Below are positions 1 to 64,000 of a DNA stretch of 64,000 nt, piece by piece. The notes below the pieces were generated by a model. The model ran no database searches and was not told the origin of the DNA. It saw only the letters and a program-made list of their open reading frames with translations. The translations under genes were made by a program, and so were the position numbers. Source of the stretch: Candidatus Altimarinota bacterium (lineage in GTDB: Bacteria; Patescibacteriota; Gracilibacteria; UM-FILTER-43-11); NCBI GenBank assembly GCA_028281045.1, contig JANQKP010000003.1, forward strand, positions 62,001 to 126,000, written 5' to 3'. Position 1 is the stretch's first letter. The number at the start of each line of letters is the position of its first letter.

Positions 1-309
1 AACCATATCTTTAGCTTCTTTAAGCCCAAGACCAGTTACTTCACGAACAACTTTAATTACAGCGATCTTTTGAGATCCACCTTCTTTAAGTTCAACGTTG
101 AACTCAGATTTTTCTTCTCCACCAGCGTCACCTCCACCTGCGGCAGGAGCAGCACCAGCAACCGCTACAGGAGCAGCAGCAGAAACTCCGAATTCTTCTT
201 CCATAGCTTTCACAAGGTCAGCTAGTTCAAGAACTGAAAGTTTTTTAACGCTATCAAGAATAGCTTGTGCGTCTTTAGATAGTTTAATATCAGCTTTTTC
301 GTCAGACAT
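1..309 (-). CDS. rplL: 50S ribosomal protein L7/L12 (partial, cut by window edge)
   Basis: First 103 codons of L7/L12, the acidic stalk protein that recruits GTPase factors to the ribosome. The translation starts [19 protein letters not shown] and shows the N-terminal dimerisation helices, an Ala/Gly-rich hinge at about residues 45-65, and the start of the C-terminal domain ([20 protein letters not shown], then [10 protein letters not shown]). The ATG at 309 lies 51 bases after rplJ, the usual rplJ-rplL order. The rest of the gene lies left of the window. Regulation is probably shared with rplJ through the L10 leader. Confidence 0.95.
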
Positions 310-360
310 AATATGAATGATTAATAATTAATAAAGTAAGTAAAAAATATTTAACAAAAT

Positions 361-1176
361 TTAGGCAGCCTCTTCTCCTTCAGGAGCGTCATCAGCAGGT
401 TTTTCTTCCTCTGCAGGAGCTTCCGCTTCCTCTGCAGCAGGTTCTTCTTTCTTTTCTTCTTCAGATCCTTCGTCTGCAGCGTCATCACCAGCATTGTCAT
501 CGCTTGCAGCAGCATCGTCTCCACCAGCGCTATCATCACCTGCAGGCTCTTCAGCCGGAGCTTCGGTTTCTGCTGGAGCTTCTTCAGCTGGTTTTTCTTC
601 TTTTGGCTCTTCAGCTTTCTCTTCTGCAGCAGGTGTAGGAGCAGCTTCTTCTGCTGGAAGTGTGTCTTTGTAAGCGTTAAGTACGCGTACAAATCCTCCA
701 ACGATGTTTCCAAGAAGACCAACCGTTCCAGATAGTGGAGAGTTCATAGAACCAATAAGTTTTGCAATAAGCTCTTCTTTGCTTGGAAGTTGAGCGTACT
801 GCTTAATAACGTCTGGTCCTACTACTTTTCCGTCGATAATTCCACCTAGTAGTTTTAGGTTTTCGTTTCCTTTAGCAAATTTGTAAACAATTTGAATCCC
901 AGCCATTTCATCTTCGTATGAGAAGACAGCGGCAACAGGACCTTCCATTGCTTCTGCAGGAATATCTGTAATCTTGTTTTCTTTTGCAGCCAGTTGAATA
1001 AGAGTCTTTTTAGCCACTTTAGCTTCAGCGTCTCCTTTGCGTAGTTCCCCACGTAGATCTGAAATGCTTTTAACATCTAGACCACGGTAGTCTGCAAACA
1101 CAACGGTTTTACTGCGACCAAATTTGTCTACAAGCTCTTGTAACTGCTCTGCTTTTTTCTCTTTAGTTACTGCCAT
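361..1176 (-). CDS. rplJ: 50S ribosomal protein L10 with long acidic C-terminal tail
   Basis: L10 anchors L7/L12 dimers to 23S rRNA and forms the base of the stalk. Residues 1-173 are a normal L10 (usual family length about 165-175), including the FADYRGLDVKSISDLR segment and the helix near residue 165 that binds L7/L12. Residues about 174-271 are an extra tail made almost only of Ala, Glu, Pro, Asp and Lys, without predicted fold. It contains the heptad PAGDDSA, which also occurs in the tail of L19 in this window. The tail reads cleanly to a TAA, so it is not a frameshift. Transcription starts behind the L10-type leader at 1177-1300. Confidence 0.95.
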   Translation of the reverse strand: MAVTKEKKAEQLQELVDKFGRSKTVVFADYRGLDVKSISDLRGELRKGDAEAKVAKKTLIQLAAKENKITDIPAEAMEGPVAAVFSYEDEMAGIQIVYKFAKGNENLKLLGGIIDGKVVGPDVIKQYAQLPSKEELIAKLIGSMNSPLSGTVGLLGNIVGGFVRVLNAYKDTLPAEEAAPTPAAEEKAEEPKEEKPAEEAPAETEAPAEEPAGDDSAGGDDAAASDDNAGDDAADEGSEEEKKEEPAAEEAEAPAEEEKPADDAPEGEEAA

Positions 1177-1300
1177 TTAATTTTAGAATAAAAAATAATC
1201 TCGTGCCGACAGACATGAGATAATAGATAGAGCCCAAAAATGAGCTGTTTCTAGTTGTGTATCTCGGTTGGTCTTATAAATGCCAACTGTCTTCGACGTG
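1177..1300 (-). ncRNA. L10 leader (ribosomal protein autoregulatory mRNA leader)
   Basis: The 5' untranslated region of rplJ-rplL read on the minus strand shows the landmarks of the L10 leader family. These are GAAGACAGTTGG, an AT-rich loop containing ATAAGA, then CCAACCGAGAT, so that GTTGG pairs with CCAAC. A second small hairpin, AGCTCATTTTTGGGCT, follows, then ATCTC and CTGTC, which could pair with the earlier GAGAT and GACAG. In known cases L10(L12)4 binds this RNA and represses translation. Assignment rests on motif order and pairing seen by eye; a covariance-model search (RF00557) would settle it. Confidence 0.7.
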
Positions 1301-1304
1301 AGGT

Positions 1305-1332
1305 ATTTTAAGGATTTGAAAATAAAAGTCAA
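1305..1332 (-). promoter_or_regulatory. rplJ-rplL promoter
   Basis: Minus-strand TTGACT (1327-1332), a 16-base spacer and TAAAAT (1305-1310), placing the start of transcription just before the L10-type leader. It sits in the 184-base gap shared with divergent rluD. Confidence 0.65.
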
Positions 1333-1360
1333 ATCTTTTTTTATGTGATAAACTCTGGGG

Positions 1361-2293
1361 GTGCACCACTACACCGTATCACCAGAGGATTCTGGCAAGC
1401 GGCTAGATCAATATATAGCCGTTGTAAAACCAGACTTAACCCGTAATTTCATCCAAAAGATGATTAAAGACGGGAATGTCTTTGTGAATAATAAAAAGAT
1501 CACAAAAACCTCTACAAAAGTGAAAGAAGAAGACAAGCTTCTCGTGATGTTCCCTGCCCTAAAAGAAGTGGGCATTGAAGCCGAAGATATTCCCCTAGAT
1601 ATTCTCTTTGAAGACGATGATATTATTGTGCTTAACAAAGCTCCAGGCATGGTGATGCACCCTACAGATCATGGGGCTCACGTGAGTGGAACTATTGTAA
1701 ATGCTGTACTGCACCACGCCAAAGACAGCTTAAGTGGTATTAATGGTGAAAAACGCCCTGGAATTGTGCATCGCCTAGATAAATTCACCAGTGGCGCTGT
1801 GATTATTGCTAAAAACGATAAAGCCCATTCACATGTGGCCAAGCAAATTGAAGCTAGAACGGTAACAAAGAAATATACAACGCTGCTTAAGGGGCATTTA
1901 CAGCCTAAAGAAGGCTCTATAGAAGCCCCGCTTCTGGTGGCCCATGGGGCGCAAGAAGTGAAGGTAAGCAATTCACAAAAAGCGAAGTATGCTTTAACGC
2001 ATTACGAAGTGCAGGAATACGTGGGAGATTACAGCTTAGTAGAAGTAACTATTGTAACCGGTAGAACACATCAAATTAGAGTGCATTTTAACTCTATTGG
2101 TCACCCAGTTTGTGGTGATGAAACCTACGGAAACGACAAAGTGAATGCAGCCCTCAAAGAAAAAGGACTAAACCGGCAGTTTCTACATGCGGCTTACCTA
2201 GAATTTAAGCATCCGACTACCGAAAAAACGATAAAAATAAAGGCACCACTTCCTAAAGATCTGAAGGATGTGGTCAAAGCTCTAAAAGGGTAA
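1361..2293 (+). CDS. rluD: RluA/RluD-family 23S rRNA pseudouridine synthase
   Basis: Converts uridines in 23S rRNA (RluD class: the helix 69 loop) to pseudouridine. The N-terminal S4 RNA-binding domain covers about residues 1-60 (GKRLDQYIAV and an FVNNKKITK segment). The catalytic domain contains the family motif HRLDKFTSG at about residues 136-144, whose Asp is the nucleophile, and the later GRTHQIRVHF motif. At 310 residues it has the usual length. The start is GTG at 1361, directly in front of the S4 domain, with no clear ribosome binding site and a probable -10 only a few bases upstream, so the mRNA may be nearly leaderless. Whether it is RluD, RluC or another paralogue cannot be told from motifs alone. 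Confidence 0.88.
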   Translation: MHHYTVSPEDSGKRLDQYIAVVKPDLTRNFIQKMIKDGNVFVNNKKITKTSTKVKEEDKLLVMFPALKEVGIEAEDIPLDILFEDDDIIVLNKAPGMVMHPTDHGAHVSGTIVNAVLHHAKDSLSGINGEKRPGIVHRLDKFTSGAVIIAKNDKAHSHVAKQIEARTVTKKYTTLLKGHLQPKEGSIEAPLLVAHGAQEVKVSNSQKAKYALTHYEVQEYVGDYSLVEVTIVTGRTHQIRVHFNSIGHPVCGDETYGNDKVNAALKEKGLNRQFLHAAYLEFKHPTTEKTIKIKAPLPKDLKDVVKALKG

Positions 2294-2297
2294 AGAA

Positions 2298-3104
2298 TTA
2301 TATTTTAAACTCTGCCACTATTGGCCTGTGGTCAGATCTTTTACCGTGGATCACCTTGGTATCAACGACTTCCATATTCCCTCTATAAAAAACATTATCA
2401 ACTTGCCCCATAACTAAGTCTGGGGATAAGAACCTGAAGGGCTTATAAATAGGGAAAAATGAAGGAAATGTTCTACTATCGCCCTTGGCATAATCAAAGT
2501 CTCTTAAGGCGCTAGAATGTTTTTGGTAAAACGCATAATCTCTGTTGAAATCCCCAGTAAAAATAATGTTTCTATATCTACCTCTTATTCCTTCGTAAAA
2601 AGCGTCCACTTCTTCTAGTTGCGAAAGCAATGTGCCTTGCGTGTAGGCAATGTGGAAGCCCATTAAAAATAAATCTAGGTCTTCAAAGTAGGCACCCACG
2701 GCCCCACCTCCTGTACCAGGAACACCTTCAGGAAAAGTAAAATGGGAATCAAGAACTATTTCCTCACAGCTCAACCTCGTAGCTACCACCGTTGAAACCA
2801 ATAAAGGCTTAGTGTGATGACCTGAGTGTCCCACAAGGATATTTTCAAATCCTAATCTTTTCAGCTCCTCCGAAACTGGCCCCGTTTGCAAGTCATCAAA
2901 AATCTCGTTTAAAACGACTATGTTTGGATCTTCTTCTTGAACCATTTCATAGACCTCAGAAAAGTCTGACTTCGCAGCAATCTCTTCCGGATCCTTCCTT
3001 GTGTGCACCACTCTCCAAGTTGCATTATAGGCATCAAGCACAGTATTTGCTTTAAGGCCGTAACAAGTGTTGTAAGTTAAGATTTTTGCCGAACCTCTTT
3101 CCAT
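2298..3104 (-). CDS. Endonuclease/exonuclease/phosphatase (EEP) family protein
   Basis: A 268-residue protein of the DNase I-like EEP superfamily, metal-dependent phosphodiesterases that act on nucleic acids, phosphoinositides or sphingomyelin. Motifs in order: KILTYNTCYGLKAN near the N-terminus (the metal-side Asn), VVLNEIFDDLQ (the metal-binding Glu), IIFTGDFNRDY (catalytic Asp and Asn) and the C-terminal KRSDHRPIVAEF (SDH with the catalytic His). All signature residues are present, so it should be active. There is no signal peptide, suggesting cytoplasmic action; the substrate cannot be inferred. It is a single gene with its own strong promoter containing a perfect palindrome, and it converges on rluD with four bases between the stops. 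Confidence 0.8.
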   Translation of the reverse strand: MERGSAKILTYNTCYGLKANTVLDAYNATWRVVHTRKDPEEIAAKSDFSEVYEMVQEEDPNIVVLNEIFDDLQTGPVSEELKRLGFENILVGHSGHHTKPLLVSTVVATRLSCEEIVLDSHFTFPEGVPGTGGGAVGAYFEDLDLFLMGFHIAYTQGTLLSQLEEVDAFYEGIRGRYRNIIFTGDFNRDYAFYQKHSSALRDFDYAKGDSRTFPSFFPIYKPFRFLSPDLVMGQVDNVFYRGNMEVVDTKVIHGKRSDHRPIVAEFKI

Positions 3105-3125
3105 AACTAAGTTAGTTTGAGATTT

Positions 3126-3154
3126 ATTATAAATAATTATTTATAACATGTCAA
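3126..3154 (-). promoter_or_regulatory. EEP-gene promoter with embedded 20-bp palindrome
   Basis: Consensus TTGACA (3149-3154), 17-base spacer, TATAAT (3126-3131). The spacer and -10 form a perfect palindrome at 3127-3146 (TTATAAATAA / TTATTTATAA), a likely operator. Confidence 0.75.
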
Positions 3155-3170
3155 ACGTTGCTAATATAAC

Positions 3171-3194
3171 AAAAAACCAGGACCTAGGCCCTGG
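3171..3194 (-). terminator. rplU intrinsic terminator
   Basis: Just after the rplU stop, the minus strand reads CCAGGGCC-TA-GGTCCTGG, an eight-pair stem with one G-T pair, followed by TTTTTTG. Confidence 0.8.
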
Positions 3195-3208
3195 CTTCTA
3201 AGTTCTAC

Positions 3209-3517
3209 TTATTTCACCGCAGTGATTTCAATTTCAGAGTATTGTTGGCGGTGACCCTGAGTACGTTCGTAACGTTTCTTAGGTTTCTTTTTAAACACGC
3301 GGATTTTTTCTCCTTTTCCGTGTTCTTTTATAGTGTATTCCACAGAAGAACCAGATACGTAAGGAGTTCCTACATCTGTTTTCTTATCGTCAAAGCGAGA
3401 AAGTACCTTATCTGTCTTTACTTTAGCCCCTTCTTTTTCAGAAAGCTTTTGTACTTGGATAACGTCTCCTTTTTGTACTTTGTACTGGTGTCCAGAGATT
3501 TCTACAATTGCGTGCAT
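3209..3517 (-). CDS. rplU: 50S ribosomal protein L21
   Basis: 102-residue L21, a structural protein that binds 23S rRNA domain II near L20. It starts MHAIVEISGHQYKVQKGDVI, matching the conserved L21 N-terminus, and ends with a basic stretch (KKKPKKRYERTQGHRQQYSEIEI), close to the standard length of about 103. Unlike L10 and L19 in this window it has no acidic tail. rpmA (L27), the common downstream partner, is not here; the gene ends in its own terminator and is transcribed alone from a promoter overlapping the end of the csaB-like gene. Confidence 0.95.
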   Translation of the reverse strand: MHAIVEISGHQYKVQKGDVIQVQKLSEKEGAKVKTDKVLSRFDDKKTDVGTPYVSGSSVEYTIKEHGKGEKIRVFKKKPKKRYERTQGHRQQYSEIEITAVK

Positions 3518-3545
3518 AATAGTCGTTTAAAATTAATGCTTAGAG

Positions 3546-3574
3546 ACTTTACCTAAAAAGCTAGATGTCGTCAA
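3546..3574 (-). promoter_or_regulatory. rplU promoter overlapping the end of the csaB-like gene
   Basis: TTGACG (3569-3574), 17-base spacer, TAAAGT (3546-3551) on the minus strand. The TGA inside the -35 is the stop codon of the upstream gene, one of only two TGA stops in the window. Confidence 0.6.
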
Positions 3575-4647
3575 ATGTTTTTTAAAAAGATTTCTAGCTG
3601 CGTTTCATTTATGTGAGCCAGCTCCTTGAGCTGCTCTAGCCTACGCTTCTCCGAATTTTTCATATTGTTGTAGTCTACCGAGATCGTTACCAACATGTCT
3701 TGAAGCTGCTCTAGGCTTATATTTTCCACCGGTAAAACGTATTTTTCTAGTGGAGAATCTACAAAGAGGCCATCTACCTTGGGGCTATAGCTAATAGGAA
3801 GCGCTGGAGTATTGGTCATAAGCGCTGCGATGAGGAAATGGTAGCGCATTCCGATGGCAAATTCGGTTTCATTCATCGCGGAAAGCAGCTGATTGAAATT
3901 CTCTGGGATGAGAATTTCACCCCCAATCACCTCTGCAATTTGGTCTAAAATTTTATGATCATGCTCTTTGATTTGCTGCATGACCACAAATTTAAATTTA
4001 GCGCCTTTCTCTTCTTTAAGTTTTAGTAAAAAATTCGTAAATACCTCAATAGTATTTACGTCATTTTTAAGCCAAGGTCGCAGTGAAATAAGGTAAGTAC
4101 CTTTTTTACGTTCTACTTCGTGAGGCACCTCCATAGAAAATACCGGATCTGTCCCCACTTCGATCTTATTATGGTCTATCCCAAGATCGAGTAATGTTTG
4201 CAGCGATTCTGAGTCTCGCACTGTGATCTTAGAAGCATAATTGAACGCATTTCTAGCCAGTTTTCGCCCTATTTTAGTACGAAGTGGGCCAACACCTGCA
4301 CCATAGATAAATAGAGGCTTTTTGGCCTTTTTTACATGTCTTAGCTGCCAGGCCCACAGAAAGCAGGCATACAGGTAATTATCCTGAAACAGGCCTCCAC
4401 CACCAAGCACTACAGCATCTACGCTTTTAAGGGCCTTTTTTGACTTTCTAAAGCCGTTTTTAAGCAGTGATCTAAAGCCTAATGGGAATAAGGGCGCCGT
4501 TTCTACATTAAGCTGAGCATGAACATCTTTGTGGCTTGCTGAAAGCACGATAAAGTCGTGCTCTTTGTGCGTTTCTAAAATACTTTCTAAAATAGCATCA
4601 TCTCCCACATTGGTGGCCCCGTAGTTTCCGATCAGTGCAATTTTCAT
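3571..4647 (-). CDS. csaB: Polysaccharide pyruvyl transferase family protein (CsaB-like)
   Basis: A 358-residue member of the family that transfers pyruvate from phosphoenolpyruvate to cell-surface glycans. In Gram-positive bacteria CsaB pyruvylates the wall polymer that anchors S-layer proteins. Evidence: N-terminal KIALIGNYGATNVGDDAILE, then VVLGGGGLFQDNYLYACFLW (the Gly-rich motif with GGLFQD) and, near the C-terminus, GMRYHFLIAALMTNTPALPI, all typical of CsaB. No signal peptide or membrane segment, as expected for a cytoplasmic or membrane-associated enzyme. It ends in TGA; read-through would add only six codons before a TAG. A role in S-layer attachment is inference. Confidence 0.8.
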   Translation of the reverse strand: MKIALIGNYGATNVGDDAILESILETHKEHDFIVLSASHKDVHAQLNVETAPLFPLGFRSLLKNGFRKSKKALKSVDAVVLGGGGLFQDNYLYACFLWAWQLRHVKKAKKPLFIYGAGVGPLRTKIGRKLARNAFNYASKITVRDSESLQTLLDLGIDHNKIEVGTDPVFSMEVPHEVERKKGTYLISLRPWLKNDVNTIEVFTNFLLKLKEEKGAKFKFVVMQQIKEHDHKILDQIAEVIGGEILIPENFNQLLSAMNETEFAIGMRYHFLIAALMTNTPALPISYSPKVDGLFVDSPLEKYVLPVENISLEQLQDMLVTISVDYNNMKNSEKRRLEQLKELAHINETQLEIFLKNI

Positions 4648-4670
4648 AGGGATACTGTACCCAAAATTAA

Positions 4671-4700
4671 AGAAAATAAAAAGCCCGCCGAGGCGAGCTT
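4671..4700 (-). terminator. rplS intrinsic terminator
   Basis: Minus strand AGCTCGCC-TC-GGCGGGCT, an eight-pair stem with one G-T pair flanked by AA/TT, followed by TTTTTATTTTC. It lies between rplS and the csaB-like gene. Confidence 0.8.
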
Positions 4701-4716
4701 TCTAATGACAATTTGA

Positions 4717-5424
4717 TTATTCAGCCGACTCCTCTTTCTTTTCTTCCTCTTCGGCAGGAGCATCTTCAGCTTTCGCTTCTTCTGCAGGTGCCTCTTCGGC
4801 TGGTTTTTCTTCTTCCTTAGCTTCTTCAGCTGGAGCTTCACCTTGAGCAGCGTCATCTCCTTGAGCTGAATCGTCTTGAGCAGCACTGTCATCTCCTGCA
4901 GGTTCTGCTGGAGTTTCAGCTGGTGCTTCTGCTTCTGGAGCAGCCGCTTCAGTGTTTTCTTCCGCTGGAGCTTCTCCGTTTGCCTCTGCCTCTGCTGCTT
5001 TAGCTTTTTCTTCTGCTTTAACCGCTTCGTCGATCATGGCTTGCATCTTCGCTTCTTCTTCAGCACGTTCTTTATCTGTAACGTGTTGCTCACGAAGACG
5101 AGCAGACTTACCAAAGCGCTCACGCATGTAGTAAAGCTTAGAGCGACGTACTTTCGCTTTTTTCTTAACTTCTACCTTAGTTAGGTTTGGTGAATTGATT
5201 GGGAAAACTTTTTCTACTCCAATCCCTTCAACAACTTTACGTACAGTAAAAGTCTTCTCAGTACCTGATCCATGACCTACTTTAATCACAAGTCCTTCAA
5301 AAACTTGAGTTCTTTCTTTTCCACCCTCTTGGATTCTTTGGTGTACACGTACAGTGTAACCCGGTTTAATCTCAGGAACAGGCTTAAGGAATTTCTTTTG
5401 TACTTCGCGGATTAATGCTTGCAT
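4717..5424 (-). CDS. rplS: 50S ribosomal protein L19 with long acidic C-terminal tail
   Basis: L19 sits at the 30S-50S interface. Residues 1-117 are a complete L19 (usual length about 115-120), with [40 protein letters not shown] and the basic [20 protein letters not shown] end. Residues about 118-235 are an added tail: first a charged helix-like stretch ([20 protein letters not shown]), then Ala/Glu/Pro/Asp low complexity with PAGDDSA, the same heptad as in the L10 tail. The tail doubles the protein's length and reads in frame to TAA. The gene has its own promoter and terminator. Confidence 0.95.
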
Positions 5425-5452
5425 TTTACTACGGTTAATTTAAAGCTTAAGT

Positions 5453-5481
5453 AATTTAATGATCTTTTCTAAATATTGCAA
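5453..5481 (-). promoter_or_regulatory. rplS promoter
   Basis: TTGCAA (5476-5481), 17-base spacer, TAAATT (5453-5458), about 30 bases before the ATG of rplS. Confidence 0.5.
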
Positions 5482-5484
5482 GGG

Positions 5485-5515
5485 AATTTTTAAAAGATCC
5501 CGCAAGGCGGGATCT
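5485..5515 (-). terminator. Terminator of the HTH-nucleotidyltransferase gene
   Basis: Minus strand AGATCCCGC-CTT-GCGGGATCT, a perfect nine-pair stem, followed by TTTTAAAAATT; it begins 11 bases after the gene's stop. Confidence 0.85.
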
Positions 5516-5525
5516 AGTCATTCTC

Positions 5526-6095
5526 TTACTTGATGCTCTCGATTTCTTTCTTGAGCTTGTTCACCACCATCACAGAGTCTTCATCTAGAACAATATCGTG
5601 GATGAATTTATCTTTCATCTCCATGCGGTACAGGAAGTCTTTCTTAGTGATAATGCTGAACTTAATGTCGCTAGAAATCTTAGAGGCATTGATAGCAGAT
5701 TCTACTTTTTTCTTATCCACGTCTCCGATCATAAGTAGATCTACTTCAGCTTCTTTTCCAGCAAAAGATCCATTAAGCAGCAGAAGCTCTACGTTATCGA
5801 GCTTCGAAAGCTGCTTAATGAGTTTATCATCATTATTATTCGCTTTGAGCACCATATTGCGCAGGTCTTCAAAGAGAATGAATTCTTTATTCGTGTAGTA
5901 GTATTTCTTGCGATTTTTCACCTTGCTTTTAAGAAGCCCCACCTTCTTCAGGTTATCTAGCTCTCTACGAATAGAGTTGATTTGTTCATCTAGTCTGCGG
6001 GTTAGCTCACGAATGAAGAACTCTTCATCTGGGTTTAGCAGGAAGGTTGTTAATAGTTTAACGCGAGCTTTAGAACTGAATAATGCTTTAAGCAT
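5526..6095 (-). CDS. Winged-helix regulator with nucleotidyltransferase-like domain
   Basis: 189 residues. The N-terminal half is a winged helix (KARVKLLTTFLLNP, FFIRELTRRLDEQINSIRRELDNLKKVGLLKS and the wing KNRKKYYYTNKEF), like ArsR-type repressors. The second half resembles a minimal nucleotidyltransferase (LLLNGSFAGKEAEVDLLMIGDV), with the GS motif and the D of EVDLL seen in MNT/KNT-fold proteins. Such two-domain proteins occur in archaea and CPR and are usually annotated as transcriptional regulators. A single gene with its own promoter, a roughly 90-base leader and a terminator; a hairpin in the leader may be its own operator, which is inference. DNA target unknown. Confidence 0.65.
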   Translation of the reverse strand: MLKALFSSKARVKLLTTFLLNPDEEFFIRELTRRLDEQINSIRRELDNLKKVGLLKSKVKNRKKYYYTNKEFILFEDLRNMVLKANNNDDKLIKQLSKLDNVELLLLNGSFAGKEAEVDLLMIGDVDKKKVESAINASKISSDIKFSIITKKDFLYRMEMKDKFIHDIVLDEDSVMVVNKLKKEIESIK

Positions 6096-6111
6096 GGAAA
6101 TTAAAATATAA

Positions 6112-6140
6112 GGTAAAACGGTTTTGCGGGGGTTTTTACC
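6112..6140 (-). promoter_or_regulatory. Inverted repeat in the leader of the HTH-nucleotidyltransferase gene
   Basis: GGTAAAA (6112-6118) and TTTTACC (6134-6140) form a seven-pair inverted repeat ending 16 bases before the ATG. It may be an operator or an mRNA hairpin that limits translation. Confidence 0.35.
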
Positions 6141-6191
6141 TTTTTGTTTTCGCGGAGCCGAAAAAAATGGCTGCGCTTTTTGTGCACATAA

Positions 6192-6220
6192 TTTATACAG
6201 ACTTCGATTTTCCTTTGCAA
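6192..6220 (-). promoter_or_regulatory. Promoter of the HTH-nucleotidyltransferase gene
   Basis: TTGCAA (6215-6220), 17-base spacer, TATAAA (6192-6197). The rest of the 269-base gap 6096-6364 holds the leader, the palindrome at 6259 and AT-rich sequence, with no convincing gene. Confidence 0.5.
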
Positions 6221-6258
6221 GTATTTTCTGGTCAATATTTTTTTAAGCAAAAGAAAAA

Positions 6259-6274
6259 TGGCTTATTTAAGCCA
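6259..6274. repeat. Dispersed palindrome TGGCTTATTTAAGCCA, copy 1
   Basis: Sixteen-base inverted repeat with exact copies at 26379 and 38470 and variants at 32823 and 44682. As RNA it would form a stem of six to seven pairs with a tetraloop. Confidence 0.7.
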
Positions 6275-6364
6275 AAATCTATAATTGACAAAACAATTGA
6301 ATTATTTCTTAATAAAATCCAACTTTTTTGTACATGGGCAAGTTTTGTGTTCTAAAAACAAAGC

Positions 6365-6634
6365 TTATCCTTCACTTGAATCTGAACTATCCCCTGTATC
6401 TGCAGGAGTATCATCCATGTCTTCATCCATTTCGTCTCCTTTAGGAGCTTTCCACCAAAGTACTCCAAGCCCACCAGCTACAGCCCCAAGAGCAGCCACT
6501 TGTAAAAGGACAAGTACTGGAGAAGCCTGAGAAGCAAATAGGTACCAAGTACAAACTGCGCCAAACTGAGCCACCGCAGCAACGATAATTAATCCAATAA
6601 CCAGAACGAGAAGAGATAGATATACTTTTTTCAT
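6365..6634 (-). CDS. Small two-helix membrane protein with acidic tail
   Basis: 89 residues, family not recognised. Two hydrophobic segments (about residues 4-27, YLSLLVLVIGLIIVAAVAQF, and 36-60, containing VLVLLQVAALGAVAGG) are separated by a short loop with a Cys and a Trp. A roughly 28-residue tail rich in Asp, Glu and Ser follows. This layout resembles LapA-like small membrane proteins, but no motif proves it. Positive charge at the N-terminus suggests both ends are cytoplasmic. It is divergent from the YggS-type gene, with 54 bases between start codons. Confidence 0.6.
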   Translation of the reverse strand: MKKVYLSLLVLVIGLIIVAAVAQFGAVCTWYLFASQASPVLVLLQVAALGAVAGGLGVLWWKAPKGDEMDEDMDDTPADTGDSSDSSEG

Positions 6635-6688
6635 TTTTTGTTTCTTTTAATTGCAGTACAATTTTAGCACATAACGTTCATTTGTGGA

Positions 6689-7300
6689 ATGACAAACGTG
6701 AAGCCTATATTACAGGAGTTAAGTGAGGTCACCTTGGTGGCTGTGACTAAGAATCACACGGTGGATGAAATAAATCCCCTACTTGAAGCTGGAGTTAAAC
6801 ATATAGGCGAAAACAGGTGGCAAGAGGCGAGCGAAAAAATAGATGAAATTCCGGAGGAAATCACCAAGCATTTCATTGGGAAGTTGCAAACCAATAAGGT
6901 GAAATTTGTGGTGCCTAAATTTGATGTAATCCAAAGTGTAGATAGCTTTAAGCTAGCAATTAAAATCGATCATGAGGCTGAAAAAATAGGTAAAAAAATG
7001 CCTATTTTCATTCAGGTGAATATTTCTGAAGAACCTCAGAAATCTGGCGTTTTACCCGAGAATCTGGAAGCCCTTATTGCGGAAGTAGATACTTTAGATC
7101 ATCTGGAGCTTCAGGGACTTATGGCCATTGTGATGAATACAGAAGACCCTGAAGAGCGCAGAGATTACTTCAGAAAAATGAAGGAATTACAGGTGAAACA
7201 TGGCCTAAAAGAGCTTTCCATGGGCATGAGCGACGACTATAAAATAGCCATTGAAGAAGGCGCTACCATGGTGCGTATTGGAAGCCTTCTTTTCCAGTAG
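6689..7300 (+). CDS. YggS/PROSC-family pyridoxal-phosphate homeostasis protein
   Basis: A 203-residue PLP-binding TIM-barrel protein of the YggS family, thought to buffer free pyridoxal 5'-phosphate and keep vitamin B6 and amino-acid pools in balance. Signature segments: VTLVAVTKNHTVDEINPLLEAG (the Lys carries PLP), HIGENRWQEA, KHFIGKLQTNKVKFVV and the C-terminal SMGMSDDYKIAIEEGATMVRIGS phosphate-binding part. It is somewhat shorter than the usual 220-235 because the N-terminal helix before the first strand is reduced. pdxS, the PLP synthase subunit, lies about 50 kb away in this window. Monocistronic; no clear ribosome binding site. Confidence 0.88.
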   Translation: MTNVKPILQELSEVTLVAVTKNHTVDEINPLLEAGVKHIGENRWQEASEKIDEIPEEITKHFIGKLQTNKVKFVVPKFDVIQSVDSFKLAIKIDHEAEKIGKKMPIFIQVNISEEPQKSGVLPENLEALIAEVDTLDHLELQGLMAIVMNTEDPEERRDYFRKMKELQVKHGLKELSMGMSDDYKIAIEEGATMVRIGSLLFQ

Positions 7301-7320
7301 AAAAACAGGTGAGAATAACA

Positions 7321-7349
7321 TTGACAATATTTATCTAATATTGTAAAAT
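7321..7349 (+). promoter_or_regulatory. Promoter with ACAATAT-N7-ATATTGT operator-like repeat
   Basis: TTGACA (7321-7326), 17-base spacer, TAAAAT (7344-7349). The perfect inverted repeat ACAATAT-N7-ATATTGT (7324-7344) covers the end of the -35 and the spacer. The same repeat at the same position occurs in the promoter at 36783-36811. Confidence 0.75.
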
Positions 7350-7367
7350 AATAAACCTATTTAATCT

Positions 7368-8339
7368 ATTACTGAGTCTCTGAGAAATAAAGAGTCATTA
7401 TCATCGGCGAGTCATTCTCCAAAAAGCGTCATTGCTTCGCTTATTTCTGGAAGTCGCAATAGAGCCATTTTCCTAACCGCTACAGCTGCCCTGAGCACTT
7501 TGGTTATGATGGAGCTCATGAGCAAAAAGCCTGTAAATCAGGATTCAATTTCTCCGAAGCCTGTTTCTGGACCTAAGGATCCCGGAGAAACTCCAAATAA
7601 TGAACCTGTAGCTTATGCAGTGCCACTTTCAACCATCCAAGAAACAGAGCCTGAAGTGGATTTAGATGACTATGAACCGGATGCAAGTGGAGACCCACCT
7701 GATCCTGAAGATGAATATTCAGCAGAAGAGATGGGTAGACAAATTCCTGAGATCAGAGCAACTTTAGATGCCTACTGTTCTACATTTGCAAGAAATGAAG
7801 AGGTTTGCGAAGCGGTTAGAGAAGCCATAGATCTAGGATGTACTCGTATTGGATCTTCGGCCGGTAATAACCTGTCTTTAACACGTCCTGTACAAGAAAA
7901 AGACTTTGAGTCTATGGATGAAATCGACATAGCCAGAGCTATTACTAAAGACACTGACGATGATTGCCCTGATATTCCAATTTCGGATGATGAAAGCGTT
8001 ATAGAACTCGTGAAAACGATAGATTTTGCTCCATATTATAACGCCATTGAGCTCATTAAGGCGCGCATGGCTTATACAGACGAAGATATTGAAATACTGA
8101 GAAATTATGTTTCTGTTATGGAACGCCTAACTCAAATGATGACCATAGAAGACAAGACGTATCGCCTTATTGCTATGGAAAGATTCATTAATACAGAAGA
8201 CGTAGGCTTTGTACTTGATAATCTCCATAGGATTCGAAAATATGTTGAAGCTGACGAAACCCTTGCTGAACTAGGACCATCGGGATTATTCGATAGCCTA
8301 ATCAATGAAGCGCTTCATCTTATTGCGACGGGCAAGTAA
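7368..8339 (+). CDS. Membrane-anchored acidic protein of unknown function
   Basis: The first conventional start in this frame is TTG at 7500 (279 residues), but the frame is open back to a stop at 7362. The promoter at 7321-7349 predicts a transcript start near 7356. Reading from ATT at 7368 gives a Ser/Arg-rich N-terminus followed by a hydrophobic segment (RAIFLTATAALSTLVMMELM) that the TTG start would cut in half. I therefore propose a start upstream, possibly the rare ATT at 7368 or CTG at 7380. After the membrane anchor comes a Pro/Asp/Glu-rich linker and an acidic helical domain with four Cys residues (ATLDAYCSTFARNEEVCEAV, LGCTRIG, DDDCPDIP). Its function is unknown. Confidence 0.5.
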   Translation: MTESLRNKESLSSASHSPKSVIASLISGSRNRAIFLTATAALSTLVMMELMSKKPVNQDSISPKPVSGPKDPGETPNNEPVAYAVPLSTIQETEPEVDLDDYEPDASGDPPDPEDEYSAEEMGRQIPEIRATLDAYCSTFARNEEVCEAVREAIDLGCTRIGSSAGNNLSLTRPVQEKDFESMDEIDIARAITKDTDDDCPDIPISDDESVIELVKTIDFAPYYNAIELIKARMAYTDEDIEILRNYVSVMERLTQMMTIEDKTYRLIAMERFINTEDVGFVLDNLHRIRKYVEADETLAELGPSGLFDSLINEALHLIATGK

Positions 8340-8987
8340 CTACTTATTAGCTCCTTGAGCCTCTCTTAGAGCGCGAACTGACTCCATAGTTGTCGCATTC
8401 ACCCTTGCATCAGCAACGGTTTCTTCTGCTTTAGCCAGTGCCTCTTTTTCATTAAGCTCTGGATACATCTTTTGATAAATCTTAGCTAGCTCTGGAGAAC
8501 CTACTTGTCCTAGCCACATGTTGGTATCATCTACCGCTTCAACTAAGTCTGCAAAATCAGCACTTCCTACATGCACCTTACCATCTTTATCAGCGCTCAT
8601 AGTCCCAAAGTAGTTATCTAGGGCACCACTTAAATTAGTAAGAATTCTATAAGAATTAAAGTCCAGATTTAAATCTAGCTCATGCTCATCAGCCACTTGC
8701 TCAGCAAGAAAGTTCATGTACTCGTTAATCATCAAAAGCACCACACGTGCTTCATGAGCGGTAAGAGACCCCTCGTTTAAAGCCTGTTGCAAGAAATCTG
8801 CAGCTGTATCTACTCTTTTTGCAATGGCTTCATAAGCCTGTTCGGCCATATTAGCCATAGATTGATCTCTTGGATCCTCTACGGTAAAGTCCGGTTTATC
8901 GCGAACATCTAAAGCATCTTTTGCTTCTTTTTTACCTTTATCAAGCTCTGTAATGTCGGCCGAAAATGTCTCTTGTGGATTAGGCAT
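8340..8987 (-). CDS. Conserved-looking hypothetical cytoplasmic protein
   Basis: 215 residues, no family recognised. No signal peptide or membrane segment; mostly acidic, predicted helical. It has a charged N-terminus (LDKGKKEAKDALDVRDKPDF) and Ala-rich helices near the C-terminus (EKEALAKAEETVADARVNAT). It is the second gene of a two-gene operon, three bases after 8991-9320. Its stop abuts the stop of the convergent gene at 8339 without a single base between, so no separate terminator fits. Confidence 0.55.
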   Translation of the reverse strand: MPNPQETFSADITELDKGKKEAKDALDVRDKPDFTVEDPRDQSMANMAEQAYEAIAKRVDTAADFLQQALNEGSLTAHEARVVLLMINEYMNFLAEQVADEHELDLNLDFNSYRILTNLSGALDNYFGTMSADKDGKVHVGSADFADLVEAVDDTNMWLGQVGSPELAKIYQKMYPELNEKEALAKAEETVADARVNATTMESVRALREAQGANK

Positions 8988-8990
8988 GTA

Positions 8991-9320
8991 TTAAAGTTGA
9001 TTAAGTAGGGCATCTGCTTCTTTCTCAGTAGTAGCAGCCTCCGCTTTTTCGTGAGTAGCCACTTCTGCTTGGAAGCGAGATTGGAAAGTATCTTCAATTT
9101 GTTTAAATAGTTTTTCATTGCTATCTAAAATTTCTTCCTTGGTTTTTCTCTCTGCAAACATTTTCTTAAAACGGTCTGCAACCACCTTAAGGTTATTTAC
9201 AATGGCGCTGCGATCTTCATCAGAAATACCCGTTACATTCGTTGTAACTTTTTCATAATTCTCCTGAGAAATCAGGTATTTGTATGAATCTACGGCGCTG
9301 ATGAATTCTTGATCTGACAT
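8991..9320 (-). CDS. Small hypothetical helical protein
   Basis: 109 residues, no family recognised. Soluble, highly charged and probably all helical (KVVADRFKKMFAERKTKEEI and an Ala/Glu-rich C-terminus), with one possible coiled coil at about residues 50-100. First gene of an operon with 8340-8987, which suggests a joint complex. Its promoter at 9344-9372 is one of the recurrent CTTTTTTTGG-TATAAT elements fused to the terminator of infB. Confidence 0.55.
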   Translation of the reverse strand: MSDQEFISAVDSYKYLISQENYEKVTTNVTGISDEDRSAIVNNLKVVADRFKKMFAERKTKEEILDSNEKLFKQIEDTFQSRFQAEVATHEKAEAATTEKEADALLNQL

Positions 9321-9343
9321 AATTTTTATTTATGTTTCTAATT

Positions 9344-9378
9344 ATTATACCAAAAAAAGCCCTTTTTTTCAAGGGGTA
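9344..9378 (-). promoter_or_regulatory. Composite terminator (infB) and promoter (8991-9320 operon)
   Basis: Minus strand CCCTT-GAAAAA-AAGGG followed by C and seven T is a plausible intrinsic terminator for infB. The same bases supply TTGAAA (9367-9372) as a -35, and TATAAT (9344-9349) follows after a 17-base spacer ending GGGCTTTTTTTGG. Confidence 0.7.
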
Positions 9379-9397
9379 GCTGCTCTCCAATTAAAAA

Positions 9398-11875
9398 CTA
9401 AAGGCTGCGTTCGATTTTTTCTACTCTGTAGGCCTCAAGAATATCTCCTTCTTCTACCTTCTTAGGCGTCTTGATCTTAATTCCACATTCAGAGCCTTTT
9501 TCAAGCTCTTTAACGTCTTCAGCTACATGCTTAAGACCTTCAATTTCGCTTTCAAAGAGTTCCTCACCGTCTCTAAGCACGCGTACAATGGCATCGTTTG
9601 TCACTTTACCTTCGGTCACTTCACAACCCACAATTTGCCATGATTTTTTATCGAGAACGATTTGTTTCGCCTTAAGCTTACCAAGTTCAATCACATTGAT
9701 TTCAGGCTCTAGCATTCCAGAAAGAAGTGCGGTTAGATCTTCGGTCAGTTTGTAGATGATCTTGTACTCTTTAATGTCCACATGTTCTTTTTCAGCACGT
9801 TTTTTAAGCTGTGGTGAAACGTCTACGTGGAAACCAATCAGTAGGGCTTGAGAAGCTGCCGCCATAATAATATCTGTATTGGCAATGTTCCCTACTCCAA
9901 AGTGAATCACTTTGATGGCTACGTCATCAGATTTAATCTTATTCAGGGCCTGCATGATCGCTTCAAGCGATCCTTTGGTATCTGCTTTAAGTACAATCTT
10001 AAGGAGTTTCATTTGCCCAGCGTTGATCTGAGAAACAATACGTTCTGCCATAGAACCAGAAAGGCTTTCTTCACGTTGTTTTTCAAGCTCAGCCAGCTCT
10101 TCTGATTTAACTTTAGCGGTCTTCGCGTTTTTAAAGGCTTGAAGAATGTCTCCAGAGTGGGGTACAGAAGAAAGTCCCGAGAGCTGCACAGCAGCACTTG
10201 GTCCAGCTTCTTTTTGAGTTCCTCCGGTGTGATCGTGCATCACTTTAACGCGACCTACCGTGGTTCCTACCACAATGTCGTCTCCAACATTAAGCGTACC
10301 GGTATTGATTAGAATCGTTGCCACAGGTCCAAGGCTTGGATCTAGGTGAGATTCTACAACGGTTCCAACCGCTAGGCGGTTTGGATTCGCCTTAAGGGCT
10401 TCTACCTCTGCTACCAGAAGGATCATTTCTAGAAGATCATCGATTCCTTCTCCAGTCATCGCAGAAACTGGCACCATGATGTTTTTACCTCCCCAGTCTT
10501 CCGCTTGAAGTCCGTGTTCTACGAGCTCTCCTTTTACTTTATCTGGATTTGCATTTGGCTTATCCATTTTATTAATCGCTACCACAATAGGAATTCCAGC
10601 TTCTTGAGCATGGTTAATGGCCTCAATGGTTTGAGGTTTTACTCCTTCATCAGCGGCGACTACTAAAATAGCAATGTCTGTTGCCTTGGCTCCACGAGCA
10701 CGCATAGACGTGAAAGCTTCATGACCTGGCGTGTCTAGGAAAGTGATCTTATGTCCGTTTTTCTCTACTTGATACGCTCCAATATGCTGCGTGATTCCAC
10801 CAGCTTCGCCTTCTACCACATTCGCTTCGCGAATGGCATCTAGAAGCTTGGTTTTACCATGATCTACGTGACCCATCACCGAAATAACTGGAGGTCTTTC
10901 TACAAGATTTTTCTTATCGTCTTCAGCCAGAAGCTTGGTTAAATCTCCTTCGAAGAGTTCTTCTGAAGTGGCTTCAGCGGCAGCGCGTTTTAGCTCTACG
11001 CCAAGTTCAACGGCAATGATTTCAGCGGTGTCGTAATCGATTTGTTGATTGATGGTGGCCATCACTCCATTTTTAAGTAGGGCTCCAATTACATCTGGTA
11101 CAGGTATTCCACATTTCTCAGAGAATTCTTTTACAGAAATGATTGAAGGGATTTCAACGGTTCCCACTTTGGCTTTAATCTGAGGTTGAGCTTTTGGCCC
11201 ACGTTTTTGACTTACTGCGCGATGCTTCTTTTGATCTTTAAACGCTTCGCGATCTTTTTCGCGCTCAATTTCAATCTCTTCTGCCGTTAGTTCTTCATCC
11301 CCTGCTCCGTAAGTTACTTTAGCGATCTTCACTTTACGAGCCACATGTGGATGACGCTGCATAGATTCTAGAACTAGATCTTCTTCTGGTCCTTTGGTCT
11401 TGCGACGCTTTTTCTTTCCAGCCGTTTTGTAGTGAGGCTCTTTCTTTTCTTCTTCTTTAGCCGGTTTTACCGCGTATTTCTGATCTAGCTCAATACGACG
11501 ATTCACGTTGATGCTGGTCGATTCTTTCTTTTCCTCTTTCTTATAGTTTTCACCAGCTTTAGGTACTTTAGCGCGTTCTGAAACTTCTTCTTTTTCTTCG
11601 GCTTCTTCTTCACCTTTTTGCTCTCTCGCTTCTTTCTCTTCTTTGGTCTCTTCTTTCTCTACCTTAATTTCTTTATCGTCTTTAAAGACCACTGCAGATC
11701 TTGTTTTCTTAAGGGTTGGTTTTACTTTTCCTTTCAGGAAACGAATTACCCCAGCCGCAAGAGCGTCGTCGATTTCATGCGCAGAAGTTGAGATGCCAAA
11801 ATTAGTCTTCGTAAGCTCTCGACGCAGTTCTTGCGTCGTGATACGAAGTTCCTTTGCTATGTCAGTTAAGCGCAT
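9398..11875 (-). CDS. infB: Translation initiation factor IF-2
   Basis: An 825-residue GTPase that brings initiator tRNA to the 30S subunit and promotes subunit joining. An IF2_N-type helix module at residues 1-50 (MRLTDIAKELRITTQELRRE) is followed by a highly charged Lys/Glu linker (about 60-230). A second N-module follows (IPSIISVKEFSEKCGIPVPD), then the G domain from about residue 325 with G1 GHVDHGKT (about 333-340), G3 DTPGHEAFTSMRARG and G4 NKMDKPNA. C-terminal beta-barrel and tRNA-binding domains end with ECGIKIKTPKKVEEGDILEA. All GTPase motifs are intact. Not linked to nusA or rbfA here, so it stands alone. Confidence 0.97.
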   Translation of the reverse strand: MRLTDIAKELRITTQELRRELTKTNFGISTSAHEIDDALAAGVIRFLKGKVKPTLKKTRSAVVFKDDKEIKVEKEETKEEKEAREQKGEEEAEEKEEVSERAKVPKAGENYKKEEKKESTSINVNRRIELDQKYAVKPAKEEEKKEPHYKTAGKKKRRKTKGPEEDLVLESMQRHPHVARKVKIAKVTYGAGDEELTAEEIEIEREKDREAFKDQKKHRAVSQKRGPKAQPQIKAKVGTVEIPSIISVKEFSEKCGIPVPDVIGALLKNGVMATINQQIDYDTAEIIAVELGVELKRAAAEATSEELFEGDLTKLLAEDDKKNLVERPPVISVMGHVDHGKTKLLDAIREANVVEGEAGGITQHIGAYQVEKNGHKITFLDTPGHEAFTSMRARGAKATDIAILVVAADEGVKPQTIEAINHAQEAGIPIVVAINKMDKPNANPDKVKGELVEHGLQAEDWGGKNIMVPVSAMTGEGIDDLLEMILLVAEVEALKANPNRLAVGTVVESHLDPSLGPVATILINTGTLNVGDDIVVGTTVGRVKVMHDHTGGTQKEAGPSAAVQLSGLSSVPHSGDILQAFKNAKTAKVKSEELAELEKQREESLSGSMAERIVSQINAGQMKLLKIVLKADTKGSLEAIMQALNKIKSDDVAIKVIHFGVGNIANTDIIMAAASQALLIGFHVDVSPQLKKRAEKEHVDIKEYKIIYKLTEDLTALLSGMLEPEINVIELGKLKAKQIVLDKKSWQIVGCEVTEGKVTNDAIVRVLRDGEELFESEIEGLKHVAEDVKELEKGSECGIKIKTPKKVEEGDILEAYRVEKIERSL

Positions 11876-11896
11876 AAAAAAGTTTTAAGCCACGTA

Positions 11897-11925
11897 AGAC
11901 TACCACTATGACTCTCTAGTGTAAA
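11897..11925 (-). promoter_or_regulatory. infB promoter (tentative)
   Basis: TTTACA (11920-11925), 17-base spacer, TAGTCT (11897-11902), in the 54-base gap before infB. The -10 is weak. Confidence 0.4.
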
Positions 11926-11929
11926 GCCG

Positions 11930-13498
11930 TTAGTTCTGCTTAATGGAAGCCGCCATAATATCTAGCGTTTCCTTTAAATCTATTGGTCCTTTAACCAGGA
12001 AGTGTGAATCACTGTCTCTATCTACTTGAACAAAGTAAAGCCCACCGGTTTCTTGAGTGGCTCCTTCACCTTTTCCTTCTAGGATTTCTACCGTAATTTC
12101 AGCATCGCTTAGGTCATCCATTTCATCGCTAGCAAAACCTACAGACCAAATAGAACCATCTTCAGATCCAAAGCTTTGGAAGTACCAGTTTTTGTCATAC
12201 GCTACAGAGAAATCTTTGTGAGGATTTTCGTAAATGTTAAATCCCGTTAGATCCACTTCTTTTTCTTCTTCAATTTCTACTTTTTCCAAATTCTCTTTTA
12301 TGGCTTCAAGCTCGTCTTCATCTATTTCTTTTTCTTCGTGGAAAAGTTCTATGTAATTGAACTCATTCGCCGATGGCGTAAAGCTGTAAGCGGTTTCATA
12401 TTCTTTTTCATCGTCTACGTAAGTCACGACGATGATATCTTCCCCTGGAAGAAGTTCTCTTTTAATAATGGTGGCATTTGGCACGGCTAGAATCTTGTCT
12501 TGGTATTTTTCTAGCGTTGAGAATACGTCGCTAATATTGTCTTCAAATTCTTCGTCTGAAACGCCTGTACATTTGTAACTCACCGGACACCCTTCTTTAT
12601 TGAAAGAGCTTACACGGTAGTCTTTACAAGACGTTGGGACAGGAATAAATGGACAATCTAGAGAGCTGGTATCATCAAGTGAAATACAAACCCCTTCGGC
12701 GTTTTCTTCATTGCTTTCAAATTCACAAATTAGGCCTTCGTCACATTGAATCGCTTCTTCTCCACCACATTTAGGACCAGATCTTTTTCTGGTGAAGATT
12801 AGCTCCATGGTTTCAAGCACGTTGAAGTATCCGGCTTCATCATCGCTTCTAGCGATATCCTTTTTAAAAGTAATTCTATAATTACTTTGCTTACTTGGAT
12901 TGGCTAGATATAAACGAGTCTCCGTGTCTTCGATGTAGCGAAGCGCTTTTTGCGCCGCTACGGTCACGGGAGTTCCTTCAGTTTTTTCATGTTCTTTTAC
13001 AAATTCATCTACTTCTTTAGAGCTACTAAAGCGTCTTACATAAAGCAGTTCTTGTTCGTTAGCATTGGTGAAGTAAACCGTGTTTCCCCCTTCATTTAAA
13101 TTCCACGTCGTTGGGTAACGGAAGCGGTATCCAAGGGTTTTATTTTCATACTCTTCGGTTTCTCCGTCGAAAGATTCTTCTTCAGCACCTACTCTATATA
13201 CGGTTAGAATTTGCTCCTTTTCTTCAATACCCACGCTTTCAAGTAATCCAGAAACGGTGGTTCCTTCGTCTAGGTAGTTGCTTAAATTAATAGTCTTACT
13301 ACGCAGCAATACCTCATCTTCTCCGGTATCTAAAACATGGGTTCCATGGTTATACAGGTCTACCGGTAAAATAGAGATGATTCCGGTGTACTCTGCTTCC
13401 ACACCTCCGTCTGGAATACGGTCTTCCACATCAGGTGGCCCACCGCAGGCGGTTAGCATGGTTAAAGTCCCTATGATGAGAAATAGTCGCTTTATCAT
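11930..13498 (-). CDS. Lipoprotein with repeated PsbP-like domains, function unknown
   Basis: 522 residues with a lipoprotein signal peptide (MIKRLFLIIGTLTMLTACGG; lipobox LTAC, Cys18), so it should be lipidated by the Lgt encoded in this window. After an N-terminal beta-rich domain there are two segments of the form 'short aromatic strand, F.W.Y, long beta sheet' (YENKTLGYRFRYPTTWNLNE and NPHKDFSVAYDKNWYFQSFG) that resemble the PsbP/DUF1795 fold. They flank a Cys-rich patch (PKCGGEEAIQCDEGLICEFE ... CPFIPVPTSCKDY) like small disulfide-bonded repeats. The shorter lipoprotein at 45168 shares the fold type. Outer-surface location is likely; function unknown. Confidence 0.6.
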   Translation of the reverse strand: MIKRLFLIIGTLTMLTACGGPPDVEDRIPDGGVEAEYTGIISILPVDLYNHGTHVLDTGEDEVLLRSKTINLSNYLDEGTTVSGLLESVGIEEKEQILTVYRVGAEEESFDGETEEYENKTLGYRFRYPTTWNLNEGGNTVYFTNANEQELLYVRRFSSSKEVDEFVKEHEKTEGTPVTVAAQKALRYIEDTETRLYLANPSKQSNYRITFKKDIARSDDEAGYFNVLETMELIFTRKRSGPKCGGEEAIQCDEGLICEFESNEENAEGVCISLDDTSSLDCPFIPVPTSCKDYRVSSFNKEGCPVSYKCTGVSDEEFEDNISDVFSTLEKYQDKILAVPNATIIKRELLPGEDIIVVTYVDDEKEYETAYSFTPSANEFNYIELFHEEKEIDEDELEAIKENLEKVEIEEEKEVDLTGFNIYENPHKDFSVAYDKNWYFQSFGSEDGSIWSVGFASDEMDDLSDAEITVEILEGKGEGATQETGGLYFVQVDRDSDSHFLVKGPIDLKETLDIMAASIKQN

Positions 13499-13506
13499 TG
13501 CGAGCG

Positions 13507-13534
13507 TATTATACTCCTTAATGATTTAAGCTCA
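13507..13534 (-). promoter_or_regulatory. Lipoprotein promoter in the divergent gap with tmk
   Basis: TTGAGC (13529-13534), 16-base spacer, TATAAT (13507-13512), immediately before the lipoprotein start at 13498. The 45-base gap must also hold the tmk promoter. Confidence 0.6.
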
Positions 13535-13543
13535 ACATTAAAT

Positions 13544-14131
13544 ATGTTTATTGTTTTTGAAGGCCTAGATGGCTCTGGCTCTACAACACAAGCAAGACTC
13601 CTATGGGAACGCCTTGAAAAAAACCAGCGTGCTGCTCATTTAACCAAGGAGCCTACGGACGAAGGCCACATTGGAAAACTGATCCGTGAAGTACTTCAGC
13701 ACAAATGGGAAATGAGCCCAGAAGGGCTGCAGCTGATGTTCTCTGCAGACCGTGCAGAGCACCTTAAAACCATGATTGAACCTGCGCTTAAAAACGGAGA
13801 AATTGTGATCTCAGATCGCTATATTTTTTCTACCATTGCTTATGGATCGCTTGCGGTAGATGACATAGATTGGCTTAAAGGGCTAAACAGCCATTTTAGG
13901 CAGGCAGACCTTACCTTTTTACTGAAGCTAGATCCTGAAGAATGCTTAAAGCGAATTGCAGGCCGTGGATCTGAATTTGAACTCTTTGAAAAAGACGAAA
14001 AGCTGAGAAAAATCTGGAAGCAATATGCAAAACTAGCCAAAGAAAATGACAACGTGATCGTCATCGATGCCTCTAAAAGCATCGAAGAGATTCACGAGCA
14101 AGTTTGGGAAAAAGTCTCAAGTAGCATTTAG
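13544..14131 (+). CDS. tmk: Thymidylate kinase with altered P-loop
   Basis: 195 residues; phosphorylates dTMP to dTDP. The N-terminus MFIVFEGLDGSGSTTQARLL is the Tmk P-loop, but residue 13, normally the Walker A lysine (GSGKTTQ), is serine; the codon is TCT, read directly from the sequence. The DR motif (DRYIFSTIAYGS) that positions dTMP is present, and the length is near the usual 200-215. The LID region (RIAGRGSEFELFEKDEKLRK) also looks different from the E. coli type. Either a different Lys or Arg does the work, or this is a divergent nucleoside-monophosphate kinase. No other tmk candidate is in the window. Starts at ATG 13544. Confidence 0.8.
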   Translation: MFIVFEGLDGSGSTTQARLLWERLEKNQRAAHLTKEPTDEGHIGKLIREVLQHKWEMSPEGLQLMFSADRAEHLKTMIEPALKNGEIVISDRYIFSTIAYGSLAVDDIDWLKGLNSHFRQADLTFLLKLDPEECLKRIAGRGSEFELFEKDEKLRKIWKQYAKLAKENDNVIVIDASKSIEEIHEQVWEKVSSSI

Positions 14132-14132
14132 C

Positions 14133-14190
14133 TTGCATATTCAACTGAAATTCACCTATACTAAGGTCCCATCACAAGTTGGTGGGTACC
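14133..14190 (+). promoter_or_regulatory. folD-purF-purD promoter and 5' hairpin
   Basis: TTGCAT (14133-14138), 18-base spacer, TATACT (14157-14162). The predicted transcript begins at or just before a hairpin at 14165-14190: GGT-CCCATC, a seven-base loop, GGTGGG-T-ACC. It may protect the 5' end or act as a control element; no known riboswitch consensus was recognised. Confidence 0.5.
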
Positions 14191-14221
14191 TATTTTCAAT
14201 TTCTTTCCCTAGAAAAAACCT

Positions 14222-15064
14222 ATGAAAATTCTAGACGGTAAAGCGTTATCGGAGCAGATTGTAGAATCTGCCAAGGAAAAAGCAGCAATGCTTGAGCCGA
14301 CGCTAGCCGTTATCATGGTGGGAAACAATCCAGCTTCAGCGGCTTATGTTAAAAACAAACATAAAGCCTGCGAAAAAGCTGGGATTGAATTTAAGGAATA
14401 CACCTTTGATGAAGGAGTGACTCAACAGGAGCTTCTCGATAAAATCGAGCAAATCAATAACGACGATTCTATCAACGGCGTTATTGTTCAGCTTCCGCTT
14501 CCAGCGCAGATTGAAGTACCTCTTGTGATTAGGGCGATAGACCCTGCAAAAGATGTGGATGGCTTTGGAGCTTACAACCTTGGTAAGACCTTTTTAAGTC
14601 CAGACTTTGAAGATCTTCCACCAGCAACACCGCTTGGAATTGTAAAACTTCTAGATCACTACGATATTCAAGTTCAAGGAAAAGAAGTGGTCGTGGTGGG
14701 AGCAAGTAACATTGTTGGAAAACCTATTTCAACCATGCTTCTAAATCGCAACGCTACCGTAACTACTTGTCATATTTACACAGAAGATCTGGCCGCTCAT
14801 ACCAAGCGGGCAGATATTTTAATTGTGGCTGTAGGCAAACCAGATTTAATCACAGAAGACATGGTGAAAGACGATGTGGTGGTGGTTGATGTAGGCATTA
14901 ATCGCAAAGACGATGGAAAACTTTGCGGTGATGTAGATTTTGAAAACGTTTCTAAAAAAGCGAGCTATATCTCTCCCGTTCCTGGTGGAGTTGGTCCTAT
15001 GACCGTAGCCGCTCTTATTTTAAATACTATTCGCGCTGCTGAAAGGCAACGCCAGTCCTCTTAA
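14222..15064 (+). CDS. folD: Bifunctional methylenetetrahydrofolate dehydrogenase/cyclohydrolase
   Basis: 280 residues; interconverts 5,10-methylene-, methenyl- and 10-formyl-tetrahydrofolate using NADP, supplying formyl groups for purine synthesis. Seen: MKILDGKALSEQIVESAKEK, the active-site Lys region (VGNNPASAAYVKNKHKACEK), VQLPLPAQI, DVDGFGAYNLGK, the nucleotide-binding GASNIVGKP and the C-terminal PVPGGVGPMTVAALI. Complete and of standard length. First gene of folD-purF-purD (18-base gaps), which matches its role as formyl donor supplier. Confidence 0.96.
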   Translation: MKILDGKALSEQIVESAKEKAAMLEPTLAVIMVGNNPASAAYVKNKHKACEKAGIEFKEYTFDEGVTQQELLDKIEQINNDDSINGVIVQLPLPAQIEVPLVIRAIDPAKDVDGFGAYNLGKTFLSPDFEDLPPATPLGIVKLLDHYDIQVQGKEVVVVGASNIVGKPISTMLLNRNATVTTCHIYTEDLAAHTKRADILIVAVGKPDLITEDMVKDDVVVVDVGINRKDDGKLCGDVDFENVSKKASYISPVPGGVGPMTVAALILNTIRAAERQRQSS

Positions 15065-15082
15065 TTTTTAAATTTTCTTTTT

Positions 15083-16585
15083 ATGTGTGGAGTTATAGGA
15101 ATGCTCTCTAACGGTCCGGTAGTACAAGACCTTTACGACGGTCTCATCGTATTACAACACCGCGGACAAGACGCTGCAGGAATTGCTACTTACGATGGCA
15201 ACCAACTGCACATGAAAAAAGGAAATGGGCTCGTACGTGATGTGTTTAGAACCAAGAACATGCTTCGTCTAAAAGGAAGCATGGGTATTGGACATGTACG
15301 TTACCCTACCGCAGGGTGTTATACCGAAGAAGAGGCACAACCTTTTTATGTGAATGCTCCATTTGGAATTGCTCTTGGGCACAACGGAAATCTAACGAAT
15401 TATGAAGCCCTTAAAAAAGAGGTGATCGATAAAAACTTCCAACATTTAAATACATCTTCAGATTCAGAGCTTCTACTTAATGTACTGGCTTATGAGCTAA
15501 GACAAGAAACCACAACGCTAGCAGAGCTAACGCCAGAGCAAGTGTCTAAAGCAATGAAGCGTGTATTTAAACGTATTGAAGGGGGTTACGCGGTGGTAGC
15601 CATGGTAGCTAACCATGGAATCATTGCCTTCCGTGATCCTCACGGCATTCGCCCACTTGTGATTGGAGTAAAAGAAAATTCAAAAGGAAGAGATGAATAT
15701 ATTATCGCTTCAGAATCTGTAGCACTTCAAACCATGGGGTATAAACTCTTGCGTGATGTTCAACCTGGTGAAGCCGTTTACATTTGTGAAAAAGACAGAA
15801 AAATTCACTCATTCCAATGTGTAAAAGCAGATCCAACACCTTGTATTTTTGAATTTGTATATCTGGCTCGCGCCGATTCTCTTATTGATGGAATCTCGGT
15901 GTATAAAACGAGACTTCGCATGGGGAAAAAGCTCGCGAAGCAGATTAAGAAAGATAAATTGGATATTGATGTAGTAATCCCAGTCCCAGAAACTTCAAGG
16001 CCGATTGCCATGACCATGGCAGAAGAGCTCAACGTGAAATACCGTGAAGGGTTTGTAAAAAACAGATACATCGGACGCACGTTCATTATGCCAAGCCAAA
16101 AGGCTCGTAAGAAATCGATTCGCTATAAGCTAAACCCTATTCCACTAGAATTTAAAGGAAAGAATGTCCTTCTTGTGGATGACAGTATTGTACGTGGAAA
16201 CACCTCTAGAAAAATCGTAGAAATGGTACGCGAAGCTGGAGCAAAAAAAGTATATTTCGCCTCTGCTGCGCCTCCAATTATTAATCCAGATGTATACGGA
16301 ATTGATATGCCAACGCGCGGAGAACTTATTGCAAATCGCCTTTCTATTCCTGAGATTGCTTCAGCGATTGGCGTAGATAAACTTTACTATCAAACGATTG
16401 AAGACCTTCTTGCGGCAGCGCATGAAGGGAATCCAAAGATTAAAAACTTCTGTTATTCATCTATGGGTGGTCCATACCCTGCGGGGAATATTACAGAAGC
16501 CGTACTTCAACGGGTGGAGCATGAACGCTTTGCGTATCAAACAACAGATGCCACCACTGATGATGATCAAATGTCCTTACTATAA
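15083..16585 (+). CDS. purF: Amidophosphoribosyltransferase (glutamine PRPP amidotransferase)
   Basis: 500 residues; first committed step of purine synthesis, PRPP plus glutamine to 5-phosphoribosylamine. It starts MCGVIGMLSNG, so Cys2 becomes the N-terminal nucleophile after Met removal, with no propeptide. The Ntn-hydrolase glutaminase domain covers about residues 1-235 (HVRYPTAG, HNGNLTN). The phosphoribosyltransferase domain has the PRPP loop VLLVDDSIVRGNTSRKI at about residues 365-385. No Fe-S-type four-Cys pattern is obvious. Middle gene of folD-purF-purD; the other purine genes are not in the window. Confidence 0.97.
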   Translation: MCGVIGMLSNGPVVQDLYDGLIVLQHRGQDAAGIATYDGNQLHMKKGNGLVRDVFRTKNMLRLKGSMGIGHVRYPTAGCYTEEEAQPFYVNAPFGIALGHNGNLTNYEALKKEVIDKNFQHLNTSSDSELLLNVLAYELRQETTTLAELTPEQVSKAMKRVFKRIEGGYAVVAMVANHGIIAFRDPHGIRPLVIGVKENSKGRDEYIIASESVALQTMGYKLLRDVQPGEAVYICEKDRKIHSFQCVKADPTPCIFEFVYLARADSLIDGISVYKTRLRMGKKLAKQIKKDKLDIDVVIPVPETSRPIAMTMAEELNVKYREGFVKNRYIGRTFIMPSQKARKKSIRYKLNPIPLEFKGKNVLLVDDSIVRGNTSRKIVEMVREAGAKKVYFASAAPPIINPDVYGIDMPTRGELIANRLSIPEIASAIGVDKLYYQTIEDLLAAAHEGNPKIKNFCYSSMGGPYPAGNITEAVLQRVEHERFAYQTTDATTDDDQMSLL

Positions 16586-16603
16586 CTAACGTAATTTAAA
16601 ATT

Positions 16604-17908
16604 ATGAAAATTCTTCTTGTAGGGAACGGAGCACGTGAACATATTATTGGTGAAAAACTAAAAGCTTCCTCTAAATGTGATGAGCTTATTGTTTTTGCCA
16701 ATAAAGTAAATCCAGGTCTGGCAGCCCTCGCGAGCGTGTACCACGTGGGTGATCTTACCGACATGGATGCTATTTCTGCCTTTGCCAAGGAAAATCAGCC
16801 TGATTTTGCTGTAATTGGCCCAGACAATGTGATTGCCGATGGCGCTGTAGATGCCCTAGAGCAAGTAGGGGTTAAATCGGCAAGTCCTAGCCAAGAATGT
16901 GCTCAACTAGAAAGTTCTAAAGCATTTACGAGAGATCTTTTAAATAAATACGATATTCCAGGAAACCCCCTATTTAAAGTATTTACAGATGAGGAAGGAC
17001 TTATGGATTACGCCGAAGAACTGGGTACCATTGTGGTAAAGGCCGATGGCCTGCACGGTGGAAAAGGAGTGCAAGTACAAGGAGATCATTTTGATACCCT
17101 GGAAGCAGGTATTGAATTTGCTAAAGAAGCCATTAAAACCGATGGCCGTGTAGTGATTGAAGAAAAACTCATTGGACAAGAGTTCAGCCTAATGAGCTTT
17201 GTCGATGGGGAAAACGTGGTAGATATGCCTGCGATTCAAGACCATAAAAGAGCCTACGAAGGTGATAAAGGTCCAAATACCGGAGGTATGGGAACCTACA
17301 GCTACGCAGAGAATTTACCTTTCTTAAAAGAAAGCGATCTTAGCGCCGCTCATGAGATGACCGTTCGCGTAGCAGCCGCTATTAAGGAAGAACTGGGTGA
17401 ACCTTTTGTGGGAATCATGTACGGGGGTTTTATTGCCGTTAAAAACGGGGTAAGACTTATTGAATACAACGCTCGTTTTGGAGACCCGGAAGCGATGAAT
17501 GCTTTAACTCTACTTAAATCAGACCTAGTGGACATTTGTATGGCTCAAATTGAGGGAGCTTTAGACCAGCTTACTATTGAATTCGAGAAGAAAGCTACCG
17601 TTTGTAAATATGTGGTTCCAGAAGGATACCCAGCAAGTCCTGTAAAAGGAGAACATGTAGAACTTGGAGAGCTTCCAGAAGGAGTAGATATGTACTACGC
17701 CTCAGTTTCTGAAGAAGATGGAAAGCTGCTTATGAGCACCTCTAGAGCACTCGCCTTTGTGGCTAAGGCAGATACTATTGAAGAAGCTGAAAAACTAGCC
17801 CAAACCGCAGTAGAAAACGTAAAAGGACCTGTTTTCTTTAGAAAAGATATTGGAACCCAGGAACTCATTCAAAAACGCATCGATATGATGCAAGAACTAC
17901 GTGGTTAA
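16604..17908 (+). CDS. purD: Phosphoribosylamine-glycine ligase (GARS)
   Basis: 434 residues, ATP-grasp enzyme that joins glycine to the unstable phosphoribosylamine made by PurF, the next step of the pathway. Motifs: MKILLVGNGAREHIIGEKL, VIGPDNVIADGAVDALEQVG, VVKADGLHGGKGVQV (ATP-grasp loop), the NTGGMGTYS loop and RFGDPEAMNALTLLKSDLVD. Full length. Last gene of the operon, 18 bases after purF, consistent with coupled production of the two enzymes. Confidence 0.97.
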   Translation: MKILLVGNGAREHIIGEKLKASSKCDELIVFANKVNPGLAALASVYHVGDLTDMDAISAFAKENQPDFAVIGPDNVIADGAVDALEQVGVKSASPSQECAQLESSKAFTRDLLNKYDIPGNPLFKVFTDEEGLMDYAEELGTIVVKADGLHGGKGVQVQGDHFDTLEAGIEFAKEAIKTDGRVVIEEKLIGQEFSLMSFVDGENVVDMPAIQDHKRAYEGDKGPNTGGMGTYSYAENLPFLKESDLSAAHEMTVRVAAAIKEELGEPFVGIMYGGFIAVKNGVRLIEYNARFGDPEAMNALTLLKSDLVDICMAQIEGALDQLTIEFEKKATVCKYVVPEGYPASPVKGEHVELGELPEGVDMYYASVSEEDGKLLMSTSRALAFVAKADTIEEAEKLAQTAVENVKGPVFFRKDIGTQELIQKRIDMMQELRG

Positions 17909-17927
17909 AAGGAGTTTGTTTCATTAA

Positions 17928-17956
17928 TTGACGCAGTAAATACATTGTGTTATTTT
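17928..17956 (+). promoter_or_regulatory. Promoter of the 17981 gene
   Basis: TTGACG (17928-17933), 17-base spacer, TATTTT (17951-17956). It predicts transcription from about 17964, which rules out the in-frame TTG at 17945 and supports ATG 17981. Confidence 0.65.
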
Positions 17957-17980
17957 AGCTTGCCTAAATTTACCCTCTCT

Positions 17981-18850
17981 ATGAATAAAGCTCCTGAAGA
18001 GCGCATCTACCATGTGCTGACCAGCAGACAGCACAGATGTGGACCAAAAACACCTGAAAGGACAAGGGCTGTTCTTGAAAATATAAAAGCGCAGCTAGAG
18101 CGAGGTGGGCCACTTCAGGTTTTACAATTTTGGGGTGGTGCAAAGAATCCTAATTTTCCTCAAAGGGAAGTAGATGGTTGTGAATTACAGTCTTTAAGAC
18201 ATCTTTTCAAAATTCACCAAGAGGTTTCTGAAATTCACCCTGAAGGTATTAGTTACACAATATCTTCTGGAGATGAACGGGTTGAATTTGCCAATAATGT
18301 CCCAAGAGAATGGACTCAGACTTATCAAGAAAGCTTTCTTGAAATGGCTGAGAGCGATGAATTTGAGGGTGTATTTTCAATTGAACCGGTATCGAAACTT
18401 TACTTAGAAAACCCTGAATTTAAAGCCATATTAAAAGGGGTATATGAAGAAGTGGTCGCTATTAGGCAATCTATGATGGTGCTGACCAGGCTAACAAGAG
18501 ATGCGGCTAACAATGTACTTGGTAGCGGTGATAAAGTGAGCGAAGAAGAAGCTCTAGAAGCAGCCACTAGATACATGGCTGTTATGGCTGCCGAAGAAAG
18601 GGCAAAAATATATGAAAAATACAAAAATTTTCTTAGAAGTTTCTTTATTAAGTTTTCGCAAGATTATCGCGAGATTTATAGGAGATTACTCCCCAATTTT
18701 GAGGATCCATTTTTAGCTTCTAACCAGGCGGTATACCTGTACACAGGTTACAAAGGCAATATTATGCAGCCGTGGCAGTCTGTTTCTAAGGAGGAAGATG
18801 GGAAAATACACTTTTTGGGACAAAACAAATACCGAGAAGAAACTGTTTAA
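17981..18850 (+). CDS. Unknown protein with faint resemblance to isocyanide synthases (PvcA/Dit1)
   Basis: 289 residues from ATG 17981. Cytoplasmic, no signal. The segment at about residues 46-115 runs: hydrophobic strand, KNPNFPQREVDGCELQSL, a helix, HPEGISYTISSGDERVEFAN, then a helix with conserved-looking Tyr. This follows the order K.PN, E..(A/S)L, Y/H-P.G, S-D/G-D...F found in the Dit1/PvcA family, which turns tyrosine or tryptophan plus ribulose-5-phosphate into isonitriles. The match is by eye and partial; the second half does not clearly follow the family. Single gene between purD and the surface protein, with its own promoter. If the resemblance is false, it is an orphan. Confidence 0.45.
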   Translation: MNKAPEERIYHVLTSRQHRCGPKTPERTRAVLENIKAQLERGGPLQVLQFWGGAKNPNFPQREVDGCELQSLRHLFKIHQEVSEIHPEGISYTISSGDERVEFANNVPREWTQTYQESFLEMAESDEFEGVFSIEPVSKLYLENPEFKAILKGVYEEVVAIRQSMMVLTRLTRDAANNVLGSGDKVSEEEALEAATRYMAVMAAEERAKIYEKYKNFLRSFFIKFSQDYREIYRRLLPNFEDPFLASNQAVYLYTGYKGNIMQPWQSVSKEEDGKIHFLGQNKYREETV

Positions 18851-18926
18851 GGGTGTCAAAATAAGGCAAAAACTGCGAAGGTAAGCCAATTAATCATTTA
18901 TCCCCCATTTTCCCTGTCTAAAAGGG

Positions 18927-18955
18927 TTGATTTTCTAGTAGAAAAATGATATAAT
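18927..18955 (+). promoter_or_regulatory. Promoter of the Cys-rich surface protein
   Basis: TTGATT (18927-18932), 17-base spacer, TATAAT (18950-18955). Transcription from about 18962 would make the first in-frame ATG (18962) leaderless and favours ATG 18989. Confidence 0.7.
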
Positions 18956-18988
18956 TTTCTGATGCATTTAAAACAAAAATTGATATCA

Positions 18989-21928
18989 ATGCTTAAAAAA
19001 ACGTTTACAGGATCGTACAGAATTCTTGTAGCGATCATGACAATAGTACTGATCGCGACAGGGACAACGGTATATGTAAACGAGAAAAGAAATGAGGTTA
19101 CCACTCATGCGGCTAACCCTGCTTTTGGAATCTCTCTTCCATCAGAGATGATAGTCAACGAAGATGCAAGCTTTACGGTGACACTGAATGGGAGTGGAGA
19201 CACGTTTTACGGAGCAGAGGGTCATTTAACCTATGACTCTAGCAAGATCACGGTAACAGACGTAAGCTTTGGTACTTGTATTTTTGACAGTTGTGTAGAT
19301 CTTTCTGAAGAAGGAACTGTGAAGCTTCTAGCAGCCTCTGGGCCTACTGGAATGACCGTTTCTTCTCAACAGAATTTAGCAACGGTATCTGTAACTCCTA
19401 TTGCCTCTGGAAATCTAAGCCTTTCGTTCTCACGTAGTGATGTGATCAACGCTTCGCAAGAAGTGGTTGCAGGAGGTTATGACCCAGAAAGCATTACCAT
19501 TGCCGACGAAACCGGTGCGGTTTGTGGAGATGGGGTCGTAGAAGGAACTGAAGTTTGTGATGAAGACGGAGACACTACCGATGCTGGAACCTGTAACGCA
19601 GATTGTTCTGCGCTTACTTTCTGTGGAGACAATACCGTACAAGACCCTAATGGAGCCGCTGAAAGCGAAACTTGTGATGATGGAAATAACGACGATGGAG
19701 ACGGATGTTCTGCCATTTGTGCCTTTGAACCTGATGTTTGTGGAAACGGAGTACTAGAAGGCGTTGAACAGTGTGACGATGGAAATACATTAGACAGCGA
19801 CGGATGTTCTTCTATTTGTGAACTAGAACAACCTGCGGTTTGTGGAAACAGCAGCCTTGAAGCTGGAGAGCAGTGTGACGATGGAAATACAACCAATGGA
19901 GATGGATGTAGTTCTATTTGTGAAACAGAAGCAGGCGCTGAAGTATGTGGAAATAATATTGTAGAAGCCGCTGAACAATGTGATGATGGAAATACTGACA
20001 ATGGTGATGGATGTAGTAGTATTTGTGAAAATGAATTGCCTGCTGCACCTGAAGATCCTACGCTAGTAGATATTACCTTTACGGTTCCTGGAACCGTACA
20101 AACGGGTAATACTGCACAGCTGATTACCTTTGCAGAATTCTCTGATGGATCTTCTGTGAACGTAACCTCACCAAACACCAACCCAGGACTCAGTTACTCT
20201 TCTAACAACGTAGGAGTAGCAAACCTTTCTTGTTCAGTCTGTAGTACCGTACTTGGTAATACTGTAGGTTCAGCTACTATTACGGCTTCTTACACGGTAG
20301 ACGATGTTACTGTTGTTAAAAACGGAAGCATTACGGTAACCGCTCCGCCTGCGCCAGTTTGTGGAGACAATAACGTAGATGCTGGAGAGCAGTGTGACGA
20401 TGGAAATACAACCAATGGAGATGGATGTAGTTCTATCTGTGAAATTGAAGCTCCAGAGGAACCAGCAGAAGAGCCAGAAGAAGAACCTGAAGCTCCTGAA
20501 GTGGGTGACCCAGATGAAGAAGACCCAGTACTTCCAGCCGCTCCAGAAGACCCTGAGGTAGCTGACGCTGTGGAAGAAGTGGAACAAGTGCTTGAGGAAG
20601 AAGAAACTCAACAAGAACCTGCTCTAGAAATTGAAGCGCCTACGCTTGAAGAAATAGATCAATGTAGTGCAGAATTTGAAGAAACGAACGATGAAGATAA
20701 TGATGGTCTTTCAGACCGTATGGAATGTTACCTTGGAACCGATCATGAAAACCAAGATACAGACGGAGACACCTGTAACGATGGAGATGAGGTGAATCAA
20801 CTGAGCACCAATCCTCTTGTAGAAGATTGTAGTGTTGCTGACCCTGTGACTGCGATGTTCGAAAGTGTGGCCATTACAGATCCACAACCAGGTTGGATTC
20901 TGCCTAATGATCAGCCAAGCTTCCGTGTAATCGCTCCAGTTAACGCAACTTCTATCAGCCTTGTGGCTGTGCCTACAGAAGATTCAGAAGCTACCGCCTC
21001 TGTGGCTATTGGACCATTCACTGAAATGAATGAAACTCTAGTTTCTGGACTAGATGCCAGCGACTTCCAAGTAACAAGTGAAGATTACACTGAAACCTTT
21101 GCCGATGGAGATTACACTCTAGTGGCTGTTGCAAAACGCACGGATGGATCTAGCGTAACTTCTACGCCAATTCTAATGACCATAGACGGTTCTTATAGCG
21201 TAGATAAACCAGTGCCAAGAACCCTAAGTGATGTAGACCTTCCTGAAGAAGGATCTAACCTTGAAGCTTGGGTGCAATCTGCCTTTGCGCAGCCTGAAGT
21301 GCACGCACAACCTATTGTGCAAGCTCAGTATGACCCAAATAACCCTGTAGAAATCAATGAGCTTCGCCCATTTGTTTCTGGAGACTCTGAATTCGGATCA
21401 CAAGTATTCGCGGTGTGGAACTCTCTTGTACTAACGTCTTCTGTGATCTCAGACTCTGTAGCCGGAGAATTCAATATCCAAGCTCCACGTGACCTAGAAG
21501 CCGATGAGCCTCATAGAGTAAATCTATATGCAATTAAAGACTTCAACGGAAACAAAGTACGTTCAGATAGCGTAAACGTATACTTCCGCATAAAGACAGT
21601 ACCATTCCCAACACAGAATATCTTCTGGCTACTTCTACTTCTAATCTCTGCCCTTGTAGCGATTAAAGAAGCTCGCGAGAGACTGATGAACAAAGGTGGA
21701 AACAAGGTGGTGACCCAAAAAGTAGCTGCTGCAGAAGCCCTTTATGCTCAGGATAATATCGAGGGTATGCAAGGAGATGACAGCATCGTTCAAACAAGCG
21801 AACTACCAGATGCTGAAGAATCTGCGAAGCTAGAAGCAGAGCTAATGGATGGTGAAGTGAAATCTGCTGAAGAAAGCTCTCATGTCTTTGAAGACATGGA
21901 TGATATGGATGTAGAGAAACACCAATAG
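18989..21928 (+). CDS. Large surface protein: cohesin-like domain, Cys-rich repeats, calcium-repeat, C-terminal membrane anchor
   Basis: 979 residues from ATG 18989 (an in-frame ATG lies nine codons upstream, at the predicted transcript start). Residues about 10-30 are a hydrophobic export segment (ILVAIMTIVLIATGTTVYV). Next is a cohesin-like beta domain (FGISLPSEMIVNEDASFTVT ... GAEGHLTYDSSKITVTDV). Then come five Cys repeats of the CGN..(L/V)E..EQCDDGN....DGCSSIC type (DUF4215/Myxococcus Cys-rich), a bacterial Ig-like domain, a sixth repeat and a Pro/Glu/Asp linker. A thrombospondin type 3-like calcium motif (DEDNDGLSDRMECYLGTD) precedes further Ig-like domains. Near the end are a membrane helix (NIFWLLLLLISALVAI) and an acidic cytoplasmic tail. 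Probably an adhesion or cell-surface scaffold protein. Confidence 0.8.
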   Translation: MLKKTFTGSYRILVAIMTIVLIATGTTVYVNEKRNEVTTHAANPAFGISLPSEMIVNEDASFTVTLNGSGDTFYGAEGHLTYDSSKITVTDVSFGTCIFDSCVDLSEEGTVKLLAASGPTGMTVSSQQNLATVSVTPIASGNLSLSFSRSDVINASQEVVAGGYDPESITIADETGAVCGDGVVEGTEVCDEDGDTTDAGTCNADCSALTFCGDNTVQDPNGAAESETCDDGNNDDGDGCSAICAFEPDVCGNGVLEGVEQCDDGNTLDSDGCSSICELEQPAVCGNSSLEAGEQCDDGNTTNGDGCSSICETEAGAEVCGNNIVEAAEQCDDGNTDNGDGCSSICENELPAAPEDPTLVDITFTVPGTVQTGNTAQLITFAEFSDGSSVNVTSPNTNPGLSYSSNNVGVANLSCSVCSTVLGNTVGSATITASYTVDDVTVVKNGSITVTAPPAPVCGDNNVDAGEQCDDGNTTNGDGCSSICEIEAPEEPAEEPEEEPEAPEVGDPDEEDPVLPAAPEDPEVADAVEEVEQVLEEEETQQEPALEIEAPTLEEIDQCSAEFEETNDEDNDGLSDRMECYLGTDHENQDTDGDTCNDGDEVNQLSTNPLVEDCSVADPVTAMFESVAITDPQPGWILPNDQPSFRVIAPVNATSISLVAVPTEDSEATASVAIGPFTEMNETLVSGLDASDFQVTSEDYTETFADGDYTLVAVAKRTDGSSVTSTPILMTIDGSYSVDKPVPRTLSDVDLPEEGSNLEAWVQSAFAQPEVHAQPIVQAQYDPNNPVEINELRPFVSGDSEFGSQVFAVWNSLVLTSSVISDSVAGEFNIQAPRDLEADEPHRVNLYAIKDFNGNKVRSDSVNVYFRIKTVPFPTQNIFWLLLLLISALVAIKEARERLMNKGGNKVVTQKVAAAEALYAQDNIEGMQGDDSIVQTSELPDAEESAKLEAELMDGEVKSAEESSHVFEDMDDMDVEKHQ
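19862..19924 (+). repeat. Near-identical 63-base coding repeat, copy A
   Basis: Encodes the EQCDDGNTTNGDGCSSICE part of Cys repeat 4. It differs from copy B at 20381 by one base, so the two are a recent duplication or gene-conversion pair inside the surface-protein gene. Confidence 0.9.
20381..20443 (+). repeat. Near-identical 63-base coding repeat, copy B
   Basis: Encodes the same part of Cys repeat 6, separated from copy A by repeat 5 and an Ig-like domain. Silent-site identity is far higher than between the other repeats. Confidence 0.9.
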
Positions 21929-21929
21929 T

Positions 21930-22211
21930 TTAGTAGAACTCTTCTCCTAAACCATCTTCTACAATGACGATCTCTAAGCGTTCGTCGATTTCTTTGAGCA
22001 CCTTCACCACGTAATCTAAAGTGGTTCCTGAAATAGGACATCCTCCACAGGTTCCATAAAAGCTCATGAGGACTTTATTATCTTCGATATCGAGGATTTC
22101 AAGACCTCCTCCGTGGCTTTCTAGTACAGGATAAATCTCAGGCTCAAAAGCCTCATGAATGAGTCTCACCTGATCATCGATTTTTAATTTAAAGAAATCC
22201 TTTTTACTCAT
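21930..22211 (-). CDS. NifU-like C-terminal domain protein (Fe-S cluster scaffold/carrier)
   Basis: 93 residues forming one NifU/Nfu domain, which carries a [4Fe-4S] cluster to target enzymes. The signature MSFYGTCGGCPISGTTLDYVV contains the CxxC pair (CGGC), followed by the usual helix and the strand LEIVIVED. Stand-alone Nfu domains of this size are common. It overlaps the prsW-like gene by eight bases and is last in nadB-prsW-nfu. The NadB product normally feeds NadA, an Fe-S enzyme, so a supply role is conceivable, but NadA is not in the window. Its stop lies one base from the convergent surface-protein stop. Confidence 0.88.
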   Translation of the reverse strand: MSKKDFFKLKIDDQVRLIHEAFEPEIYPVLESHGGGLEILDIEDNKVLMSFYGTCGGCPISGTTLDYVVKVLKEIDERLEIVIVEDGLGEEFY

Positions 22212-23163
22212 TGGTGGTTTCCTCCGAAGGGGTTACATCAGCTTGCATCTTTTCTTTAATTTCTTGTACTTCTTCTAGGAGCTCGGCAAAGTCTTCTTTG
22301 GGCATAACCTTGGTTCCCACAAGACCCAGTTTAAGATGCAGATCTTTTTGTTCAAAGAGGCGATTAAGATAATAAAACCCTCCGAAGAAGTAAAGGAGCA
22401 TCACTGGAATGAATCCTGGAAGACCAAAGAACGTTAAGTCTATAGACAGTACAAAGTCGTACATGGCATGTACGAACATGGCGGTAAATAGCCCAATAAA
22501 GATCAGTTCATCGTGGTACACGTTAGACTGCTTCATGCGGAATACCCTTTTAAGGAATCCTAGAATAGGATGATACTTATGTTTTTGGCGCTGCAGCTTA
22601 AGTACTGGCGAGGCAAAGAAGGCCATACCGTAGTAATAACCGAGTATGGCGCTACATAGAATGTGTACCATGGTCACAATGGTCACCCTGAAGAGCGCAA
22701 AGACAAAGAAGCCACCTGCGGTAAGGTTTGGAAGCTGCGCTTTGAAATAGATAATATTCTCATAAAAGGCAAATCCAAGGGCGCTGATGATCGCGAGTTC
22801 TATTACATCGTCAATCGATTCAAAGAAATTGTGATTGATCGATTTCATCACCCAGAATTTAACGAATTCTTCCATCACCCCTACCCCAAGGAAGGTCACA
22901 AATAGAGCCAAGGTCGTATTTACAATGAGACTCTGAATATTACTCCTAAAGTCGACTAAATCGACTTTAGCAAAGATCAAATTCACTGTTTCACCCCAGT
23001 AGCCTTGGTACACCAAAATGATCTGGGCCGCGATCATTCCCCCAATGAAAGTGAGGATCACTAGCCATGGATTTTCTCGTTTTTTACGTAGCCATAAATA
23101 GAGCCACAAAAGCGCCGGTATAACCGCAACAAGGAATACGATGATGTTTTGAAATGCAAACAT
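22204..23163 (-). CDS. PrsW-family intramembrane protease-like protein
   Basis: 319 residues with about seven to eight membrane helices. The key motif is GVMEEFVKFWVMKS in the middle: the EE.xK pattern of PrsW/CPBP-type glutamic proteases. It is followed by a helix with FYENIIYF and later MVHILCSAILGY and MFVHAMYDFV, whose His residues are typical of the family. PrsW in Bacillus starts cleavage of an anti-sigma factor at the membrane; no sigma/anti-sigma pair lies nearby, so the substrate is unknown. The cytoplasmic C-terminus is charged (EEVQEIKEKMQADVTPSEE). Ten bases after nadB and overlapping the nfu-like gene, so transcribed with them. Confidence 0.78.
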   Translation of the reverse strand: MFAFQNIIVFLVAVIPALLWLYLWLRKKRENPWLVILTFIGGMIAAQIILVYQGYWGETVNLIFAKVDLVDFRSNIQSLIVNTTLALFVTFLGVGVMEEFVKFWVMKSINHNFFESIDDVIELAIISALGFAFYENIIYFKAQLPNLTAGGFFVFALFRVTIVTMVHILCSAILGYYYGMAFFASPVLKLQRQKHKYHPILGFLKRVFRMKQSNVYHDELIFIGLFTAMFVHAMYDFVLSIDLTFFGLPGFIPVMLLYFFGGFYYLNRLFEQKDLHLKLGLVGTKVMPKEDFAELLEEVQEIKEKMQADVTPSEETTNE

Positions 23164-23173
23164 ATTACCCCTA

Positions 23174-24622
23174 TTATAACTCAGAACTGATGTAGTGACA
23201 TCCCAGACTTTCAGATCGCTCTAGGGCTGCCTCAATCATTTTATAACAAACGATTTGTCTGTTTTGAATTCTATAGTCTCTAGCCGGAATCGATTCTATG
23301 GCCTTTTTCGCCTCTAGAAGTGTGTTTTTTGTGCGAATAATTCCCACCTGATCCCACATGATTTTTTTAATCCTTTGGCTATACGTTTTAACCAGTTTTA
23401 TATCTTCCGTAATCGCTGAGGGCACTTCTATATCCTCTGGATATTTCACGTTTTTATCTAAGCCTGGATTCTTTTCTAGAGCGCCTTTAATGGCGTGCGA
23501 AAAGACTACGGCCTCAAGCAGTGAATTGCTCGCCAAACGATTGGCCCCATGCACTCCAGTTCTAGCTACTTCACCTACGGCAAAGAGACCAGGAAGCTTC
23601 GTTGCGCCTTTTAAATCCGTAGGTACTCCCCCACAAGAATAATGCGCCACAGGAGCCACCGGAATTAAATCTGAAGTAAGATCTAACTTATATTTTTTAA
23701 GCCTTTTAGCAATATTTGGGAATGTTTTCAGCGTCTCCTTTTTATCTAAATGCTTCAGCGTCATATACACTGGGCCTTCTTGGCTAGCAAAGTGAATGGC
23801 CCGCGTCAAAACATCACGTGGGGCTAGCTCTCCCCTAGTGTCATATTCATTGAGGAATTCTTCTTCATCTTCATTCACCACCTTGGCTCCAAAGCCACGG
23901 AGTACTTCAGAAAGTAAGAAGTATCTCGTATCATCTGGCACGGCGTAGGCCGTTGGATGAAACTGCACAAACTCTAAATCTAGTGGCTCTAGCCCGGCTT
24001 TTACCGCTAGGGCTACGCCATCTCCGGCAGAACCTAAGGTGTTAGTGGTTTTTTCAAAAAGAGCGCCAAGTCCCCCTGTGGCTAAAACGGTATTTTTAGC
24101 AAAAAGAGGTTCTATTTCATTTTTAGTTTTCACAAAAGCTCCCTTGCAGAGCTTTTCGTGAACTACAAGTTCAATCACTTCAGATTCTTCAAGTACTGTG
24201 ATCCCTTTATTTTTCTTCACTTTTTTAATGAGTACATTAAGTACGTCCATCCCTGTAAAATCGCTGGTGCGCCATACGCGTGGAATCTTATGACCTGCTT
24301 CAAGTACAGGGTTATCTTGGAATTTAACTCCAAGAGATTGAAGCCATCTTATGGCTTTAGGCCCGTTTTCTACCATGTGCTTCACGGCCGCTTCATCGTT
24401 GTAGTTTCCTCCAGCTTTTACAGTGTCTTCAATGTGGGAACTAAAGCTATCTACCTCATCCATTACAGCAGCAATGCCCCCCTGGGCCCAATAGGTATTA
24501 GCCTCTTTTAGTTTTCCTTTAGTCACCACGGTCACCTTTCCAAGCTCACTTAAAAGCAAAGCCGAGGAAAGGCCTGCTATACCGGAACCGATGACAAGGA
24601 AGTCTGTTTGTTTTTGATTCAT
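23174..24622 (-). CDS. nadB: L-aspartate oxidase
   Basis: 482-residue FAD enzyme that oxidises L-aspartate to iminoaspartate, first step of de novo NAD synthesis. Evidence: N-terminal FAD motif FLVIGSGIAGLSSALLLSEL, TYWAQGGIAAV, the active-site FVQFHPTAYAVPDD, then HYSCGGVPTDLKGATKLPGL and GVHGANRLASNSLLEAVVF. These match NadB rather than succinate dehydrogenase. Slightly shorter than the usual 510-540, mainly at the C-terminus, and lacking most of the last helical extension. First gene of nadB-prsW-nfu. nadA and nadC are not in the window, so whether the pathway is complete is unknown. Confidence 0.92.
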   Translation of the reverse strand: MNQKQTDFLVIGSGIAGLSSALLLSELGKVTVVTKGKLKEANTYWAQGGIAAVMDEVDSFSSHIEDTVKAGGNYNDEAAVKHMVENGPKAIRWLQSLGVKFQDNPVLEAGHKIPRVWRTSDFTGMDVLNVLIKKVKKNKGITVLEESEVIELVVHEKLCKGAFVKTKNEIEPLFAKNTVLATGGLGALFEKTTNTLGSAGDGVALAVKAGLEPLDLEFVQFHPTAYAVPDDTRYFLLSEVLRGFGAKVVNEDEEEFLNEYDTRGELAPRDVLTRAIHFASQEGPVYMTLKHLDKKETLKTFPNIAKRLKKYKLDLTSDLIPVAPVAHYSCGGVPTDLKGATKLPGLFAVGEVARTGVHGANRLASNSLLEAVVFSHAIKGALEKNPGLDKNVKYPEDIEVPSAITEDIKLVKTYSQRIKKIMWDQVGIIRTKNTLLEAKKAIESIPARDYRIQNRQIVCYKMIEAALERSESLGCHYISSEL

Positions 24623-24677
24623 AACAAAAAAATTATAGCGAATTCTCGCTACAATTTAAATGGTTTAAACAAATTAA

Positions 24678-25109
24678 TTACCAGTTGGTTTCTGCTAGAA
24701 CCTCAGAAATATCTTCATGCTCAGCAAGCTCTGCTGCAACCCATTCATGTTCAGGGTTTTCTTCTTGCTCTACGATCACAGCTACACGATCAGCAACTTC
24801 TTGCATATGCTTTCTGCTACGGGCATCAAAGTCTTTTCCAATACGATCTGCTCCATAGGCATCTGCATTAGCCGCCATGTCATATGGAAGCATTTGTTCT
24901 GCTCCGCCTTCCCCAAAGAACCATACATTCATACTCACACGATCAATAGCCACAACACTCACTACATTCTCGCGAGTTTTGTTCACATCAATAGCCAGCA
25001 GTTTCAGCCTGTTTTCGTCCGGCATTAGGCCGTCTTCTGGAAGGCTATTTGGCCCATGGTTTGTACCTCCATCTACCATGATTTGAAGTGTGTTATCGAG
25101 TGGGCTCAT
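24678..25109 (-). CDS. Hypothetical protein
   Basis: 143 residues, not recognised. Soluble and acidic, with an N-terminal beta-type segment (RLKLLAIDVNKTRENVVSVV and RVSMNVWFFGE) and an acidic helical C-terminus. No signal peptide or known motif. It stands alone between nadB and 25179-26291, with a promoter whose -10 is the centre of the palindrome TGTGCTATTATAGCACA, suggesting specific regulation. Confidence 0.5.
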   Translation of the reverse strand: MSPLDNTLQIMVDGGTNHGPNSLPEDGLMPDENRLKLLAIDVNKTRENVVSVVAIDRVSMNVWFFGEGGAEQMLPYDMAANADAYGADRIGKDFDARSRKHMQEVADRVAVIVEQEENPEHEWVAAELAEHEDISEVLAETNW

Positions 25110-25140
25110 TATAACAATTTTTAAAGGGAATTAAAAGTAG

Positions 25141-25174
25141 TGTGCTATTATAGCACAATTACGATTTTTTACAA
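25141..25174 (-). promoter_or_regulatory. Promoter with palindromic -10 (TGTGCTATTATAGCACA)
   Basis: TTGTAA (25169-25174), 16-base spacer, TATAAT (25147-25152) with an extended TGC before it. The -10 is the centre of a perfect 17-base palindrome at 25141-25157. A close relative lies at 27413. Confidence 0.65.
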
Positions 25175-25178
25175 TATC

Positions 25179-26291
25179 TTACTCATTTACAGGCTCTGCC
25201 TGGTCTATAAGCAATTTAATAGCAGCTCTTTTATTGGCGCTTAAAGCAGCAAATTCTGGACTTTTTAGCATGTAATCTCTCACTGTTTCCCATTCGCTTT
25301 GGTGAGACTTAAGTACACGCATTTGCATCTGGCTCATGTCTGCATATCTATACATCTGTGTTTCTAGGTATTCACTAGAGGCTACCACTCTCATTTTCTT
25401 GAGAAATCTTAGCCAATTTTCTAACTGCTCTGCTTCTTTTCTAAGCATTATGCTGCCTTTAACACGTGTTGCTGTTGGCAGGGCTATACTTAAAGTTGCC
25501 CCCATAAAGGTTTGAGAAGCATAGGTAAATCCTGGGTACTTTTGATCTAGAGCCTTAAGCTTCGCTGGATCTAAAACAACTCCGTCTTTATCGAAGGCTT
25601 CCCCTAGTTCGTAATTGAACAGGTTCATGTCTCTGTTGAGCATTCCACCGTTGGTTGAATCTCCTAGAGTAAAAGTAGAGTAATCCATTACAGTATCATC
25701 GATCATCACTAGAACAGCTCCAATATAGTGGCGGATTTTTTCAACGAGATCTTTAATCACAAGATCTCCTTCTTTTTCATGGCCTAAAACACCGTAAATA
25801 GGTCCTGCTTGCATTTCACCCAGCCCAGACATGTGGGCCATGTTATGCTCAAAATTGTGACGCTTAGGATTAGACTCCCAGCTATAACCAAAAGGAAGTA
25901 ATCTGTAGCTCATCATCATAGAAACTAGGGCATTGAATGAGTGTGCTAAAGAAAAGCTTTTAAGGTTATCTATACTGGCCCCTTCTGCAATGGCATTTTT
26001 AAATTCAGGGGCAAGGGCAGGATGTGGATCAGAACCGAGTACCGTAGGAGAAAACCCTTTTACAGGCACAAAAAAGACAGGATCATCTTCAGCCAGTTGC
26101 TCAGCTCCAGCATTTACAAATAGCTTCCAATCTCTACCAAATCCAAGCTCTTCCACCTTTTCTCTGGTCACCTCTGAAGCACCAAGGTAGCTCTTAGCCA
26201 ATTCTAAGTTTTGTGGGCTTACTTCTTGGGCCACGCCTTCTACGGCGCTCCAAGTTTGCTCAACAGTGATTTTTTGACTTTCTTTAGCCAT
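25179..26291 (-). CDS. Hypothetical cytoplasmic protein, 370 residues
   Basis: No family recognised. No signal peptide; hydrophobicity is that of a folded, mainly helical soluble protein. It shows a His-rich central segment (SNPKRHNFEHNMAHMSGLGE) that could bind metal, an IDDTVMDYSTFTLGD segment, and Met/Gln-rich helices near the end (YRYADMSQMQMRVLKS). The start at 26291 sits 16 bases after the -10 of a consensus promoter. That promoter resembles the one in front of 28170-29627, so the two unknown proteins may be expressed together. Confidence 0.55.
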   Translation of the reverse strand: MAKESQKITVEQTWSAVEGVAQEVSPQNLELAKSYLGASEVTREKVEELGFGRDWKLFVNAGAEQLAEDDPVFFVPVKGFSPTVLGSDPHPALAPEFKNAIAEGASIDNLKSFSLAHSFNALVSMMMSYRLLPFGYSWESNPKRHNFEHNMAHMSGLGEMQAGPIYGVLGHEKEGDLVIKDLVEKIRHYIGAVLVMIDDTVMDYSTFTLGDSTNGGMLNRDMNLFNYELGEAFDKDGVVLDPAKLKALDQKYPGFTYASQTFMGATLSIALPTATRVKGSIMLRKEAEQLENWLRFLKKMRVVASSEYLETQMYRYADMSQMQMRVLKSHQSEWETVRDYMLKSPEFAALSANKRAAIKLLIDQAEPVNE

Positions 26292-26306
26292 ATTGAATAG
26301 TTTATT

Positions 26307-26334
26307 ATTATACTATTTTTATTAGATTTGTCAA
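26307..26334 (-). promoter_or_regulatory. Consensus promoter of 25179-26291
   Basis: TTGACA (26329-26334), 16-base spacer, TATAAT (26307-26312). Similar in spacer to the promoter at 29651-29678. Confidence 0.75.
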
Positions 26335-26378
26335 TAAAAAGCGCATGCTAAAAAGGCCTCTAATAAAATTTTATTTTA

Positions 26379-26394
26379 TGGCTTATTTAAGCCA
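26379..26394. repeat. Dispersed palindrome TGGCTTATTTAAGCCA, copy 2
   Basis: Exact copy beginning two bases after the tsaD stop codon; as RNA on the minus strand it gives a short stem followed by A/T sequence, so it may end tsaD transcription. Confidence 0.7.
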
Positions 26395-26396
26395 AA

Positions 26397-27407
26397 TTAT
26401 AGAGGTTTTTGAGAAAAGATTTCTACGGTTTTTCCGCTTCCTAGAACAGACTTGTCTTTTTCTTGTAAAAAGTAGGCTGCAGAAGCGATCATAGCAGCAT
26501 TATCTGTACAGTATCTGATTTGCTTTGGCGCGTGAAAAACTCTTCCTTGAAGTTTTTCTTCGCACTTTTCACGGAGTCTTTTATTGGCGGATACTCCCCC
26601 AGCCAAATGCACTTCTTTCACGTCAAATTCATCTGCAGCGAGCTTCAATTTATCTGAAAGCACATCGGTGGCAGCTTCTTGAAAAGAAGCTGAAATATCA
26701 TTCACATCTTGCTCTTTGAGCTCTCCCAGTTTTTGCTGCTCACGAAGTACAGCAGACTTTAGACCAGAGAAAGAAAAATTATATTTATTCTCTTTATCTA
26801 GCATCGGGCGAGGCAGATCAAAGCGGGTTCCATCTCCGCTTTCGGCGGCTTTGGAAATCGCTGGCCCTCCTGGGTAGCCTAGGCCAATGAGTCTAGCGAC
26901 TTTATCAAAGGCTTCTCCAGCGGCATCATCTAGGGTTTCCCCTAGCACTTCAAACTCGTGATGCCCTTTAAGGAGCACCAGTTCATTGTGTCCTCCGGAC
27001 ACCGTTAGAACGAGAATTGGAAATTGAATGTCCTCTTCACGATCTAAGAAATTGGAATAAATATGCCCCGCAATATGATGGGTTGGAATAAGGGGTTTAT
27101 TTTGAATATAAGCAATGGCTTGAGCAGAATTTACCCCGACTAAAAGAGAAGCAATGAGCCCTGGTGCATGTGCCACAGCAATGGCATCAATATCGTCCCA
27201 GGCGCAGCTGGCTTCTTCTAGAGCATGATCTATAACCGGTGCAATTTGCTTTAAATGCTCACGAGCGGCCACTTCTGGCACCACTCCTCCGGTCTTTTTA
27301 TGAAGGTCGATTGAAGAGGCAATGACATTACTCAGCACCCTGGTGCCGTTTTCAACCACCGCTGCTGCGGTTTCATCACACGTTGATTCTATTCCTAGTA
27401 TTTTCAT
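26397..27407 (-). CDS. tsaD: tRNA N6-adenosine threonylcarbamoyltransferase
   Basis: 336 residues; with TsaB and TsaE transfers the threonylcarbamoyl group to A37 of tRNAs that read ANN codons. Motifs: MKILGIESTCDETAAAVVE, the metal-binding HxxxH within HHIAGHIYSNFL, FPILVLTVSGGHNELVLLKG, GEAFDKVARLIGLGYPGGP and HLAGGVSANKRLREK. Complete. It is divergent from lgt; the 41-base gap holds the inverted repeat at 27413-27433. tsaB, tsaC and tsaE are not in the window. Confidence 0.96.
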   Translation of the reverse strand: MKILGIESTCDETAAAVVENGTRVLSNVIASSIDLHKKTGGVVPEVAAREHLKQIAPVIDHALEEASCAWDDIDAIAVAHAPGLIASLLVGVNSAQAIAYIQNKPLIPTHHIAGHIYSNFLDREEDIQFPILVLTVSGGHNELVLLKGHHEFEVLGETLDDAAGEAFDKVARLIGLGYPGGPAISKAAESGDGTRFDLPRPMLDKENKYNFSFSGLKSAVLREQQKLGELKEQDVNDISASFQEAATDVLSDKLKLAADEFDVKEVHLAGGVSANKRLREKCEEKLQGRVFHAPKQIRYCTDNAAMIASAAYFLQEKDKSVLGSGKTVEIFSQKPL

Positions 27408-27412
27408 ATAAA

Positions 27413-27433
27413 GCTGTGCTATTTTAGCACAGC
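27413..27433. promoter_or_regulatory. Operator-like inverted repeat between tsaD and lgt
   Basis: GCTGTGCTA-TTT-TAGCACAGC, nine perfect pairs around three bases, filling the divergent promoter gap. Each strand offers an extended -10 (TGC-TATTTT / TGC-TAAAAT). The core TGTGCTA..TAGCACA repeats the palindrome at 25141. Confidence 0.6.
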
Positions 27434-27448
27434 AAATAAAGGAAAACT

Positions 27449-28222
27449 ATGATCGATCCTGTCGCGTTTACCATTGGCCCCTTCGCCGTTCGCTGGTATG
27501 GCATTTCATACCTGGTGGGACTCTTTGTGGGCATCTTGATTTTGCAATGGCTGAACAAGAAGAAAAAGGTATTTAAGAATGATGATCAGATCTTTGATTT
27601 TGCCTTTTGGCTGTTTATTTTAGGAGTCCTTATTGGAGGACGCCTAGGATATGTAGGCTTTTATAATCTGCCTTATTACATTGATAACCCTGGAAAAATC
27701 ATTGCCGCCTGGGAGGGCGGAATGAGTTTTCATGGAGGCCTCATTGGATCTCTTTTAGTTTGTTATTTCTACTTTAAAAAACATAAGATCAATTTCATTG
27801 ATGCGGCAGATCTTGTGGTGATTCCAGGGGCGCTAGCGCTCACCTTTACGCGGCTAGCGAACTTTGTGAACCTAGAGCTTTATGGGCGCGTGATTGAAAA
27901 CCCATCTCTTCAGTGGATGGGGGTAGATTTCGGAGATGGTATGTTGCGCTACCCTTCTCAGATTTTTCAATCTTTATCGGCTCTGATTCTCTTTTTTATT
28001 CTGCTTTATCTATTCCTTAAAAACGTCAAAAGAGGAACCTTGGTTTTAACCTATTTCATACTTCATGGCGCTGCAAGATTCCTTATAGAATTCATAAGAG
28101 AGCCCGATAGCCATTTAGGCTTCGTGCTGGGCAATCTAACCATGGGGCAACTCCTGGCGCTAGCTCAGGTTATCCTTGGTGGCCTGCTCCTAGTGTGGTT
28201 AAGAGATCGTCGAGCTGCCTAA
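27449..28222 (+). CDS. lgt: Prolipoprotein diacylglyceryl transferase
   Basis: 257 residues, about seven membrane helices; adds diacylglycerol from phosphatidylglycerol to the lipobox Cys of lipoproteins. Evidence: FTIGPFAVRWYGISYLVGLF, GGRLGYVGFYN, WEGGMSFHGGLIG (the His of the catalytic motif), the RLANFVNLELYGR signature and RFLIEFIREPD. An AAGGA ribosome binding site precedes the ATG. The window encodes lipoprotein substrates at 11930, 45168 and 45836. Its last 53 bases overlap, tail to tail, with the gene at 28170. Confidence 0.95.
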   Translation: MIDPVAFTIGPFAVRWYGISYLVGLFVGILILQWLNKKKKVFKNDDQIFDFAFWLFILGVLIGGRLGYVGFYNLPYYIDNPGKIIAAWEGGMSFHGGLIGSLLVCYFYFKKHKINFIDAADLVVIPGALALTFTRLANFVNLELYGRVIENPSLQWMGVDFGDGMLRYPSQIFQSLSALILFFILLYLFLKNVKRGTLVLTYFILHGAARFLIEFIREPDSHLGFVLGNLTMGQLLALAQVILGGLLLVWLRDRRAA

Positions 28223-29627
28223 AGAAATTGAGATGCAGAGAGCTTTCTCCGTTAGCGTGATGAACTCTAAGACTGCGAATGAAAGTGTCGTAAGCCCCTT
28301 GCCAGGCTTGGTAGGCAATTTCATGTCTCTGATTTTTGGTAAGCGTGTCATAAATAGAATACGGGAACAAGATTTCATCTAATAAGTACTCATAGAAACG
28401 TTGGATATCATACATCGGCCAAGCCGTTGGAGTTTTCAAGAAGTAGTCTACATATTCTTCTGCCGTGTAGGCTTGCATTTCGTAAGACGCTCTACCAAAA
28501 CCAGGCTTGCTGATTAATAGCTCGGTTTCTATTCCAGGTAATTTAGAACCATCTCCTACGAACGTAGCCGTGTTTGAGCTAACTTCAAAGCCTGCTGATC
28601 TTAGGCGTCTTGCAAAAGTTCTGCGGAAAAGAACGCGATCTTCGTCAGATAAGAAAACAAGTCTCACCCCATGAAGATCCTTGATGAGCTTAGTGATATC
28701 GGTTTCATCTTTACGCATCGATTTCATGATGTGTGAGAATTTGTTTTTCTCACGACCAGTTACCATGAACTGAATACGTCTTCCTCTTACCTCAAAAGCA
28801 CGAAGCTCCATCGGCATACTCACTTGATTCTCCTCAGCTTTGAAAAGAGGCATGGTATCTAGGCGAGCTTCTAAACAACTATTTCCATTTTCTGGGTCTA
28901 AGGTGGCAATTAGAAAGCCTTTTTCATGAGAACCACGTTTTACCCCGGTAGCGTCTAGCATGTGGGTGTTCAGCAGCTCATAAAAAGCATCCATACGTCC
29001 TTTAATAGGCTTAAGGGCTTTTTTGCGCTCCATAAAGCGCTGCATTAGATCTAGTTTTCTCTTCGCTTCGAAACGAGCTTTTAGGGCCCAGTTATCATCT
29101 AGGGCAATTAGCAATAGCTTAGCAGGGTCATTACAACTGCGGATTTCATTCGCTGGCTCTAGCGTGGTATAACCTGGGAAAAAAGTGGCAGTGACGTAAT
29201 CAATAAATTCATTGGCATCTACTCCAAATCCTTTTAGGCGATTGAGCACTTCCGTTTGATTCACATCTAAATCTGAATGAGCTTTTACAATATTAGCTCT
29301 CACTTTAGAAACTAGTCTTGGATTTGTAGAGCGACCTGCGAAATCAGAAAGATTACCCCCTTTGCCGTTGGCCATGAGCTTAATCACATCAGCACGTATT
29401 TGTTTCATTTGAGCGTAGCGATCTGGGTGCTGCCTAGCCATATTTAAAGCATAGCCAACATTCACTACAGGCATTAATCTTGCATCATCGACATTACGAG
29501 CTGCGTTATCAGGATCTGCTCTTTCTACACCCATTAAAATCATGGGGTCGACATCGCGGGTAATAGGAAACACAGTTCCCTCCTTGGAGTCATCACCTAA
29601 AATGGGGGTAGATTTTTTATAAGGCAT
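28170..29627 (-). CDS. Unknown 485-residue protein with RelA/SpoT-like segment
   Basis: Cytoplasmic, no signal. At about residues 294-325 the protein reads KFSHIMKSMRKDETDITKLI, then KDLHGVRLVF. This follows the pattern K..S...K..R...(I/L)..D(L/I).G.R(I/L)V of the RelA/SpoT nucleotidyltransferase fold; later ASYEMQAYT stands where the family has EVQIRT. The Arg of that last motif is missing and the GYQSLHT motif is not evident, so ppGpp synthesis cannot be claimed. The N-terminal 250 residues match nothing I recognise. Strong promoter; its 3' end overlaps lgt by 53 bases on the opposite strand, so both reading frames constrain the same DNA. Alternative: an orphan with a chance motif. Confidence 0.5.
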   Translation of the reverse strand: MPYKKSTPILGDDSKEGTVFPITRDVDPMILMGVERADPDNAARNVDDARLMPVVNVGYALNMARQHPDRYAQMKQIRADVIKLMANGKGGNLSDFAGRSTNPRLVSKVRANIVKAHSDLDVNQTEVLNRLKGFGVDANEFIDYVTATFFPGYTTLEPANEIRSCNDPAKLLLIALDDNWALKARFEAKRKLDLMQRFMERKKALKPIKGRMDAFYELLNTHMLDATGVKRGSHEKGFLIATLDPENGNSCLEARLDTMPLFKAEENQVSMPMELRAFEVRGRRIQFMVTGREKNKFSHIMKSMRKDETDITKLIKDLHGVRLVFLSDEDRVLFRRTFARRLRSAGFEVSSNTATFVGDGSKLPGIETELLISKPGFGRASYEMQAYTAEEYVDYFLKTPTAWPMYDIQRFYEYLLDEILFPYSIYDTLTKNQRHEIAYQAWQGAYDTFIRSLRVHHANGESSLHLNFFRQLDDLLTTLGAGHQG

Positions 29628-29650
29628 AAAAACAACTTTATAGCTAAATT

Positions 29651-29678
29651 ATTATAATATTTTATTGAAATTTGTCAA
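29651..29678 (-). promoter_or_regulatory. Consensus promoter of 28170-29627
   Basis: TTGACA (29673-29678), 16-base spacer, TATAAT (29651-29656), 23 bases before the ATG. Confidence 0.75.
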
Positions 29679-29713
29679 TAGTTGCTCAAAATGCCGTTTT
29701 TTGGCTTTCTCAA

Positions 29714-29742
29714 TTGATTTTTCGGCCTTTTTTTGGTATAAT
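29714..29742 (+). promoter_or_regulatory. Cyclase promoter with GGCCTTTTTTTGG spacer end
   Basis: TTGATT (29714-29719), 17-base spacer ending GGCCTTTTTTTGG, TATAAT (29737-29742). The same spacer end occurs at 9350 and 44652. Confidence 0.75.
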
Positions 29743-29765
29743 TAAAGGATTATATTACGCCTTAA

Positions 29766-31799
29766 ATGCTTAAAAAATGGCTTAAATTCATCGGACTGGG
29801 ACTTGGGATCCTGCTTGTAACGGCTCTCTTTGTCTCTCAAAGCTGGCTCATTGGAGTCCAGAACTCTATGCAAAATGGATTTTATGACTTCGATAATCCA
29901 AGTAAGGATATTGTTGTGGTGGCTATTGATGAGAAGAGTTTAGATAAGCTGGGGCCACTCACCCAGTGGAAACGCTCGCTTTACGCTAGTGCCATTGAAA
30001 TTTTAAATAGCAAGGGTGCTTCTGCGATTGGAGTCGATATCACTTTCCCAGACCGCTCGCTTCATGGACCTGCCGATGATGACCTGCTCGCGAGCACCTT
30101 GAAAACGGCAGACAACGTGATCATGGCCGGGCGCTATTTCTTTGAGCAAGGTGAAAGACAGTTTGAACTACCTAATGAAAATCTAAAATTAAGAGCCGAT
30201 AACATTGGTTGGATTAACGTGGGGCTAGACCGCGATGGATTTGTAAGACAAATCCCAATCTATACCCAAAAAGGAATCGATAGTATTGAAGCTTTCTCTC
30301 TTTCTATAGCGAGAAAGCATCTTAAATTCCCTTTCATTAAATCTCTGATTTTAGATGGAGATTATAAATACGGACCTGGAATAGATATTCCGGTGATCAC
30401 CAAAGTAGACAAGGCCAAAGATGAAGCCGTACACCTGATGTATATCAATTACTCAGCAGAGCCTGGCAAATTTACCCGTATGTCTTTTTCGGATCTTTTA
30501 AGCGGTATCAACGTAGATAGAGCCGGTAACATGGTGGACTTTAAAGATAAGATCGTTCTTATTGGGCCTACAGCCATAGACTTGCAAGATCATTATCTAA
30601 GCCCTGTGAGTTCTGGAATTAAAATGCCAGGAGTAGAAATTCATGCGAATAATATTCAAACCATTGTTGAAAAGCAGTTCTTAAGAGATCAATCTAGAAG
30701 CAGCCTTTGGCTTATGCTTCTACTTGTAGTTGCTGTGAACATGGCCATATTCGCTAGGCTTAAAGTACGCTACGCGATTCCCCTATTCCTCCTAGAAACC
30801 TTTGGGTTTATGGTGGCTGGAATCATTGCCTATGAAAGCCTTATTTTCTTGAATGTGGTTTACCCAGGTCTGGCGCTTACGCTTACGTTTGTAGGCACTT
30901 ACCTGCTTCGCTTCATCTTAGAACAAAAAGACCGCAAGTTTATTGAAGGCGCCTTTGGACATTATGTGAATAAATCTGTCGTTAAAAAAATCTTAAAAGA
31001 TCCTAAGAGCTTGGAGCTTGGCGGAGAAAAGAAAGAGATGACGATTTTCTTCTCTGACATTGCCAACTTCACCACGATTTCAGAGAACTTAGATCCGGGA
31101 GAACTGGTGCATTTCCTAAATGGATATCTGCAAGATATGACCCAGGTAGTACTAGAGCAAGAAGGAACCCTAGATAAGTATGAGGGAGACGCCATTATGG
31201 CGTTCTGGAATGCCCCTGTAGAGGTGGAAGATCATGCGAAGAAAGCATGTCACGCGGCGCTGAATCAGCAGAAGCGTATGGCAGAACTTAGAAAGCAGTG
31301 GAAAGCCGAAGGAAAACCTGAAATGCACATTAGAATTGGAATTAATACTGGTGAAGCTGTAGCCGGAAACATGGGTTCTGAAGACCGCTTCGATTACACC
31401 GTAATGGGAGACGATGTGAATCTGGCTTCACGCCTAGAAGGAATCAATAAACAGTATGGAACGGAAGTGATGCTTTCTGAGGAAACCTATAACAAAATCA
31501 ATGGAGATTTTGTATGTAGAGAGCTTGATTTAATTCGCGTAAAAGGAAAAAAGAAACCCGTGAGAATTTATGAACTTGTAGGGCTGCAAACTGAAGTTTC
31601 TACAGAGGACAAAAAGAAGGTAGAAACTTACGAAAAAGCGCTTAACCTTTACCGTGAAAAGAAATTTGAGGAAGCGAAAAAAATCTTTGAAGGCCTAGAA
31701 GACATGGCTTCAAAAGTTTTTGTCGATCGCTGCAGCAAATTCCTAAATATCCCTCCAAGTGATAACTGGGATGGGGTGTTTACTTTTACGAGTAAATAA
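29766..31799 (+). CDS. CHASE2-domain class III adenylate cyclase
   Basis: 677 residues. A membrane helix at about 8-25 is followed by an extracellular CHASE2 sensor domain (about 35-310: DIVVVAIDEKSLDKLGPLTQ, IGVDITFPDRS). Three more helices (about 316-385) lead to a cytoplasmic class III cyclase domain (about 420-590). Cyclase residues seen: metal Asp in FFSDIANFTTIS (about 430), DKYEGDAIMAFW (about 468), GINTGEAVAGNMGS and DYTVMGDDVNLASRLEG (about 546). The Lys and Asp that specify ATP over GTP look present, so cAMP is the likely product. The signal sensed is unknown. The convergent operon next door encodes a cyclic-nucleotide-binding protein, a natural effector candidate. Confidence 0.9.
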   Translation: MLKKWLKFIGLGLGILLVTALFVSQSWLIGVQNSMQNGFYDFDNPSKDIVVVAIDEKSLDKLGPLTQWKRSLYASAIEILNSKGASAIGVDITFPDRSLHGPADDDLLASTLKTADNVIMAGRYFFEQGERQFELPNENLKLRADNIGWINVGLDRDGFVRQIPIYTQKGIDSIEAFSLSIARKHLKFPFIKSLILDGDYKYGPGIDIPVITKVDKAKDEAVHLMYINYSAEPGKFTRMSFSDLLSGINVDRAGNMVDFKDKIVLIGPTAIDLQDHYLSPVSSGIKMPGVEIHANNIQTIVEKQFLRDQSRSSLWLMLLLVVAVNMAIFARLKVRYAIPLFLLETFGFMVAGIIAYESLIFLNVVYPGLALTLTFVGTYLLRFILEQKDRKFIEGAFGHYVNKSVVKKILKDPKSLELGGEKKEMTIFFSDIANFTTISENLDPGELVHFLNGYLQDMTQVVLEQEGTLDKYEGDAIMAFWNAPVEVEDHAKKACHAALNQQKRMAELRKQWKAEGKPEMHIRIGINTGEAVAGNMGSEDRFDYTVMGDDVNLASRLEGINKQYGTEVMLSEETYNKINGDFVCRELDLIRVKGKKKPVRIYELVGLQTEVSTEDKKKVETYEKALNLYREKKFEEAKKIFEGLEDMASKVFVDRCSKFLNIPPSDNWDGVFTFTSK

Positions 31800-32357
31800 T
31801 TAACGAGAGATCCAGTAGATCACAAACGCTGTGGTGACAATGATCGCATTTCTAGTAATCATGCCATAGTCTCTTTTATAAGGCTGCGATTTTTTACTAT
31901 TTCTATACGTCCAACGTGTTACGTCGTAGAAGTAAGTACTTAGCGTAAGTAGTAATACGTAAAGCGGAATCGATTGGTCCATGTAGTACTTGGCTCCTGA
32001 TTCTGAGATCTTGGGCATCAGCTCTCCAAGGTACACATAACTCACAATAGAAATCGTGATTAGGTGAGCAATTTGATCCGTGGCATACGTCATAAATTGA
32101 TTCATTTTCCCTTTGCGATTCACTGAGATTTTAATCTGATCAATGATGTTATGCGTGATGAAAATACTAGCAATCCCAATCCACACTTCTGGAAGATGCA
32201 GGAATGGGAGAAGCAGCACGGCAGAGGCAACGAAATGCGTTGCGCTATGAAGAATCACCCCTACGAAATGCTTTTGTTTATACTCTACAAGACCTCTAGA
32301 TTGAAAAGGAAAGTCTGCTAGAAAATGAGCCAAAATTAAATATAGAACGGTGTTCAT
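31800..32357 (-). CDS. DUF3307 family membrane protein
   Basis: 185 residues with about five membrane helices. The N-terminal LYLILAHFLADFPFQSRGLV and the later FITHNIIDQIKI fit the DUF3307 pattern (conserved HF.aDF..Q and the acidic/His residues of an integral membrane protein). No biochemical role is established for the family. Two bases after the cyclic-nucleotide-binding gene, hence one operon; its stop abuts that of the cyclase gene. Confidence 0.7.
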   Translation of the reverse strand: MNTVLYLILAHFLADFPFQSRGLVEYKQKHFVGVILHSATHFVASAVLLLPFLHLPEVWIGIASIFITHNIIDQIKISVNRKGKMNQFMTYATDQIAHLITISIVSYVYLGELMPKISESGAKYYMDQSIPLYVLLLTLSTYFYDVTRWTYRNSKKSQPYKRDYGMITRNAIIVTTAFVIYWISR

Positions 32358-32359
32358 AA

Positions 32360-32749
32360 TTAGTGGTTTTTAGAGCGTTCAACCATTTCATAACTCACGG
32401 TTGAAGCAATGTTTTCATTGCTGGCCATGAGTTTGGCTAGGTCGTATTTATCAATCGTAAGCACCTCAGTTTCTGCAGTGGTTTTTACCATGGCATTACG
32501 GGGTTCGTCAGAAACTAAAGCCATTTCTCCAAAGAAATCATTGTCTTTAAGCTCAGCCAAAATAGCGTTGTCGTGAATCACTTCAACAGACCCGCGTTTA
32601 ATAACATACATTTTATCTCCAGCATCTCCTTCGTTAAAAACAACATGCCCTTCTGGGAAGTAATTCATTTGCACATGGTCCATAATAGAGCTTAGGTCTT
32701 CATCGCTGAGTTGAGCGAAGAAAGGAATGTTTTTTAGGATTTCGATCAT
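32360..32749 (-). CDS. Stand-alone cyclic-nucleotide-binding domain protein
   Basis: 129 residues: one CNB domain and nothing else. Seen: helix NIPFFAQLSDEDLSSIMDHV, FPEGHVVFNEGDAGDKMYVI, and the phosphate-binding cassette FFGEMALVSDEPRNAMV with the Glu and Arg that hold the cyclic phosphate. It lacks the helix-turn-helix of CRP, so it probably signals by protein contact, perhaps with its operon partner DUF3307. The convergent neighbour is an adenylate cyclase, suggesting a cAMP producer-receiver pair; this is inference from position and residues. Confidence 0.85.
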   Translation of the reverse strand: MIEILKNIPFFAQLSDEDLSSIMDHVQMNYFPEGHVVFNEGDAGDKMYVIKRGSVEVIHDNAILAELKDNDFFGEMALVSDEPRNAMVKTTAETEVLTIDKYDLAKLMASNENIASTVSYEMVERSKNH

Positions 32750-32822
32750 TTCTCTTTTTTATTGCTTATTAAGGGTATCACAGCCTTGCCTTTTAGACAA
32801 ATTCGTGCTACGCTTTAAAAAC

Positions 32823-32838
32823 TGGCTTATTTAAGCGC
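32823..32838. repeat. Palindrome variant TGGCTTATTTAAGCGC
   Basis: Half-conserved copy of the dispersed palindrome, here in the divergent promoter gap between the CNB gene and uvrA rather than after a stop codon. It overlaps a second short repeat, GCGC-AAAAA-GCGC. Confidence 0.45.
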
Positions 32839-32867
32839 AAAAAGCGCATTTTAACCCCATTTCTAAC

Positions 32868-35762
32868 GTGAAAAAAATCGTTGTAAAAGGAGCTAAAGTT
32901 CATAACCTTAAGAACGTTGATGTTGAAATCCCACGCGATAAACTCGTGGTATTTACTGGGCTTTCAGGTTCTGGAAAATCATCGCTTGCTTTCGATACGA
33001 TTTACGCCGAGGGGCAACGCCGCTACGTTGAATCACTTTCAACGTACGCGCGTCAGTTCTTGCAACTGATGGAAAAGCCAGACGTAGAATCGATCGAAGG
33101 ACTTTCTCCTGCGATCTCTATTGATCAAAAAACAGCGAGTCGAAATCCACGTTCTACCGTGGGAACGGTAACTGAAATTTACGATTATCTTCGCCTTCTA
33201 TTTGCGAAGATTGGAATTCCACATGACCCTAAAACGGGGAAGCCGATTTCGAAGCAAAGCGCTTCTGAAATCATTGAAAAGGTGGCCCAAATGGAAAAAG
33301 GAAAACGCATTATGATTCTGGCTCCTATTATTAATGATAAAAAAGGAGAGCATAAGAAAGTGATCGAAGACATTCAAAAAGATGGCTTCGTTCGTATGCG
33401 TATTGATGGAACCGTTTACTCTATTAATGAAGAGATTTCACTAGATCCAAACAAGAAGCATTCGATTGATATTGTGGTGGATCGTATCGTGATTGATAAC
33501 CTAGAACCAAAGAAAACGAAGCTTAAATCTGGAGAAGAAATTGAAGAACAAAGTGAAGACCGTGCGCGTCTTGCAGACTCGATTGAAATCGCTCTAAAAC
33601 ACGGTGAAGGTCGCATGATTATTGTGGATGCAGATGATAATACCGAGGAGCAATTCTCAGAAAACTACGCCACGGAAGATAGCGAGTTTACGCTTCCTGA
33701 AATTCACCCAAGAATATTCTCTTTCAATAGTCCACATGGAGCTTGTAGCTCATGTCATGGACTAGGGATTATTCAAAAGATCAACGAAGCGCTTGTGATG
33801 CCAAATCCAAGGCTAACGATCGCTGAAGGAGCGATCATGCCTTGGTCTACCTCAAGCATGCGCCTGAACTGGTACAACAATCTTCTGAAAGAAGTGGGTA
33901 AAAAGTATAAATTCGATATCAATACTCCCGTAGGAGAGCTTACGGATAAACAACGTGAGATCATTATGTACGGAACCGGAGCGGAGAAATTTAAAGCCGC
34001 TTACGAAGGGCAAAATAGCTCTTACGAAACGGAAACAAAGTATGAAGGAGTGATTCCAAACTTAGAGCGTCGTTACAAAGAATCTGAATCAGATTACGTA
34101 CGTAAAAATATCGAAAGATTCATGGAAGACATCACCTGTTCGGTTTGTGATGGAAAACGTCTTCGCCCTGAAATTCTAGCGATTACGGTGAATAAACATT
34201 CGATTATCGATATCACTGAAATGGCGATCACCGATGCCATGGAGCTCTTTGAAACGCTTGCCGATAGAAGTTCTAAAGCGGTCCTTTCTGAAAATGAATA
34301 TACGATTGCTCGCATGATCATCCAAGAGATTGGAGGACGTCTTAAATTCCTAGAAAATGTGGGGCTTTCTTACCTAACTCTAGATCGTAGTGCCAACACA
34401 TTATCTGGTGGAGAAGCACAACGTATTCGCCTGGCGACTCAAATTGGTTCAGCCCTTCAAGGGGTACTTTATGTACTAGATGAACCAAGTATTGGTCTGC
34501 ATCAGCGCGACAACGAACGTCTGATTAAAACCATTGAAAACCTTAGAGACCTTGGAAACACCGTGCTTGTGGTTGAACATGATGAAGACACCATTCGTAT
34601 TGCAGATCACGTGCTAGATATTGGACCTGGTGCAGGTAAGCACGGTGGTGAAATTGTTTCTCAAGGAACCGCAGAAGAGATCATGAAAGATAAAAACTCT
34701 ACTACAGGTCAGTATCTTTCTGGAAAACGTAAAATTGAAATCCCTAAAGAACGTAGAAAAGGCTCTGGAAATCACATCGAAATTATTGGAGCTACTGAGC
34801 ATAACCTGAAAGAAGTCGACGTTAAGATTCCTCTGAATATGTTCGTGGGGGTGACTGGTGTTTCTGGCTCTGGTAAGTCATCTCTAATTAACTACATTCT
34901 TTGTCCTGTACTAAATACCAAGCTCAATCGTGCGAAGCAGCGTATTGGAGCGCATAAAGAAGTAAAAGGGGTAGAACACCTAGATAAGATCATTCAAATC
35001 GATCAATCTCCTATTGGTAGAACTCCACGTTCTAATCCGGCCACATACACGGGGGTATTCACTGAAATCCGTAAGATTTTTGCTGGATCAAGTGAGTCAC
35101 GCCTACGTGGATACAAAGAAGGTCGCTTTAGCTTTAATGTAAAAGGAGGTCGTTGTGAAGCCTGTAAAGGAGATGGAATTGTGAAGATTGAAATGCATTT
35201 CCTTCCAGACGTATATGTACCTTGTGAAGTATGTAAAGGAAGACGTTATAACAAAGAAACACTGGAAATCACCTGGCACGGTAAAAATGTCGCTGACATT
35301 CTTGAAATGACCGTAGAAGAAGCGCTAGATTTCTTTGAAGCGATTCCAGAAATTAAAGTGAAGATGCAAACCCTATTTGATGTAGGACTTGGATACATTC
35401 ACCTGGGTCAAAGTGCAACAACGCTCTCTGGAGGTGAAGCGCAACGTGTAAAACTAGCCACAGAGCTAGCAAAACGCTCTACTGGAAATACGATTTACGT
35501 TTTAGATGAACCAACTACTGGTCTTCATTTCCAAGACGTAGAGAAGCTTCTTGCTGTACTACAAAAACTCGTAGACAAAGGAAACACGGTACTCACTATT
35601 GAGCATAATCTAGACGTGGTTAAAAGCGTGGACTATATCATCGATATTGGTCCAGAGGGTGGAGACGAAGGTGGAACCGTTATTGCCACAGGAACCCCAG
35701 AAGAAGTGGCCAAAGTAAAAGGAAGCTACACCGGACAATTCCTAGCGAAGATGCTTAAATAG
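32868..35762 (+). CDS. uvrA: Excinuclease ABC subunit A
   Basis: 964 residues; the damage-recognising ATPase of nucleotide excision repair, working with UvrB and UvrC. Two ABC ATPase modules: Walker [21 protein letters not shown] near the N-terminus and [14 protein letters not shown] at about residue 660. Two LSGGEAQR(I/V) signatures are present. Zinc-binding Cys pairs include [27 protein letters not shown] and [10 protein letters not shown]. Complete and slightly longer than the usual 940. Start is GTG at 32868. No LexA-type box was recognised upstream. The last eight bases overlap the convergent Tat protease gene. Confidence 0.97.
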
Positions 35763-36765
35763 TCCAGTAGGCCTCATTCACTTTTCCTAGTGCCAGGTCT
35801 TTCCAATACTGCTCATTCATTCTTCCATTACTTGCAATGAAGAAATACTCTTTAGCTTTTTTCATTTTTGCCTCGAGAATTGGGTCATTAGGGCTTTCAC
35901 TTAACATGGAAGGCAAGTTAATTAGTCCTTCCATCACTGTTGCCTGATCCTCGTTAACGTTCTTTCTTCCATATTTTTGAGCAAATCCCTCTGGAAATCT
36001 TGGATCATCTCCAAAGAATCTTGCTCGATAATAATTCAATAAGTCCAAAAAGGTGAAGTCTTTCATATGATAATCCTCTACCCCGTTTGGATTGAGCGCA
36101 ATCCACTCACTGTCGTTAATTTTTTCTCCTTGTCTCGAGTTAAATTTGTTGCTTCTTTCCCATCCAACAAGCTCATCTATAAGGTGAGCAACTTCATGAT
36201 GCACTACTTCTTCATCAACATCCGCAGCTATATTAATTTCAGATTGAATTCTTTCATTGCCATCCATATCTAACTCTATAAAGGCAGCAGCGTTGCCATC
36301 AAGATAAAGTCCTGCCCCTGGCAGGCCCTGACCCTTAACAAAGCGCCCAACTCTAAAGTAAATATTTAGTCTTTGTATAAGCTCTGGCGGATATAGGGCA
36401 AAAACTTTTTTAAGATTGTCTAAAAGCTGCACTTTGGCCTCCAAACTAGTGCTATTCATATATGGACGATCAAGTCTGAATTCTTGGTCTTTTTTCCATC
36501 CAAGGGAGATACCATATCGTTCCTCAAGAGCAGTAGCTTTAGCAGTGACTTCTGCCCCATATTCATCTTCACGATATAGGATATCTGCGGCAGTGCCCAA
36601 AAGACTCACAGGGCTAATCATTTCAATCCCTGCAGCACCTGCTACGCCAACAGCGCCTCCACCAACAAAAAGTCCTTTCAGAAAGGCACGACGACTTGAA
36701 ACACCTTGCTCTGGTGTTTCTTGGTTTTGCTCTGGAGCCTGACGATTTCTTCTTAGTAATTTCAT
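35755..36765 (-). CDS. Tat-exported putative zinc metalloprotease
   Basis: 336 residues. The N-terminus carries a twin-arginine motif, [13 protein letters not shown] at about residues 27-39, followed by a weakly hydrophobic helix typical of Tat signals, so the folded protein should be exported. At about residue 190 [13 protein letters not shown] contains HExxH, the zinc-binding and catalytic motif of gluzincin/metzincin-type proteases; a third ligand is not certain. No named family recognised. The promoter carries the ACAATAT-N7-ATATTGT repeat also found before the membrane-anchored protein at 7368, implying shared control. Substrates unknown. Confidence 0.7.
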
Positions 36766-36782
36766 AAAGAAAAAGAGTTAAT

Positions 36783-36811
36783 ATTTTACAATATTTTATA
36801 TATATTGTCAA
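36783..36811 (-). promoter_or_regulatory. Promoter with ACAATAT-N7-ATATTGT operator-like repeat
   Basis: TTGACA (36806-36811), 17-base spacer, TAAAAT (36783-36788); the perfect inverted repeat spans 36788-36808. Layout matches 7321-7349 base for base in 14 of 17 spacer positions. Confidence 0.75.
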
Positions 36812-36839
36812 TATTAACTCCTAGCGTATTAATACTAAT

Positions 36840-38411
36840 TTAACTGGTGCGTTTCACAACGACTAGAGTAATATCGTCTGCTTGTGGGTAAGATCCCATA
36901 AAGTCACGTACATCTTTTACGATGTTATCGTGAATTTCTTGAGCAGATTTCCCATTACTATGGGTCTTAATGATCTCCTTGAATTTATCCATTCCAAGGT
37001 TTTCTTTATCGTTTTTCCACGCTTCAGGAATCCCATCGGTGTACATCACAAGTACATCGTCTTTTTCTACGGCAATGGCGTCGGTTTTAACCAGTGGGGT
37101 TAGGTCGTCGACCATTCCAAGGGCCATACCTCCGGTAGAAAGTTCTGCCACCTCTGTTTTCTTCGCAGAGAAATGCAGAATAGGGTCATGTCCAGCTTGG
37201 GTGAATGAAAGCTCTGCTTTCTTTTCGTTCCATCTGGCCATCACAAGTGTCATGAACACGTTAGGGCGTGTCTTTTGCTTGATGATTTTATTCAGATTAA
37301 CCACAAGGTCATCGGTAGAATCATAATGATCTAGAATCGCTGGCACTAGGGCATTATTAATCGCAGATACAAGTCCTGCAGGTACCCCATGCCCAGTTAC
37401 ATCTCCTACGTAGAAAATAAGGTCTTCATTTTTAATGAGGAAATCGTAAGCATCCCCCCCTACTTCTGTCGCAGGTACAAGGCTGGCAGCAATATCTAGA
37501 TTAGAAATCTTAGGTAGCTCTTTGGGAAGTAGTTCCTGTTGGATCTCTCCAGCCAGCTCAAGTTCACGAGTAAGTTTCTCTTTCTCTACGAGCTCCTCCG
37601 TACTCTTTTCTAGGTCTGCGGCCATCTGGTTAAAGGTATTGGCCAGTTGCCCTACTTCAGATTTAGACGTTACTTCAATTCTTGTTTTAAGGTCTCCATC
37701 ACCAATTTTATCGGCCCCTTCTTTAAGTTTTTGAATAGGCTTGGTGATTCTATGGGCCACAACACCACCAATGAAAATGGCAATAATAATACCCAGCGCG
37801 GCAATTAAAAGAATATTGCGCGTGGTAGCAATAATACGAGCCAGAAGGGCGTCATAACTTACATCGTACTTAATAGAATAGGCACGAAGGGCGTTATTTG
37901 GATCTTTAAACGGGAAGACAATATTTTCAATCTGATCCGCAGAAGTTACAGGCTCTACGTCTTTCCCATTAAAGTTCGTGAAACGAACTCCTTCATCGCT
38001 CTTTTCTAAATAGGCTACACGACCAGATTTTTTAACAAGCACTGAAGGGAAAGTGGCCTGAATACGCTCTAATTCTTCATCTGAAAGACCATCGAAAGCG
38101 TCTTCATCTGATTCATACAGCATTTCACCACTGTAATTATAAATCCCAAGGCCATCAATGTCTTCATTTAGGTTGTATACTTCAGCCAGTTCACGGTTGA
38201 AATTGGCAAAAGCATTTTGCTCATAATTCAGTTCGTAGTTGCTCACCACACGTTCATGGGTCAGCTCTGCGAAAGAAACAGCTTTTTGGAAAATATCGAA
38301 GTTAATTTCTTTACGCTTCTGATCCAAAATGAAGTACGCGTTAGCGCTCAGAATCACTAGGATAATGACCGAGGTCGCTGCAATGATTTGGGATTTAACT
38401 GATCTAAACAT
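36840..38411 (-). CDS. RsbU-type membrane PP2C (SpoIIE) phosphatase with HAMP domain
   Basis: 523 residues. First membrane helix at about 8-28, extracellular sensor region to about 195, and a second helix (NILLIAALGIIIAIFIGGVV) to about 218. HAMP domain with its linker follows (RITKPIQKLKEGADKIGDGD). Next comes a short coiled coil (VEKEKLTRELELAGEIQQEL), then a SpoIIE/PP2C phosphatase domain with VGGDAYDFL, YVGDVTGHGVPAGLVSA, YTDGIPEAW and QADDITLVVV, whose Asp residues bind the metals. Such proteins dephosphorylate anti-sigma-factor antagonists in partner switching, but no STAS or HPK-type partner is in the window. Confidence 0.88.
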   Translation of the reverse strand: MFRSVKSQIIAATSVIILVILSANAYFILDQKRKEINFDIFQKAVSFAELTHERVVSNYELNYEQNAFANFNRELAEVYNLNEDIDGLGIYNYSGEMLYESDEDAFDGLSDEELERIQATFPSVLVKKSGRVAYLEKSDEGVRFTNFNGKDVEPVTSADQIENIVFPFKDPNNALRAYSIKYDVSYDALLARIIATTRNILLIAALGIIIAIFIGGVVAHRITKPIQKLKEGADKIGDGDLKTRIEVTSKSEVGQLANTFNQMAADLEKSTEELVEKEKLTRELELAGEIQQELLPKELPKISNLDIAASLVPATEVGGDAYDFLIKNEDLIFYVGDVTGHGVPAGLVSAINNALVPAILDHYDSTDDLVVNLNKIIKQKTRPNVFMTLVMARWNEKKAELSFTQAGHDPILHFSAKKTEVAELSTGGMALGMVDDLTPLVKTDAIAVEKDDVLVMYTDGIPEAWKNDKENLGMDKFKEIIKTHSNGKSAQEIHDNIVKDVRDFMGSYPQADDITLVVVKRTS

Positions 38412-38434
38412 TTTGTTTTGTTTTTTATCTAATT

Positions 38435-38463
38435 ATTATAGCATTTTTTAAGCCTTTTTTCCA
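38435..38463 (-). promoter_or_regulatory. Promoter of the SpoIIE-type phosphatase gene
   Basis: TGGAAA (38458-38463), 17-base spacer, extended -10 TGC-TATAAT (38435-38440). The -35 lies in the loop of a small hairpin AAGCC...GGCTT, as in the other composite promoters. Confidence 0.65.
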
Positions 38464-38469
38464 GGCTTT

Positions 38470-38485
38470 TGGCTTATTTAAGCCA
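38470..38485. repeat. Dispersed palindrome TGGCTTATTTAAGCCA, copy 3
   Basis: Exact copy beginning one base after the stop codon of the 2044-residue gene and seven bases upstream of the -35 at 38458. Confidence 0.7.
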
Positions 38486-38486
38486 A

Positions 38487-41400
38487 TTATGGTTTGTGAT
38501 AAATTCCGATACGATTCGTTCCCACAGGTTGAGATGTATGTCCCATTTGGAAACCTTTACCTACTTTGTTGTACACACGGGTGTCATCGGCCATACCGGT
38601 GTCTAAGTTCACGGCCTTAATTGGCACTTTTCCATCCAAGACAAGGTCTTCGATTTTCAGTGAGGCTTCACGATCGCTCATATCGATACGACTATCGTAA
38701 ATTCCATAGCTACCGTCAGAAAATTCAAGGAGTAGACGTTTGTGAGCACGTCCACCTTCGGCTTTTACTTGGCTTTCTCCCCCTTCAACATAAAGGGATT
38801 CAATGAATCCACTTAGATTCGAAAACTCCGCCATTTTCCAAAATAGTTCCTGATCAAGATATGTTTCTTGGCTGGCATAATTCAGTGGCTTACCAGATTT
38901 CCAATCCGAGAAGGCCTCATTTAGTAGGGTAACTTTTCTGTATCTTTGAACAAGCTTAGGATCACTTGTCTTAATAGCATCAAGGGCCTCTTTGGAAAGC
39001 TCCTCAACATCAGCAAGTTTCATAAGCTCTGCTTCTAGATCTACCATTTCTTTAAGAAGTGATCTTTCAAAACGAGCTAAGTTCATCACTTTGTTCATAT
39101 CAGAATAAAGGATTTCATTTTTATTGATAATCGCCATTTGCCCACTCTCAGTGTTAAAAACTACAAGCCCATCTCTCTGACCTTCCATCGTGGTTTTCTT
39201 ATTCTTAGGCTCACCATCTTCGAAGATCATAGAAATAGGCATACCAGCACCATGCACCATGGCTCCTACGGTATCCATCATTAGGTTATTTCCATGTTTC
39301 TTTTGTAATAGCTCTGTTAAATTCCCTTTATTTCCTTCGGTGGTTGCTCCAACTTGTACTTCAAAATCAAAGGCTCCACCTTTACTTGGATCTACCATGA
39401 GAACCACGGCCTCAATTCTGTTCTTGCGAGATATGGTGTAAAGCTTAGCACTTGGGTGCATTTGATCGTTTTCAATATCTTGATTAATAGAAAGCTGCTC
39501 CTCTCTTCCCGAATAATCTCTGAGCTTCATTCCTTCAATAGCGCTATACGGTATATCATAGTTCACTTCACGACTATCTAATCCAAGCTTAAGTTTTGCC
39601 TTACGAGCTACATAAGCAGGATCTGTCCAAACTCTTGTTAATCCTTTCTTGATCCAAGCCTGAAGATTGTCGGCAGATTCAATGTGTTCAATCCCCATTT
39701 TGCTCAGAATAAAGCGCACCTCTTTTTGCTCTTTTTTCCAAGCAAATTTAGCGCTTAAGAAGTCTTTATTTGTTTCCAGGCTTCTGAGTACAAAGTTAGC
39801 CACTTGATCCCTAATTAACCCCATCTGAGACTCCAACCCTTCTGCTTTAAATCCTCTAAATAGAGTGACTCTTCTTTGGAAATCCTCATTGGATCTAATA
39901 CGACCAGAAATATTCGAACTGTCTTGCCCTTCAAGAGCCCAATTTCTTAGGAAGCGAAGATTTTTTCTGGCGATTTCTTGCTGTCTTTCTTGTTCAGAAA
40001 GTTGTCTTGCTAGTTTTTCCTCTTCAACCTTTTTGGCCTCAGCCTTTTGCCTTTCTACCTCAGCTCTAAGCTCCTCTTCTCTACGACGAATGTCCTCCTT
40101 CATTACAAGTTGTACGAGCTCGATTTCTTTGAGGGTGTCTTCATCAAAGAGTTCCCAAGTAGCAATTCCCTTAACTGGGTTTTCTAACACAAAAGCCTTA
40201 ACTTTATTTTTCATCACAGCGGCCGCGTGTCTGTAAATATCCATTACAAAGCGATCATCTAAACCACTGCTAATACCTTGCTCCTCTGGATTAGCCCAGT
40301 TTTTAGCAAAGTTCACTTTACGCTGTAGGTTGGCGCTTGTGATTGGGTCCTCAACGAATTCTTTAGCCTTATATTCAACAATCTGATTCGCTTTCTCTAC
40401 ACTGATTTCTAGAAGTTTTTTACGAACCCCTTCTGTTACAGAAAGGTTGTCGATATCTAGTGGGAAGGACTCAATAACAGCTTCCCAGATTTCAATAGGA
40501 GCTTCTATCACCTCAAGAAGACCAAAGACCTCCACACTCATCTTCTCCTTCATAACCTTCGTAAAGTCCACATCCTTAAGGACATCGCCTATCTTATCCT
40601 CTTCACCAAGCATGGTGTACCCCTGAACGATGTAGAAATAATTACTGAGCTTCACTTTTGGTGTTTTTCTTTCCATGGCTAGGAAATTAGCCACATCTTC
40701 ACTTGTAAGCTTAAGGGCATCTACAATCTTCTGAGTTTCTGACTGCATGTACTTGATCATTGGTCTTGCTACTAGCACTTTTATCTCAACGTTTTCATTT
40801 TGGTAATGCTTAAGAATAGGTTCTACATCAAAGCCTGCTCCAAAGCGTTGAAGCTCATCATTCCCTAGTAAGTAAAGTACTTCAAAGGTGGTTTTAAGTA
40901 AGGCTATGTCTGTTTCGCCATCTGCATAAAAGGCGTTGAGCTTGTCGACAATGTCTTTGTTTTCCCCCTCTTGGAAGTCATGAATCATTTGCATGTATTC
41001 AAGCATATGCATATCCAAGAACTTCGAAGCTTCAAATGACTGCTCTAGTAATTTGGAGATATTAATCCCTCTCATGCTATCGGTCACTTTTTTATACGTA
41101 CTTAGAACCAGGCTAACGTTGGCTTCATCTGAGAAATCTATAAGATCGTTCTGCTTGAATAGGTCATAGGCATGGTCTATAAAACCTACAGCAGCTTTCT
41201 TATTGGTCTTAATAAGAGTTAAATAATCCTGAAGTGTCTCTGGATTTTCTATGGCAAATACCTTCTCTTTGTCCAGAGCAACAAGGTTCATAAATCCATC
41301 TCCATCGCCAAAGGCTTTCGAGATTTGAAGCATCTTCTCTCTAAAGTCTGGGCGCTCCAACATAGGCTGGAGGTAGTTTTGAAAATTCCAAAAAACTGAT

Positions 41401-44400
41401 CCATCATAATCTTCACCCAACATGTCTGCTACGTCGGTGTAGTACCCTTCTAATGCTGAAACACCTCGGGCCAGATAAAATTCATCAAAGGCAGCTGTCC
41501 ATGAGTCTTGATCGCCTCTTTCTATGCCCGCATCTAAAAGCCGCCCACTATGCCGACCGGTAGCCTTAACCAGCTTTTGATAATCAGCAATGTATTTTTG
41601 TAGGCCCTCAAAACCTTTTTCTTTGAATGCCTGCTGCACTTCATCGTAGAAGAAGAAAGTTTCAAGGAAAGTCGTTGTATCTTTCCCCAGATGTTTAACT
41701 AATTTCATAAATTCCTGACGGCTACCGCCTTCTTCAAAATGCTCTAAAAAGCTAAAATCTTTATATTTACCTGGTTCAATAGAAAATACATTTCTTGAAA
41801 CAAGCAAGGCAATGGAGCTCATAGTTTGCACCCCTAGATGACCTGACATCTCAATAATATCCTGCCTTATTTTTTTGTCTTTTAAATGATCTTTGAACTC
41901 CTTTCTTTTCATTAAGGCAGCATACCCTCTGTCATAGTAACCACTTGGGAGACCCATGATATCTAGGGCGCTTTCGCCTGCATTTTCTAGCATCTGAATG
42001 AGGTCTTTTCTGATTTTAGCCTTACTTAGTACATCCTCGTGATTAATCCAAAAATCAGAGGCTGTAGAAGGTTCTAAGCCATTAGTATTAGACCCAATAA
42101 GCTTATGCAACCTCACAGCATCTGACACAAAATCTGGATCATCAAGATTTTTAAGCACATACTTCGGCATACTCGTTAAGATGCGTGGTTGCATATTGAT
42201 CTTGTCTGAAACATCAGCAACAGGGGCAATGATTTTTGGTATTGCTGGCAAGGTGTCTGGATCTGTAACGTATTTATAAGCACTGCCACCCTCTTTAAAT
42301 GATTCAATAACCAGCTTCCAACCTTTGCCTCCAGAGGCCTTACTTAGAGCCACAATATGTGGCCTCATTTCATCTTTATGGAAAAACTTTTTAAATCTGT
42401 CATAGAAATTCATAAGTCCCCAAACATTTTCTGTAGATTTCAGAAGAGCTAGTAGATCTGCGTTAAGCCTTTCGTCTAGCAAGTCCTCTCTGAAATTTGG
42501 ATAAGTTTCTTCTAGGAATTTAGGGAAATTGTCCTTCCGATCTTTGGCACAAACTAGTAGAGCTGGACCAAGCTTAGGATTATGTAAGTCTTCTCTAAAC
42601 TTTTTGTAATCGTTTCTGAAAAACTCTAACGAGTGAGGACCCAGTGCATGGATAATATTAACAATCATCTCCTGAGTTTCAGGATTTAAAAAATCATCCT
42701 TAATCTCATCCATATATTGGGTAAATAGACCCTTATCGCTTTCAGCAAGGTGTTTTAGGGCGGGATATTTCTCTAAATTTAGCATGCCTGTAAGCCCTGC
42801 AATATCAAGTTGAGGATTTTCTCTGTAAGCTTTATATTCCCTCTTGCTATCCAGCGCCCAGTACATATGTGACATGCTATTTAGAAGATCTTTTACGGGT
42901 TCAAAACTTTTAAATTGCTTTCCATACTCAAAGAGCGGAAGCATAGCAAACAGATCCTCTTCAGATCTAAAGTTGGTCATCGCTATAAACTCATAAATAG
43001 GTGTTGCTCCTTCTTCTGGAACAAGGGCGCTCATGATCGAGTAAACATTCTCTCCTTCAAGTTCTAGAAGCGGTTTAAATCGAACAAGGTCATCTGCATT
43101 CTTAATTAATCCATAGTTTACAAAATTTTCTATTCTTGAATGATCCAAATTTAATACTTCGCTAAGCCCTTCGGCTTTTTCTGGGCCTGTAATTATTTTT
43201 TCTTCTATCAATCTCTCAAATAAAGTCACGTTTTCTGCGCGCTTGATTCCCCCAATCATAGGAGCCCATTTTATAAGCTCCTCAGGGGTTTCTGCTACTT
43301 TCATATACATTAAAAATGAAATAGCTTCGTATCCTCCTATTTCCTTTACATGCTCTACAACCTTAAGCCAATCACCCCACGTTTCATCGGTGGGTCTTTT
43401 GGCTTCAATTTCATCATCGAATAAATATCGAATGAACCTATAGCCTGCTTCGCCATGAAGACTTTCATAAAGGGTGATGAAGTCATCAATCTCTTCAGTT
43501 TTTTTGATATGCCCCTCGTTTATGAGAAGTTTGACAATAAGACCCTGCCCTTCATTTTGAATGATTTGAAGAACATCAAGCCATTTTTTTACAGGCTCAG
43601 TGTCCCTAAGTCTAAGCTTCCTCATCGCAGCCAAAAGAGCAGTCCCCTGACCATCGTTTTGGATACTAGTTAATATCTCAGCCCAAGTATCTACGTTCGA
43701 AAGGGAAATAAATTCATAGTTATTAATGATTTCAGAAGCGTAAGTAGACTTTGCGTTTACAACAATGGGCTTGATTCGAATGAGCTGATCTACCGATCTT
43801 ACAAAGCCAGACTGAATAAGTGAAACTGCAACTTGGTGCACCCTCCAATCATCAGCCATTTCTTTATAAATATCCATCATTTTCAGAAGCTCCTTTGGGT
43901 CTTTTGTAAGCTTAGTTAGGTCGTTCATGGTCCACATGAACATTCTCTCGGTATGCATGTTGTTCATAACCTCTGCCCAATCACTTGCTGATTCTGCTGT
44001 TTCATGAATAAACCCATCTCTATAAAGATAAAAGAAACCTTGAGCATATTCGAAAGAGTTCAAGCTCCCCAGGGCTTCATGGAATACCTCGGGAATATTT
44101 CCATTAAAAAAATAATTTTTATTGTTATGGGCGTGAACTTTCTTTAAAAATTCAATTCTGTTTTTTGGATTGTGGAGAAAGATATAAAGCGATTCTGTTT
44201 CTGGGTCGGACCAACTGGCTTTTTTAATACTATCTACAATTTGTCTTTCAATTTTTTCGGAAAGGGCAAAGTCTAAAACTCCCCCCTCTAGCTTCCAATC
44301 GCTAATTCTTCTCACAAGGTCTTTAACAACAGCCTCAGAAAGTGGTGCTTTGTTATCTATAGCTAGCTTCTTAGTAAGCCACTTAAACTCTTTTAGGTGT

Positions 44401-44621
44401 TGTTCCACTTTAAAATCTAGCATCTGCTGCCTAGTAAAAGCCCCCTTAACCTCGTCTACATAGCCCATGAGCTGCTTAATTCTCTCTTTTTTTTGTTCAA
44501 AGGCAGAGCCTACTTTTTCAGCTAATTTACCCAAATCCTCCCTTGTTGAATCATCGGGATTTTGAGCCCTTTCTTTTGCAGATATTTCACCTAGAATTTT
44601 ACGCACTTCTGCGTCTGCCAT
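38487..44621 (-). CDS. Giant 2044-residue cytoplasmic protein of unknown function
   Basis: No family recognised and no signal peptide or membrane helix, so unlike most giant bacterial proteins it is probably not an adhesin. Residues 1-1450 are predicted almost wholly helical. They contain loosely repeated units of roughly 35-50 residues of the type 'helix, Gly/Leu turn, (K)xxDxxxxF/L, helix' (for example EGHIKKTEEIDDFITLYESL and YGLIKNADDLVRFKPLLELE), suggesting an alpha-solenoid scaffold. A coiled coil follows at about 1480-1560 (RREEELRAEVERQKAEAKKV). The last 400 residues are a mixed alpha/beta domain with YGIYDSRIDMS and QPVGTNRIGIYHKP. It fills 6.1 kb, uses a recurrent composite promoter and ends in TAA. 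Confidence 0.7.
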   Translation of the reverse strand: MADAEVRKILGEISAKERAQNPDDSTREDLGKLAEKVGSAFEQKKERIKQLMGYVDEVKGAFTRQQMLDFKVEQHLKEFKWLTKKLAIDNKAPLSEAVVKDLVRRISDWKLEGGVLDFALSEKIERQIVDSIKKASWSDPETESLYIFLHNPKNRIEFLKKVHAHNNKNYFFNGNIPEVFHEALGSLNSFEYAQGFFYLYRDGFIHETAESASDWAEVMNNMHTERMFMWTMNDLTKLTKDPKELLKMMDIYKEMADDWRVHQVAVSLIQSGFVRSVDQLIRIKPIVVNAKSTYASEIINNYEFISLSNVDTWAEILTSIQNDGQGTALLAAMRKLRLRDTEPVKKWLDVLQIIQNEGQGLIVKLLINEGHIKKTEEIDDFITLYESLHGEAGYRFIRYLFDDEIEAKRPTDETWGDWLKVVEHVKEIGGYEAISFLMYMKVAETPEELIKWAPMIGGIKRAENVTLFERLIEEKIITGPEKAEGLSEVLNLDHSRIENFVNYGLIKNADDLVRFKPLLELEGENVYSIMSALVPEEGATPIYEFIAMTNFRSEEDLFAMLPLFEYGKQFKSFEPVKDLLNSMSHMYWALDSKREYKAYRENPQLDIAGLTGMLNLEKYPALKHLAESDKGLFTQYMDEIKDDFLNPETQEMIVNIIHALGPHSLEFFRNDYKKFREDLHNPKLGPALLVCAKDRKDNFPKFLEETYPNFREDLLDERLNADLLALLKSTENVWGLMNFYDRFKKFFHKDEMRPHIVALSKASGGKGWKLVIESFKEGGSAYKYVTDPDTLPAIPKIIAPVADVSDKINMQPRILTSMPKYVLKNLDDPDFVSDAVRLHKLIGSNTNGLEPSTASDFWINHEDVLSKAKIRKDLIQMLENAGESALDIMGLPSGYYDRGYAALMKRKEFKDHLKDKKIRQDIIEMSGHLGVQTMSSIALLVSRNVFSIEPGKYKDFSFLEHFEEGGSRQEFMKLVKHLGKDTTTFLETFFFYDEVQQAFKEKGFEGLQKYIADYQKLVKATGRHSGRLLDAGIERGDQDSWTAAFDEFYLARGVSALEGYYTDVADMLGEDYDGSVFWNFQNYLQPMLERPDFREKMLQISKAFGDGDGFMNLVALDKEKVFAIENPETLQDYLTLIKTNKKAAVGFIDHAYDLFKQNDLIDFSDEANVSLVLSTYKKVTDSMRGINISKLLEQSFEASKFLDMHMLEYMQMIHDFQEGENKDIVDKLNAFYADGETDIALLKTTFEVLYLLGNDELQRFGAGFDVEPILKHYQNENVEIKVLVARPMIKYMQSETQKIVDALKLTSEDVANFLAMERKTPKVKLSNYFYIVQGYTMLGEEDKIGDVLKDVDFTKVMKEKMSVEVFGLLEVIEAPIEIWEAVIESFPLDIDNLSVTEGVRKKLLEISVEKANQIVEYKAKEFVEDPITSANLQRKVNFAKNWANPEEQGISSGLDDRFVMDIYRHAAAVMKNKVKAFVLENPVKGIATWELFDEDTLKEIELVQLVMKEDIRRREEELRAEVERQKAEAKKVEEEKLARQLSEQERQQEIARKNLRFLRNWALEGQDSSNISGRIRSNEDFQRRVTLFRGFKAEGLESQMGLIRDQVANFVLRSLETNKDFLSAKFAWKKEQKEVRFILSKMGIEHIESADNLQAWIKKGLTRVWTDPAYVARKAKLKLGLDSREVNYDIPYSAIEGMKLRDYSGREEQLSINQDIENDQMHPSAKLYTISRKNRIEAVVLMVDPSKGGAFDFEVQVGATTEGNKGNLTELLQKKHGNNLMMDTVGAMVHGAGMPISMIFEDGEPKNKKTTMEGQRDGLVVFNTESGQMAIINKNEILYSDMNKVMNLARFERSLLKEMVDLEAELMKLADVEELSKEALDAIKTSDPKLVQRYRKVTLLNEAFSDWKSGKPLNYASQETYLDQELFWKMAEFSNLSGFIESLYVEGGESQVKAEGGRAHKRLLLEFSDGSYGIYDSRIDMSDREASLKIEDLVLDGKVPIKAVNLDTGMADDTRVYNKVGKGFQMGHTSQPVGTNRIGIYHKP

Positions 44622-44645
44622 TTTTGGTATTTATATAATCTATTA

Positions 44646-44680
44646 ATTATACCAAAAAAAGCCCTAAATTTCAAGGGTTT
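44646..44680 (-). promoter_or_regulatory. Composite terminator/promoter before the giant gene
   Basis: TTGAAA (44669-44674), 17-base spacer ending GGGCTTTTTTTGG, TATAAT (44646-44651). The -35 lies between CCCT and AGGG, which form a hairpin followed by C and seven T: a possible terminator for the DUF212 gene upstream. Confidence 0.7.
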
Positions 44681-44681
44681 A

Positions 44682-44697
44682 TGGCTAAAGAAAGCCA
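44682..44697. repeat. Palindrome variant TGGCTAAAGAAAGCCA
   Basis: Same outer arms as the dispersed palindrome (TGGCT...AGCCA), placed four bases after the DUF212 stop codon. Confidence 0.5.
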
Positions 44698-44701
44698 AGA
44701 A

Positions 44702-45106
44702 CTAGATAATTAAAAGAATGGCTGAAATAACGGCTCCAAAAGTAGCTCCCACAAGCACTTCCCAGTGGTTGTGCCCTAGAGATTCTTCTAGCTGGGCCTT
44801 GGGGTTTAATCTATTAATTTCTTTGGCATGAAACCCCACTTCGTAACGTAAAAAGATAGCGTCATACATCACAATAAGGGCAAACATCGCTGCAATAGTG
44901 AATTCTATACTCTCTATTCCACGATGAAAGGCTACTACTACCACAAGTGAAGAAACCGCAGCACTATGCCCAGAAGGCATTCCCCCAGTGCGTACAAAAC
45001 GCACTCTTTTGCGGTGCAAAAGCATGTCTATACTTGCCTTTGTGGCTTCGGCCAAAAGCGTAACAATAAAAGGAATGATGATGGGATATTGCTGCAAGTA
45101 ATTCAT
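44702..45106 (-). CDS. DUF212 (YuiD-like) membrane protein
   Basis: 134 residues with about four membrane helices. The motifs GGMPSGHSAAVSSL and ESLGHNHWEVLVGATFGA are the signature of DUF212, a family related to acid phosphatases and vanadium haloperoxidases (PAP2-like), including Bacillus YuiD. Only part of the PAP2 catalytic triad is evident, so a phosphatase role on lipid substrates is only possible. Single gene upstream of the giant gene. Confidence 0.85.
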   Translation of the reverse strand: MNYLQQYPIIIPFIVTLLAEATKASIDMLLHRKRVRFVRTGGMPSGHSAAVSSLVVVVAFHRGIESIEFTIAAMFALIVMYDAIFLRYEVGFHAKEINRLNPKAQLEESLGHNHWEVLVGATFGAVISAILLII

Positions 45107-45167
45107 AGAGAAATTAAACCTTAATTTTATTGTAAGGATTTGCTACACTAGATGCAAATAAAGAAAA

Positions 45168-45746
45168 ATGAATCTACTTAAAAAATCATTAGCGGTATTA
45201 CTCATTGCGTTTTCTACCACGCTTCTTTCTGGATGTGGAGGTACTGACGAGGGGGAAACCACAGAAGCAAGCACTTCTAACCTAAAGACTTACGAAGGTG
45301 GTGAATTTACTATAGATATAGATCCAAGTTGGAAAATCATCACGCAAAGTGAATTTTTTGCGGATGTTCCTAAAGAAACACTTGTGGCATTCACAACGCC
45401 AGAAGCTTACGATGGCTTCTTTATTAACGTAAATGTGGTTAAAGAAGACCTTAAACAAAATATTGCTGCCATAGATTATGCGAGAGCGAATATTAATTTA
45501 GCTTCGCAAAACCTTACGGATTACACCAAGGTGCAAGAAGCAAAAGTAAATGTAGGCACCCAAGAAAGCCTTATTCATATTTTCACGGCTCGTTTAAATC
45601 CAAGTGAAAAGCTCATTCGCTTTATTCAGCTGTACGGAACACGTGACAACTACGGTTACATTGTGACTGGTGGAATGCTTCAAGATACCCCGCAATCTCT
45701 TAGAGATTTAGTGGGAAATACCGTAACCAGTTTCAAGTTAAGATAG
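45168..45746 (+). CDS. Lipoprotein with PsbP/DUF1795-like domain
   Basis: 192 residues. Lipoprotein signal peptide with lipobox LSGC (MNLLKKSLAVLLIAFSTTLL, then SGCGG); a Thr/Glu/Ser-rich linker follows. The remaining beta-rich domain (TYEGGEFTIDIDPSWKIITQ ... VAFTTPEAYDGFFINVNVV ... YGYIVTGGMLQDT) fits the PsbP/DUF1795 fold, similar to two segments of the lipoprotein at 11930. Surface location likely; function unknown. A strong terminator follows. Confidence 0.7.
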   Translation: MNLLKKSLAVLLIAFSTTLLSGCGGTDEGETTEASTSNLKTYEGGEFTIDIDPSWKIITQSEFFADVPKETLVAFTTPEAYDGFFINVNVVKEDLKQNIAAIDYARANINLASQNLTDYTKVQEAKVNVGTQESLIHIFTARLNPSEKLIRFIQLYGTRDNYGYIVTGGMLQDTPQSLRDLVGNTVTSFKLR

Positions 45747-45756
45747 TCATGATGAA

Positions 45757-45790
45757 AACCACCCGACGCAAAGCGTCAGGTGGTCTTTTT
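45757..45790 (+). terminator. Terminator of the 45168 lipoprotein gene
   Basis: ACCACC-C-GACGC-AAA-GCGTC-A-GGTGGT then CTTTTTG; eleven pairs with one internal mismatch. Confidence 0.9.
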
Positions 45791-45835
45791 GACGAGAACT
45801 CAAGCCAGTTCGGGAGAACGGCGAATTCATCGAGG

Positions 45836-46543
45836 TTACTTGCGTTTTTTTTGACCTAGGTATCCAGCACCATATTTGTAAGCGTCTTCGTAATCGATAT
45901 GTTCCACTTCCCAAACTACTTTGGTATAAACAGCTTTTCTAAGCAGCATGGTTTTTGGCGCAGAATCTGGGCCTTTACCTTTGTAGCTCACAGCAACTAT
46001 TTGAGCTGGCGCCTCTTTGAAGTGCTCAAAGATGAAAGAGAGAGCAACGGTCCAATCAGCCAACTCGTAGTCAACATGGTCCATCTCCTTAAACAATGTT
46101 TCTGGAGTAGGGCTATCGGGATAAAAAACCTTCAATTCCACTCGCTCGGCAAATTCACAATTATCTGGAGCAACTGGAGGACGAATAATAAAATGGTCGT
46201 TCACGTAGCCTCTTTCGACCCAAGCAAGCGCCTCTTCAAAATCGCACTTACGAAAAACCCTGTAAGTTTGATCCTCACTATAGGAGGTAGCAGATTTTTC
46301 ATAGTGTTCCCAAGTGGCCACATGATCCCGATAAGTAAGAGCTCTTGCTGCACTTTTTAGCCGGGAGCATACCAGCCCAAGTTGGTCTTTTGTCTTATGT
46401 GAGTCTTCCGACAAAAGGCAATACTCAGATATCTCATTTACTGAGCTGGTTTCGAGTGACGGCCTAGTTTGTTTACCTTCGCCTGTACATGCCGCCATGT
46501 ACAGAAAAAGGGCTAAAGATAGCATGCGTTTAATTAATCGCAT
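45836..46543 (-). CDS. Putative lipoprotein with unusually strong ribosome binding site
   Basis: 235 residues, not recognised. Signal peptide MRLIKRMLSLALFLYMAAC with a probable lipobox MAAC (Cys19; Met at -3 is unusual). The body is charged, with several Cys (SEYCLL, GLVCSRL, FRKCDFEEAL, PDNCEFAERV) that could form disulfides. The ATG is preceded by a full AAGGAGGTG, one of only two such strong sites before a first gene in this window, and composition looks somewhat more GC-rich than neighbours. Both hint at import. The promoter overlaps a long inverted repeat at 46579-46625. Confidence 0.6.
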   Translation of the reverse strand: MRLIKRMLSLALFLYMAACTGEGKQTRPSLETSSVNEISEYCLLSEDSHKTKDQLGLVCSRLKSAARALTYRDHVATWEHYEKSATSYSEDQTYRVFRKCDFEEALAWVERGYVNDHFIIRPPVAPDNCEFAERVELKVFYPDSPTPETLFKEMDHVDYELADWTVALSFIFEHFKEAPAQIVAVSYKGKGPDSAPKTMLLRKAVYTKVVWEVEHIDYEDAYKYGAGYLGQKKRK

Positions 46544-46578
46544 GACTTCACCTCCTTAAATTAGGTTGATCATTGTTG

Positions 46579-46625
46579 TTAGTTATAGCTTACTAAAAGC
46601 ATTACTTTCAAAAAGCTATAACTAA
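46579..46625. promoter_or_regulatory. 13-bp inverted repeat overlapping the lipoprotein promoter
   Basis: TTAGTTATAGCTT (46579-46591) and its exact complement (46613-46625) flank 21 bases. On the minus strand TTGAAA in the loop and TATAAC in the distal arm are 18 bases apart, making a usable promoter that would be masked or shaped by a protein bound to the repeat. The remaining sequence to 46735 shows no gene. Confidence 0.5.
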
Positions 46626-46735
46626 TTTATTGCAAGTAACTGTAAAAGATCTCAGTCAGTCTAAGGACACATTATTCATGATCATCAGAACTGAAAGGCA
46701 GATTAAAATACTATATAATTTATTTTATGTCAAAC

Positions 46736-47302
46736 TTAACCTGTAATAATAGCGTAGCCAATACTGGCTAGGTACGTGGTTATGGTCATAAGTGCTAAGT
46801 TTCCCAAGAAAAGGGGTGGAAGCACTTTTTTGTATGGACAGCCAATGAGCCCGGTAGAAATAGTAAGCACATTATTGGGAAAAGGGGTGAAGCCTATATA
46901 AATAAAAATCGTAATGGGCAAAAACCAATCTGGAGATCTTTTGATCCAAGCCATTAAATGATCTAATTGTTTTTGCATGCCTGCTGTAGCGAGATTAGAA
47001 CCGCGTACCCCGAAGAAGTGAAAGAGAATGTTAGCGAGTGTCATGCCAAGCGCAGCAGCAAGGCCAAGTAAAAAAGGGTTAAGCCCTGCAGCAGCTAAGC
47101 TGATGAGGGTTGGAAAAATGGAGATGAACGTAATGGTGGCAAGCCCCCCAAGTAGCGCCACTAAAAAGGTGGCTAAAAAGCCATTTGTTACCCCTATAAT
47201 TTCAATCACGCTTTCAGGTGAATGCGTGACTAAAAAGAGCGTCCATAAGACAATTAAGGTAATGACCACTCCATCTAAGAAATATCCCCACTTTTTTAGC
47301 AT
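46736..47302 (-). CDS. VTT-domain (DedA/SNARE-associated-like) membrane protein
   Basis: 188 residues, about five membrane helices. The region YIGFTPFPNNVLTISTGLIG matches the VTT/DedA signature with its re-entrant loop (F.P.pNn...s.G), and GMTLANILFHFFGVRG fits the first re-entrant half. DedA/VTT proteins act in lipid scrambling or undecaprenyl-phosphate recycling; a comparable role is plausible here. The gene lies upstream of tRNA-Cys on the other strand and has an extended -10 (TGGTATAAT at about 47328). Confidence 0.72.
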   Translation of the reverse strand: MLKKWGYFLDGVVITLIVLWTLFLVTHSPESVIEIIGVTNGFLATFLVALLGGLATITFISIFPTLISLAAAGLNPFLLGLAAALGMTLANILFHFFGVRGSNLATAGMQKQLDHLMAWIKRSPDWFLPITIFIYIGFTPFPNNVLTISTGLIGCPYKKVLPPLFLGNLALMTITTYLASIGYAIITG

Positions 47303-47390
47303 ATGTTTTTGGTTTTAAGGCAAGCCTATTATACCAAAGGTATTTGCTTTTAGGGGCATAGAGTGATAAAACTAAATACGCTAAATACAA

Positions 47391-47468
47391 GGTACCGTGG
47401 TGAAGTTGGTCTAACACTGGGCTCTGCAAAAGCTCCATTCGCGGGTTCGAATCCCGCCGGTACCTCCA
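47391..47468 (+). tRNA. tRNA-Cys (GCA)
   Basis: Cloverleaf visible: acceptor GGTACCG/CGGTACC, anticodon stem GGGCT/AGCTC with loop CTGCAAA (anticodon GCA), T arm GCGGG-TTCGAAT-CCCGC, discriminator U typical for Cys, and an encoded CCA at 47466-47468. Confidence 0.95.
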
Positions 47469-47478
47469 TTTAAATGTG

Positions 47479-47943
47479 TTAGCCTAAATCGCTGTCTCCA
47501 CTAAGCCATCCTCGCTTAAGAGGAAGACCGTCCATTCCTGAACCAGGCAACATGGGTGGCAATGTATTAGCCACCATATCAATAAATAGATCTTCTCCAA
47601 ACTGATAGGTCGTTTCCCAGACTTTAGGTTGAGGATATAGTACCCTTCTCAGCTGATGACGACTAAGGTCTGCTAGCATGTCATTTTCTAGTTGTTTGGC
47701 ATTAGCAATAAATCTCTGGAGCTCACTTTCAAAATCCTCACTAAACACTCCCGCCAAATTATAACTAGTTATAATTTGGGATACTTCAGCAATTAGAAAG
47801 TTTAAAACAGCTCTTTGATCAGCCAAGCTTGATACGCCCTTGCCCATCATCAGATTTTTTAACCTTTTATGTGCATCAATTAGGCTATTTAATGATGCAG
47901 TTTTCTCACCACTTTCAATGGATGCTGCTGGATTTTCAGTCAT
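47479..47943 (-). CDS. Hypothetical protein
   Basis: 154 residues, no family recognised; soluble and helical, with a Pro/Gly-rich C-terminal tail (LPPMLPGSGMDGLPLKRGWL). Its stop is eleven bases from the tRNA-Cys end on the opposite strand. Composition and codon use look like the neighbouring genes. Confidence 0.5.
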   Translation of the reverse strand: MTENPAASIESGEKTASLNSLIDAHKRLKNLMMGKGVSSLADQRAVLNFLIAEVSQIITSYNLAGVFSEDFESELQRFIANAKQLENDMLADLSRHQLRRVLYPQPKVWETTYQFGEDLFIDMVANTLPPMLPGSGMDGLPLKRGWLSGDSDLG

Positions 47944-48003
47944 TCTGACCAGAGTTAATTATATGGCTTCAAATTTTATCATATCCCAGTACAAACTGAC
48001 AAT

Positions 48004-48032
48004 TTGAAGTACCTGAATTATTTATGTATATT
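48004..48032 (+). promoter_or_regulatory. Promoter of the 48061 gene
   Basis: TTGAAG (48004-48009), 17-base spacer, TATATT (48027-48032). Confidence 0.5.
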
Positions 48033-48060
48033 AAAATAGCTTTATTTTTAAACATATAAA

Positions 48061-48525
48061 ATGAAAAAAGATCAACAAAAGCTTATTGGAATCATTGCCG
48101 CTATTCTAATTGTTCTTGGAATTGGATACGTAGCCTTTGAAGGTGCGGAAGAAATCCAAGAAGAAGTTATGGAAGAAGCGATGGAAGAAAAAGAAGAGGC
48201 TGCTGCAGCAACCACTTCTGCTCCACGCTACGCAGGTTGTACTCCAACCCTTTCTGCAGAAAAATCTGCTAAACCAAGAGGAATTCTTCTTAAATGGAGT
48301 ACTTGTGAAGATGCAGACTTTGAAGTGTATCAGCTAGTACGCTCAAATACGCACAGCAATCCAAGTTATCCGGCAGACAACACAGTTCACTCTTCTGGGA
48401 ATAAGAATGCAGCGAACTACACCGATACTGGTCTAGTACCTGCTACCACTTACCACTACCGTATATGTGCTGTTAAGCAACAAGCTGAAACACGCTGCTC
48501 TGGTGTAGCCTCAGCAACCTTCTAA
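48061..48525 (+). CDS. Membrane-anchored fibronectin type III-like protein
   Basis: 154 residues. N-terminal membrane anchor (LIGIIAAILIVLGIGYVAF), then an acidic Glu/Ala linker (VMEEAMEEKEEAAAATT). One beta-sandwich domain follows with the hallmarks of fibronectin type III: LKWSTCEDADFEVYQLVRS, NYTDTGLVPATTYHYRICAV and a final strand. Three or four Cys may form disulfides outside the cell. Likely a surface or binding protein; ligand unknown. It ends in a perfect terminator. Confidence 0.75.
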   Translation: MKKDQQKLIGIIAAILIVLGIGYVAFEGAEEIQEEVMEEAMEEKEEAAAATTSAPRYAGCTPTLSAEKSAKPRGILLKWSTCEDADFEVYQLVRSNTHSNPSYPADNTVHSSGNKNAANYTDTGLVPATTYHYRICAVKQQAETRCSGVASATF

Positions 48526-48535
48526 GTTAAAAACT

Positions 48536-48561
48536 AAAGAGCCCTTCGGGGCTCTTTTTTT
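48536..48561 (+). terminator. Terminator of the 48061 gene
   Basis: AAAGAGCCC-TTCG-GGGCTCTTT with a stable UUCG loop and a run of T; its T tract reaches the end of convergent mazF. Confidence 0.93.
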
Positions 48562-48895
48562 ATTTGATCAAAGCCTCTAATTTAGCCTGCACTTCAAAAA
48601 AGGCTTTTTTTGGTATTTTTTCAATAAATTTTACCCCTCTTTCTTGCCAATCAATGCTTCTAACATGGTCTGATAAAATCACACCTTTTGTTTTCATACC
48701 CTCTTCCAGAAATACTTCAAAAGGATAGCCTTTCATTTGACTAGTAATGGGACAAAAAAGAGCTAAGCCTGTTTCATTATAAAGCTCAGGAGAAATAACT
48801 AATGCAGGTCTTTTACCTGCCTGCTCTCGCCCACGCTGTGGGTTAAAGTTTAAATGCACAATATCCCCCTGTTTTGGCACATATTTTTTTACCAT
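48560..48895 (-). CDS. mazF: MazF/PemK-type mRNA interferase toxin
   Basis: 111 residues; sequence-specific endoribonuclease of a type II toxin-antitoxin module. Seen: YVPKQGDIVHLNFNPQRGRE (active-site Arg and loop), QAGKRPALVISPELYNETGL, PITSQMKGYPFEV (Thr/Ser of the catalytic site), GVILSDHVRSIDWQERGVKF. Complete. It overlaps mazE by seven bases, so the two are translated together. Confidence 0.92.
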   Translation of the reverse strand: MVKKYVPKQGDIVHLNFNPQRGREQAGKRPALVISPELYNETGLALFCPITSQMKGYPFEVFLEEGMKTKGVILSDHVRSIDWQERGVKFIEKIPKKAFFEVQAKLEALIK

Positions 48896-49119
48896 ACCTC
48901 CTTGCCTACAGGCTCACCAAAATCTACAACATCATGTTTATTTTCAGGAGTAATCCCGGCCACTAAAGATTCTAATGTGAATTTGGGCTTTTGAAGGATG
49001 ATCTTATCGCCTTCCAATTGCATCTCTAACTCGCCTTCAACAATGCCAGCCTGCTCAGCAAAAGCTTTTGGAATACGAAGGCCAAGACTATTTCCCCATT
49101 TGGTCACAGATGTTTTCAT
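48889..49119 (-). CDS. mazE: MazE-type AbrB-fold antitoxin
   Basis: 76 residues. The N-terminal swapped-hairpin AbrB DNA-binding domain (TSVTKWGNSLGLRIPKAFAE) is followed by a flexible acidic tail that would wrap MazF. An AAGGA site lies before the ATG. The promoter carries a perfect 14-base palindrome, the expected operator for autoregulation by MazE-MazF. Confidence 0.92.
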   Translation of the reverse strand: MKTSVTKWGNSLGLRIPKAFAEQAGIVEGELEMQLEGDKIILQKPKFTLESLVAGITPENKHDVVDFGEPVGKEVW

Positions 49120-49145
49120 AAATGAATTCCTTATTTATCTCATTA

Positions 49146-49174
49146 ATTATACATTGTATATACAATTAAATCAA
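49146..49174 (-). promoter_or_regulatory. mazEF promoter with operator palindrome
   Basis: TTGATT (49169-49174), 17-base spacer, TATAAT (49146-49151). ATTGTATATACAAT (49153-49166) is a perfect palindrome within the spacer. Confidence 0.8.
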
Positions 49175-49180
49175 GAGAAA

Positions 49181-50194
49181 TTAGATGAAATTCACTTCGT
49201 ATTCTAAGTCGATATCAAATTCTGCGCTGACGCAGTTTTGAATTTCTTCAGCGAGTGCTTTTACTTCTGCTCCGGTCGCTGCACCATAATTCACAAGTAC
49301 TAGGGCCTGATCTTTGTGCACTCCTGTATTCCCATATTGTTTACCTTTAAAGCCACATTTTTCTATGAGCCAAGCGGCAGGAATCTTTTTCCCCTTCGGG
49401 GCGTCGAAGCTTGGCATATCTGGGTAATCTTCTAATAATTTTTCATAAGCCTCTTCTGAAATTACAGGGTTTTTAAAGAAAGAGCCTGCATTTCCCAGCT
49501 CCGCTGGATCTGGCAATTTGCTTTGCCTAATAGCAATCACGGCATGTGAAATATCTTGAATCGTTGGGGCTTCAATCCCTTCCATCTCAAGCATGTCTTT
49601 AATAGATCCGTAGGTATCTTTAATATTGTGCTCTTTTTCTAATTTTAGCTCTACACTCGTAATAATATATTTTCCCTTTTCAGGGCCTTTAAAAATACTG
49701 TAGCGGTATCCAAAATCGCATCCGTGTTTATCAAATTTGTGCACCTCTCCGCTTTCAATATTTAAAGCTTCTAGCTCGTGGAATACGTCTTGAAGCTCTA
49801 CGCCGTAGGCTCCAATGTTTTGAATGGGCGCTGCCCCCACCGTTCCTGGAATTAAAGAGAGGTTTTCTATTCCTCCTAGATTGTTTTCCACGGCATGCAT
49901 CACCAGGTCGTGCCACACTTCTCCAGCGCCTGCTTTTACATGCACATGCTCATCGGTTTCTTCGGTTTTTTCTATGCCTTTAATGGCATTTTTTAAAACG
50001 ATGCCATTAAAGTCTTCAGTGAGTAGCACATTAGATCCCCCACCTAGTATTAGGTACGGAATATTTTCATGCTTCGCCCATTTAATTCCTTCGCGTAGTT
50101 CGTCCACAGACGTGAACTCTCCAAAGTATTTCGCTTTAGCATCTATGCCAAAGGTGTTAAAGGCCTTCAGTGATTTATTTTCTTCAATCTGCAT
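49181..50194 (-). CDS. murB: UDP-N-acetylenolpyruvoylglucosamine reductase
   Basis: 337 residues; FAD- and NADPH-dependent second step of UDP-MurNAc synthesis for peptidoglycan. Evidence: NTFGIDAKAKYFGEFTSVDE, ILGGGSNVLLTEDFNG (FAD-binding PP-loop), GGIENLSLIPGTVGAAPIQN, GYRYSIFKG, and the catalytic region AGSFFKNPVISEE and PAAWLIEKCGFKG. It resembles the long E. coli-type MurB. Divergent from grpE. It implies the organism builds a cell wall. Confidence 0.95.
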   Translation of the reverse strand: MQIEENKSLKAFNTFGIDAKAKYFGEFTSVDELREGIKWAKHENIPYLILGGGSNVLLTEDFNGIVLKNAIKGIEKTEETDEHVHVKAGAGEVWHDLVMHAVENNLGGIENLSLIPGTVGAAPIQNIGAYGVELQDVFHELEALNIESGEVHKFDKHGCDFGYRYSIFKGPEKGKYIITSVELKLEKEHNIKDTYGSIKDMLEMEGIEAPTIQDISHAVIAIRQSKLPDPAELGNAGSFFKNPVISEEAYEKLLEDYPDMPSFDAPKGKKIPAAWLIEKCGFKGKQYGNTGVHKDQALVLVNYGAATGAEVKALAEEIQNCVSAEFDIDLEYEVNFI

Positions 50195-50203
50195 AGCAGA
50201 GGG

Positions 50204-50250
50204 ATTATAACCCTAATTTCGTTGTATTTTAAGCCATTTTTTGCTAACAT
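50204..50250. promoter_or_regulatory. Divergent murB and grpE promoters
   Basis: Plus strand: TTGTAT (50222-50227), 17-base spacer, TAACAT (50245-50250) for grpE. Minus strand: TATAAT (50204-50209) for murB with a weak -35. The grpE promoter excludes an in-frame TTG start at 50241. Confidence 0.6.
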
Positions 50251-50273
50251 TTCTGGGCTTTAAAAAAATATCC

Positions 50274-50831
50274 ATGCAAGACGAAAACAATCCACAAGAC
50301 GAAACGGTAAATTCTGAAGAAGATCTAATGCAAAAGATTCAGGATGCTCAGGCAGATGACGCCGCCCAAAACGCTGCTGATGACGCTCAGATTCAAGGTG
50401 AAGATGAGGTCGCTGAACTGAAAAATCAGCTGGCTCGTGCTATGGCAGATCTTCAGAACTACAAACGTAGAAGTGAAGAGGAAAAAGCTGCCTTTGTGAA
50501 ATATGCAAACGCTGAGATGCTTAAGAATTTACTACCTATTTTAGATCATCTGAATCTTTCTGCTCTGCATTTACCAGAGGAAATGAAAGAAAATGAATGG
50601 GCTAAGGGGGTCCTGCAGATCAATGCAGATCTTCTTAAGATTCTAGAGGCTATGGGTGTTAAAAAACTAGAAACTGTGGGGCAAAAGTTAGACCCTAATT
50701 TTCACGAAGCCGTGATGCAAGGACCTGGAGAAAAAGACGTGATTATTGAGGAATTTGAACCAGGTTATGCCCTAAACGATACTGTAGTAAAACCAGCGAA
50801 AGTTAAGGTAGGAAACGGAGAAACAGAATAG
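50274..50831 (+). CDS. grpE: Nucleotide exchange factor GrpE
   Basis: 185 residues from ATG 50274. GrpE releases ADP from DnaK. An acidic disordered N-terminus (about 1-45) is followed by the long coiled-coil helix (ELKNQLARAMADLQNYKRRS) and the helical/beta wing ending KKLETVGQKLDPNFHEAVMQ and VVKPAKVKVG. Normal length. dnaK follows after 65 bases with its own CIRCE-controlled promoter that begins at the grpE stop codon; no CIRCE is visible before grpE itself. dnaJ and hrcA are not in the window. Confidence 0.95.
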   Translation: MQDENNPQDETVNSEEDLMQKIQDAQADDAAQNAADDAQIQGEDEVAELKNQLARAMADLQNYKRRSEEEKAAFVKYANAEMLKNLLPILDHLNLSALHLPEEMKENEWAKGVLQINADLLKILEAMGVKKLETVGQKLDPNFHEAVMQGPGEKDVIIEEFEPGYALNDTVVKPAKVKVGNGETE

Positions 50832-50833
50832 TG

Positions 50834-50873
50834 TTGACAATGCAAATTAGCACTCTATAATGTTGAGTGCTAA
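50834..50873 (+). promoter_or_regulatory. dnaK promoter with CIRCE operator (HrcA site)
   Basis: TTGACA (50834-50839), 16-base spacer, TATAAT (50856-50861). The CIRCE element TTAGCACTC-N9-GAGTGCTAA spans 50847-50873, with the -10 inside its nine-base centre, so bound HrcA would block RNA polymerase directly. This is the canonical consensus without mismatch. Confidence 0.95.
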
Positions 50874-50896
50874 TTATTTAATAATTACTTATAAAA

Positions 50897-52801
50897 ATGG
50901 GAAAAATAATTGGAATTGATTTAGGAACAACGAACAGCTGTATGGCTGTGATGGAAGGTGGAGAACCTGCTGTGATTCAAAACGCAGAAGGTAATCGTAC
51001 TACGCCATCTATTGTTGCTGAAAAAGATGGAGAACTTCTTTCTGGAGTGGTGGCTAAACGCCAAGCCGTAACGAATCCAGCGAATACGATTTTCTCTGCA
51101 AAACGTTTCATTGGTCACAAGCTTGATGAAGTAGAAAAAGAGGCTAAAAACATGCCTTATGAAACCAAACAAGGTAAAGCTGGTGTTGAAATTAAAATGG
51201 GAGATAAATGGTATCGCCCAGAAGAAATTTCTGCACGCGTACTTCAAAAACTTAAAACCGATGCTGAGGCTTACCTTGGTATGCCTGTAACAGAAGCCGT
51301 TATTACGGTTCCAGCATACTTCAACGATGCACAACGCCAAGCGACAAAAGACGCTGGTAAAATTGCTGGTCTTGAAGTGAAACGTATTATTAATGAACCA
51401 ACTGCTGCGGCGCTTGCCTACGGTCTAGATAAACAAGAAAAAGATATTAAAGTAGCTGTATTCGATCTTGGAGGAGGTACTTTTGATATCTCTATTCTAG
51501 AACTTGGTGACGGAGTATTCGAAGTAGTATCTACCAATGGTGACACTCACCTGGGTGGAGACGACTTTGATCAAATGGTTATTGATTACCTTGCTTCTGA
51601 ATTTAAATCTGCAGAAGGAGTAGATCTTACTAAAGATCCAATGGCCATGCAGCGTCTTAAAGAAGCTGCTGAAAAAGCTAAAATTGAGCTTTCAAGTGCC
51701 CAAGACACTGAGATTAACCTGCCATTCATTACGGCTGACGCAGGGGGTCCTAAACACATGAATCTTAAAATGACTCGCGCGAAGCTTGAAGAGCTTGTGA
51801 GCGATCTTATTGAGCGTACTAAAAAGCCATGTGAAAAAGCCCTTAAAGATGCGAAGCTAAAAGCTTCAGATATCGACGAAGTGGTTATGGTAGGAGGTAT
51901 GACTCGTATGCCTGCTGTACAAGAAGTGGCTAAAAAAATCTTTGGAAAAGAACCTCACAAAGGGGTAAATCCAGATGAGGTAGTCGCTGTTGGAGCTGCG
52001 ATTCAAGGTGGAGTACTTATGGGGGACGTTAAAGATGTACTTCTACTTGATGTAACCCCCCTATCTCTTTCTATTGAAACTCTTGGAGGTGTAGCAACGA
52101 AAGTGATCGAAAGAAACACTACGATTCCAACAAGTAAATCTCAGGTGTTCTCAACCGCTGCAGATAATCAGCCATCGGTAGACATTCACGTAGCTCAAGG
52201 AGAACGTGAAATGGCTGCAGATAACAAATCTCTAGGTAGATTCATTCTAGATGGTATTCCACCAGCACCACGTGGTGTTCCTCAAATTGAGGTGACCTTT
52301 GATATCGATGCCAACGGTATCTTAACCGTTACAGCGAAAGATAAAGGAACTGGTAAGACTCAAAACATTACCATTCAAGGATCTGGATCTCTTTCTGAAG
52401 AAGAAATCGAAAACATGAAGAAAGATGCAGAGGCTCATGCTGAAGAAGACAAGAAAAAGAAAGAAGGTGTGGAAACCCGCAATAAGGCAGATAGCCTGGT
52501 GTTCCAACTAGAAAAAACCATGCGTGAAAACGATGATAAGATCGCAGACGACATGAAGAAACCTGTAAATGAAAAGATTGGAGAGCTTAAAGAATTACTA
52601 GCTAAAGAGGATGCAGACCTAGAAGAAATTAAGACGAAGACTGAAGAGCTTGAACAAGAGGCTCAGAAGATCGGAGCTGAAATCTACAAAGACGCAACGA
52701 ACGAAGAAGCTAAAGACGGAGATGACGATGTAAAAGTAACCGACAACAACGAGGAAGATGAAGTAGAAGCTGAAGTAGTAGATGAAGGTGACGATAAATA
52801 A
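50897..52801 (+). CDS. dnaK: Molecular chaperone DnaK (Hsp70)
   Basis: 634 residues; ATP-driven folding chaperone. It starts [20 protein letters not shown] (phosphate 1 loop), with [20 protein letters not shown] (phosphate 2), [20 protein letters not shown], the linker [20 protein letters not shown], and a substrate-binding domain ending in an acidic tail. The usual EEVD-like end is replaced by VVDEGDDK. Full length. Heat-shock control by HrcA is shown by the CIRCE site; a strong terminator follows. Confidence 0.98.
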
Positions 52802-52823
52802 TCTATAATTTAGATCTCCTAGC

Positions 52824-52860
52824 AAACCACCCCTTACCCTAGGCATGCGGGTGGTTTTTT
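52824..52860 (+). terminator. dnaK terminator
   Basis: AAACCACCC, a 16-base loop, GGGTGGTTT and more T; nine pairs. Confidence 0.88.
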
Positions 52861-52877
52861 AGTACACTCTTTTCTGA

Positions 52878-52962
52878 GCCCGGATGGCGGAATTGGTAGA
52901 CGCGCGCGACTCAAAATCGCGTTCCCTCGGGAGTGAGAGTTCGATTCTCTCTCCGGGCACCA
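52878..52962 (+). tRNA. tRNA-Leu (CAA)
   Basis: Acceptor GCCCGGA/TCCGGGC, D arm with GGAATTGGTAGAC, anticodon stem CGCGA/TCGCG with loop CTCAAAA (anticodon CAA, reads UUG). It has a class II variable arm (TTCCCTCGGGAG), T arm GAGAG-TTCGATT-CTCTC, discriminator A and an encoded CCA. Confidence 0.96.
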
Positions 52963-53015
52963 AAAAGAGCGTAAAACAGCCTGAAAAAGAGCTAATACTT
53001 TCCTTGACTAATATA

Positions 53016-53043
53016 TTGACATATTTTAAAAATATGTTATAAT
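53016..53043 (+). promoter_or_regulatory. Promoter with 19-bp palindrome before the foreign-looking gene
   Basis: TTGACA (53016-53021), 16-base spacer, TATAAT (53038-53043). A perfect palindrome ACATATTTT-A-AAAATATGT (53019-53037) covers the -35 end and the spacer. Confidence 0.75.
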
Positions 53044-53070
53044 TTGAATTACGTTCTTTCACATTAATTT

Positions 53071-53112
53071 TCGTATCGTCTAGGGGAGGTTGTTCTCACC
53101 CGAAACGTACGA
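53071..53112 (+). promoter_or_regulatory. Structured 5' leader of 53143-53631
   Basis: TCGTA-T-CGT (53071-53079) can pair with ACG-TACGA (53105-53112), enclosing a second stem AGGGGAG/CTCACCC. The hairpin sits about 20 bases before the ribosome binding site of a roughly 93-base leader. Confidence 0.45.
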
Positions 53113-53142
53113 TTTGACTCAAGACATGAGGAGGATAAACTC

Positions 53143-53631
53143 ATGAAATACATACCACACCGGGTTATTATGGCCCTTGTTTTTCTTTTCGGCGTCCATA
53201 TGGCCAACGACCTTGCTCTGGTCATCAGTCGCGTACTGGACCAGGTTGCCGATGTCATTCTTCTGGCCTACTATAGCGCCGCCGCCCCTGGGGAGCCCTA
53301 TTTGTTTCAAGGAGCGCTCGAAATCTTCTACAGCCTTTGCGTTCTCGTAGCCTATGGTTTCGTTCTTAAAAACGAGAAAAAGCTGGAAGAGACTGTCAAT
53401 ATGGCAATGGGCCGGGATGAGGGTTATTGGAACGATTTTTTCAAAGGTTTATTTAAAGACCTGCAAGAAAGAATTGAAGACTCTACCAACATGCGCAATG
53501 TTATTTTGCGAATCATCCAATTGGCTATTGCCGGATTGCTTACCTGTGTGGCTATGATTAGCCTTTTTGCAGACGCCGCTTTGTTTCTTAGTAAGAAGCG
53601 CGAAGGATCGCTTGCCCCTGTGCAAAGCTGA
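53143..53631 (+). CDS. Small membrane protein of foreign appearance
   Basis: 162 residues, no family recognised. Hydrophobic helices at about 8-28, 50-72 and 125-150 with a charged middle (NEKKLEETVNMAMGRDEGYW). It differs from its surroundings: strong GAGGAGG ribosome binding site, GC-rich third positions (many GCC, GTC, CTG, GGC codons), one of only two TGA stops in the window, its own palindromic promoter, structured leader and perfect terminator, all directly downstream of a tRNA-Leu gene. This suggests horizontal acquisition as a unit. No integrase or flanking repeats were found. Confidence 0.65.
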   Translation: MKYIPHRVIMALVFLFGVHMANDLALVISRVLDQVADVILLAYYSAAAPGEPYLFQGALEIFYSLCVLVAYGFVLKNEKKLEETVNMAMGRDEGYWNDFFKGLFKDLQERIEDSTNMRNVILRIIQLAIAGLLTCVAMISLFADAALFLSKKREGSLAPVQS

Positions 53632-53658
53632 ACCCGCAACATAGGTTTGAAAGAGCGA

Positions 53659-53690
53659 AACCCGGTCAGAATATTGACCGGGTTTTGTTT
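53659..53690 (+). terminator. Terminator of 53143-53631
   Basis: AACCCGGTCA-GAATAT-TGACCGGGTT, ten perfect pairs, then TTGTTTT. Confidence 0.92.
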
Positions 53691-53731
53691 TACCCAAATT
53701 TCCTATATATTAAGGTTCCTACTTTTTATGT

Positions 53732-54370
53732 ATGCAGTTTAAATTTAAAGTTTTCATCGCCTTAGGCATATTACTTGTACTAGTTATTAACATGCCTATA
53801 ATCGCTACCGCGGTTATTCAGGGCCAAGCTAAATCTCGTATTCACGAGACCGTGAATGATGTCAGTGTTTCTGAAGCCGCCCTTGTTCTTGGGGCTGCAG
53901 CCTATAGCCCTACAAATCTTTCGGATATTTTAAGAGATCGGGTGGACACTGGCATTGAACTTTACCGTGCTGGAAAAGTTAAAAGCCTTATTATGTCTGG
54001 AGCCAGCAATGAAGTAGTGGCTATGGCCAACTACGCTTTAAACAAAGGGGTCCCTCAAGGACGTATTTATGGGGACCAAAATGGATACAATACTTTTGCT
54101 AGCATCGCCAACGTGGCTGGAGATTATGAAACGCTTGTGATTGTCACCCAAGAGTATCATCTACCACGGGCTATTTTCTATGCCCGCAACTTCGGCATTG
54201 AAGCCACAGGGCTCAAGGCCGACAAAAGAGCTTATCAAAAGATAAAAGAGTTCAAAAAGAGGGAGCTTATTGCCCAGGCTAAAGCTTTTGTAGATGTTTA
54301 TCTTTTCTCTTGGCTACTGCCTTATGAAAAGACCATGGAGCTGAATAAAAAACTCGGTGAACTAGGTTAG
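53732..54370 (+). CDS. SanA/YdcF-like DUF218 protein
   Basis: 212 residues. N-terminal membrane anchor (FIALGILLVLVINMPIIATA), then a DUF218 domain outside the membrane: ALVLGAAAYSPTNLSDILRD, GKVKSLIMSGASNEVVAMAN, NGYNTFASIANVAG and VTQEYHLPRAIFYARNFGIE, the last being the SanA signature. SanA affects the envelope barrier and vancomycin exclusion in E. coli, possibly through envelope carbohydrate metabolism. Its last nine bases overlap the convergent end of thrS. Confidence 0.85.
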   Translation: MQFKFKVFIALGILLVLVINMPIIATAVIQGQAKSRIHETVNDVSVSEAALVLGAAAYSPTNLSDILRDRVDTGIELYRAGKVKSLIMSGASNEVVAMANYALNKGVPQGRIYGDQNGYNTFASIANVAGDYETLVIVTQEYHLPRAIFYARNFGIEATGLKADKRAYQKIKEFKKRELIAQAKAFVDVYLFSWLLPYEKTMELNKKLGELG

Positions 54371-56131
54371 TTCACGGGTTTTTATTTCTTTCAGAAGATC
54401 TTCAATGAACTTCGCTTCTTTCTTAGTGCTCTGATCTTTAGATCTGTAGTGGCGCACCGAAAGTTCTTTGCTTTCCACTTCTTTATCCCCTAGTACAATC
54501 ATGTACGGGATTTTACGAAGCTCTGCAGAACGAATACGTTTTCCAAGACTATCTGTTGGTTCTGCGATCTCTACGCGTACAAATTCGTTTCTCAGTTTTT
54601 CTGAAAGCTCTTTGGCATACTCCACATGTGGTTCTGCCACAGGAATAAGCTGCACTTGTACCGGTGCTAGCCAGGTTGGGAATGCTCCTGCAAAGTGCTC
54701 AATAAGGAATCCAATAAAACGCTCATGGGTTCCAAGTGGAGCCCTGTGAATACATAGTGGAGTTTTTTCTTCTCCATCTTCAGCGGTGTAGGTCAGATCA
54801 AATTTTCCAGGAACTGAGAAGTCTACTTGGTTTGTTGCCAGGGTAAATTCACGTCCAATGGCTGAGAATACCTCAATATCAATCTTAGGTCCGTAGAACG
54901 CGGCTTCATCTTCTACTTCGATGAAGTTCACCTTCGCTTTTTTCATAGCGTTACGTACCATTTCTTCGGTTTTCTTCCAAAGCTCTGGCTCGTTCACGTA
55001 TTTTTTACCTAGTTTCTTAGGATCATGAAGCGAAAGACGCATCACGTATTTTTCAATATTGAAGAGTTTGAAATATTCTAGGTACATTTCAGTCACCGCC
55101 ATGAATTCAGATTCGAATTGCTCCTCGGTACAGTATAGATGCGCATCGTTCATTTGAAGTGAACGTACGCGCATAAGTCCAAAGAGGGCCCCACTATCTT
55201 CAAAGCGGTAACAAGTTCCGTATTCCGCGTAACGTTGTGGTAAATCTCTGTAAGATTTTTTAGTCGCGGCATAAATCAGATGGTGATGCGGACAGTTCAT
55301 TGGTTTTACGTAGTACTCCTCATTATCTACTGGCATTGGTGGGTACATAGAATCTGCATAGTATGGCAGATGCCCAGAGGTTTCATACAGTCTTCCTTTG
55401 GCTAGATGCGGAGATCTAACGCGATCGTATCCGTATCTAAACTCAGCTTCTTTCGCGAGTTTTTCTAGCTCTTCCACAAGCACCGCTCCTTTAGGGAGCC
55501 ATAGTGGAAGACCAGGTCCAACCAGTTCGTGGAAATCGAAAAGCTCAAGCGCTTGTCCGATTTTTCTATGATCTCTTTTTTCCTGCTCTTTTCTAAGCGC
55601 TAGGTATTCGTTCAGCTCTTTTTTATCTCCAAAAGCCAGTCCATAAACACGCTGAAGCATAGGGCGAGATTCATCTCCACGCCAATAAGCACCGGCAATA
55701 CGGTCTAGCTTAAATGTACGCGGATCGATTTGCTTGGTATTGGCAATATGCCCCCCACGACAAAGGTCTTTAAAAGGACCATTGGTCGTGAAACCAACCT
55801 CTTTTTCTCCAGCTTCTTTAAGGTCTGCCGCCAGTTCAATTTTATAAGGCTGATCTAGCTTTTTATAATGCTCGATGGCCTCATCTACAGGCACCATTTC
55901 ACTGGTGAATTCTTGTGCCTCTGCGATGATTTTCTTCATTTTCTCCTCTAGAATCGGAAGATCTTCTGGGATTAGAGTACGAGGAAGATCTAAGTCATAG
56001 TAAAAACCGTTGTCGATCGCAGGACCAATAGCGATTTTTGCATCTGGGAACATATCAAGCGCGGCTTGCGCGAAGATATGAGCCAGACTATGTCTTTTTT
56101 CTTCTAAGGTAGGTTTCTTATCTTTAGCCAT
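54362..56131 (-). CDS. thrS: Threonyl-tRNA synthetase lacking the TGS domain
   Basis: 589 residues; charges tRNA-Thr. The N-terminus starts at the editing domain (KRHSLAHIFAQAALDMFPDA, with HxxxH, and later the Cys of DLCRGGHI), so the roughly 60-residue TGS domain of most bacterial ThrRS is absent. Catalytic core: class II motif 1 region, motif 2 RYAEYGTCYRFEDSGALFGL, zinc ligands including MNCPHHHLIY, and motif 3 near GTHERFIGFLIE. Anticodon-binding domain: VQLIPVAEPHVEYAKELSEK. Controlled by the upstream T-box leader. No alternative start upstream would restore TGS, because the leader has stop codons. Confidence 0.95.
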   Translation of the reverse strand: MAKDKKPTLEEKRHSLAHIFAQAALDMFPDAKIAIGPAIDNGFYYDLDLPRTLIPEDLPILEEKMKKIIAEAQEFTSEMVPVDEAIEHYKKLDQPYKIELAADLKEAGEKEVGFTTNGPFKDLCRGGHIANTKQIDPRTFKLDRIAGAYWRGDESRPMLQRVYGLAFGDKKELNEYLALRKEQEKRDHRKIGQALELFDFHELVGPGLPLWLPKGAVLVEELEKLAKEAEFRYGYDRVRSPHLAKGRLYETSGHLPYYADSMYPPMPVDNEEYYVKPMNCPHHHLIYAATKKSYRDLPQRYAEYGTCYRFEDSGALFGLMRVRSLQMNDAHLYCTEEQFESEFMAVTEMYLEYFKLFNIEKYVMRLSLHDPKKLGKKYVNEPELWKKTEEMVRNAMKKAKVNFIEVEDEAAFYGPKIDIEVFSAIGREFTLATNQVDFSVPGKFDLTYTAEDGEEKTPLCIHRAPLGTHERFIGFLIEHFAGAFPTWLAPVQVQLIPVAEPHVEYAKELSEKLRNEFVRVEIAEPTDSLGKRIRSAELRKIPYMIVLGDKEVESKELSVRHYRSKDQSTKKEAKFIEDLLKEIKTRELT

Positions 56132-56362
56132 GAAAGTAAATTATAATTTTGAATTTAAAAATAACCGATAGAATCATCTATCGGGGACCCTAGTGGGCGG
56201 TTCCACCCCGTTTACCTCAGGTGAGGTCACTCGTTTATGGTGTCGAAAGCTCCTTGAGGTGGTACTTTTAAGGCCATGGCGCAGATGACTTTCAGTCTAG
56301 GGTCACCTTTCCCTTTCCGCTTGGGTCCTTAAAGCATATCCTTTGGGATTCATGCTTTCTTC
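56132..56362 (-). ncRNA. T-box riboswitch leader of thrS
   Basis: The minus strand holds the T-box core GGGGTGGAACCGCCC (56195-56209). Its UGGA bulge would pair with the 3' end of an uncharged tRNA with discriminator U. A perfect terminator hairpin follows: CCGATAGA-TGAT-TCTATCGG (56165-56184) then TTATTTTT. Upstream, stem I can be drawn from CTCGAAGAAAGC with GGAGCTTTCGA, with GGTGACC in the distal loop region and GTACCACC on the 3' side, where ACC would be a threonine specifier. The downstream gene is thrS, consistent with the specifier. This leader accounts for nearly all of the 312-base gap. Confidence 0.88.
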
Positions 56363-56368
56363 GAGGTA

Positions 56369-56397
56369 ATCATACTAGAATCTCTATTTTAAGTCCA
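56369..56397 (-). promoter_or_regulatory. thrS T-box promoter
   Basis: TGGACT (56392-56397), 17-base spacer, TATGAT (56369-56374), placing the RNA start just before stem I of the T-box. Confidence 0.6.
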
Positions 56398-56443
56398 CTT
56401 TCGTTTTTTTCTATGGTAATATGGGGCCAAATAAAAAGAAATT

Positions 56444-56701
56444 ATGCTTCTTCTTGTACTCCTCTACATCGTCCTACTGGTTATCTTCTTCGCCATCTCT
56501 GCGATCATTATTAATCATTCTCGTAGACTCGGAAAACTGGTACCGCATTACAGAGCGGTTATGGGGTTCTTTGGGCTAATTTCAATTATCATCATCGCAA
56601 TTTCTCTATATTTCCTTCTGCAAGTTGGAGATGATTCTCCAAAGCCAGCAAATCCAATTACAGCGCCTGCTAGCTCTGGGTCATCTGATCTGCAGTTTTA
56701 G
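56444..56701 (+). CDS. Small two-helix membrane protein
   Basis: 85 residues, not recognised. Two membrane helices (LLLVLLYIVLLVIFFAISAI and VMGFFGLISIIIIAISLYFL) with a basic loop between (NHSRRLGKLVPHYR), then a Pro/Ser/Ala-rich tail. The positive-inside rule places the loop in the cytoplasm and both ends outside. Divergent from thrS and followed by pdxS with its own promoter. Confidence 0.55.
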   Translation: MLLLVLLYIVLLVIFFAISAIIINHSRRLGKLVPHYRAVMGFFGLISIIIIAISLYFLLQVGDDSPKPANPITAPASSGSSDLQF

Positions 56702-56706
56702 TGGCT

Positions 56707-56734
56707 TTGCACTTGTAGACCTTTGTGATAGAAT
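56707..56734 (+). promoter_or_regulatory. pdxS promoter
   Basis: TTGCAC (56707-56712), 16-base spacer, TAGAAT (56729-56734). An in-frame GTG at 56725 overlaps this -10, so ATG 56758 is the start. Confidence 0.6.
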
Positions 56735-56757
56735 CTCAGGGCTTCTTATTTTTAGCT

Positions 56758-57633
56758 ATGAAAAAAAATACATCTACTCTTAAAGAAGGACTTGCGAAAA
56801 TGTTCAAAGGCGGCGTGATTATGGACGTTGTGAATGCCGATCAGGCCAAGGTGGCCGAATCTTCTGGAGCCGTTTCTGTTATGGCTCTTGAAAGAGTGCC
56901 TGCAGACATCCGCGCCGAAGGTGGAGTTTCTCGCATGAGCGACCCTGCAATGATTAAAGAAATCATTGAAGTAACTACTATTCCTGTAATGGCCAAAGTG
57001 CGTATTGGGCACTTTGTAGAAGCTCAGATTTTAGAAGCCATTGGGGTAGATTATATTGATGAATCTGAAGTACTTACCCCTGCAGATCCAGACGATCATG
57101 TGGATAAAACCAAGTTCAAGGTTCCATTTGTATGTGGAGCGCGTAACCTTGGAGAAGCCCTTCGCCGCGTGCAAGAAGGAGCTTCTATGATTCGTACTAA
57201 AGGTGAAGCTGGAACCGGCAATGTAATTGAAGCCGTGCGCCATGTAAAAACCATTCAAGCAGATATTGAAATGCTTAAAGCAGGTGGTCATAGACAAGCA
57301 AAAAAATGGAGCGAACAAGAAAGAGTAAATCTAGAGCTACTATTAAACACTCTAGAACTTGGAAGACTTCCTGTGGTGAATTTTGCCGCTGGTGGTATTG
57401 CTACCCCAGCCGATGCCGCTATGATGATGCAACTAGGATGTGATGGAGTCTTTGTGGGTTCTGGAATCTTTAAATCTGGAAACCCAGAGCAAAGAGCCCG
57501 TGCTATTGTAGAATCTGTAACGCATTACACCGATGCAGATAAACTAGCAGAAGTTTCTGAAAACCTAGGAGAAGCTATGGTTGGGATTGAAATCGATAAA
57601 CTAGAAACCAAGCTTTCAGAGCGCGGAGTATAA
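56758..57633 (+). CDS. pdxS: Pyridoxal 5'-phosphate synthase subunit PdxS
   Basis: 291 residues from ATG 56758. TIM-barrel lyase that makes PLP from ribose 5-phosphate, glyceraldehyde 3-phosphate and ammonia. Both catalytic lysines are in place: the [13 protein letters not shown] motif and the [17 protein letters not shown] motif. The N-terminal [20 protein letters not shown] is canonical. The partner glutaminase PdxT is not adjacent and not in the window, so it is encoded elsewhere or free ammonia is used. A YggS-type PLP-buffer protein is also in the window. Confidence 0.97.
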
Positions 57634-57666
57634 AAAGAAAAATAAAAAAGTTTTGATCTAACAAAT

Positions 57667-58725
57667 ATGCAATATTTCCTTGCGGGATCATCGGCTTTTG
57701 TCCTTACGGTGCTATCACTTCTGATTGCGCTTAAAGTTTTTCCAAAATGGGGACTTATGGATAAGCCTAAAAAGTACGGGCTTAAAAGAGACCCCGTGCC
57801 TTACCCAGGAGGAATTGTGCTTTATTTTGTATTTGCAGCCCTAGCCCTTATTTTCTTTGGCATTAGCGTTAAAATGATTGGTCTACTTCTTGGGGGTGGC
57901 CTACTAGTACTGGTGAGCTTTATAGACGATCGCATGGATTTACCTGCCTGGTTTAGAATTCTCATTCAAATTCTGGTTGCGCTCATTATTATTTTCGCTG
58001 GCATTGGAATAGAAACCATCACCAATCCTTTTGGAGGATTTATTGAGCTCAATCGCGTAAATATTGAGCTGAATATTGGAGACTGGTCTCAGACCGTTAT
58101 GCTACTTTCTGGACTCTTTACAATTGCCTGGATCCTCCTGATCACCAACACCATGAACTGGCTCGATGGTATTCCAGGACTTGTTTCTGGAATCACCGCT
58201 ATTGGAGGCCTTACCTTGTTCTTCCTCAGTATTTCACCCTTGGTGAATCAGCCTGAGGTGGCTACACTGGCTCTCATCGTAGCCGCTATGTCTTTTGGCT
58301 TCTGGCTTTTTGATTTTTATCCACCTAAGATCATTATTGGAGATAGTGGATCTATGTTCCTTGGCTTCCTATTAGCTGTTCTGGCTATTTTCTCTGGAGG
58401 AAAAATAGCCACGGCCTTTTTAATCCTTGGATTCCCTATTTTAGATGCGCTTTACGTTATTGTGCACCGCGTAGCACGTGGACAAGCGCCTTGGAAAGGG
58501 GGTGAATGGGATAAACATAGAAAAGCGGTGCATTTACATCATCGCATGCTGGAATACGGTCTTTCTGAAAGACAAACCATTTCTTTAATCTACGTGCTTT
58601 GTTCTATTTTTGGAATTACAGCCCTGTTCCTAGGAACCAAAGGTAAATTCTGGGCTATTGTTGCCCTATTCTTTGCCTCAGTAATCCTTGGACTTACTCT
58701 TAGAGCCAAAAAGAAAAAGTCATAA
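57667..58725 (+). CDS. WecA/MraY-family undecaprenyl-phosphate sugar-1-phosphate transferase
   Basis: 352 residues, about ten membrane helices. Transfers a sugar-1-phosphate (probably GlcNAc-1-P) from UDP-sugar to undecaprenyl phosphate, starting surface glycan synthesis. Seen: DKPKKYGLKRDPVPYPGGIV, FIDDRMDLPAW (DD motif), LITNTMNWLDGIPGLVSGIT (NxxN..DG), IIGDSGSMFLGF and KAVHLHHRMLEYGLSERQT, the His motif of the WecA/TagO side of the family. MraY proper is less likely because of that motif and the lack of mur genes around it. Follows pdxS by 33 bases and may share its transcript. Confidence 0.88.
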   Translation: MQYFLAGSSAFVLTVLSLLIALKVFPKWGLMDKPKKYGLKRDPVPYPGGIVLYFVFAALALIFFGISVKMIGLLLGGGLLVLVSFIDDRMDLPAWFRILIQILVALIIIFAGIGIETITNPFGGFIELNRVNIELNIGDWSQTVMLLSGLFTIAWILLITNTMNWLDGIPGLVSGITAIGGLTLFFLSISPLVNQPEVATLALIVAAMSFGFWLFDFYPPKIIIGDSGSMFLGFLLAVLAIFSGGKIATAFLILGFPILDALYVIVHRVARGQAPWKGGEWDKHRKAVHLHHRMLEYGLSERQTISLIYVLCSIFGITALFLGTKGKFWAIVALFFASVILGLTLRAKKKKS

Positions 58726-58786
58726 AATTTTGATTTTTTCAAAAAGATGTTATGATTGGTTTTAATAACCCAACCTCCATATCATC

Positions 58787-59215
58787 ATGAAGAAAATAGA
58801 AAGAAATCGTGATGTTGCCTCCAACCTAAATGACGGACTTGATCTAGGAAACAGTCTTTTTGATTTAATTATTGTTCCCATCTCTCGCAAGATAGATACT
58901 TTTATGGAAAGATTTGATTCAGACCTTCAAAAGCATCGCCTAGAATGGCAAGGCTATGAAATAGTGAGAAATCTAAGGGAAGCGCTAGCAGATTGCCCCT
59001 TTGATCCATTTGATGTTCTTGATTCAGTAAAAAAGCATCCTAAATACAAGCAATTGCCTTCATTACAAAGAGGTCTTGCCAGTCTAAGAAAAGATATTTT
59101 ACAGCAGCTTAATATCACCTTTGATACTGAGGCTGCTGCAACCATAACAGAGTTCTCAGGAGACGAGAGCCAAGGTGGCAAAACAGATGATTTTGTAAGC
59201 GAATTAGTGGCTTAA
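58787..59215 (+). CDS. Hypothetical cytoplasmic protein
   Basis: 142 residues, no family recognised. Helical, with many charged residues (SNLNDGLDLGNSLFDLIIVP, YEIVRNLREALADCPFDPFD, PSLQRGLASLRKDILQQLNI). No signal peptide. A weak promoter (TTGATT and TATGAT, 15 bases apart, at about 58730-58756) precedes it. Its end overlaps the convergent PfkB gene by twelve bases. Confidence 0.5.
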   Translation: MKKIERNRDVASNLNDGLDLGNSLFDLIIVPISRKIDTFMERFDSDLQKHRLEWQGYEIVRNLREALADCPFDPFDVLDSVKKHPKYKQLPSLQRGLASLRKDILQQLNITFDTEAAATITEFSGDESQGGKTDDFVSELVA

Positions 59216-60112
59216 CCTTTCTATCACTTCATCTTCAGTGAAGCTGTGATTTTGCGTCCCGTGTTTTTCTACGCAGAACGAAGCGACCGCATTCGCTAGT
59301 GGAATCGCTTCTTGTAGGCTTTTTCCTTGTAAAAGCCCATGCATAAGCCCGGCTCTAAAGGCGTCTCCAGAACCGGTGGGGTCTTCTACTTTTTCCACTT
59401 TATAAGCGGCATAAACCTCCTCTTTTTCATTAATTAAAATAGCTCCATTTTCTCCTTGGGTCACAATAATGTTTTTGGTAAGCCCTAAGGTTCTTCCTAT
59501 GGCTATTTGTTTTTGCCAAAGCTCCCACTCGTATTCATTCAGAGTAAGCACGTGAGCTCCTTTTGCAGCTTTTTCTAGCTCCTCGGCAGAAAAAAGCCCC
59601 ATGGCTTGGCCAGGATCGAAGATGAATGCGTGATTATTAGTGCGACAATAATCAGCGTAAGCCATCATGGCCTCTTTTTGATTTGGTGAAATGATCACCA
59701 GGCTTTTTTCGGTGAGATCAAGGGGGTGAGAATCTGCTTTATTTAAAGCTCCCGCATAAAAAGCGGTGATCTGATTGTTCTTTTTATCTGTATTAATAAA
59801 CGCCTGAGCCGTTTTTTCTTCTACAATCTTAATTCCCGTGGTTTCAATTCCTTTTTCTTCTAGGGCTTTTTTGTAGTTATCAAAATCATTCCCGGCTACC
59901 GCGTGAATTTTAGGTTTTTGCCCAAGTAGTGCCAGATTATAAGCAATGTTTCCAGCGGTTCCTCCCAGGTCTACGCGAAGCGCATCTATATTAAAGGCTA
60001 CACTAAGCTCTTGAGTGTGTCCTTTCAGGAGATGATCATGAAAGAGCCCATCAAAATTCATGATGTGATCAAATGCCAAAGACCCGGTGATGACTAAATT
60101 TAAATTTTCCAC
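59204..60112 (-). CDS. PfkB-family carbohydrate/nucleoside kinase (adenosine kinase-like)
   Basis: 302 residues. Ribokinase fold: VITGSLAFDHIMNFDGLFHD, DLGGTAGNIAYNLALLGQKP (signature 1), DNYKKALEEKGIETTGIKIV, and signature 2 EKVEDPTGSGDAFRAGLMHG, whose Asp is the catalytic base and whose GSGD forms the anion hole. The FDHIMNF segment and the lid resemble archaeal/bacterial adenosine or nucleoside kinases more than fructokinases, but the substrate cannot be fixed by reading. A salvage role beside the purine genes is possible. Confidence 0.85.
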   Translation of the reverse strand: MENLNLVITGSLAFDHIMNFDGLFHDHLLKGHTQELSVAFNIDALRVDLGGTAGNIAYNLALLGQKPKIHAVAGNDFDNYKKALEEKGIETTGIKIVEEKTAQAFINTDKKNNQITAFYAGALNKADSHPLDLTEKSLVIISPNQKEAMMAYADYCRTNNHAFIFDPGQAMGLFSAEELEKAAKGAHVLTLNEYEWELWQKQIAIGRTLGLTKNIIVTQGENGAILINEKEEVYAAYKVEKVEDPTGSGDAFRAGLMHGLLQGKSLQEAIPLANAVASFCVEKHGTQNHSFTEDEVIERLSH

Positions 60113-60137
60113 GGGAGCATTGTAGCAGAAAAAAGGC

Positions 60138-60166
60138 TGTCACAAGCAAGAATAGTGGCGTATAAT
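60138..60166 (+). promoter_or_regulatory. Promoter of the 60188-60371 operon
   Basis: TGTCAC (60138-60143), 17-base spacer, TATAAT (60161-60166), 21 bases before the first ATG. Confidence 0.55.
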
Positions 60167-60187
60167 CTTTGAGGTTAACTTTTATCT

Positions 60188-60355
60188 ATGAGACGCGTTC
60201 TTACTCATCTGCAAAAACTATTCCTTGTATGGCTTTTCATACCTGGGTCTTTTGTAATAGTAGTTTCTGTAGGGGCTCTAACTTCAGTAGCCAATGAGGA
60301 AGTTCCACCTTGCGTAGAAATAGAAGAAGGCCAGGAAGAAAACTGCGAGGAGTAG
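60188..60355 (+). CDS. Small single-helix membrane/secreted protein (55 residues)
   Basis: Short reading frame starting MRRVLTHLQKLFLVWLFIPG and continuing through a hydrophobic stretch (SFVIVVSVGALTSVANEE) to an acidic tail with two Cys (VPPCVEIEEGQEENCEE) and TAG. The pattern of basic start, single helix and acidic Cys-containing tail looks like a real exported or membrane peptide. It lies 21 bases after a good promoter and 15 bases before the next gene. Function unknown. Confidence 0.6.
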   Translation: MRRVLTHLQKLFLVWLFIPGSFVIVVSVGALTSVANEEVPPCVEIEEGQEENCEE

Positions 60356-60370
60356 TAAAAAAATAAAAAC

Positions 60371-61147
60371 ATGACCGAATTCACGGATATCATCGTGCCC
60401 AGTATCGCCTTGTTCGTACTGTCTTTTATGATCGTCATCATTTTAGAACTACTTGTGGTGCTACTACTTCACCGCTTTATCTTCAACAACTGGAAATTTG
60501 CTGTAGATGTAGTGTTTCGCTCTCAGGTGAATCATGCTGACATTGTTAAAAGAGTCAGCCTGGTGTTTATCGCGCTTTACCTTTTGGTTATTGTGGTCTT
60601 TTCAGACTTCTTTGGCATTCTTATGACCACCTCACGTGAAGTGCAGATATTTGCTGTGGAACTACTACTAGCTATGGCATTTATATACTTAAGAATCACC
60701 CGTAAATTGGTGGAGCTTAACTTTATGAAATCCATTTATCGCTACTTGTTTGTTTATATTTCTGCTCTCATTTATGTGGGCAGCGTCATTACCATGAGCT
60801 TTGCCTACGAAGGCTATAAAGATTTTATCAACGCCAATCTTACGGCGCCCATAAGAGACACCATTGAATACCGTATAGAAAGCAATAAAAGGCGGGAGCT
60901 CCTTAGGGAATTTAGAGCCCAAATATACAGAAGCGATTGTCCGCTTACAGACTTTACCCAGATAAAAGACCCAAGCAGCAAACACTTTGTTTATGTAACT
61001 ACCCATTTAGATTTAAAAACAGTAGATAATCCCATTAATCCAGGAGATGCCAGTAGCTACCTAAGCGGAAGACTTTGCACGAGCGAAAAAGGCATTAATT
61101 TCCTGCTCACCGAATTTGGACAATGGTACTGGGTGATAAGCACTTAG
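60371..61147 (+). CDS. Multi-pass membrane protein of unknown function
   Basis: 258 residues, not recognised. Four membrane helices (about 10-35, 62-84, 90-108 and 120-148) are followed by a charged soluble C-terminal domain of about 100 residues (TIEYRIESNKRRELLREFRA ... DFTQIKDPSSKHFVYVTTHL). That domain has two Cys and is possibly periplasmic. Probably co-transcribed with the 55-residue protein at 60188. Confidence 0.6.
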   Translation: MTEFTDIIVPSIALFVLSFMIVIILELLVVLLLHRFIFNNWKFAVDVVFRSQVNHADIVKRVSLVFIALYLLVIVVFSDFFGILMTTSREVQIFAVELLLAMAFIYLRITRKLVELNFMKSIYRYLFVYISALIYVGSVITMSFAYEGYKDFINANLTAPIRDTIEYRIESNKRRELLREFRAQIYRSDCPLTDFTQIKDPSSKHFVYVTTHLDLKTVDNPINPGDASSYLSGRLCTSEKGINFLLTEFGQWYWVIST

Positions 61148-61201
61148 CCCTTGTAAAAACCGCATAAATAAGCTAGAATCTGCCCACTCTAAGCGCTTTT
61201 T

Positions 61202-62836
61202 ATGGCTGTTTACAAAGTTCGCCAAGAACTGCTTCCACTGGCTAAAGAAATTATTTTGGAATTCAAAGATTCCCCTTCTTTCGATGAAGGCACTTTAAAG
61301 AAAATAAGAAATCGTTTAACTAAGGAGGCAAAGACAAGACTGCCTAGAAACCTAGAGCTTGTGGCGGCCTACAGAGACCTTGTAGACACCAAAGAAATGG
61401 ATCCGCTTCCAGAACTACTGGGAGTGATTCAAAAGCGTAAAGTACGCACCCTTTCTGGGATTGCGAACATCACGGTTTTAACCAAAGATCTTGGTTGCCC
61501 GGCGAAGTGTATTTTCTGTCCTACAGAAAAGGGTATGCCTAAAAGCTACCTGAGCAATGAGCCCGCTATGATGCGCGCGGTGCGCAATGAATTTAGCGCC
61601 TATAAGCAGGTAAAAACTAGGCTCAATGGCCTCGTGGCCCAAGGGCACGATGTGACTAAGATAGATGTAAGAACCGCTGGGGGAACTTGGGGGGCAGTAC
61701 CAGAATGGTACCGCCAAAGATTCTTAAAAGGAATCTACATTGCCCTAAACGAAGGACCGGGTGAATTCACCGATGATGAAGAGATTGAAAAGAAGATTAA
61801 AGAAACCGATTTAGAAGACCTGATTAAAGAAAATGAAACGACTACCTGCCGTTGTGTAGGACTATGGGTAGAAACCAGGCCAGACTGGGTAGATGCCATG
61901 GAACTTATGAAACTGCGTTCTTACGGAGTAACTGGAATTGAACTTGGGGTACAAACCACGGATGACCCAGTGAATGATTTCAATAAACGCGGGCACGGCG
62001 TGGCCGATAGCATTGAAGCCACCCGTCTTTGCCGCGAAGTGGGACTTAAAATTTGTCATCATCTGATGCCAAACTTGCCTACGGCTACGGTAGAATCTGA
62101 CCTAAAATCTGGAAGAGATCTATTCTTAAACGAAGGGCTCTGCCCAGATTATCTAAAGGTCTACCCTACTATGGTAACCCCTTACAGTGATCTAGAAAAA
62201 ATGGTGAAAGAAGATCCGAGCATTCATACGCCATACACCGATGATGAACTCATGGAAATCATCGCAGAGATTAAAACGCATGTGCCAGAATATTGCCGCA
62301 TCATTCGTATTATTCGCGATATTCCCGCAGAGAGCATTATTATGGGTTCTAAAACCAGTAATCTGCGCCAGGAAATGCACCGCAGAGGTATTGTTTGCCG
62401 CTGCGTGCGCTGCCGCGAGATTCAAGACAATAACTTTAAAATGGAAGACACAGAGCTTCGCGTGCAAGAGTACCAAGCCAATGGGGGCCCAGAACTATTT
62501 ATTTCTATAGACGAAGTGAAACAAGATAAGATCATTGGACTATGTCGTCTTCGGCTCCCTAATAAGCCGAATGACGATATCTTTAATGAGCTAAAAGATG
62601 CAGCCTTGGTTCGTGAACTTCACGTTTACGGGCGCCAAAAATCTCTAGAGCAAGGGGCGGTAGAAAGTAAATCGCAACATGTTGGTTTTGGACGCATGCT
62701 CATGGAAAAAGCGGAGGCTATTTCTAAAGAAAGAGGCTACGATAAAATCGCTGTTATTGCTGCTGTGGGGACCCGCGAGTACTACAAAAAATTAGGTTAC
62801 CACTTAGAAGGAACTTATATGGTGAAAGCGCTTTAA
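61202..62836 (+). CDS. elp3: Elp3-family radical SAM / GNAT tRNA uridine acetyltransferase
   Basis: 544 residues. Elp3 makes the carboxymethyl group on U34 of tRNA from acetyl-CoA and SAM radicals. The N-terminal radical SAM domain carries the cluster motif CPAKCIFC (Cx3Cx2C) with TVLTKDLGCP before it and DVRTAGGTWGAVPEWYRQRF after. Elp3 signature segments include VGLWVETRPDWVDAMELMKL and GVTGIELGVQTTDDPVNDFN. The C-terminal acetyltransferase domain shows GFGRMLMEKAEAISKERGYD and the REYYKKLGYHLEGTYMVK end. Cys ligands of the zinc site (CRCVRCREI) are present. Elp3 is universal in eukaryotes and archaea but patchy in bacteria. Confidence 0.95.
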   Translation: MAVYKVRQELLPLAKEIILEFKDSPSFDEGTLKKIRNRLTKEAKTRLPRNLELVAAYRDLVDTKEMDPLPELLGVIQKRKVRTLSGIANITVLTKDLGCPAKCIFCPTEKGMPKSYLSNEPAMMRAVRNEFSAYKQVKTRLNGLVAQGHDVTKIDVRTAGGTWGAVPEWYRQRFLKGIYIALNEGPGEFTDDEEIEKKIKETDLEDLIKENETTTCRCVGLWVETRPDWVDAMELMKLRSYGVTGIELGVQTTDDPVNDFNKRGHGVADSIEATRLCREVGLKICHHLMPNLPTATVESDLKSGRDLFLNEGLCPDYLKVYPTMVTPYSDLEKMVKEDPSIHTPYTDDELMEIIAEIKTHVPEYCRIIRIIRDIPAESIIMGSKTSNLRQEMHRRGIVCRCVRCREIQDNNFKMEDTELRVQEYQANGGPELFISIDEVKQDKIIGLCRLRLPNKPNDDIFNELKDAALVRELHVYGRQKSLEQGAVESKSQHVGFGRMLMEKAEAISKERGYDKIAVIAAVGTREYYKKLGYHLEGTYMVKAL

Positions 62837-63786
62837 TCTTTCTTTTCTTCTATGGTTCCCAGATCTTCATCTTGAATGATGGTCTGGCTTTTTTCGGCAA
62901 GCAGATTAAACGTAAGCACCCAAACCGTGGCGGCAAAAACATGGAAAAGTCCAAAGAGGTAAGCGGCTACAAGAATAAGGGCAAGGCCAACTACCCCTGC
63001 AATAGCGAGCCCTATTTTCCACCATACTACGGTGGCGAGGAAGGTGGTAGAACCAATAATGAACATAGGAATTAAAAGGACAAGAATCACATTTAAAATG
63101 ATTCTTGCTCCAATTAAAAGCATAAGAATAAGTACTAGAATGGTTTTTCTAAGATTGGCAATCACCAGAATCACACTGTTCATGATCGCTTTCATGAGCC
63201 GCTGATTATGCAGCACAATGTAATACTCTGCATAGGTGAACAGGAAGCTCACCACGAACCCAATAATGGCAATGAAAAGCAGAATGGGCAGCGCAAAGAA
63301 GAAGACGTTTTCACCCCACCAGCGCAGAATGAAAGAGCTTTCTGTAAAGAGCGTGGTGATACTAAAAGCTCCTGAGATAAGACCGAATTCGAAGACGGGG
63401 AAAAAGCGACGAACTCCCACTTCTACAGAGCCGTCGATGGCTTTGTATTCGTGAATCCGATTCACCGCTTCAATGAGCGCTCCACGAAGAATAGGGGTTA
63501 AAAGCACATAGCCTAAGAAAAAGAGAAGGCCAATGATTCCCAGAGCAATAGAAAGCCCCACATGACCAGTTATGAAGTGCCAGATACTTTCAATGTTGCC
63601 TACCATAGAATCCCCTGCATCTTCATTAAAAAGGCTGCTGTGTCTAAAAGCATTGTATTGGTAAATCAGATAAGCGCTGCTCACCACAATACTAAAGAAA
63701 GCAGGAATAGCCCCATACCATATGAGTTTTTTAAGATGAACTTGGGTCATCTGCCAGGCTTTGCGGACAATATCTCGTGTATTCAT
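62833..63786 (-). CDS. Multi-pass membrane protein, family uncertain
   Basis: 317 residues, about six to seven membrane helices (for example WYGAIPAFFSIVVSSAYLIY, LGIIGLLFFLGYVLLTPILR, LPILLFIAIIGFVVSFLFTY, TILVLILMLLIGARIILNVI), with a short charged C-terminal tail. The layout resembles poorly described integral membrane families (glycerophosphoryl-diester-phosphodiesterase membrane-domain-like), but no motif proves it. It overlaps the end of elp3 by four bases on the other strand. Confidence 0.6.
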   Translation of the reverse strand: MNTRDIVRKAWQMTQVHLKKLIWYGAIPAFFSIVVSSAYLIYQYNAFRHSSLFNEDAGDSMVGNIESIWHFITGHVGLSIALGIIGLLFFLGYVLLTPILRGALIEAVNRIHEYKAIDGSVEVGVRRFFPVFEFGLISGAFSITTLFTESSFILRWWGENVFFFALPILLFIAIIGFVVSFLFTYAEYYIVLHNQRLMKAIMNSVILVIANLRKTILVLILMLLIGARIILNVILVLLIPMFIIGSTTFLATVVWWKIGLAIAGVVGLALILVAAYLFGLFHVFAATVWVLTFNLLAEKSQTIIQDEDLGTIEEKKD

Positions 63787-63807
63787 TCCTTTAATTTACT
63801 GGCGAAT

Positions 63808-63835
63808 ATTTTAGCAAAAAAAGGCCCATTTGAAC
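63808..63835 (-). promoter_or_regulatory. Promoter of 62833-63786 with GGGCCTTTTTTTGC spacer end
   Basis: GTTCAA (63830-63835), 16-base spacer ending GGGCCTTTTTTTGC, TAAAAT (63808-63813), a member of the recurrent promoter family. Confidence 0.6.
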
Positions 63836-63952
63836 AGTCTCAAATAAACCCTTTACAAAATTTAATAAATAGTATAGAATAATCTCCAATTGCCCTTTTG
63901 TCACAATAAATTACCCTGCTCCTCCCGGTGTAGGGTTTTTTATTGGAATAAA

Positions 63953-64000
63953 ATAAAGGGTGCCACGATTTGAACATGTAGTCCGTAAAAGAATTAGGAG
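63953..64000 (-). other. Possible 3' half of a tRNA-like gene at the window edge
   Basis: Read on the minus strand, CTCCTAA (an anticodon-loop-like string, CCU) is followed 19 bases later by a T-loop-like TTCAAAT, flanked by ACATG/CGTGG (four of five pairs), and by GGCACCC. No CCA is encoded and the variable region would be nine bases, which fits no standard class well. The sequence to the right is needed. Confidence 0.2.

Follow-up and report, generated by a model that had tools for sequence, protein, structure and literature searches.

A transcriptional T-box without Stem II upstream of thrS in a Patescibacteria bacterium, and its relatives in the phylum

The T-box is a textbook switch of Gram-positive bacteria, and its apparent presence upstream of a threonyl-tRNA synthetase gene (thrS) in the DNA analysed here (a stretch of 64 kb, hereafter the window) raises two questions: whether the element really is a T-box, and whether it points to wider ancestry or to transfer of the regulated gene. 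An earlier note, made from the letters of the window, had proposed a T-box controlling thrS in a lineage resembling Patescibacteria. The host is a tiny uncultured Patescibacteria bacterium; this assignment is based on the nearest named ThrS matches, which are Patescibacteria records, and on the fact that some genomes of the same class read glyS only with UGA as a glycine codon. In a survey of 2008, more than 95% of T-boxes lay in Firmicutes, and origin there versus loss elsewhere was left undecided (PMC2494555). No report of T-boxes in Patescibacteria/CPR was found in the literature searched, and automatic Rfam or TBDB entries may exist. The gene and the parts of its leader are as follows:

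54362-56131, minus strand: thrS, threonine--tRNA ligase, 589 aa (TIGR00418, 641 bits with a cut-off of 384; Pfam PF07973, PF00587 and PF03129)
56369-56397, minus strand: sigma-70-type promoter, TGGACT-17-TATGAT (a TTGAC(T/C)-16..18-TANANT pair in 12 of 12 same-family leaders, TGGACT in the window)
56245-56359, minus strand: Stem I, with base helix GAAAGC/GCUUUC, K-turn-like GA/GA and specifier internal loop (match of model R1, see below, and alignment)
56261-56263, minus strand: specifier ACC for Thr, with A56260 next to it on the 3' side (19 of 19 thrS leaders have ACC or synonymous ACU here)
56228-56244, minus strand: single-stranded linker replacing Stem II, its 3' end being the purine motif GAGUG (RRRxG; motif as in PMC7583486)
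56214-56227, minus strand: Stem III (ACCUCA/UGAGGU), followed by AAA (5 of 6 pairs vary on both sides, 91.7% of cells paired)
56182-56210, minus strand: antiterminator, with helix A1 CGGGG/CCCCG, 7-nt bulge UGGAACC (56205-56199) and helix A2 GCCC/GGGU (minimum free energy (MFE) fold of the domain)
56157-56184, minus strand: intrinsic terminator CCGAUAGA-UGAU-UCUAUCGG plus U run, 8 pairs (4 of 8 pairs vary on both sides, 91.7% paired)

On the minus strand, a leader of 229 nt and the promoter-like pair precede thrS, and Stem I begins 7-13 nt after the promoter end in 12 of 12 family leaders. The gene upstream of the leader is divergent; a terminator on the minus strand, located between this promoter and thrS, can therefore act for thrS alone. 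The T-box core, the eight-pair terminator with its T run, the upstream promoter and the ACC specifier that had been read from the letters were all located, the core GGGGTGGAACCGCCC at 56209-56195 (minus strand) and the others at the places listed above. Stem I carries an AG-bulge-like AAAGGGAAAGG at 56316-56306 and a distal loop GACUGAAAG at 56297-56289; the AGGGA bulge and the GACUGAAAG loop are conserved and occupy the places expected of the IDTM, with which T-boxes of Classes I and II bind the tRNA elbow, the K-turn and the distal (IDTM-like, double T-loop) motifs being recognised by eye only. Stem II is absent, a feature that the earlier note had overlooked; in each of the 19 thrS leaders its place is taken by an unfolded linker of 13-16 nt. 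The motif RRRxG-Stem III-AA, which belongs to the definition of the T-box (PMC7583486), is present as GAGUG-Stem III-AAA. The unconstrained MFE structure of 56232-56180 (-19.8 kcal/mol) is exactly Stem III plus an antiterminator with the UGGAACC bulge, so the proposed UGGA-bulge antiterminator folds without being imposed. The terminator hairpin occupies 56184-56165 and the U run extends as far as 56157; helix A1 and the terminator have 56184-56182 in common, so that antiterminator and terminator are mutually exclusive.

RF00230 was the sole Rfam family matching the leader, with a weak match over the full model length (1-219; 27.8 bits, E = 3.4e-4). The gathering score of this family is 93 bits, and the leader is missing from the list of matches above it, which means that automatic annotation overlooks the element; this cut-off is strict, being exceeded in just 2 of 14 control genomes with the same tool. 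The Rfam alignment placed the 5' end of Stem I at 56478, which is too far upstream and within the divergent neighbour, and this position was rejected in favour of 56360 from the family model. For this covariance model, R1, three thrS leaders of the family that RF00230 had found (L005, L009 and L011) were used and the window was excluded; it matched 56360-56157 of the window with 115.2 bits (E = 6.7e-33) and gave no second match in the 64 kb up to an E value of 1. The leader fold lies 3.5 sd below shuffles, and the antiterminator pattern, which was derived from the site itself, occurs once in the 64 kb and in none of 100 dinucleotide shuffles. Other weak RF00230 matches (L002, L003, L014, L015, L018 and L019) were discarded, as their E values are 0.01 or higher and most are located in coding sequence or are not followed by an amino-acid gene. 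One convincing T-box was found in the genome.

Covariation was assessed in a MAFFT alignment of 12 same-family leaders (alignment A2). In the discriminator domain (Stem III plus antiterminator), 10 of 17 pairs vary on both sides with 95.5% of cells paired, and the covariation score is 0.543 versus 0.194 for shuffled and at most 0.148 for slid alignments. Helices A1 and A2 are paired in 100% and 95.7% of cells, with compensatory changes, and the paired share of the terminator falls to at most 45.9% when its positions are slid. Helix A1 and the terminator also covary jointly, since A1 reads CAGGG/CCCUG in two genomes (G011 and G004) and the terminator partner is altered likewise. The Stem I helices show both-sided variation with pairing maintained, in counts taken from an alignment (A3) that was fitted to R1 and is biased to its structure, and they weigh less than those for Stem III, antiterminator and terminator.

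The genome encodes tRNA-Thr(GGU) and tRNA-Thr(UGU), both with 3' UCCA (ARAGORN, all genome stretches), so that the specifier ACC can pair with the anticodon GGU and the bulge UGGA with UCCA; the discriminator of tRNA-Thr(GGU) is indeed the U that a threonine T-box with this bulge was expected to meet. An apparent absence of tRNA-Thr(GGU), suggested by a pattern search and by the 30 Rfam tRNA loci, was overturned by ARAGORN: the gene had been missed because its anticodon loop is CATGGTA rather than TTGGTA and because it lies outside those 30 loci. The variable base of the bulge tracks the amino acid among other T-boxes of the class: threonine and glycine go with UGGA, ileS (L007, L180) with UGGU, and trpS (L008) and aspS (L012) with UGGC; the tRNA 3' ends of the window genome are UCCA (Thr, Gly), ACCA (Ile) and GCCA (Trp, Asp), the agreement holding by class and not within one genome, as these loci come from other genomes. 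A possible T-box before the threonine synthase gene thrC (L016) is an exception, its bulge UGGU being mismatched to the discriminator U of tRNA-Thr. By eye, the specifiers of L007 (AUC), L012 (GAC) and L008 (UGG) may sit in a short apical loop.

The thrS leader at 56360-56157 (minus strand) is thus confirmed as a transcriptional T-box, and the sequence evidence makes it very probable that it terminates transcription in response to the charging of tRNA-Thr(GGU) and so controls thrS, as the earlier note had interpreted it. Given the observed parts, covariation, conserved position and cognate tRNA with matching discriminator, binding of the tRNA, sensing of its charging and antitermination are expected from the known T-box family, in which uncharged tRNA joins specifier and bulge and holds the antiterminator, and charged tRNA leads to the terminator (PMC7583486, PMC7778990). 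Transcription would start at about 56361, upon which Stem I would fold, its specifier ACC would bind the anticodon GGU and its distal loops would grip the tRNA elbow. With uncharged tRNA-Thr, the 3' UCCA would pair with the bulge UGGA, stabilising A1 and A2, blocking the terminator and allowing thrS to be transcribed. With charged tRNA-Thr, the 3' end would be shut out of the pocket, CCGAUAGA and UCUAUCGG would pair, and transcription would end before thrS. Most likely, the T-box would let thrS be transcribed only when uncharged tRNA-Thr builds up.

Other kinds of control could be envisaged for such a leader. A leader-peptide attenuator, in which ribosomes stalling on a short ORF rich in threonine codons link translation to termination, would also place an intrinsic terminator ahead of an amino-acid gene, and the leader does contain short ORFs; however, each of these holds 1-2 threonine codons with no threonine run, and conservation falls on the T-box elements rather than on an ORF, which makes an attenuator highly improbable. 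Autogenous control, i.e., binding of the ThrS protein to an operator mimicking tRNA-Thr, has its precedent in E. coli, where ThrS autoregulates. The E. coli system works at translation, whereas here promoter, antiterminator and terminator are conserved, and autogenous control would give the UGGA bulge and the specifier no role; we consider it just as improbable as an attenuator. It is also very unlikely that the leader is a decayed T-box, with an inherited structure but without switching (for instance, a constitutive leader). The low RF00230 score and the single convincing T-box of the genome would agree with decay, but pairs, bulge, specifier and promoter have been retained in 12 diverged family members, and the antiterminator and terminator pairs are intact in the window itself. 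Mis-binning was rejected as an explanation for the T-box, as the same leader lies upstream of thrS in 12 genomes.

A functional T-box being the preferred reading, its relation to the four published T-box classes can be considered (PMC10482949). Class I combines a long Stem I with Stem II (with S-turn). In the glycine-specific Class II, Stem I is also long, but a single-stranded linker takes the place of Stem II. Class III, whose specifier lies in the apical loop of a short Stem I, requires Stem II, and Class IV resembles Class III with a Stem I of intermediate size. Like Class II (B. subtilis glyQS type), the thrS leader is transcriptional and has a long Stem I, which bears the specifier in an internal loop and a putative distal motif, as well as a single-stranded linker for Stem II, Stem III and an antiterminator/terminator; unlike Class II, which is described for glycine only, it carries the specifier ACC and targets thrS. 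With Class I (B. subtilis tyrS type) it shares the long Stem I, the UGGN bulge, the antiterminator/terminator and an aminoacyl-tRNA synthetase target, but it has neither Stem II nor IIA/B, only the unpaired linker of 13-16 nt. Its specifier loop matches the Bacillus consensus inexactly. Because its build is that of Class II but reads threonine, and the Stem II of Class I is missing, we filed it as a T-box without class assignment.

Relatives of the element were searched for in other genomes. Among 288 genomes of the class, R1 matched 34, and 12 of these are among the 18 sampled from the window's family, both numbers being lower bounds owing to strict filters. All the family matches are directly upstream of thrS, and so are those in families f2, f11, f23 and f27. 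R1 also gave weak matches immediately before thrS in further Patescibacteria (L031, L032 and L034), a Parcubacteria record among them. In 127 of 380 Patescibacteria genomes sampled evenly across the phylum, RF00230 found matches at E <= 1e-3, and in 13 of the 127 the gathering score was exceeded. Ten of these matches were checked for the genes downstream, which are proS (twice), argS, tyrS, ileS, hisS and argG, and genes for a trpE-type anthranilate synthase, a sulfate adenylyltransferase and an amino-acid dehydrogenase. Judged by these matches, Patescibacteria carry the T-box as a regular feature and not as a local oddity. Its occurrence in a third of the sampled genomes has a direct bearing on the question of an origin in Firmicutes versus loss elsewhere, and suggests that these gene-poor cells gauge their amino-acid supply via tRNA charging.

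For the origin of the T-box, the earlier note had offered either wider ancestry or the transfer of a synthetase gene with its regulation; the wide occurrence in the phylum agrees with the former, and the ThrS protein gives no support to the gene having moved as a unit. Over residues 1-195, the window ThrS shares 63-67% identity with every family member. Over residues 195-480, its identity is 74-80% to one set but 44-46% to another (L158, L164, L165 and L166), whose leader type is that of the window despite the differing catalytic cores. In quick trees with SH-aLRT support only and without Bacillota sequences, the N-terminal part unites the whole family (97), and the core splits the two sets, with that of the window grouping with Peribacteria, Verrucomicrobia and Elusimicrobia records (99). 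By identity pattern and trees, the window ThrS is a mosaic, whose N-terminus was passed on with the leader while its catalytic core was replaced. Inheritance of the leader within the family is supported, and joint transfer of leader and synthetase gene is not; as the trees contain no Bacillota, an old transfer of the T-box into the phylum is possible. The T-box-controlled ThrS of two other loci (L160 and L174) has an N-terminally added aminoacyl-tRNA editing domain (PF04073), which the window ThrS lacks.

Smaller T-boxes precede glyS in genomes of the same class, outside the window (L010, L013, L017, L176, L179, L181-L187 and L225-L246). Directly after the promoter, these leaders form a 4-9-pair hairpin whose apical loop of 7-10 nt contains GGN. 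On its 3' side come a linker, in most cases Stem III, and then a T-box antiterminator that overlaps a terminator, with no Stem II; Stem III is not visible by eye in several of them (L236, L237, L239, L241, L243 and L246). Because the models that found the 27 glyS leaders score the antiterminator, its presence does not count as independent evidence; the hairpin search is more independent, although nine of the leaders had been used to train R2. The GGN hairpin was found in 22 of the 27, versus a mean of 2.9 and a maximum of 8 in 200 mononucleotide shuffles. The glyS model R2 holds 9 base pairs from RNAalifold and acts chiefly as a sequence profile. Among the 16 dinucleotides, GG ranks top in the hairpin loops, the runner-up TG (15) overlapping the same UGG motif, and the hairpin stems diverge in sequence with pairing kept. 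RF00230, applied to 10 glyS leaders, matched 2 at E <= 1 and none above the cut-off; as it missed 8 of 10 even at this threshold, current annotation undercounts small T-boxes.

These leaders resemble Class III (Actinobacteria ileS) in the short Stem I and apical-loop specifier, and differ from it in the intrinsic terminator, in glycine specificity and in the absence of Stem II, which Class III requires. Transcriptional T-boxes are generally held to need a long Stem I (PMC7583486). We consider it probable from sequence comparison that the class uses T-boxes outside the four published classes, namely a threonyl type with long Stem I but no Stem II, and a glycyl, transcriptional short-hairpin type with apical GGN and no Stem II, in some cases without Stem III, that would still switch an intrinsic terminator, also in genomes with UGA as glycine. 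The loss of Stem II and the far smaller glyS versions raise the question of what a T-box minimally requires, and these reduced architectures, together with the apparently undescribed spread in Patescibacteria, give the element a wider interest. Some of the glyS leaders belong to genomes in which glyS opens only if UGA encodes glycine; in these apparent UGA=Gly genomes (L177/L234, L179, L185, L187, L226, L229, L235 and L237), the apical loops carry GGA rather than UGA as the specifier.
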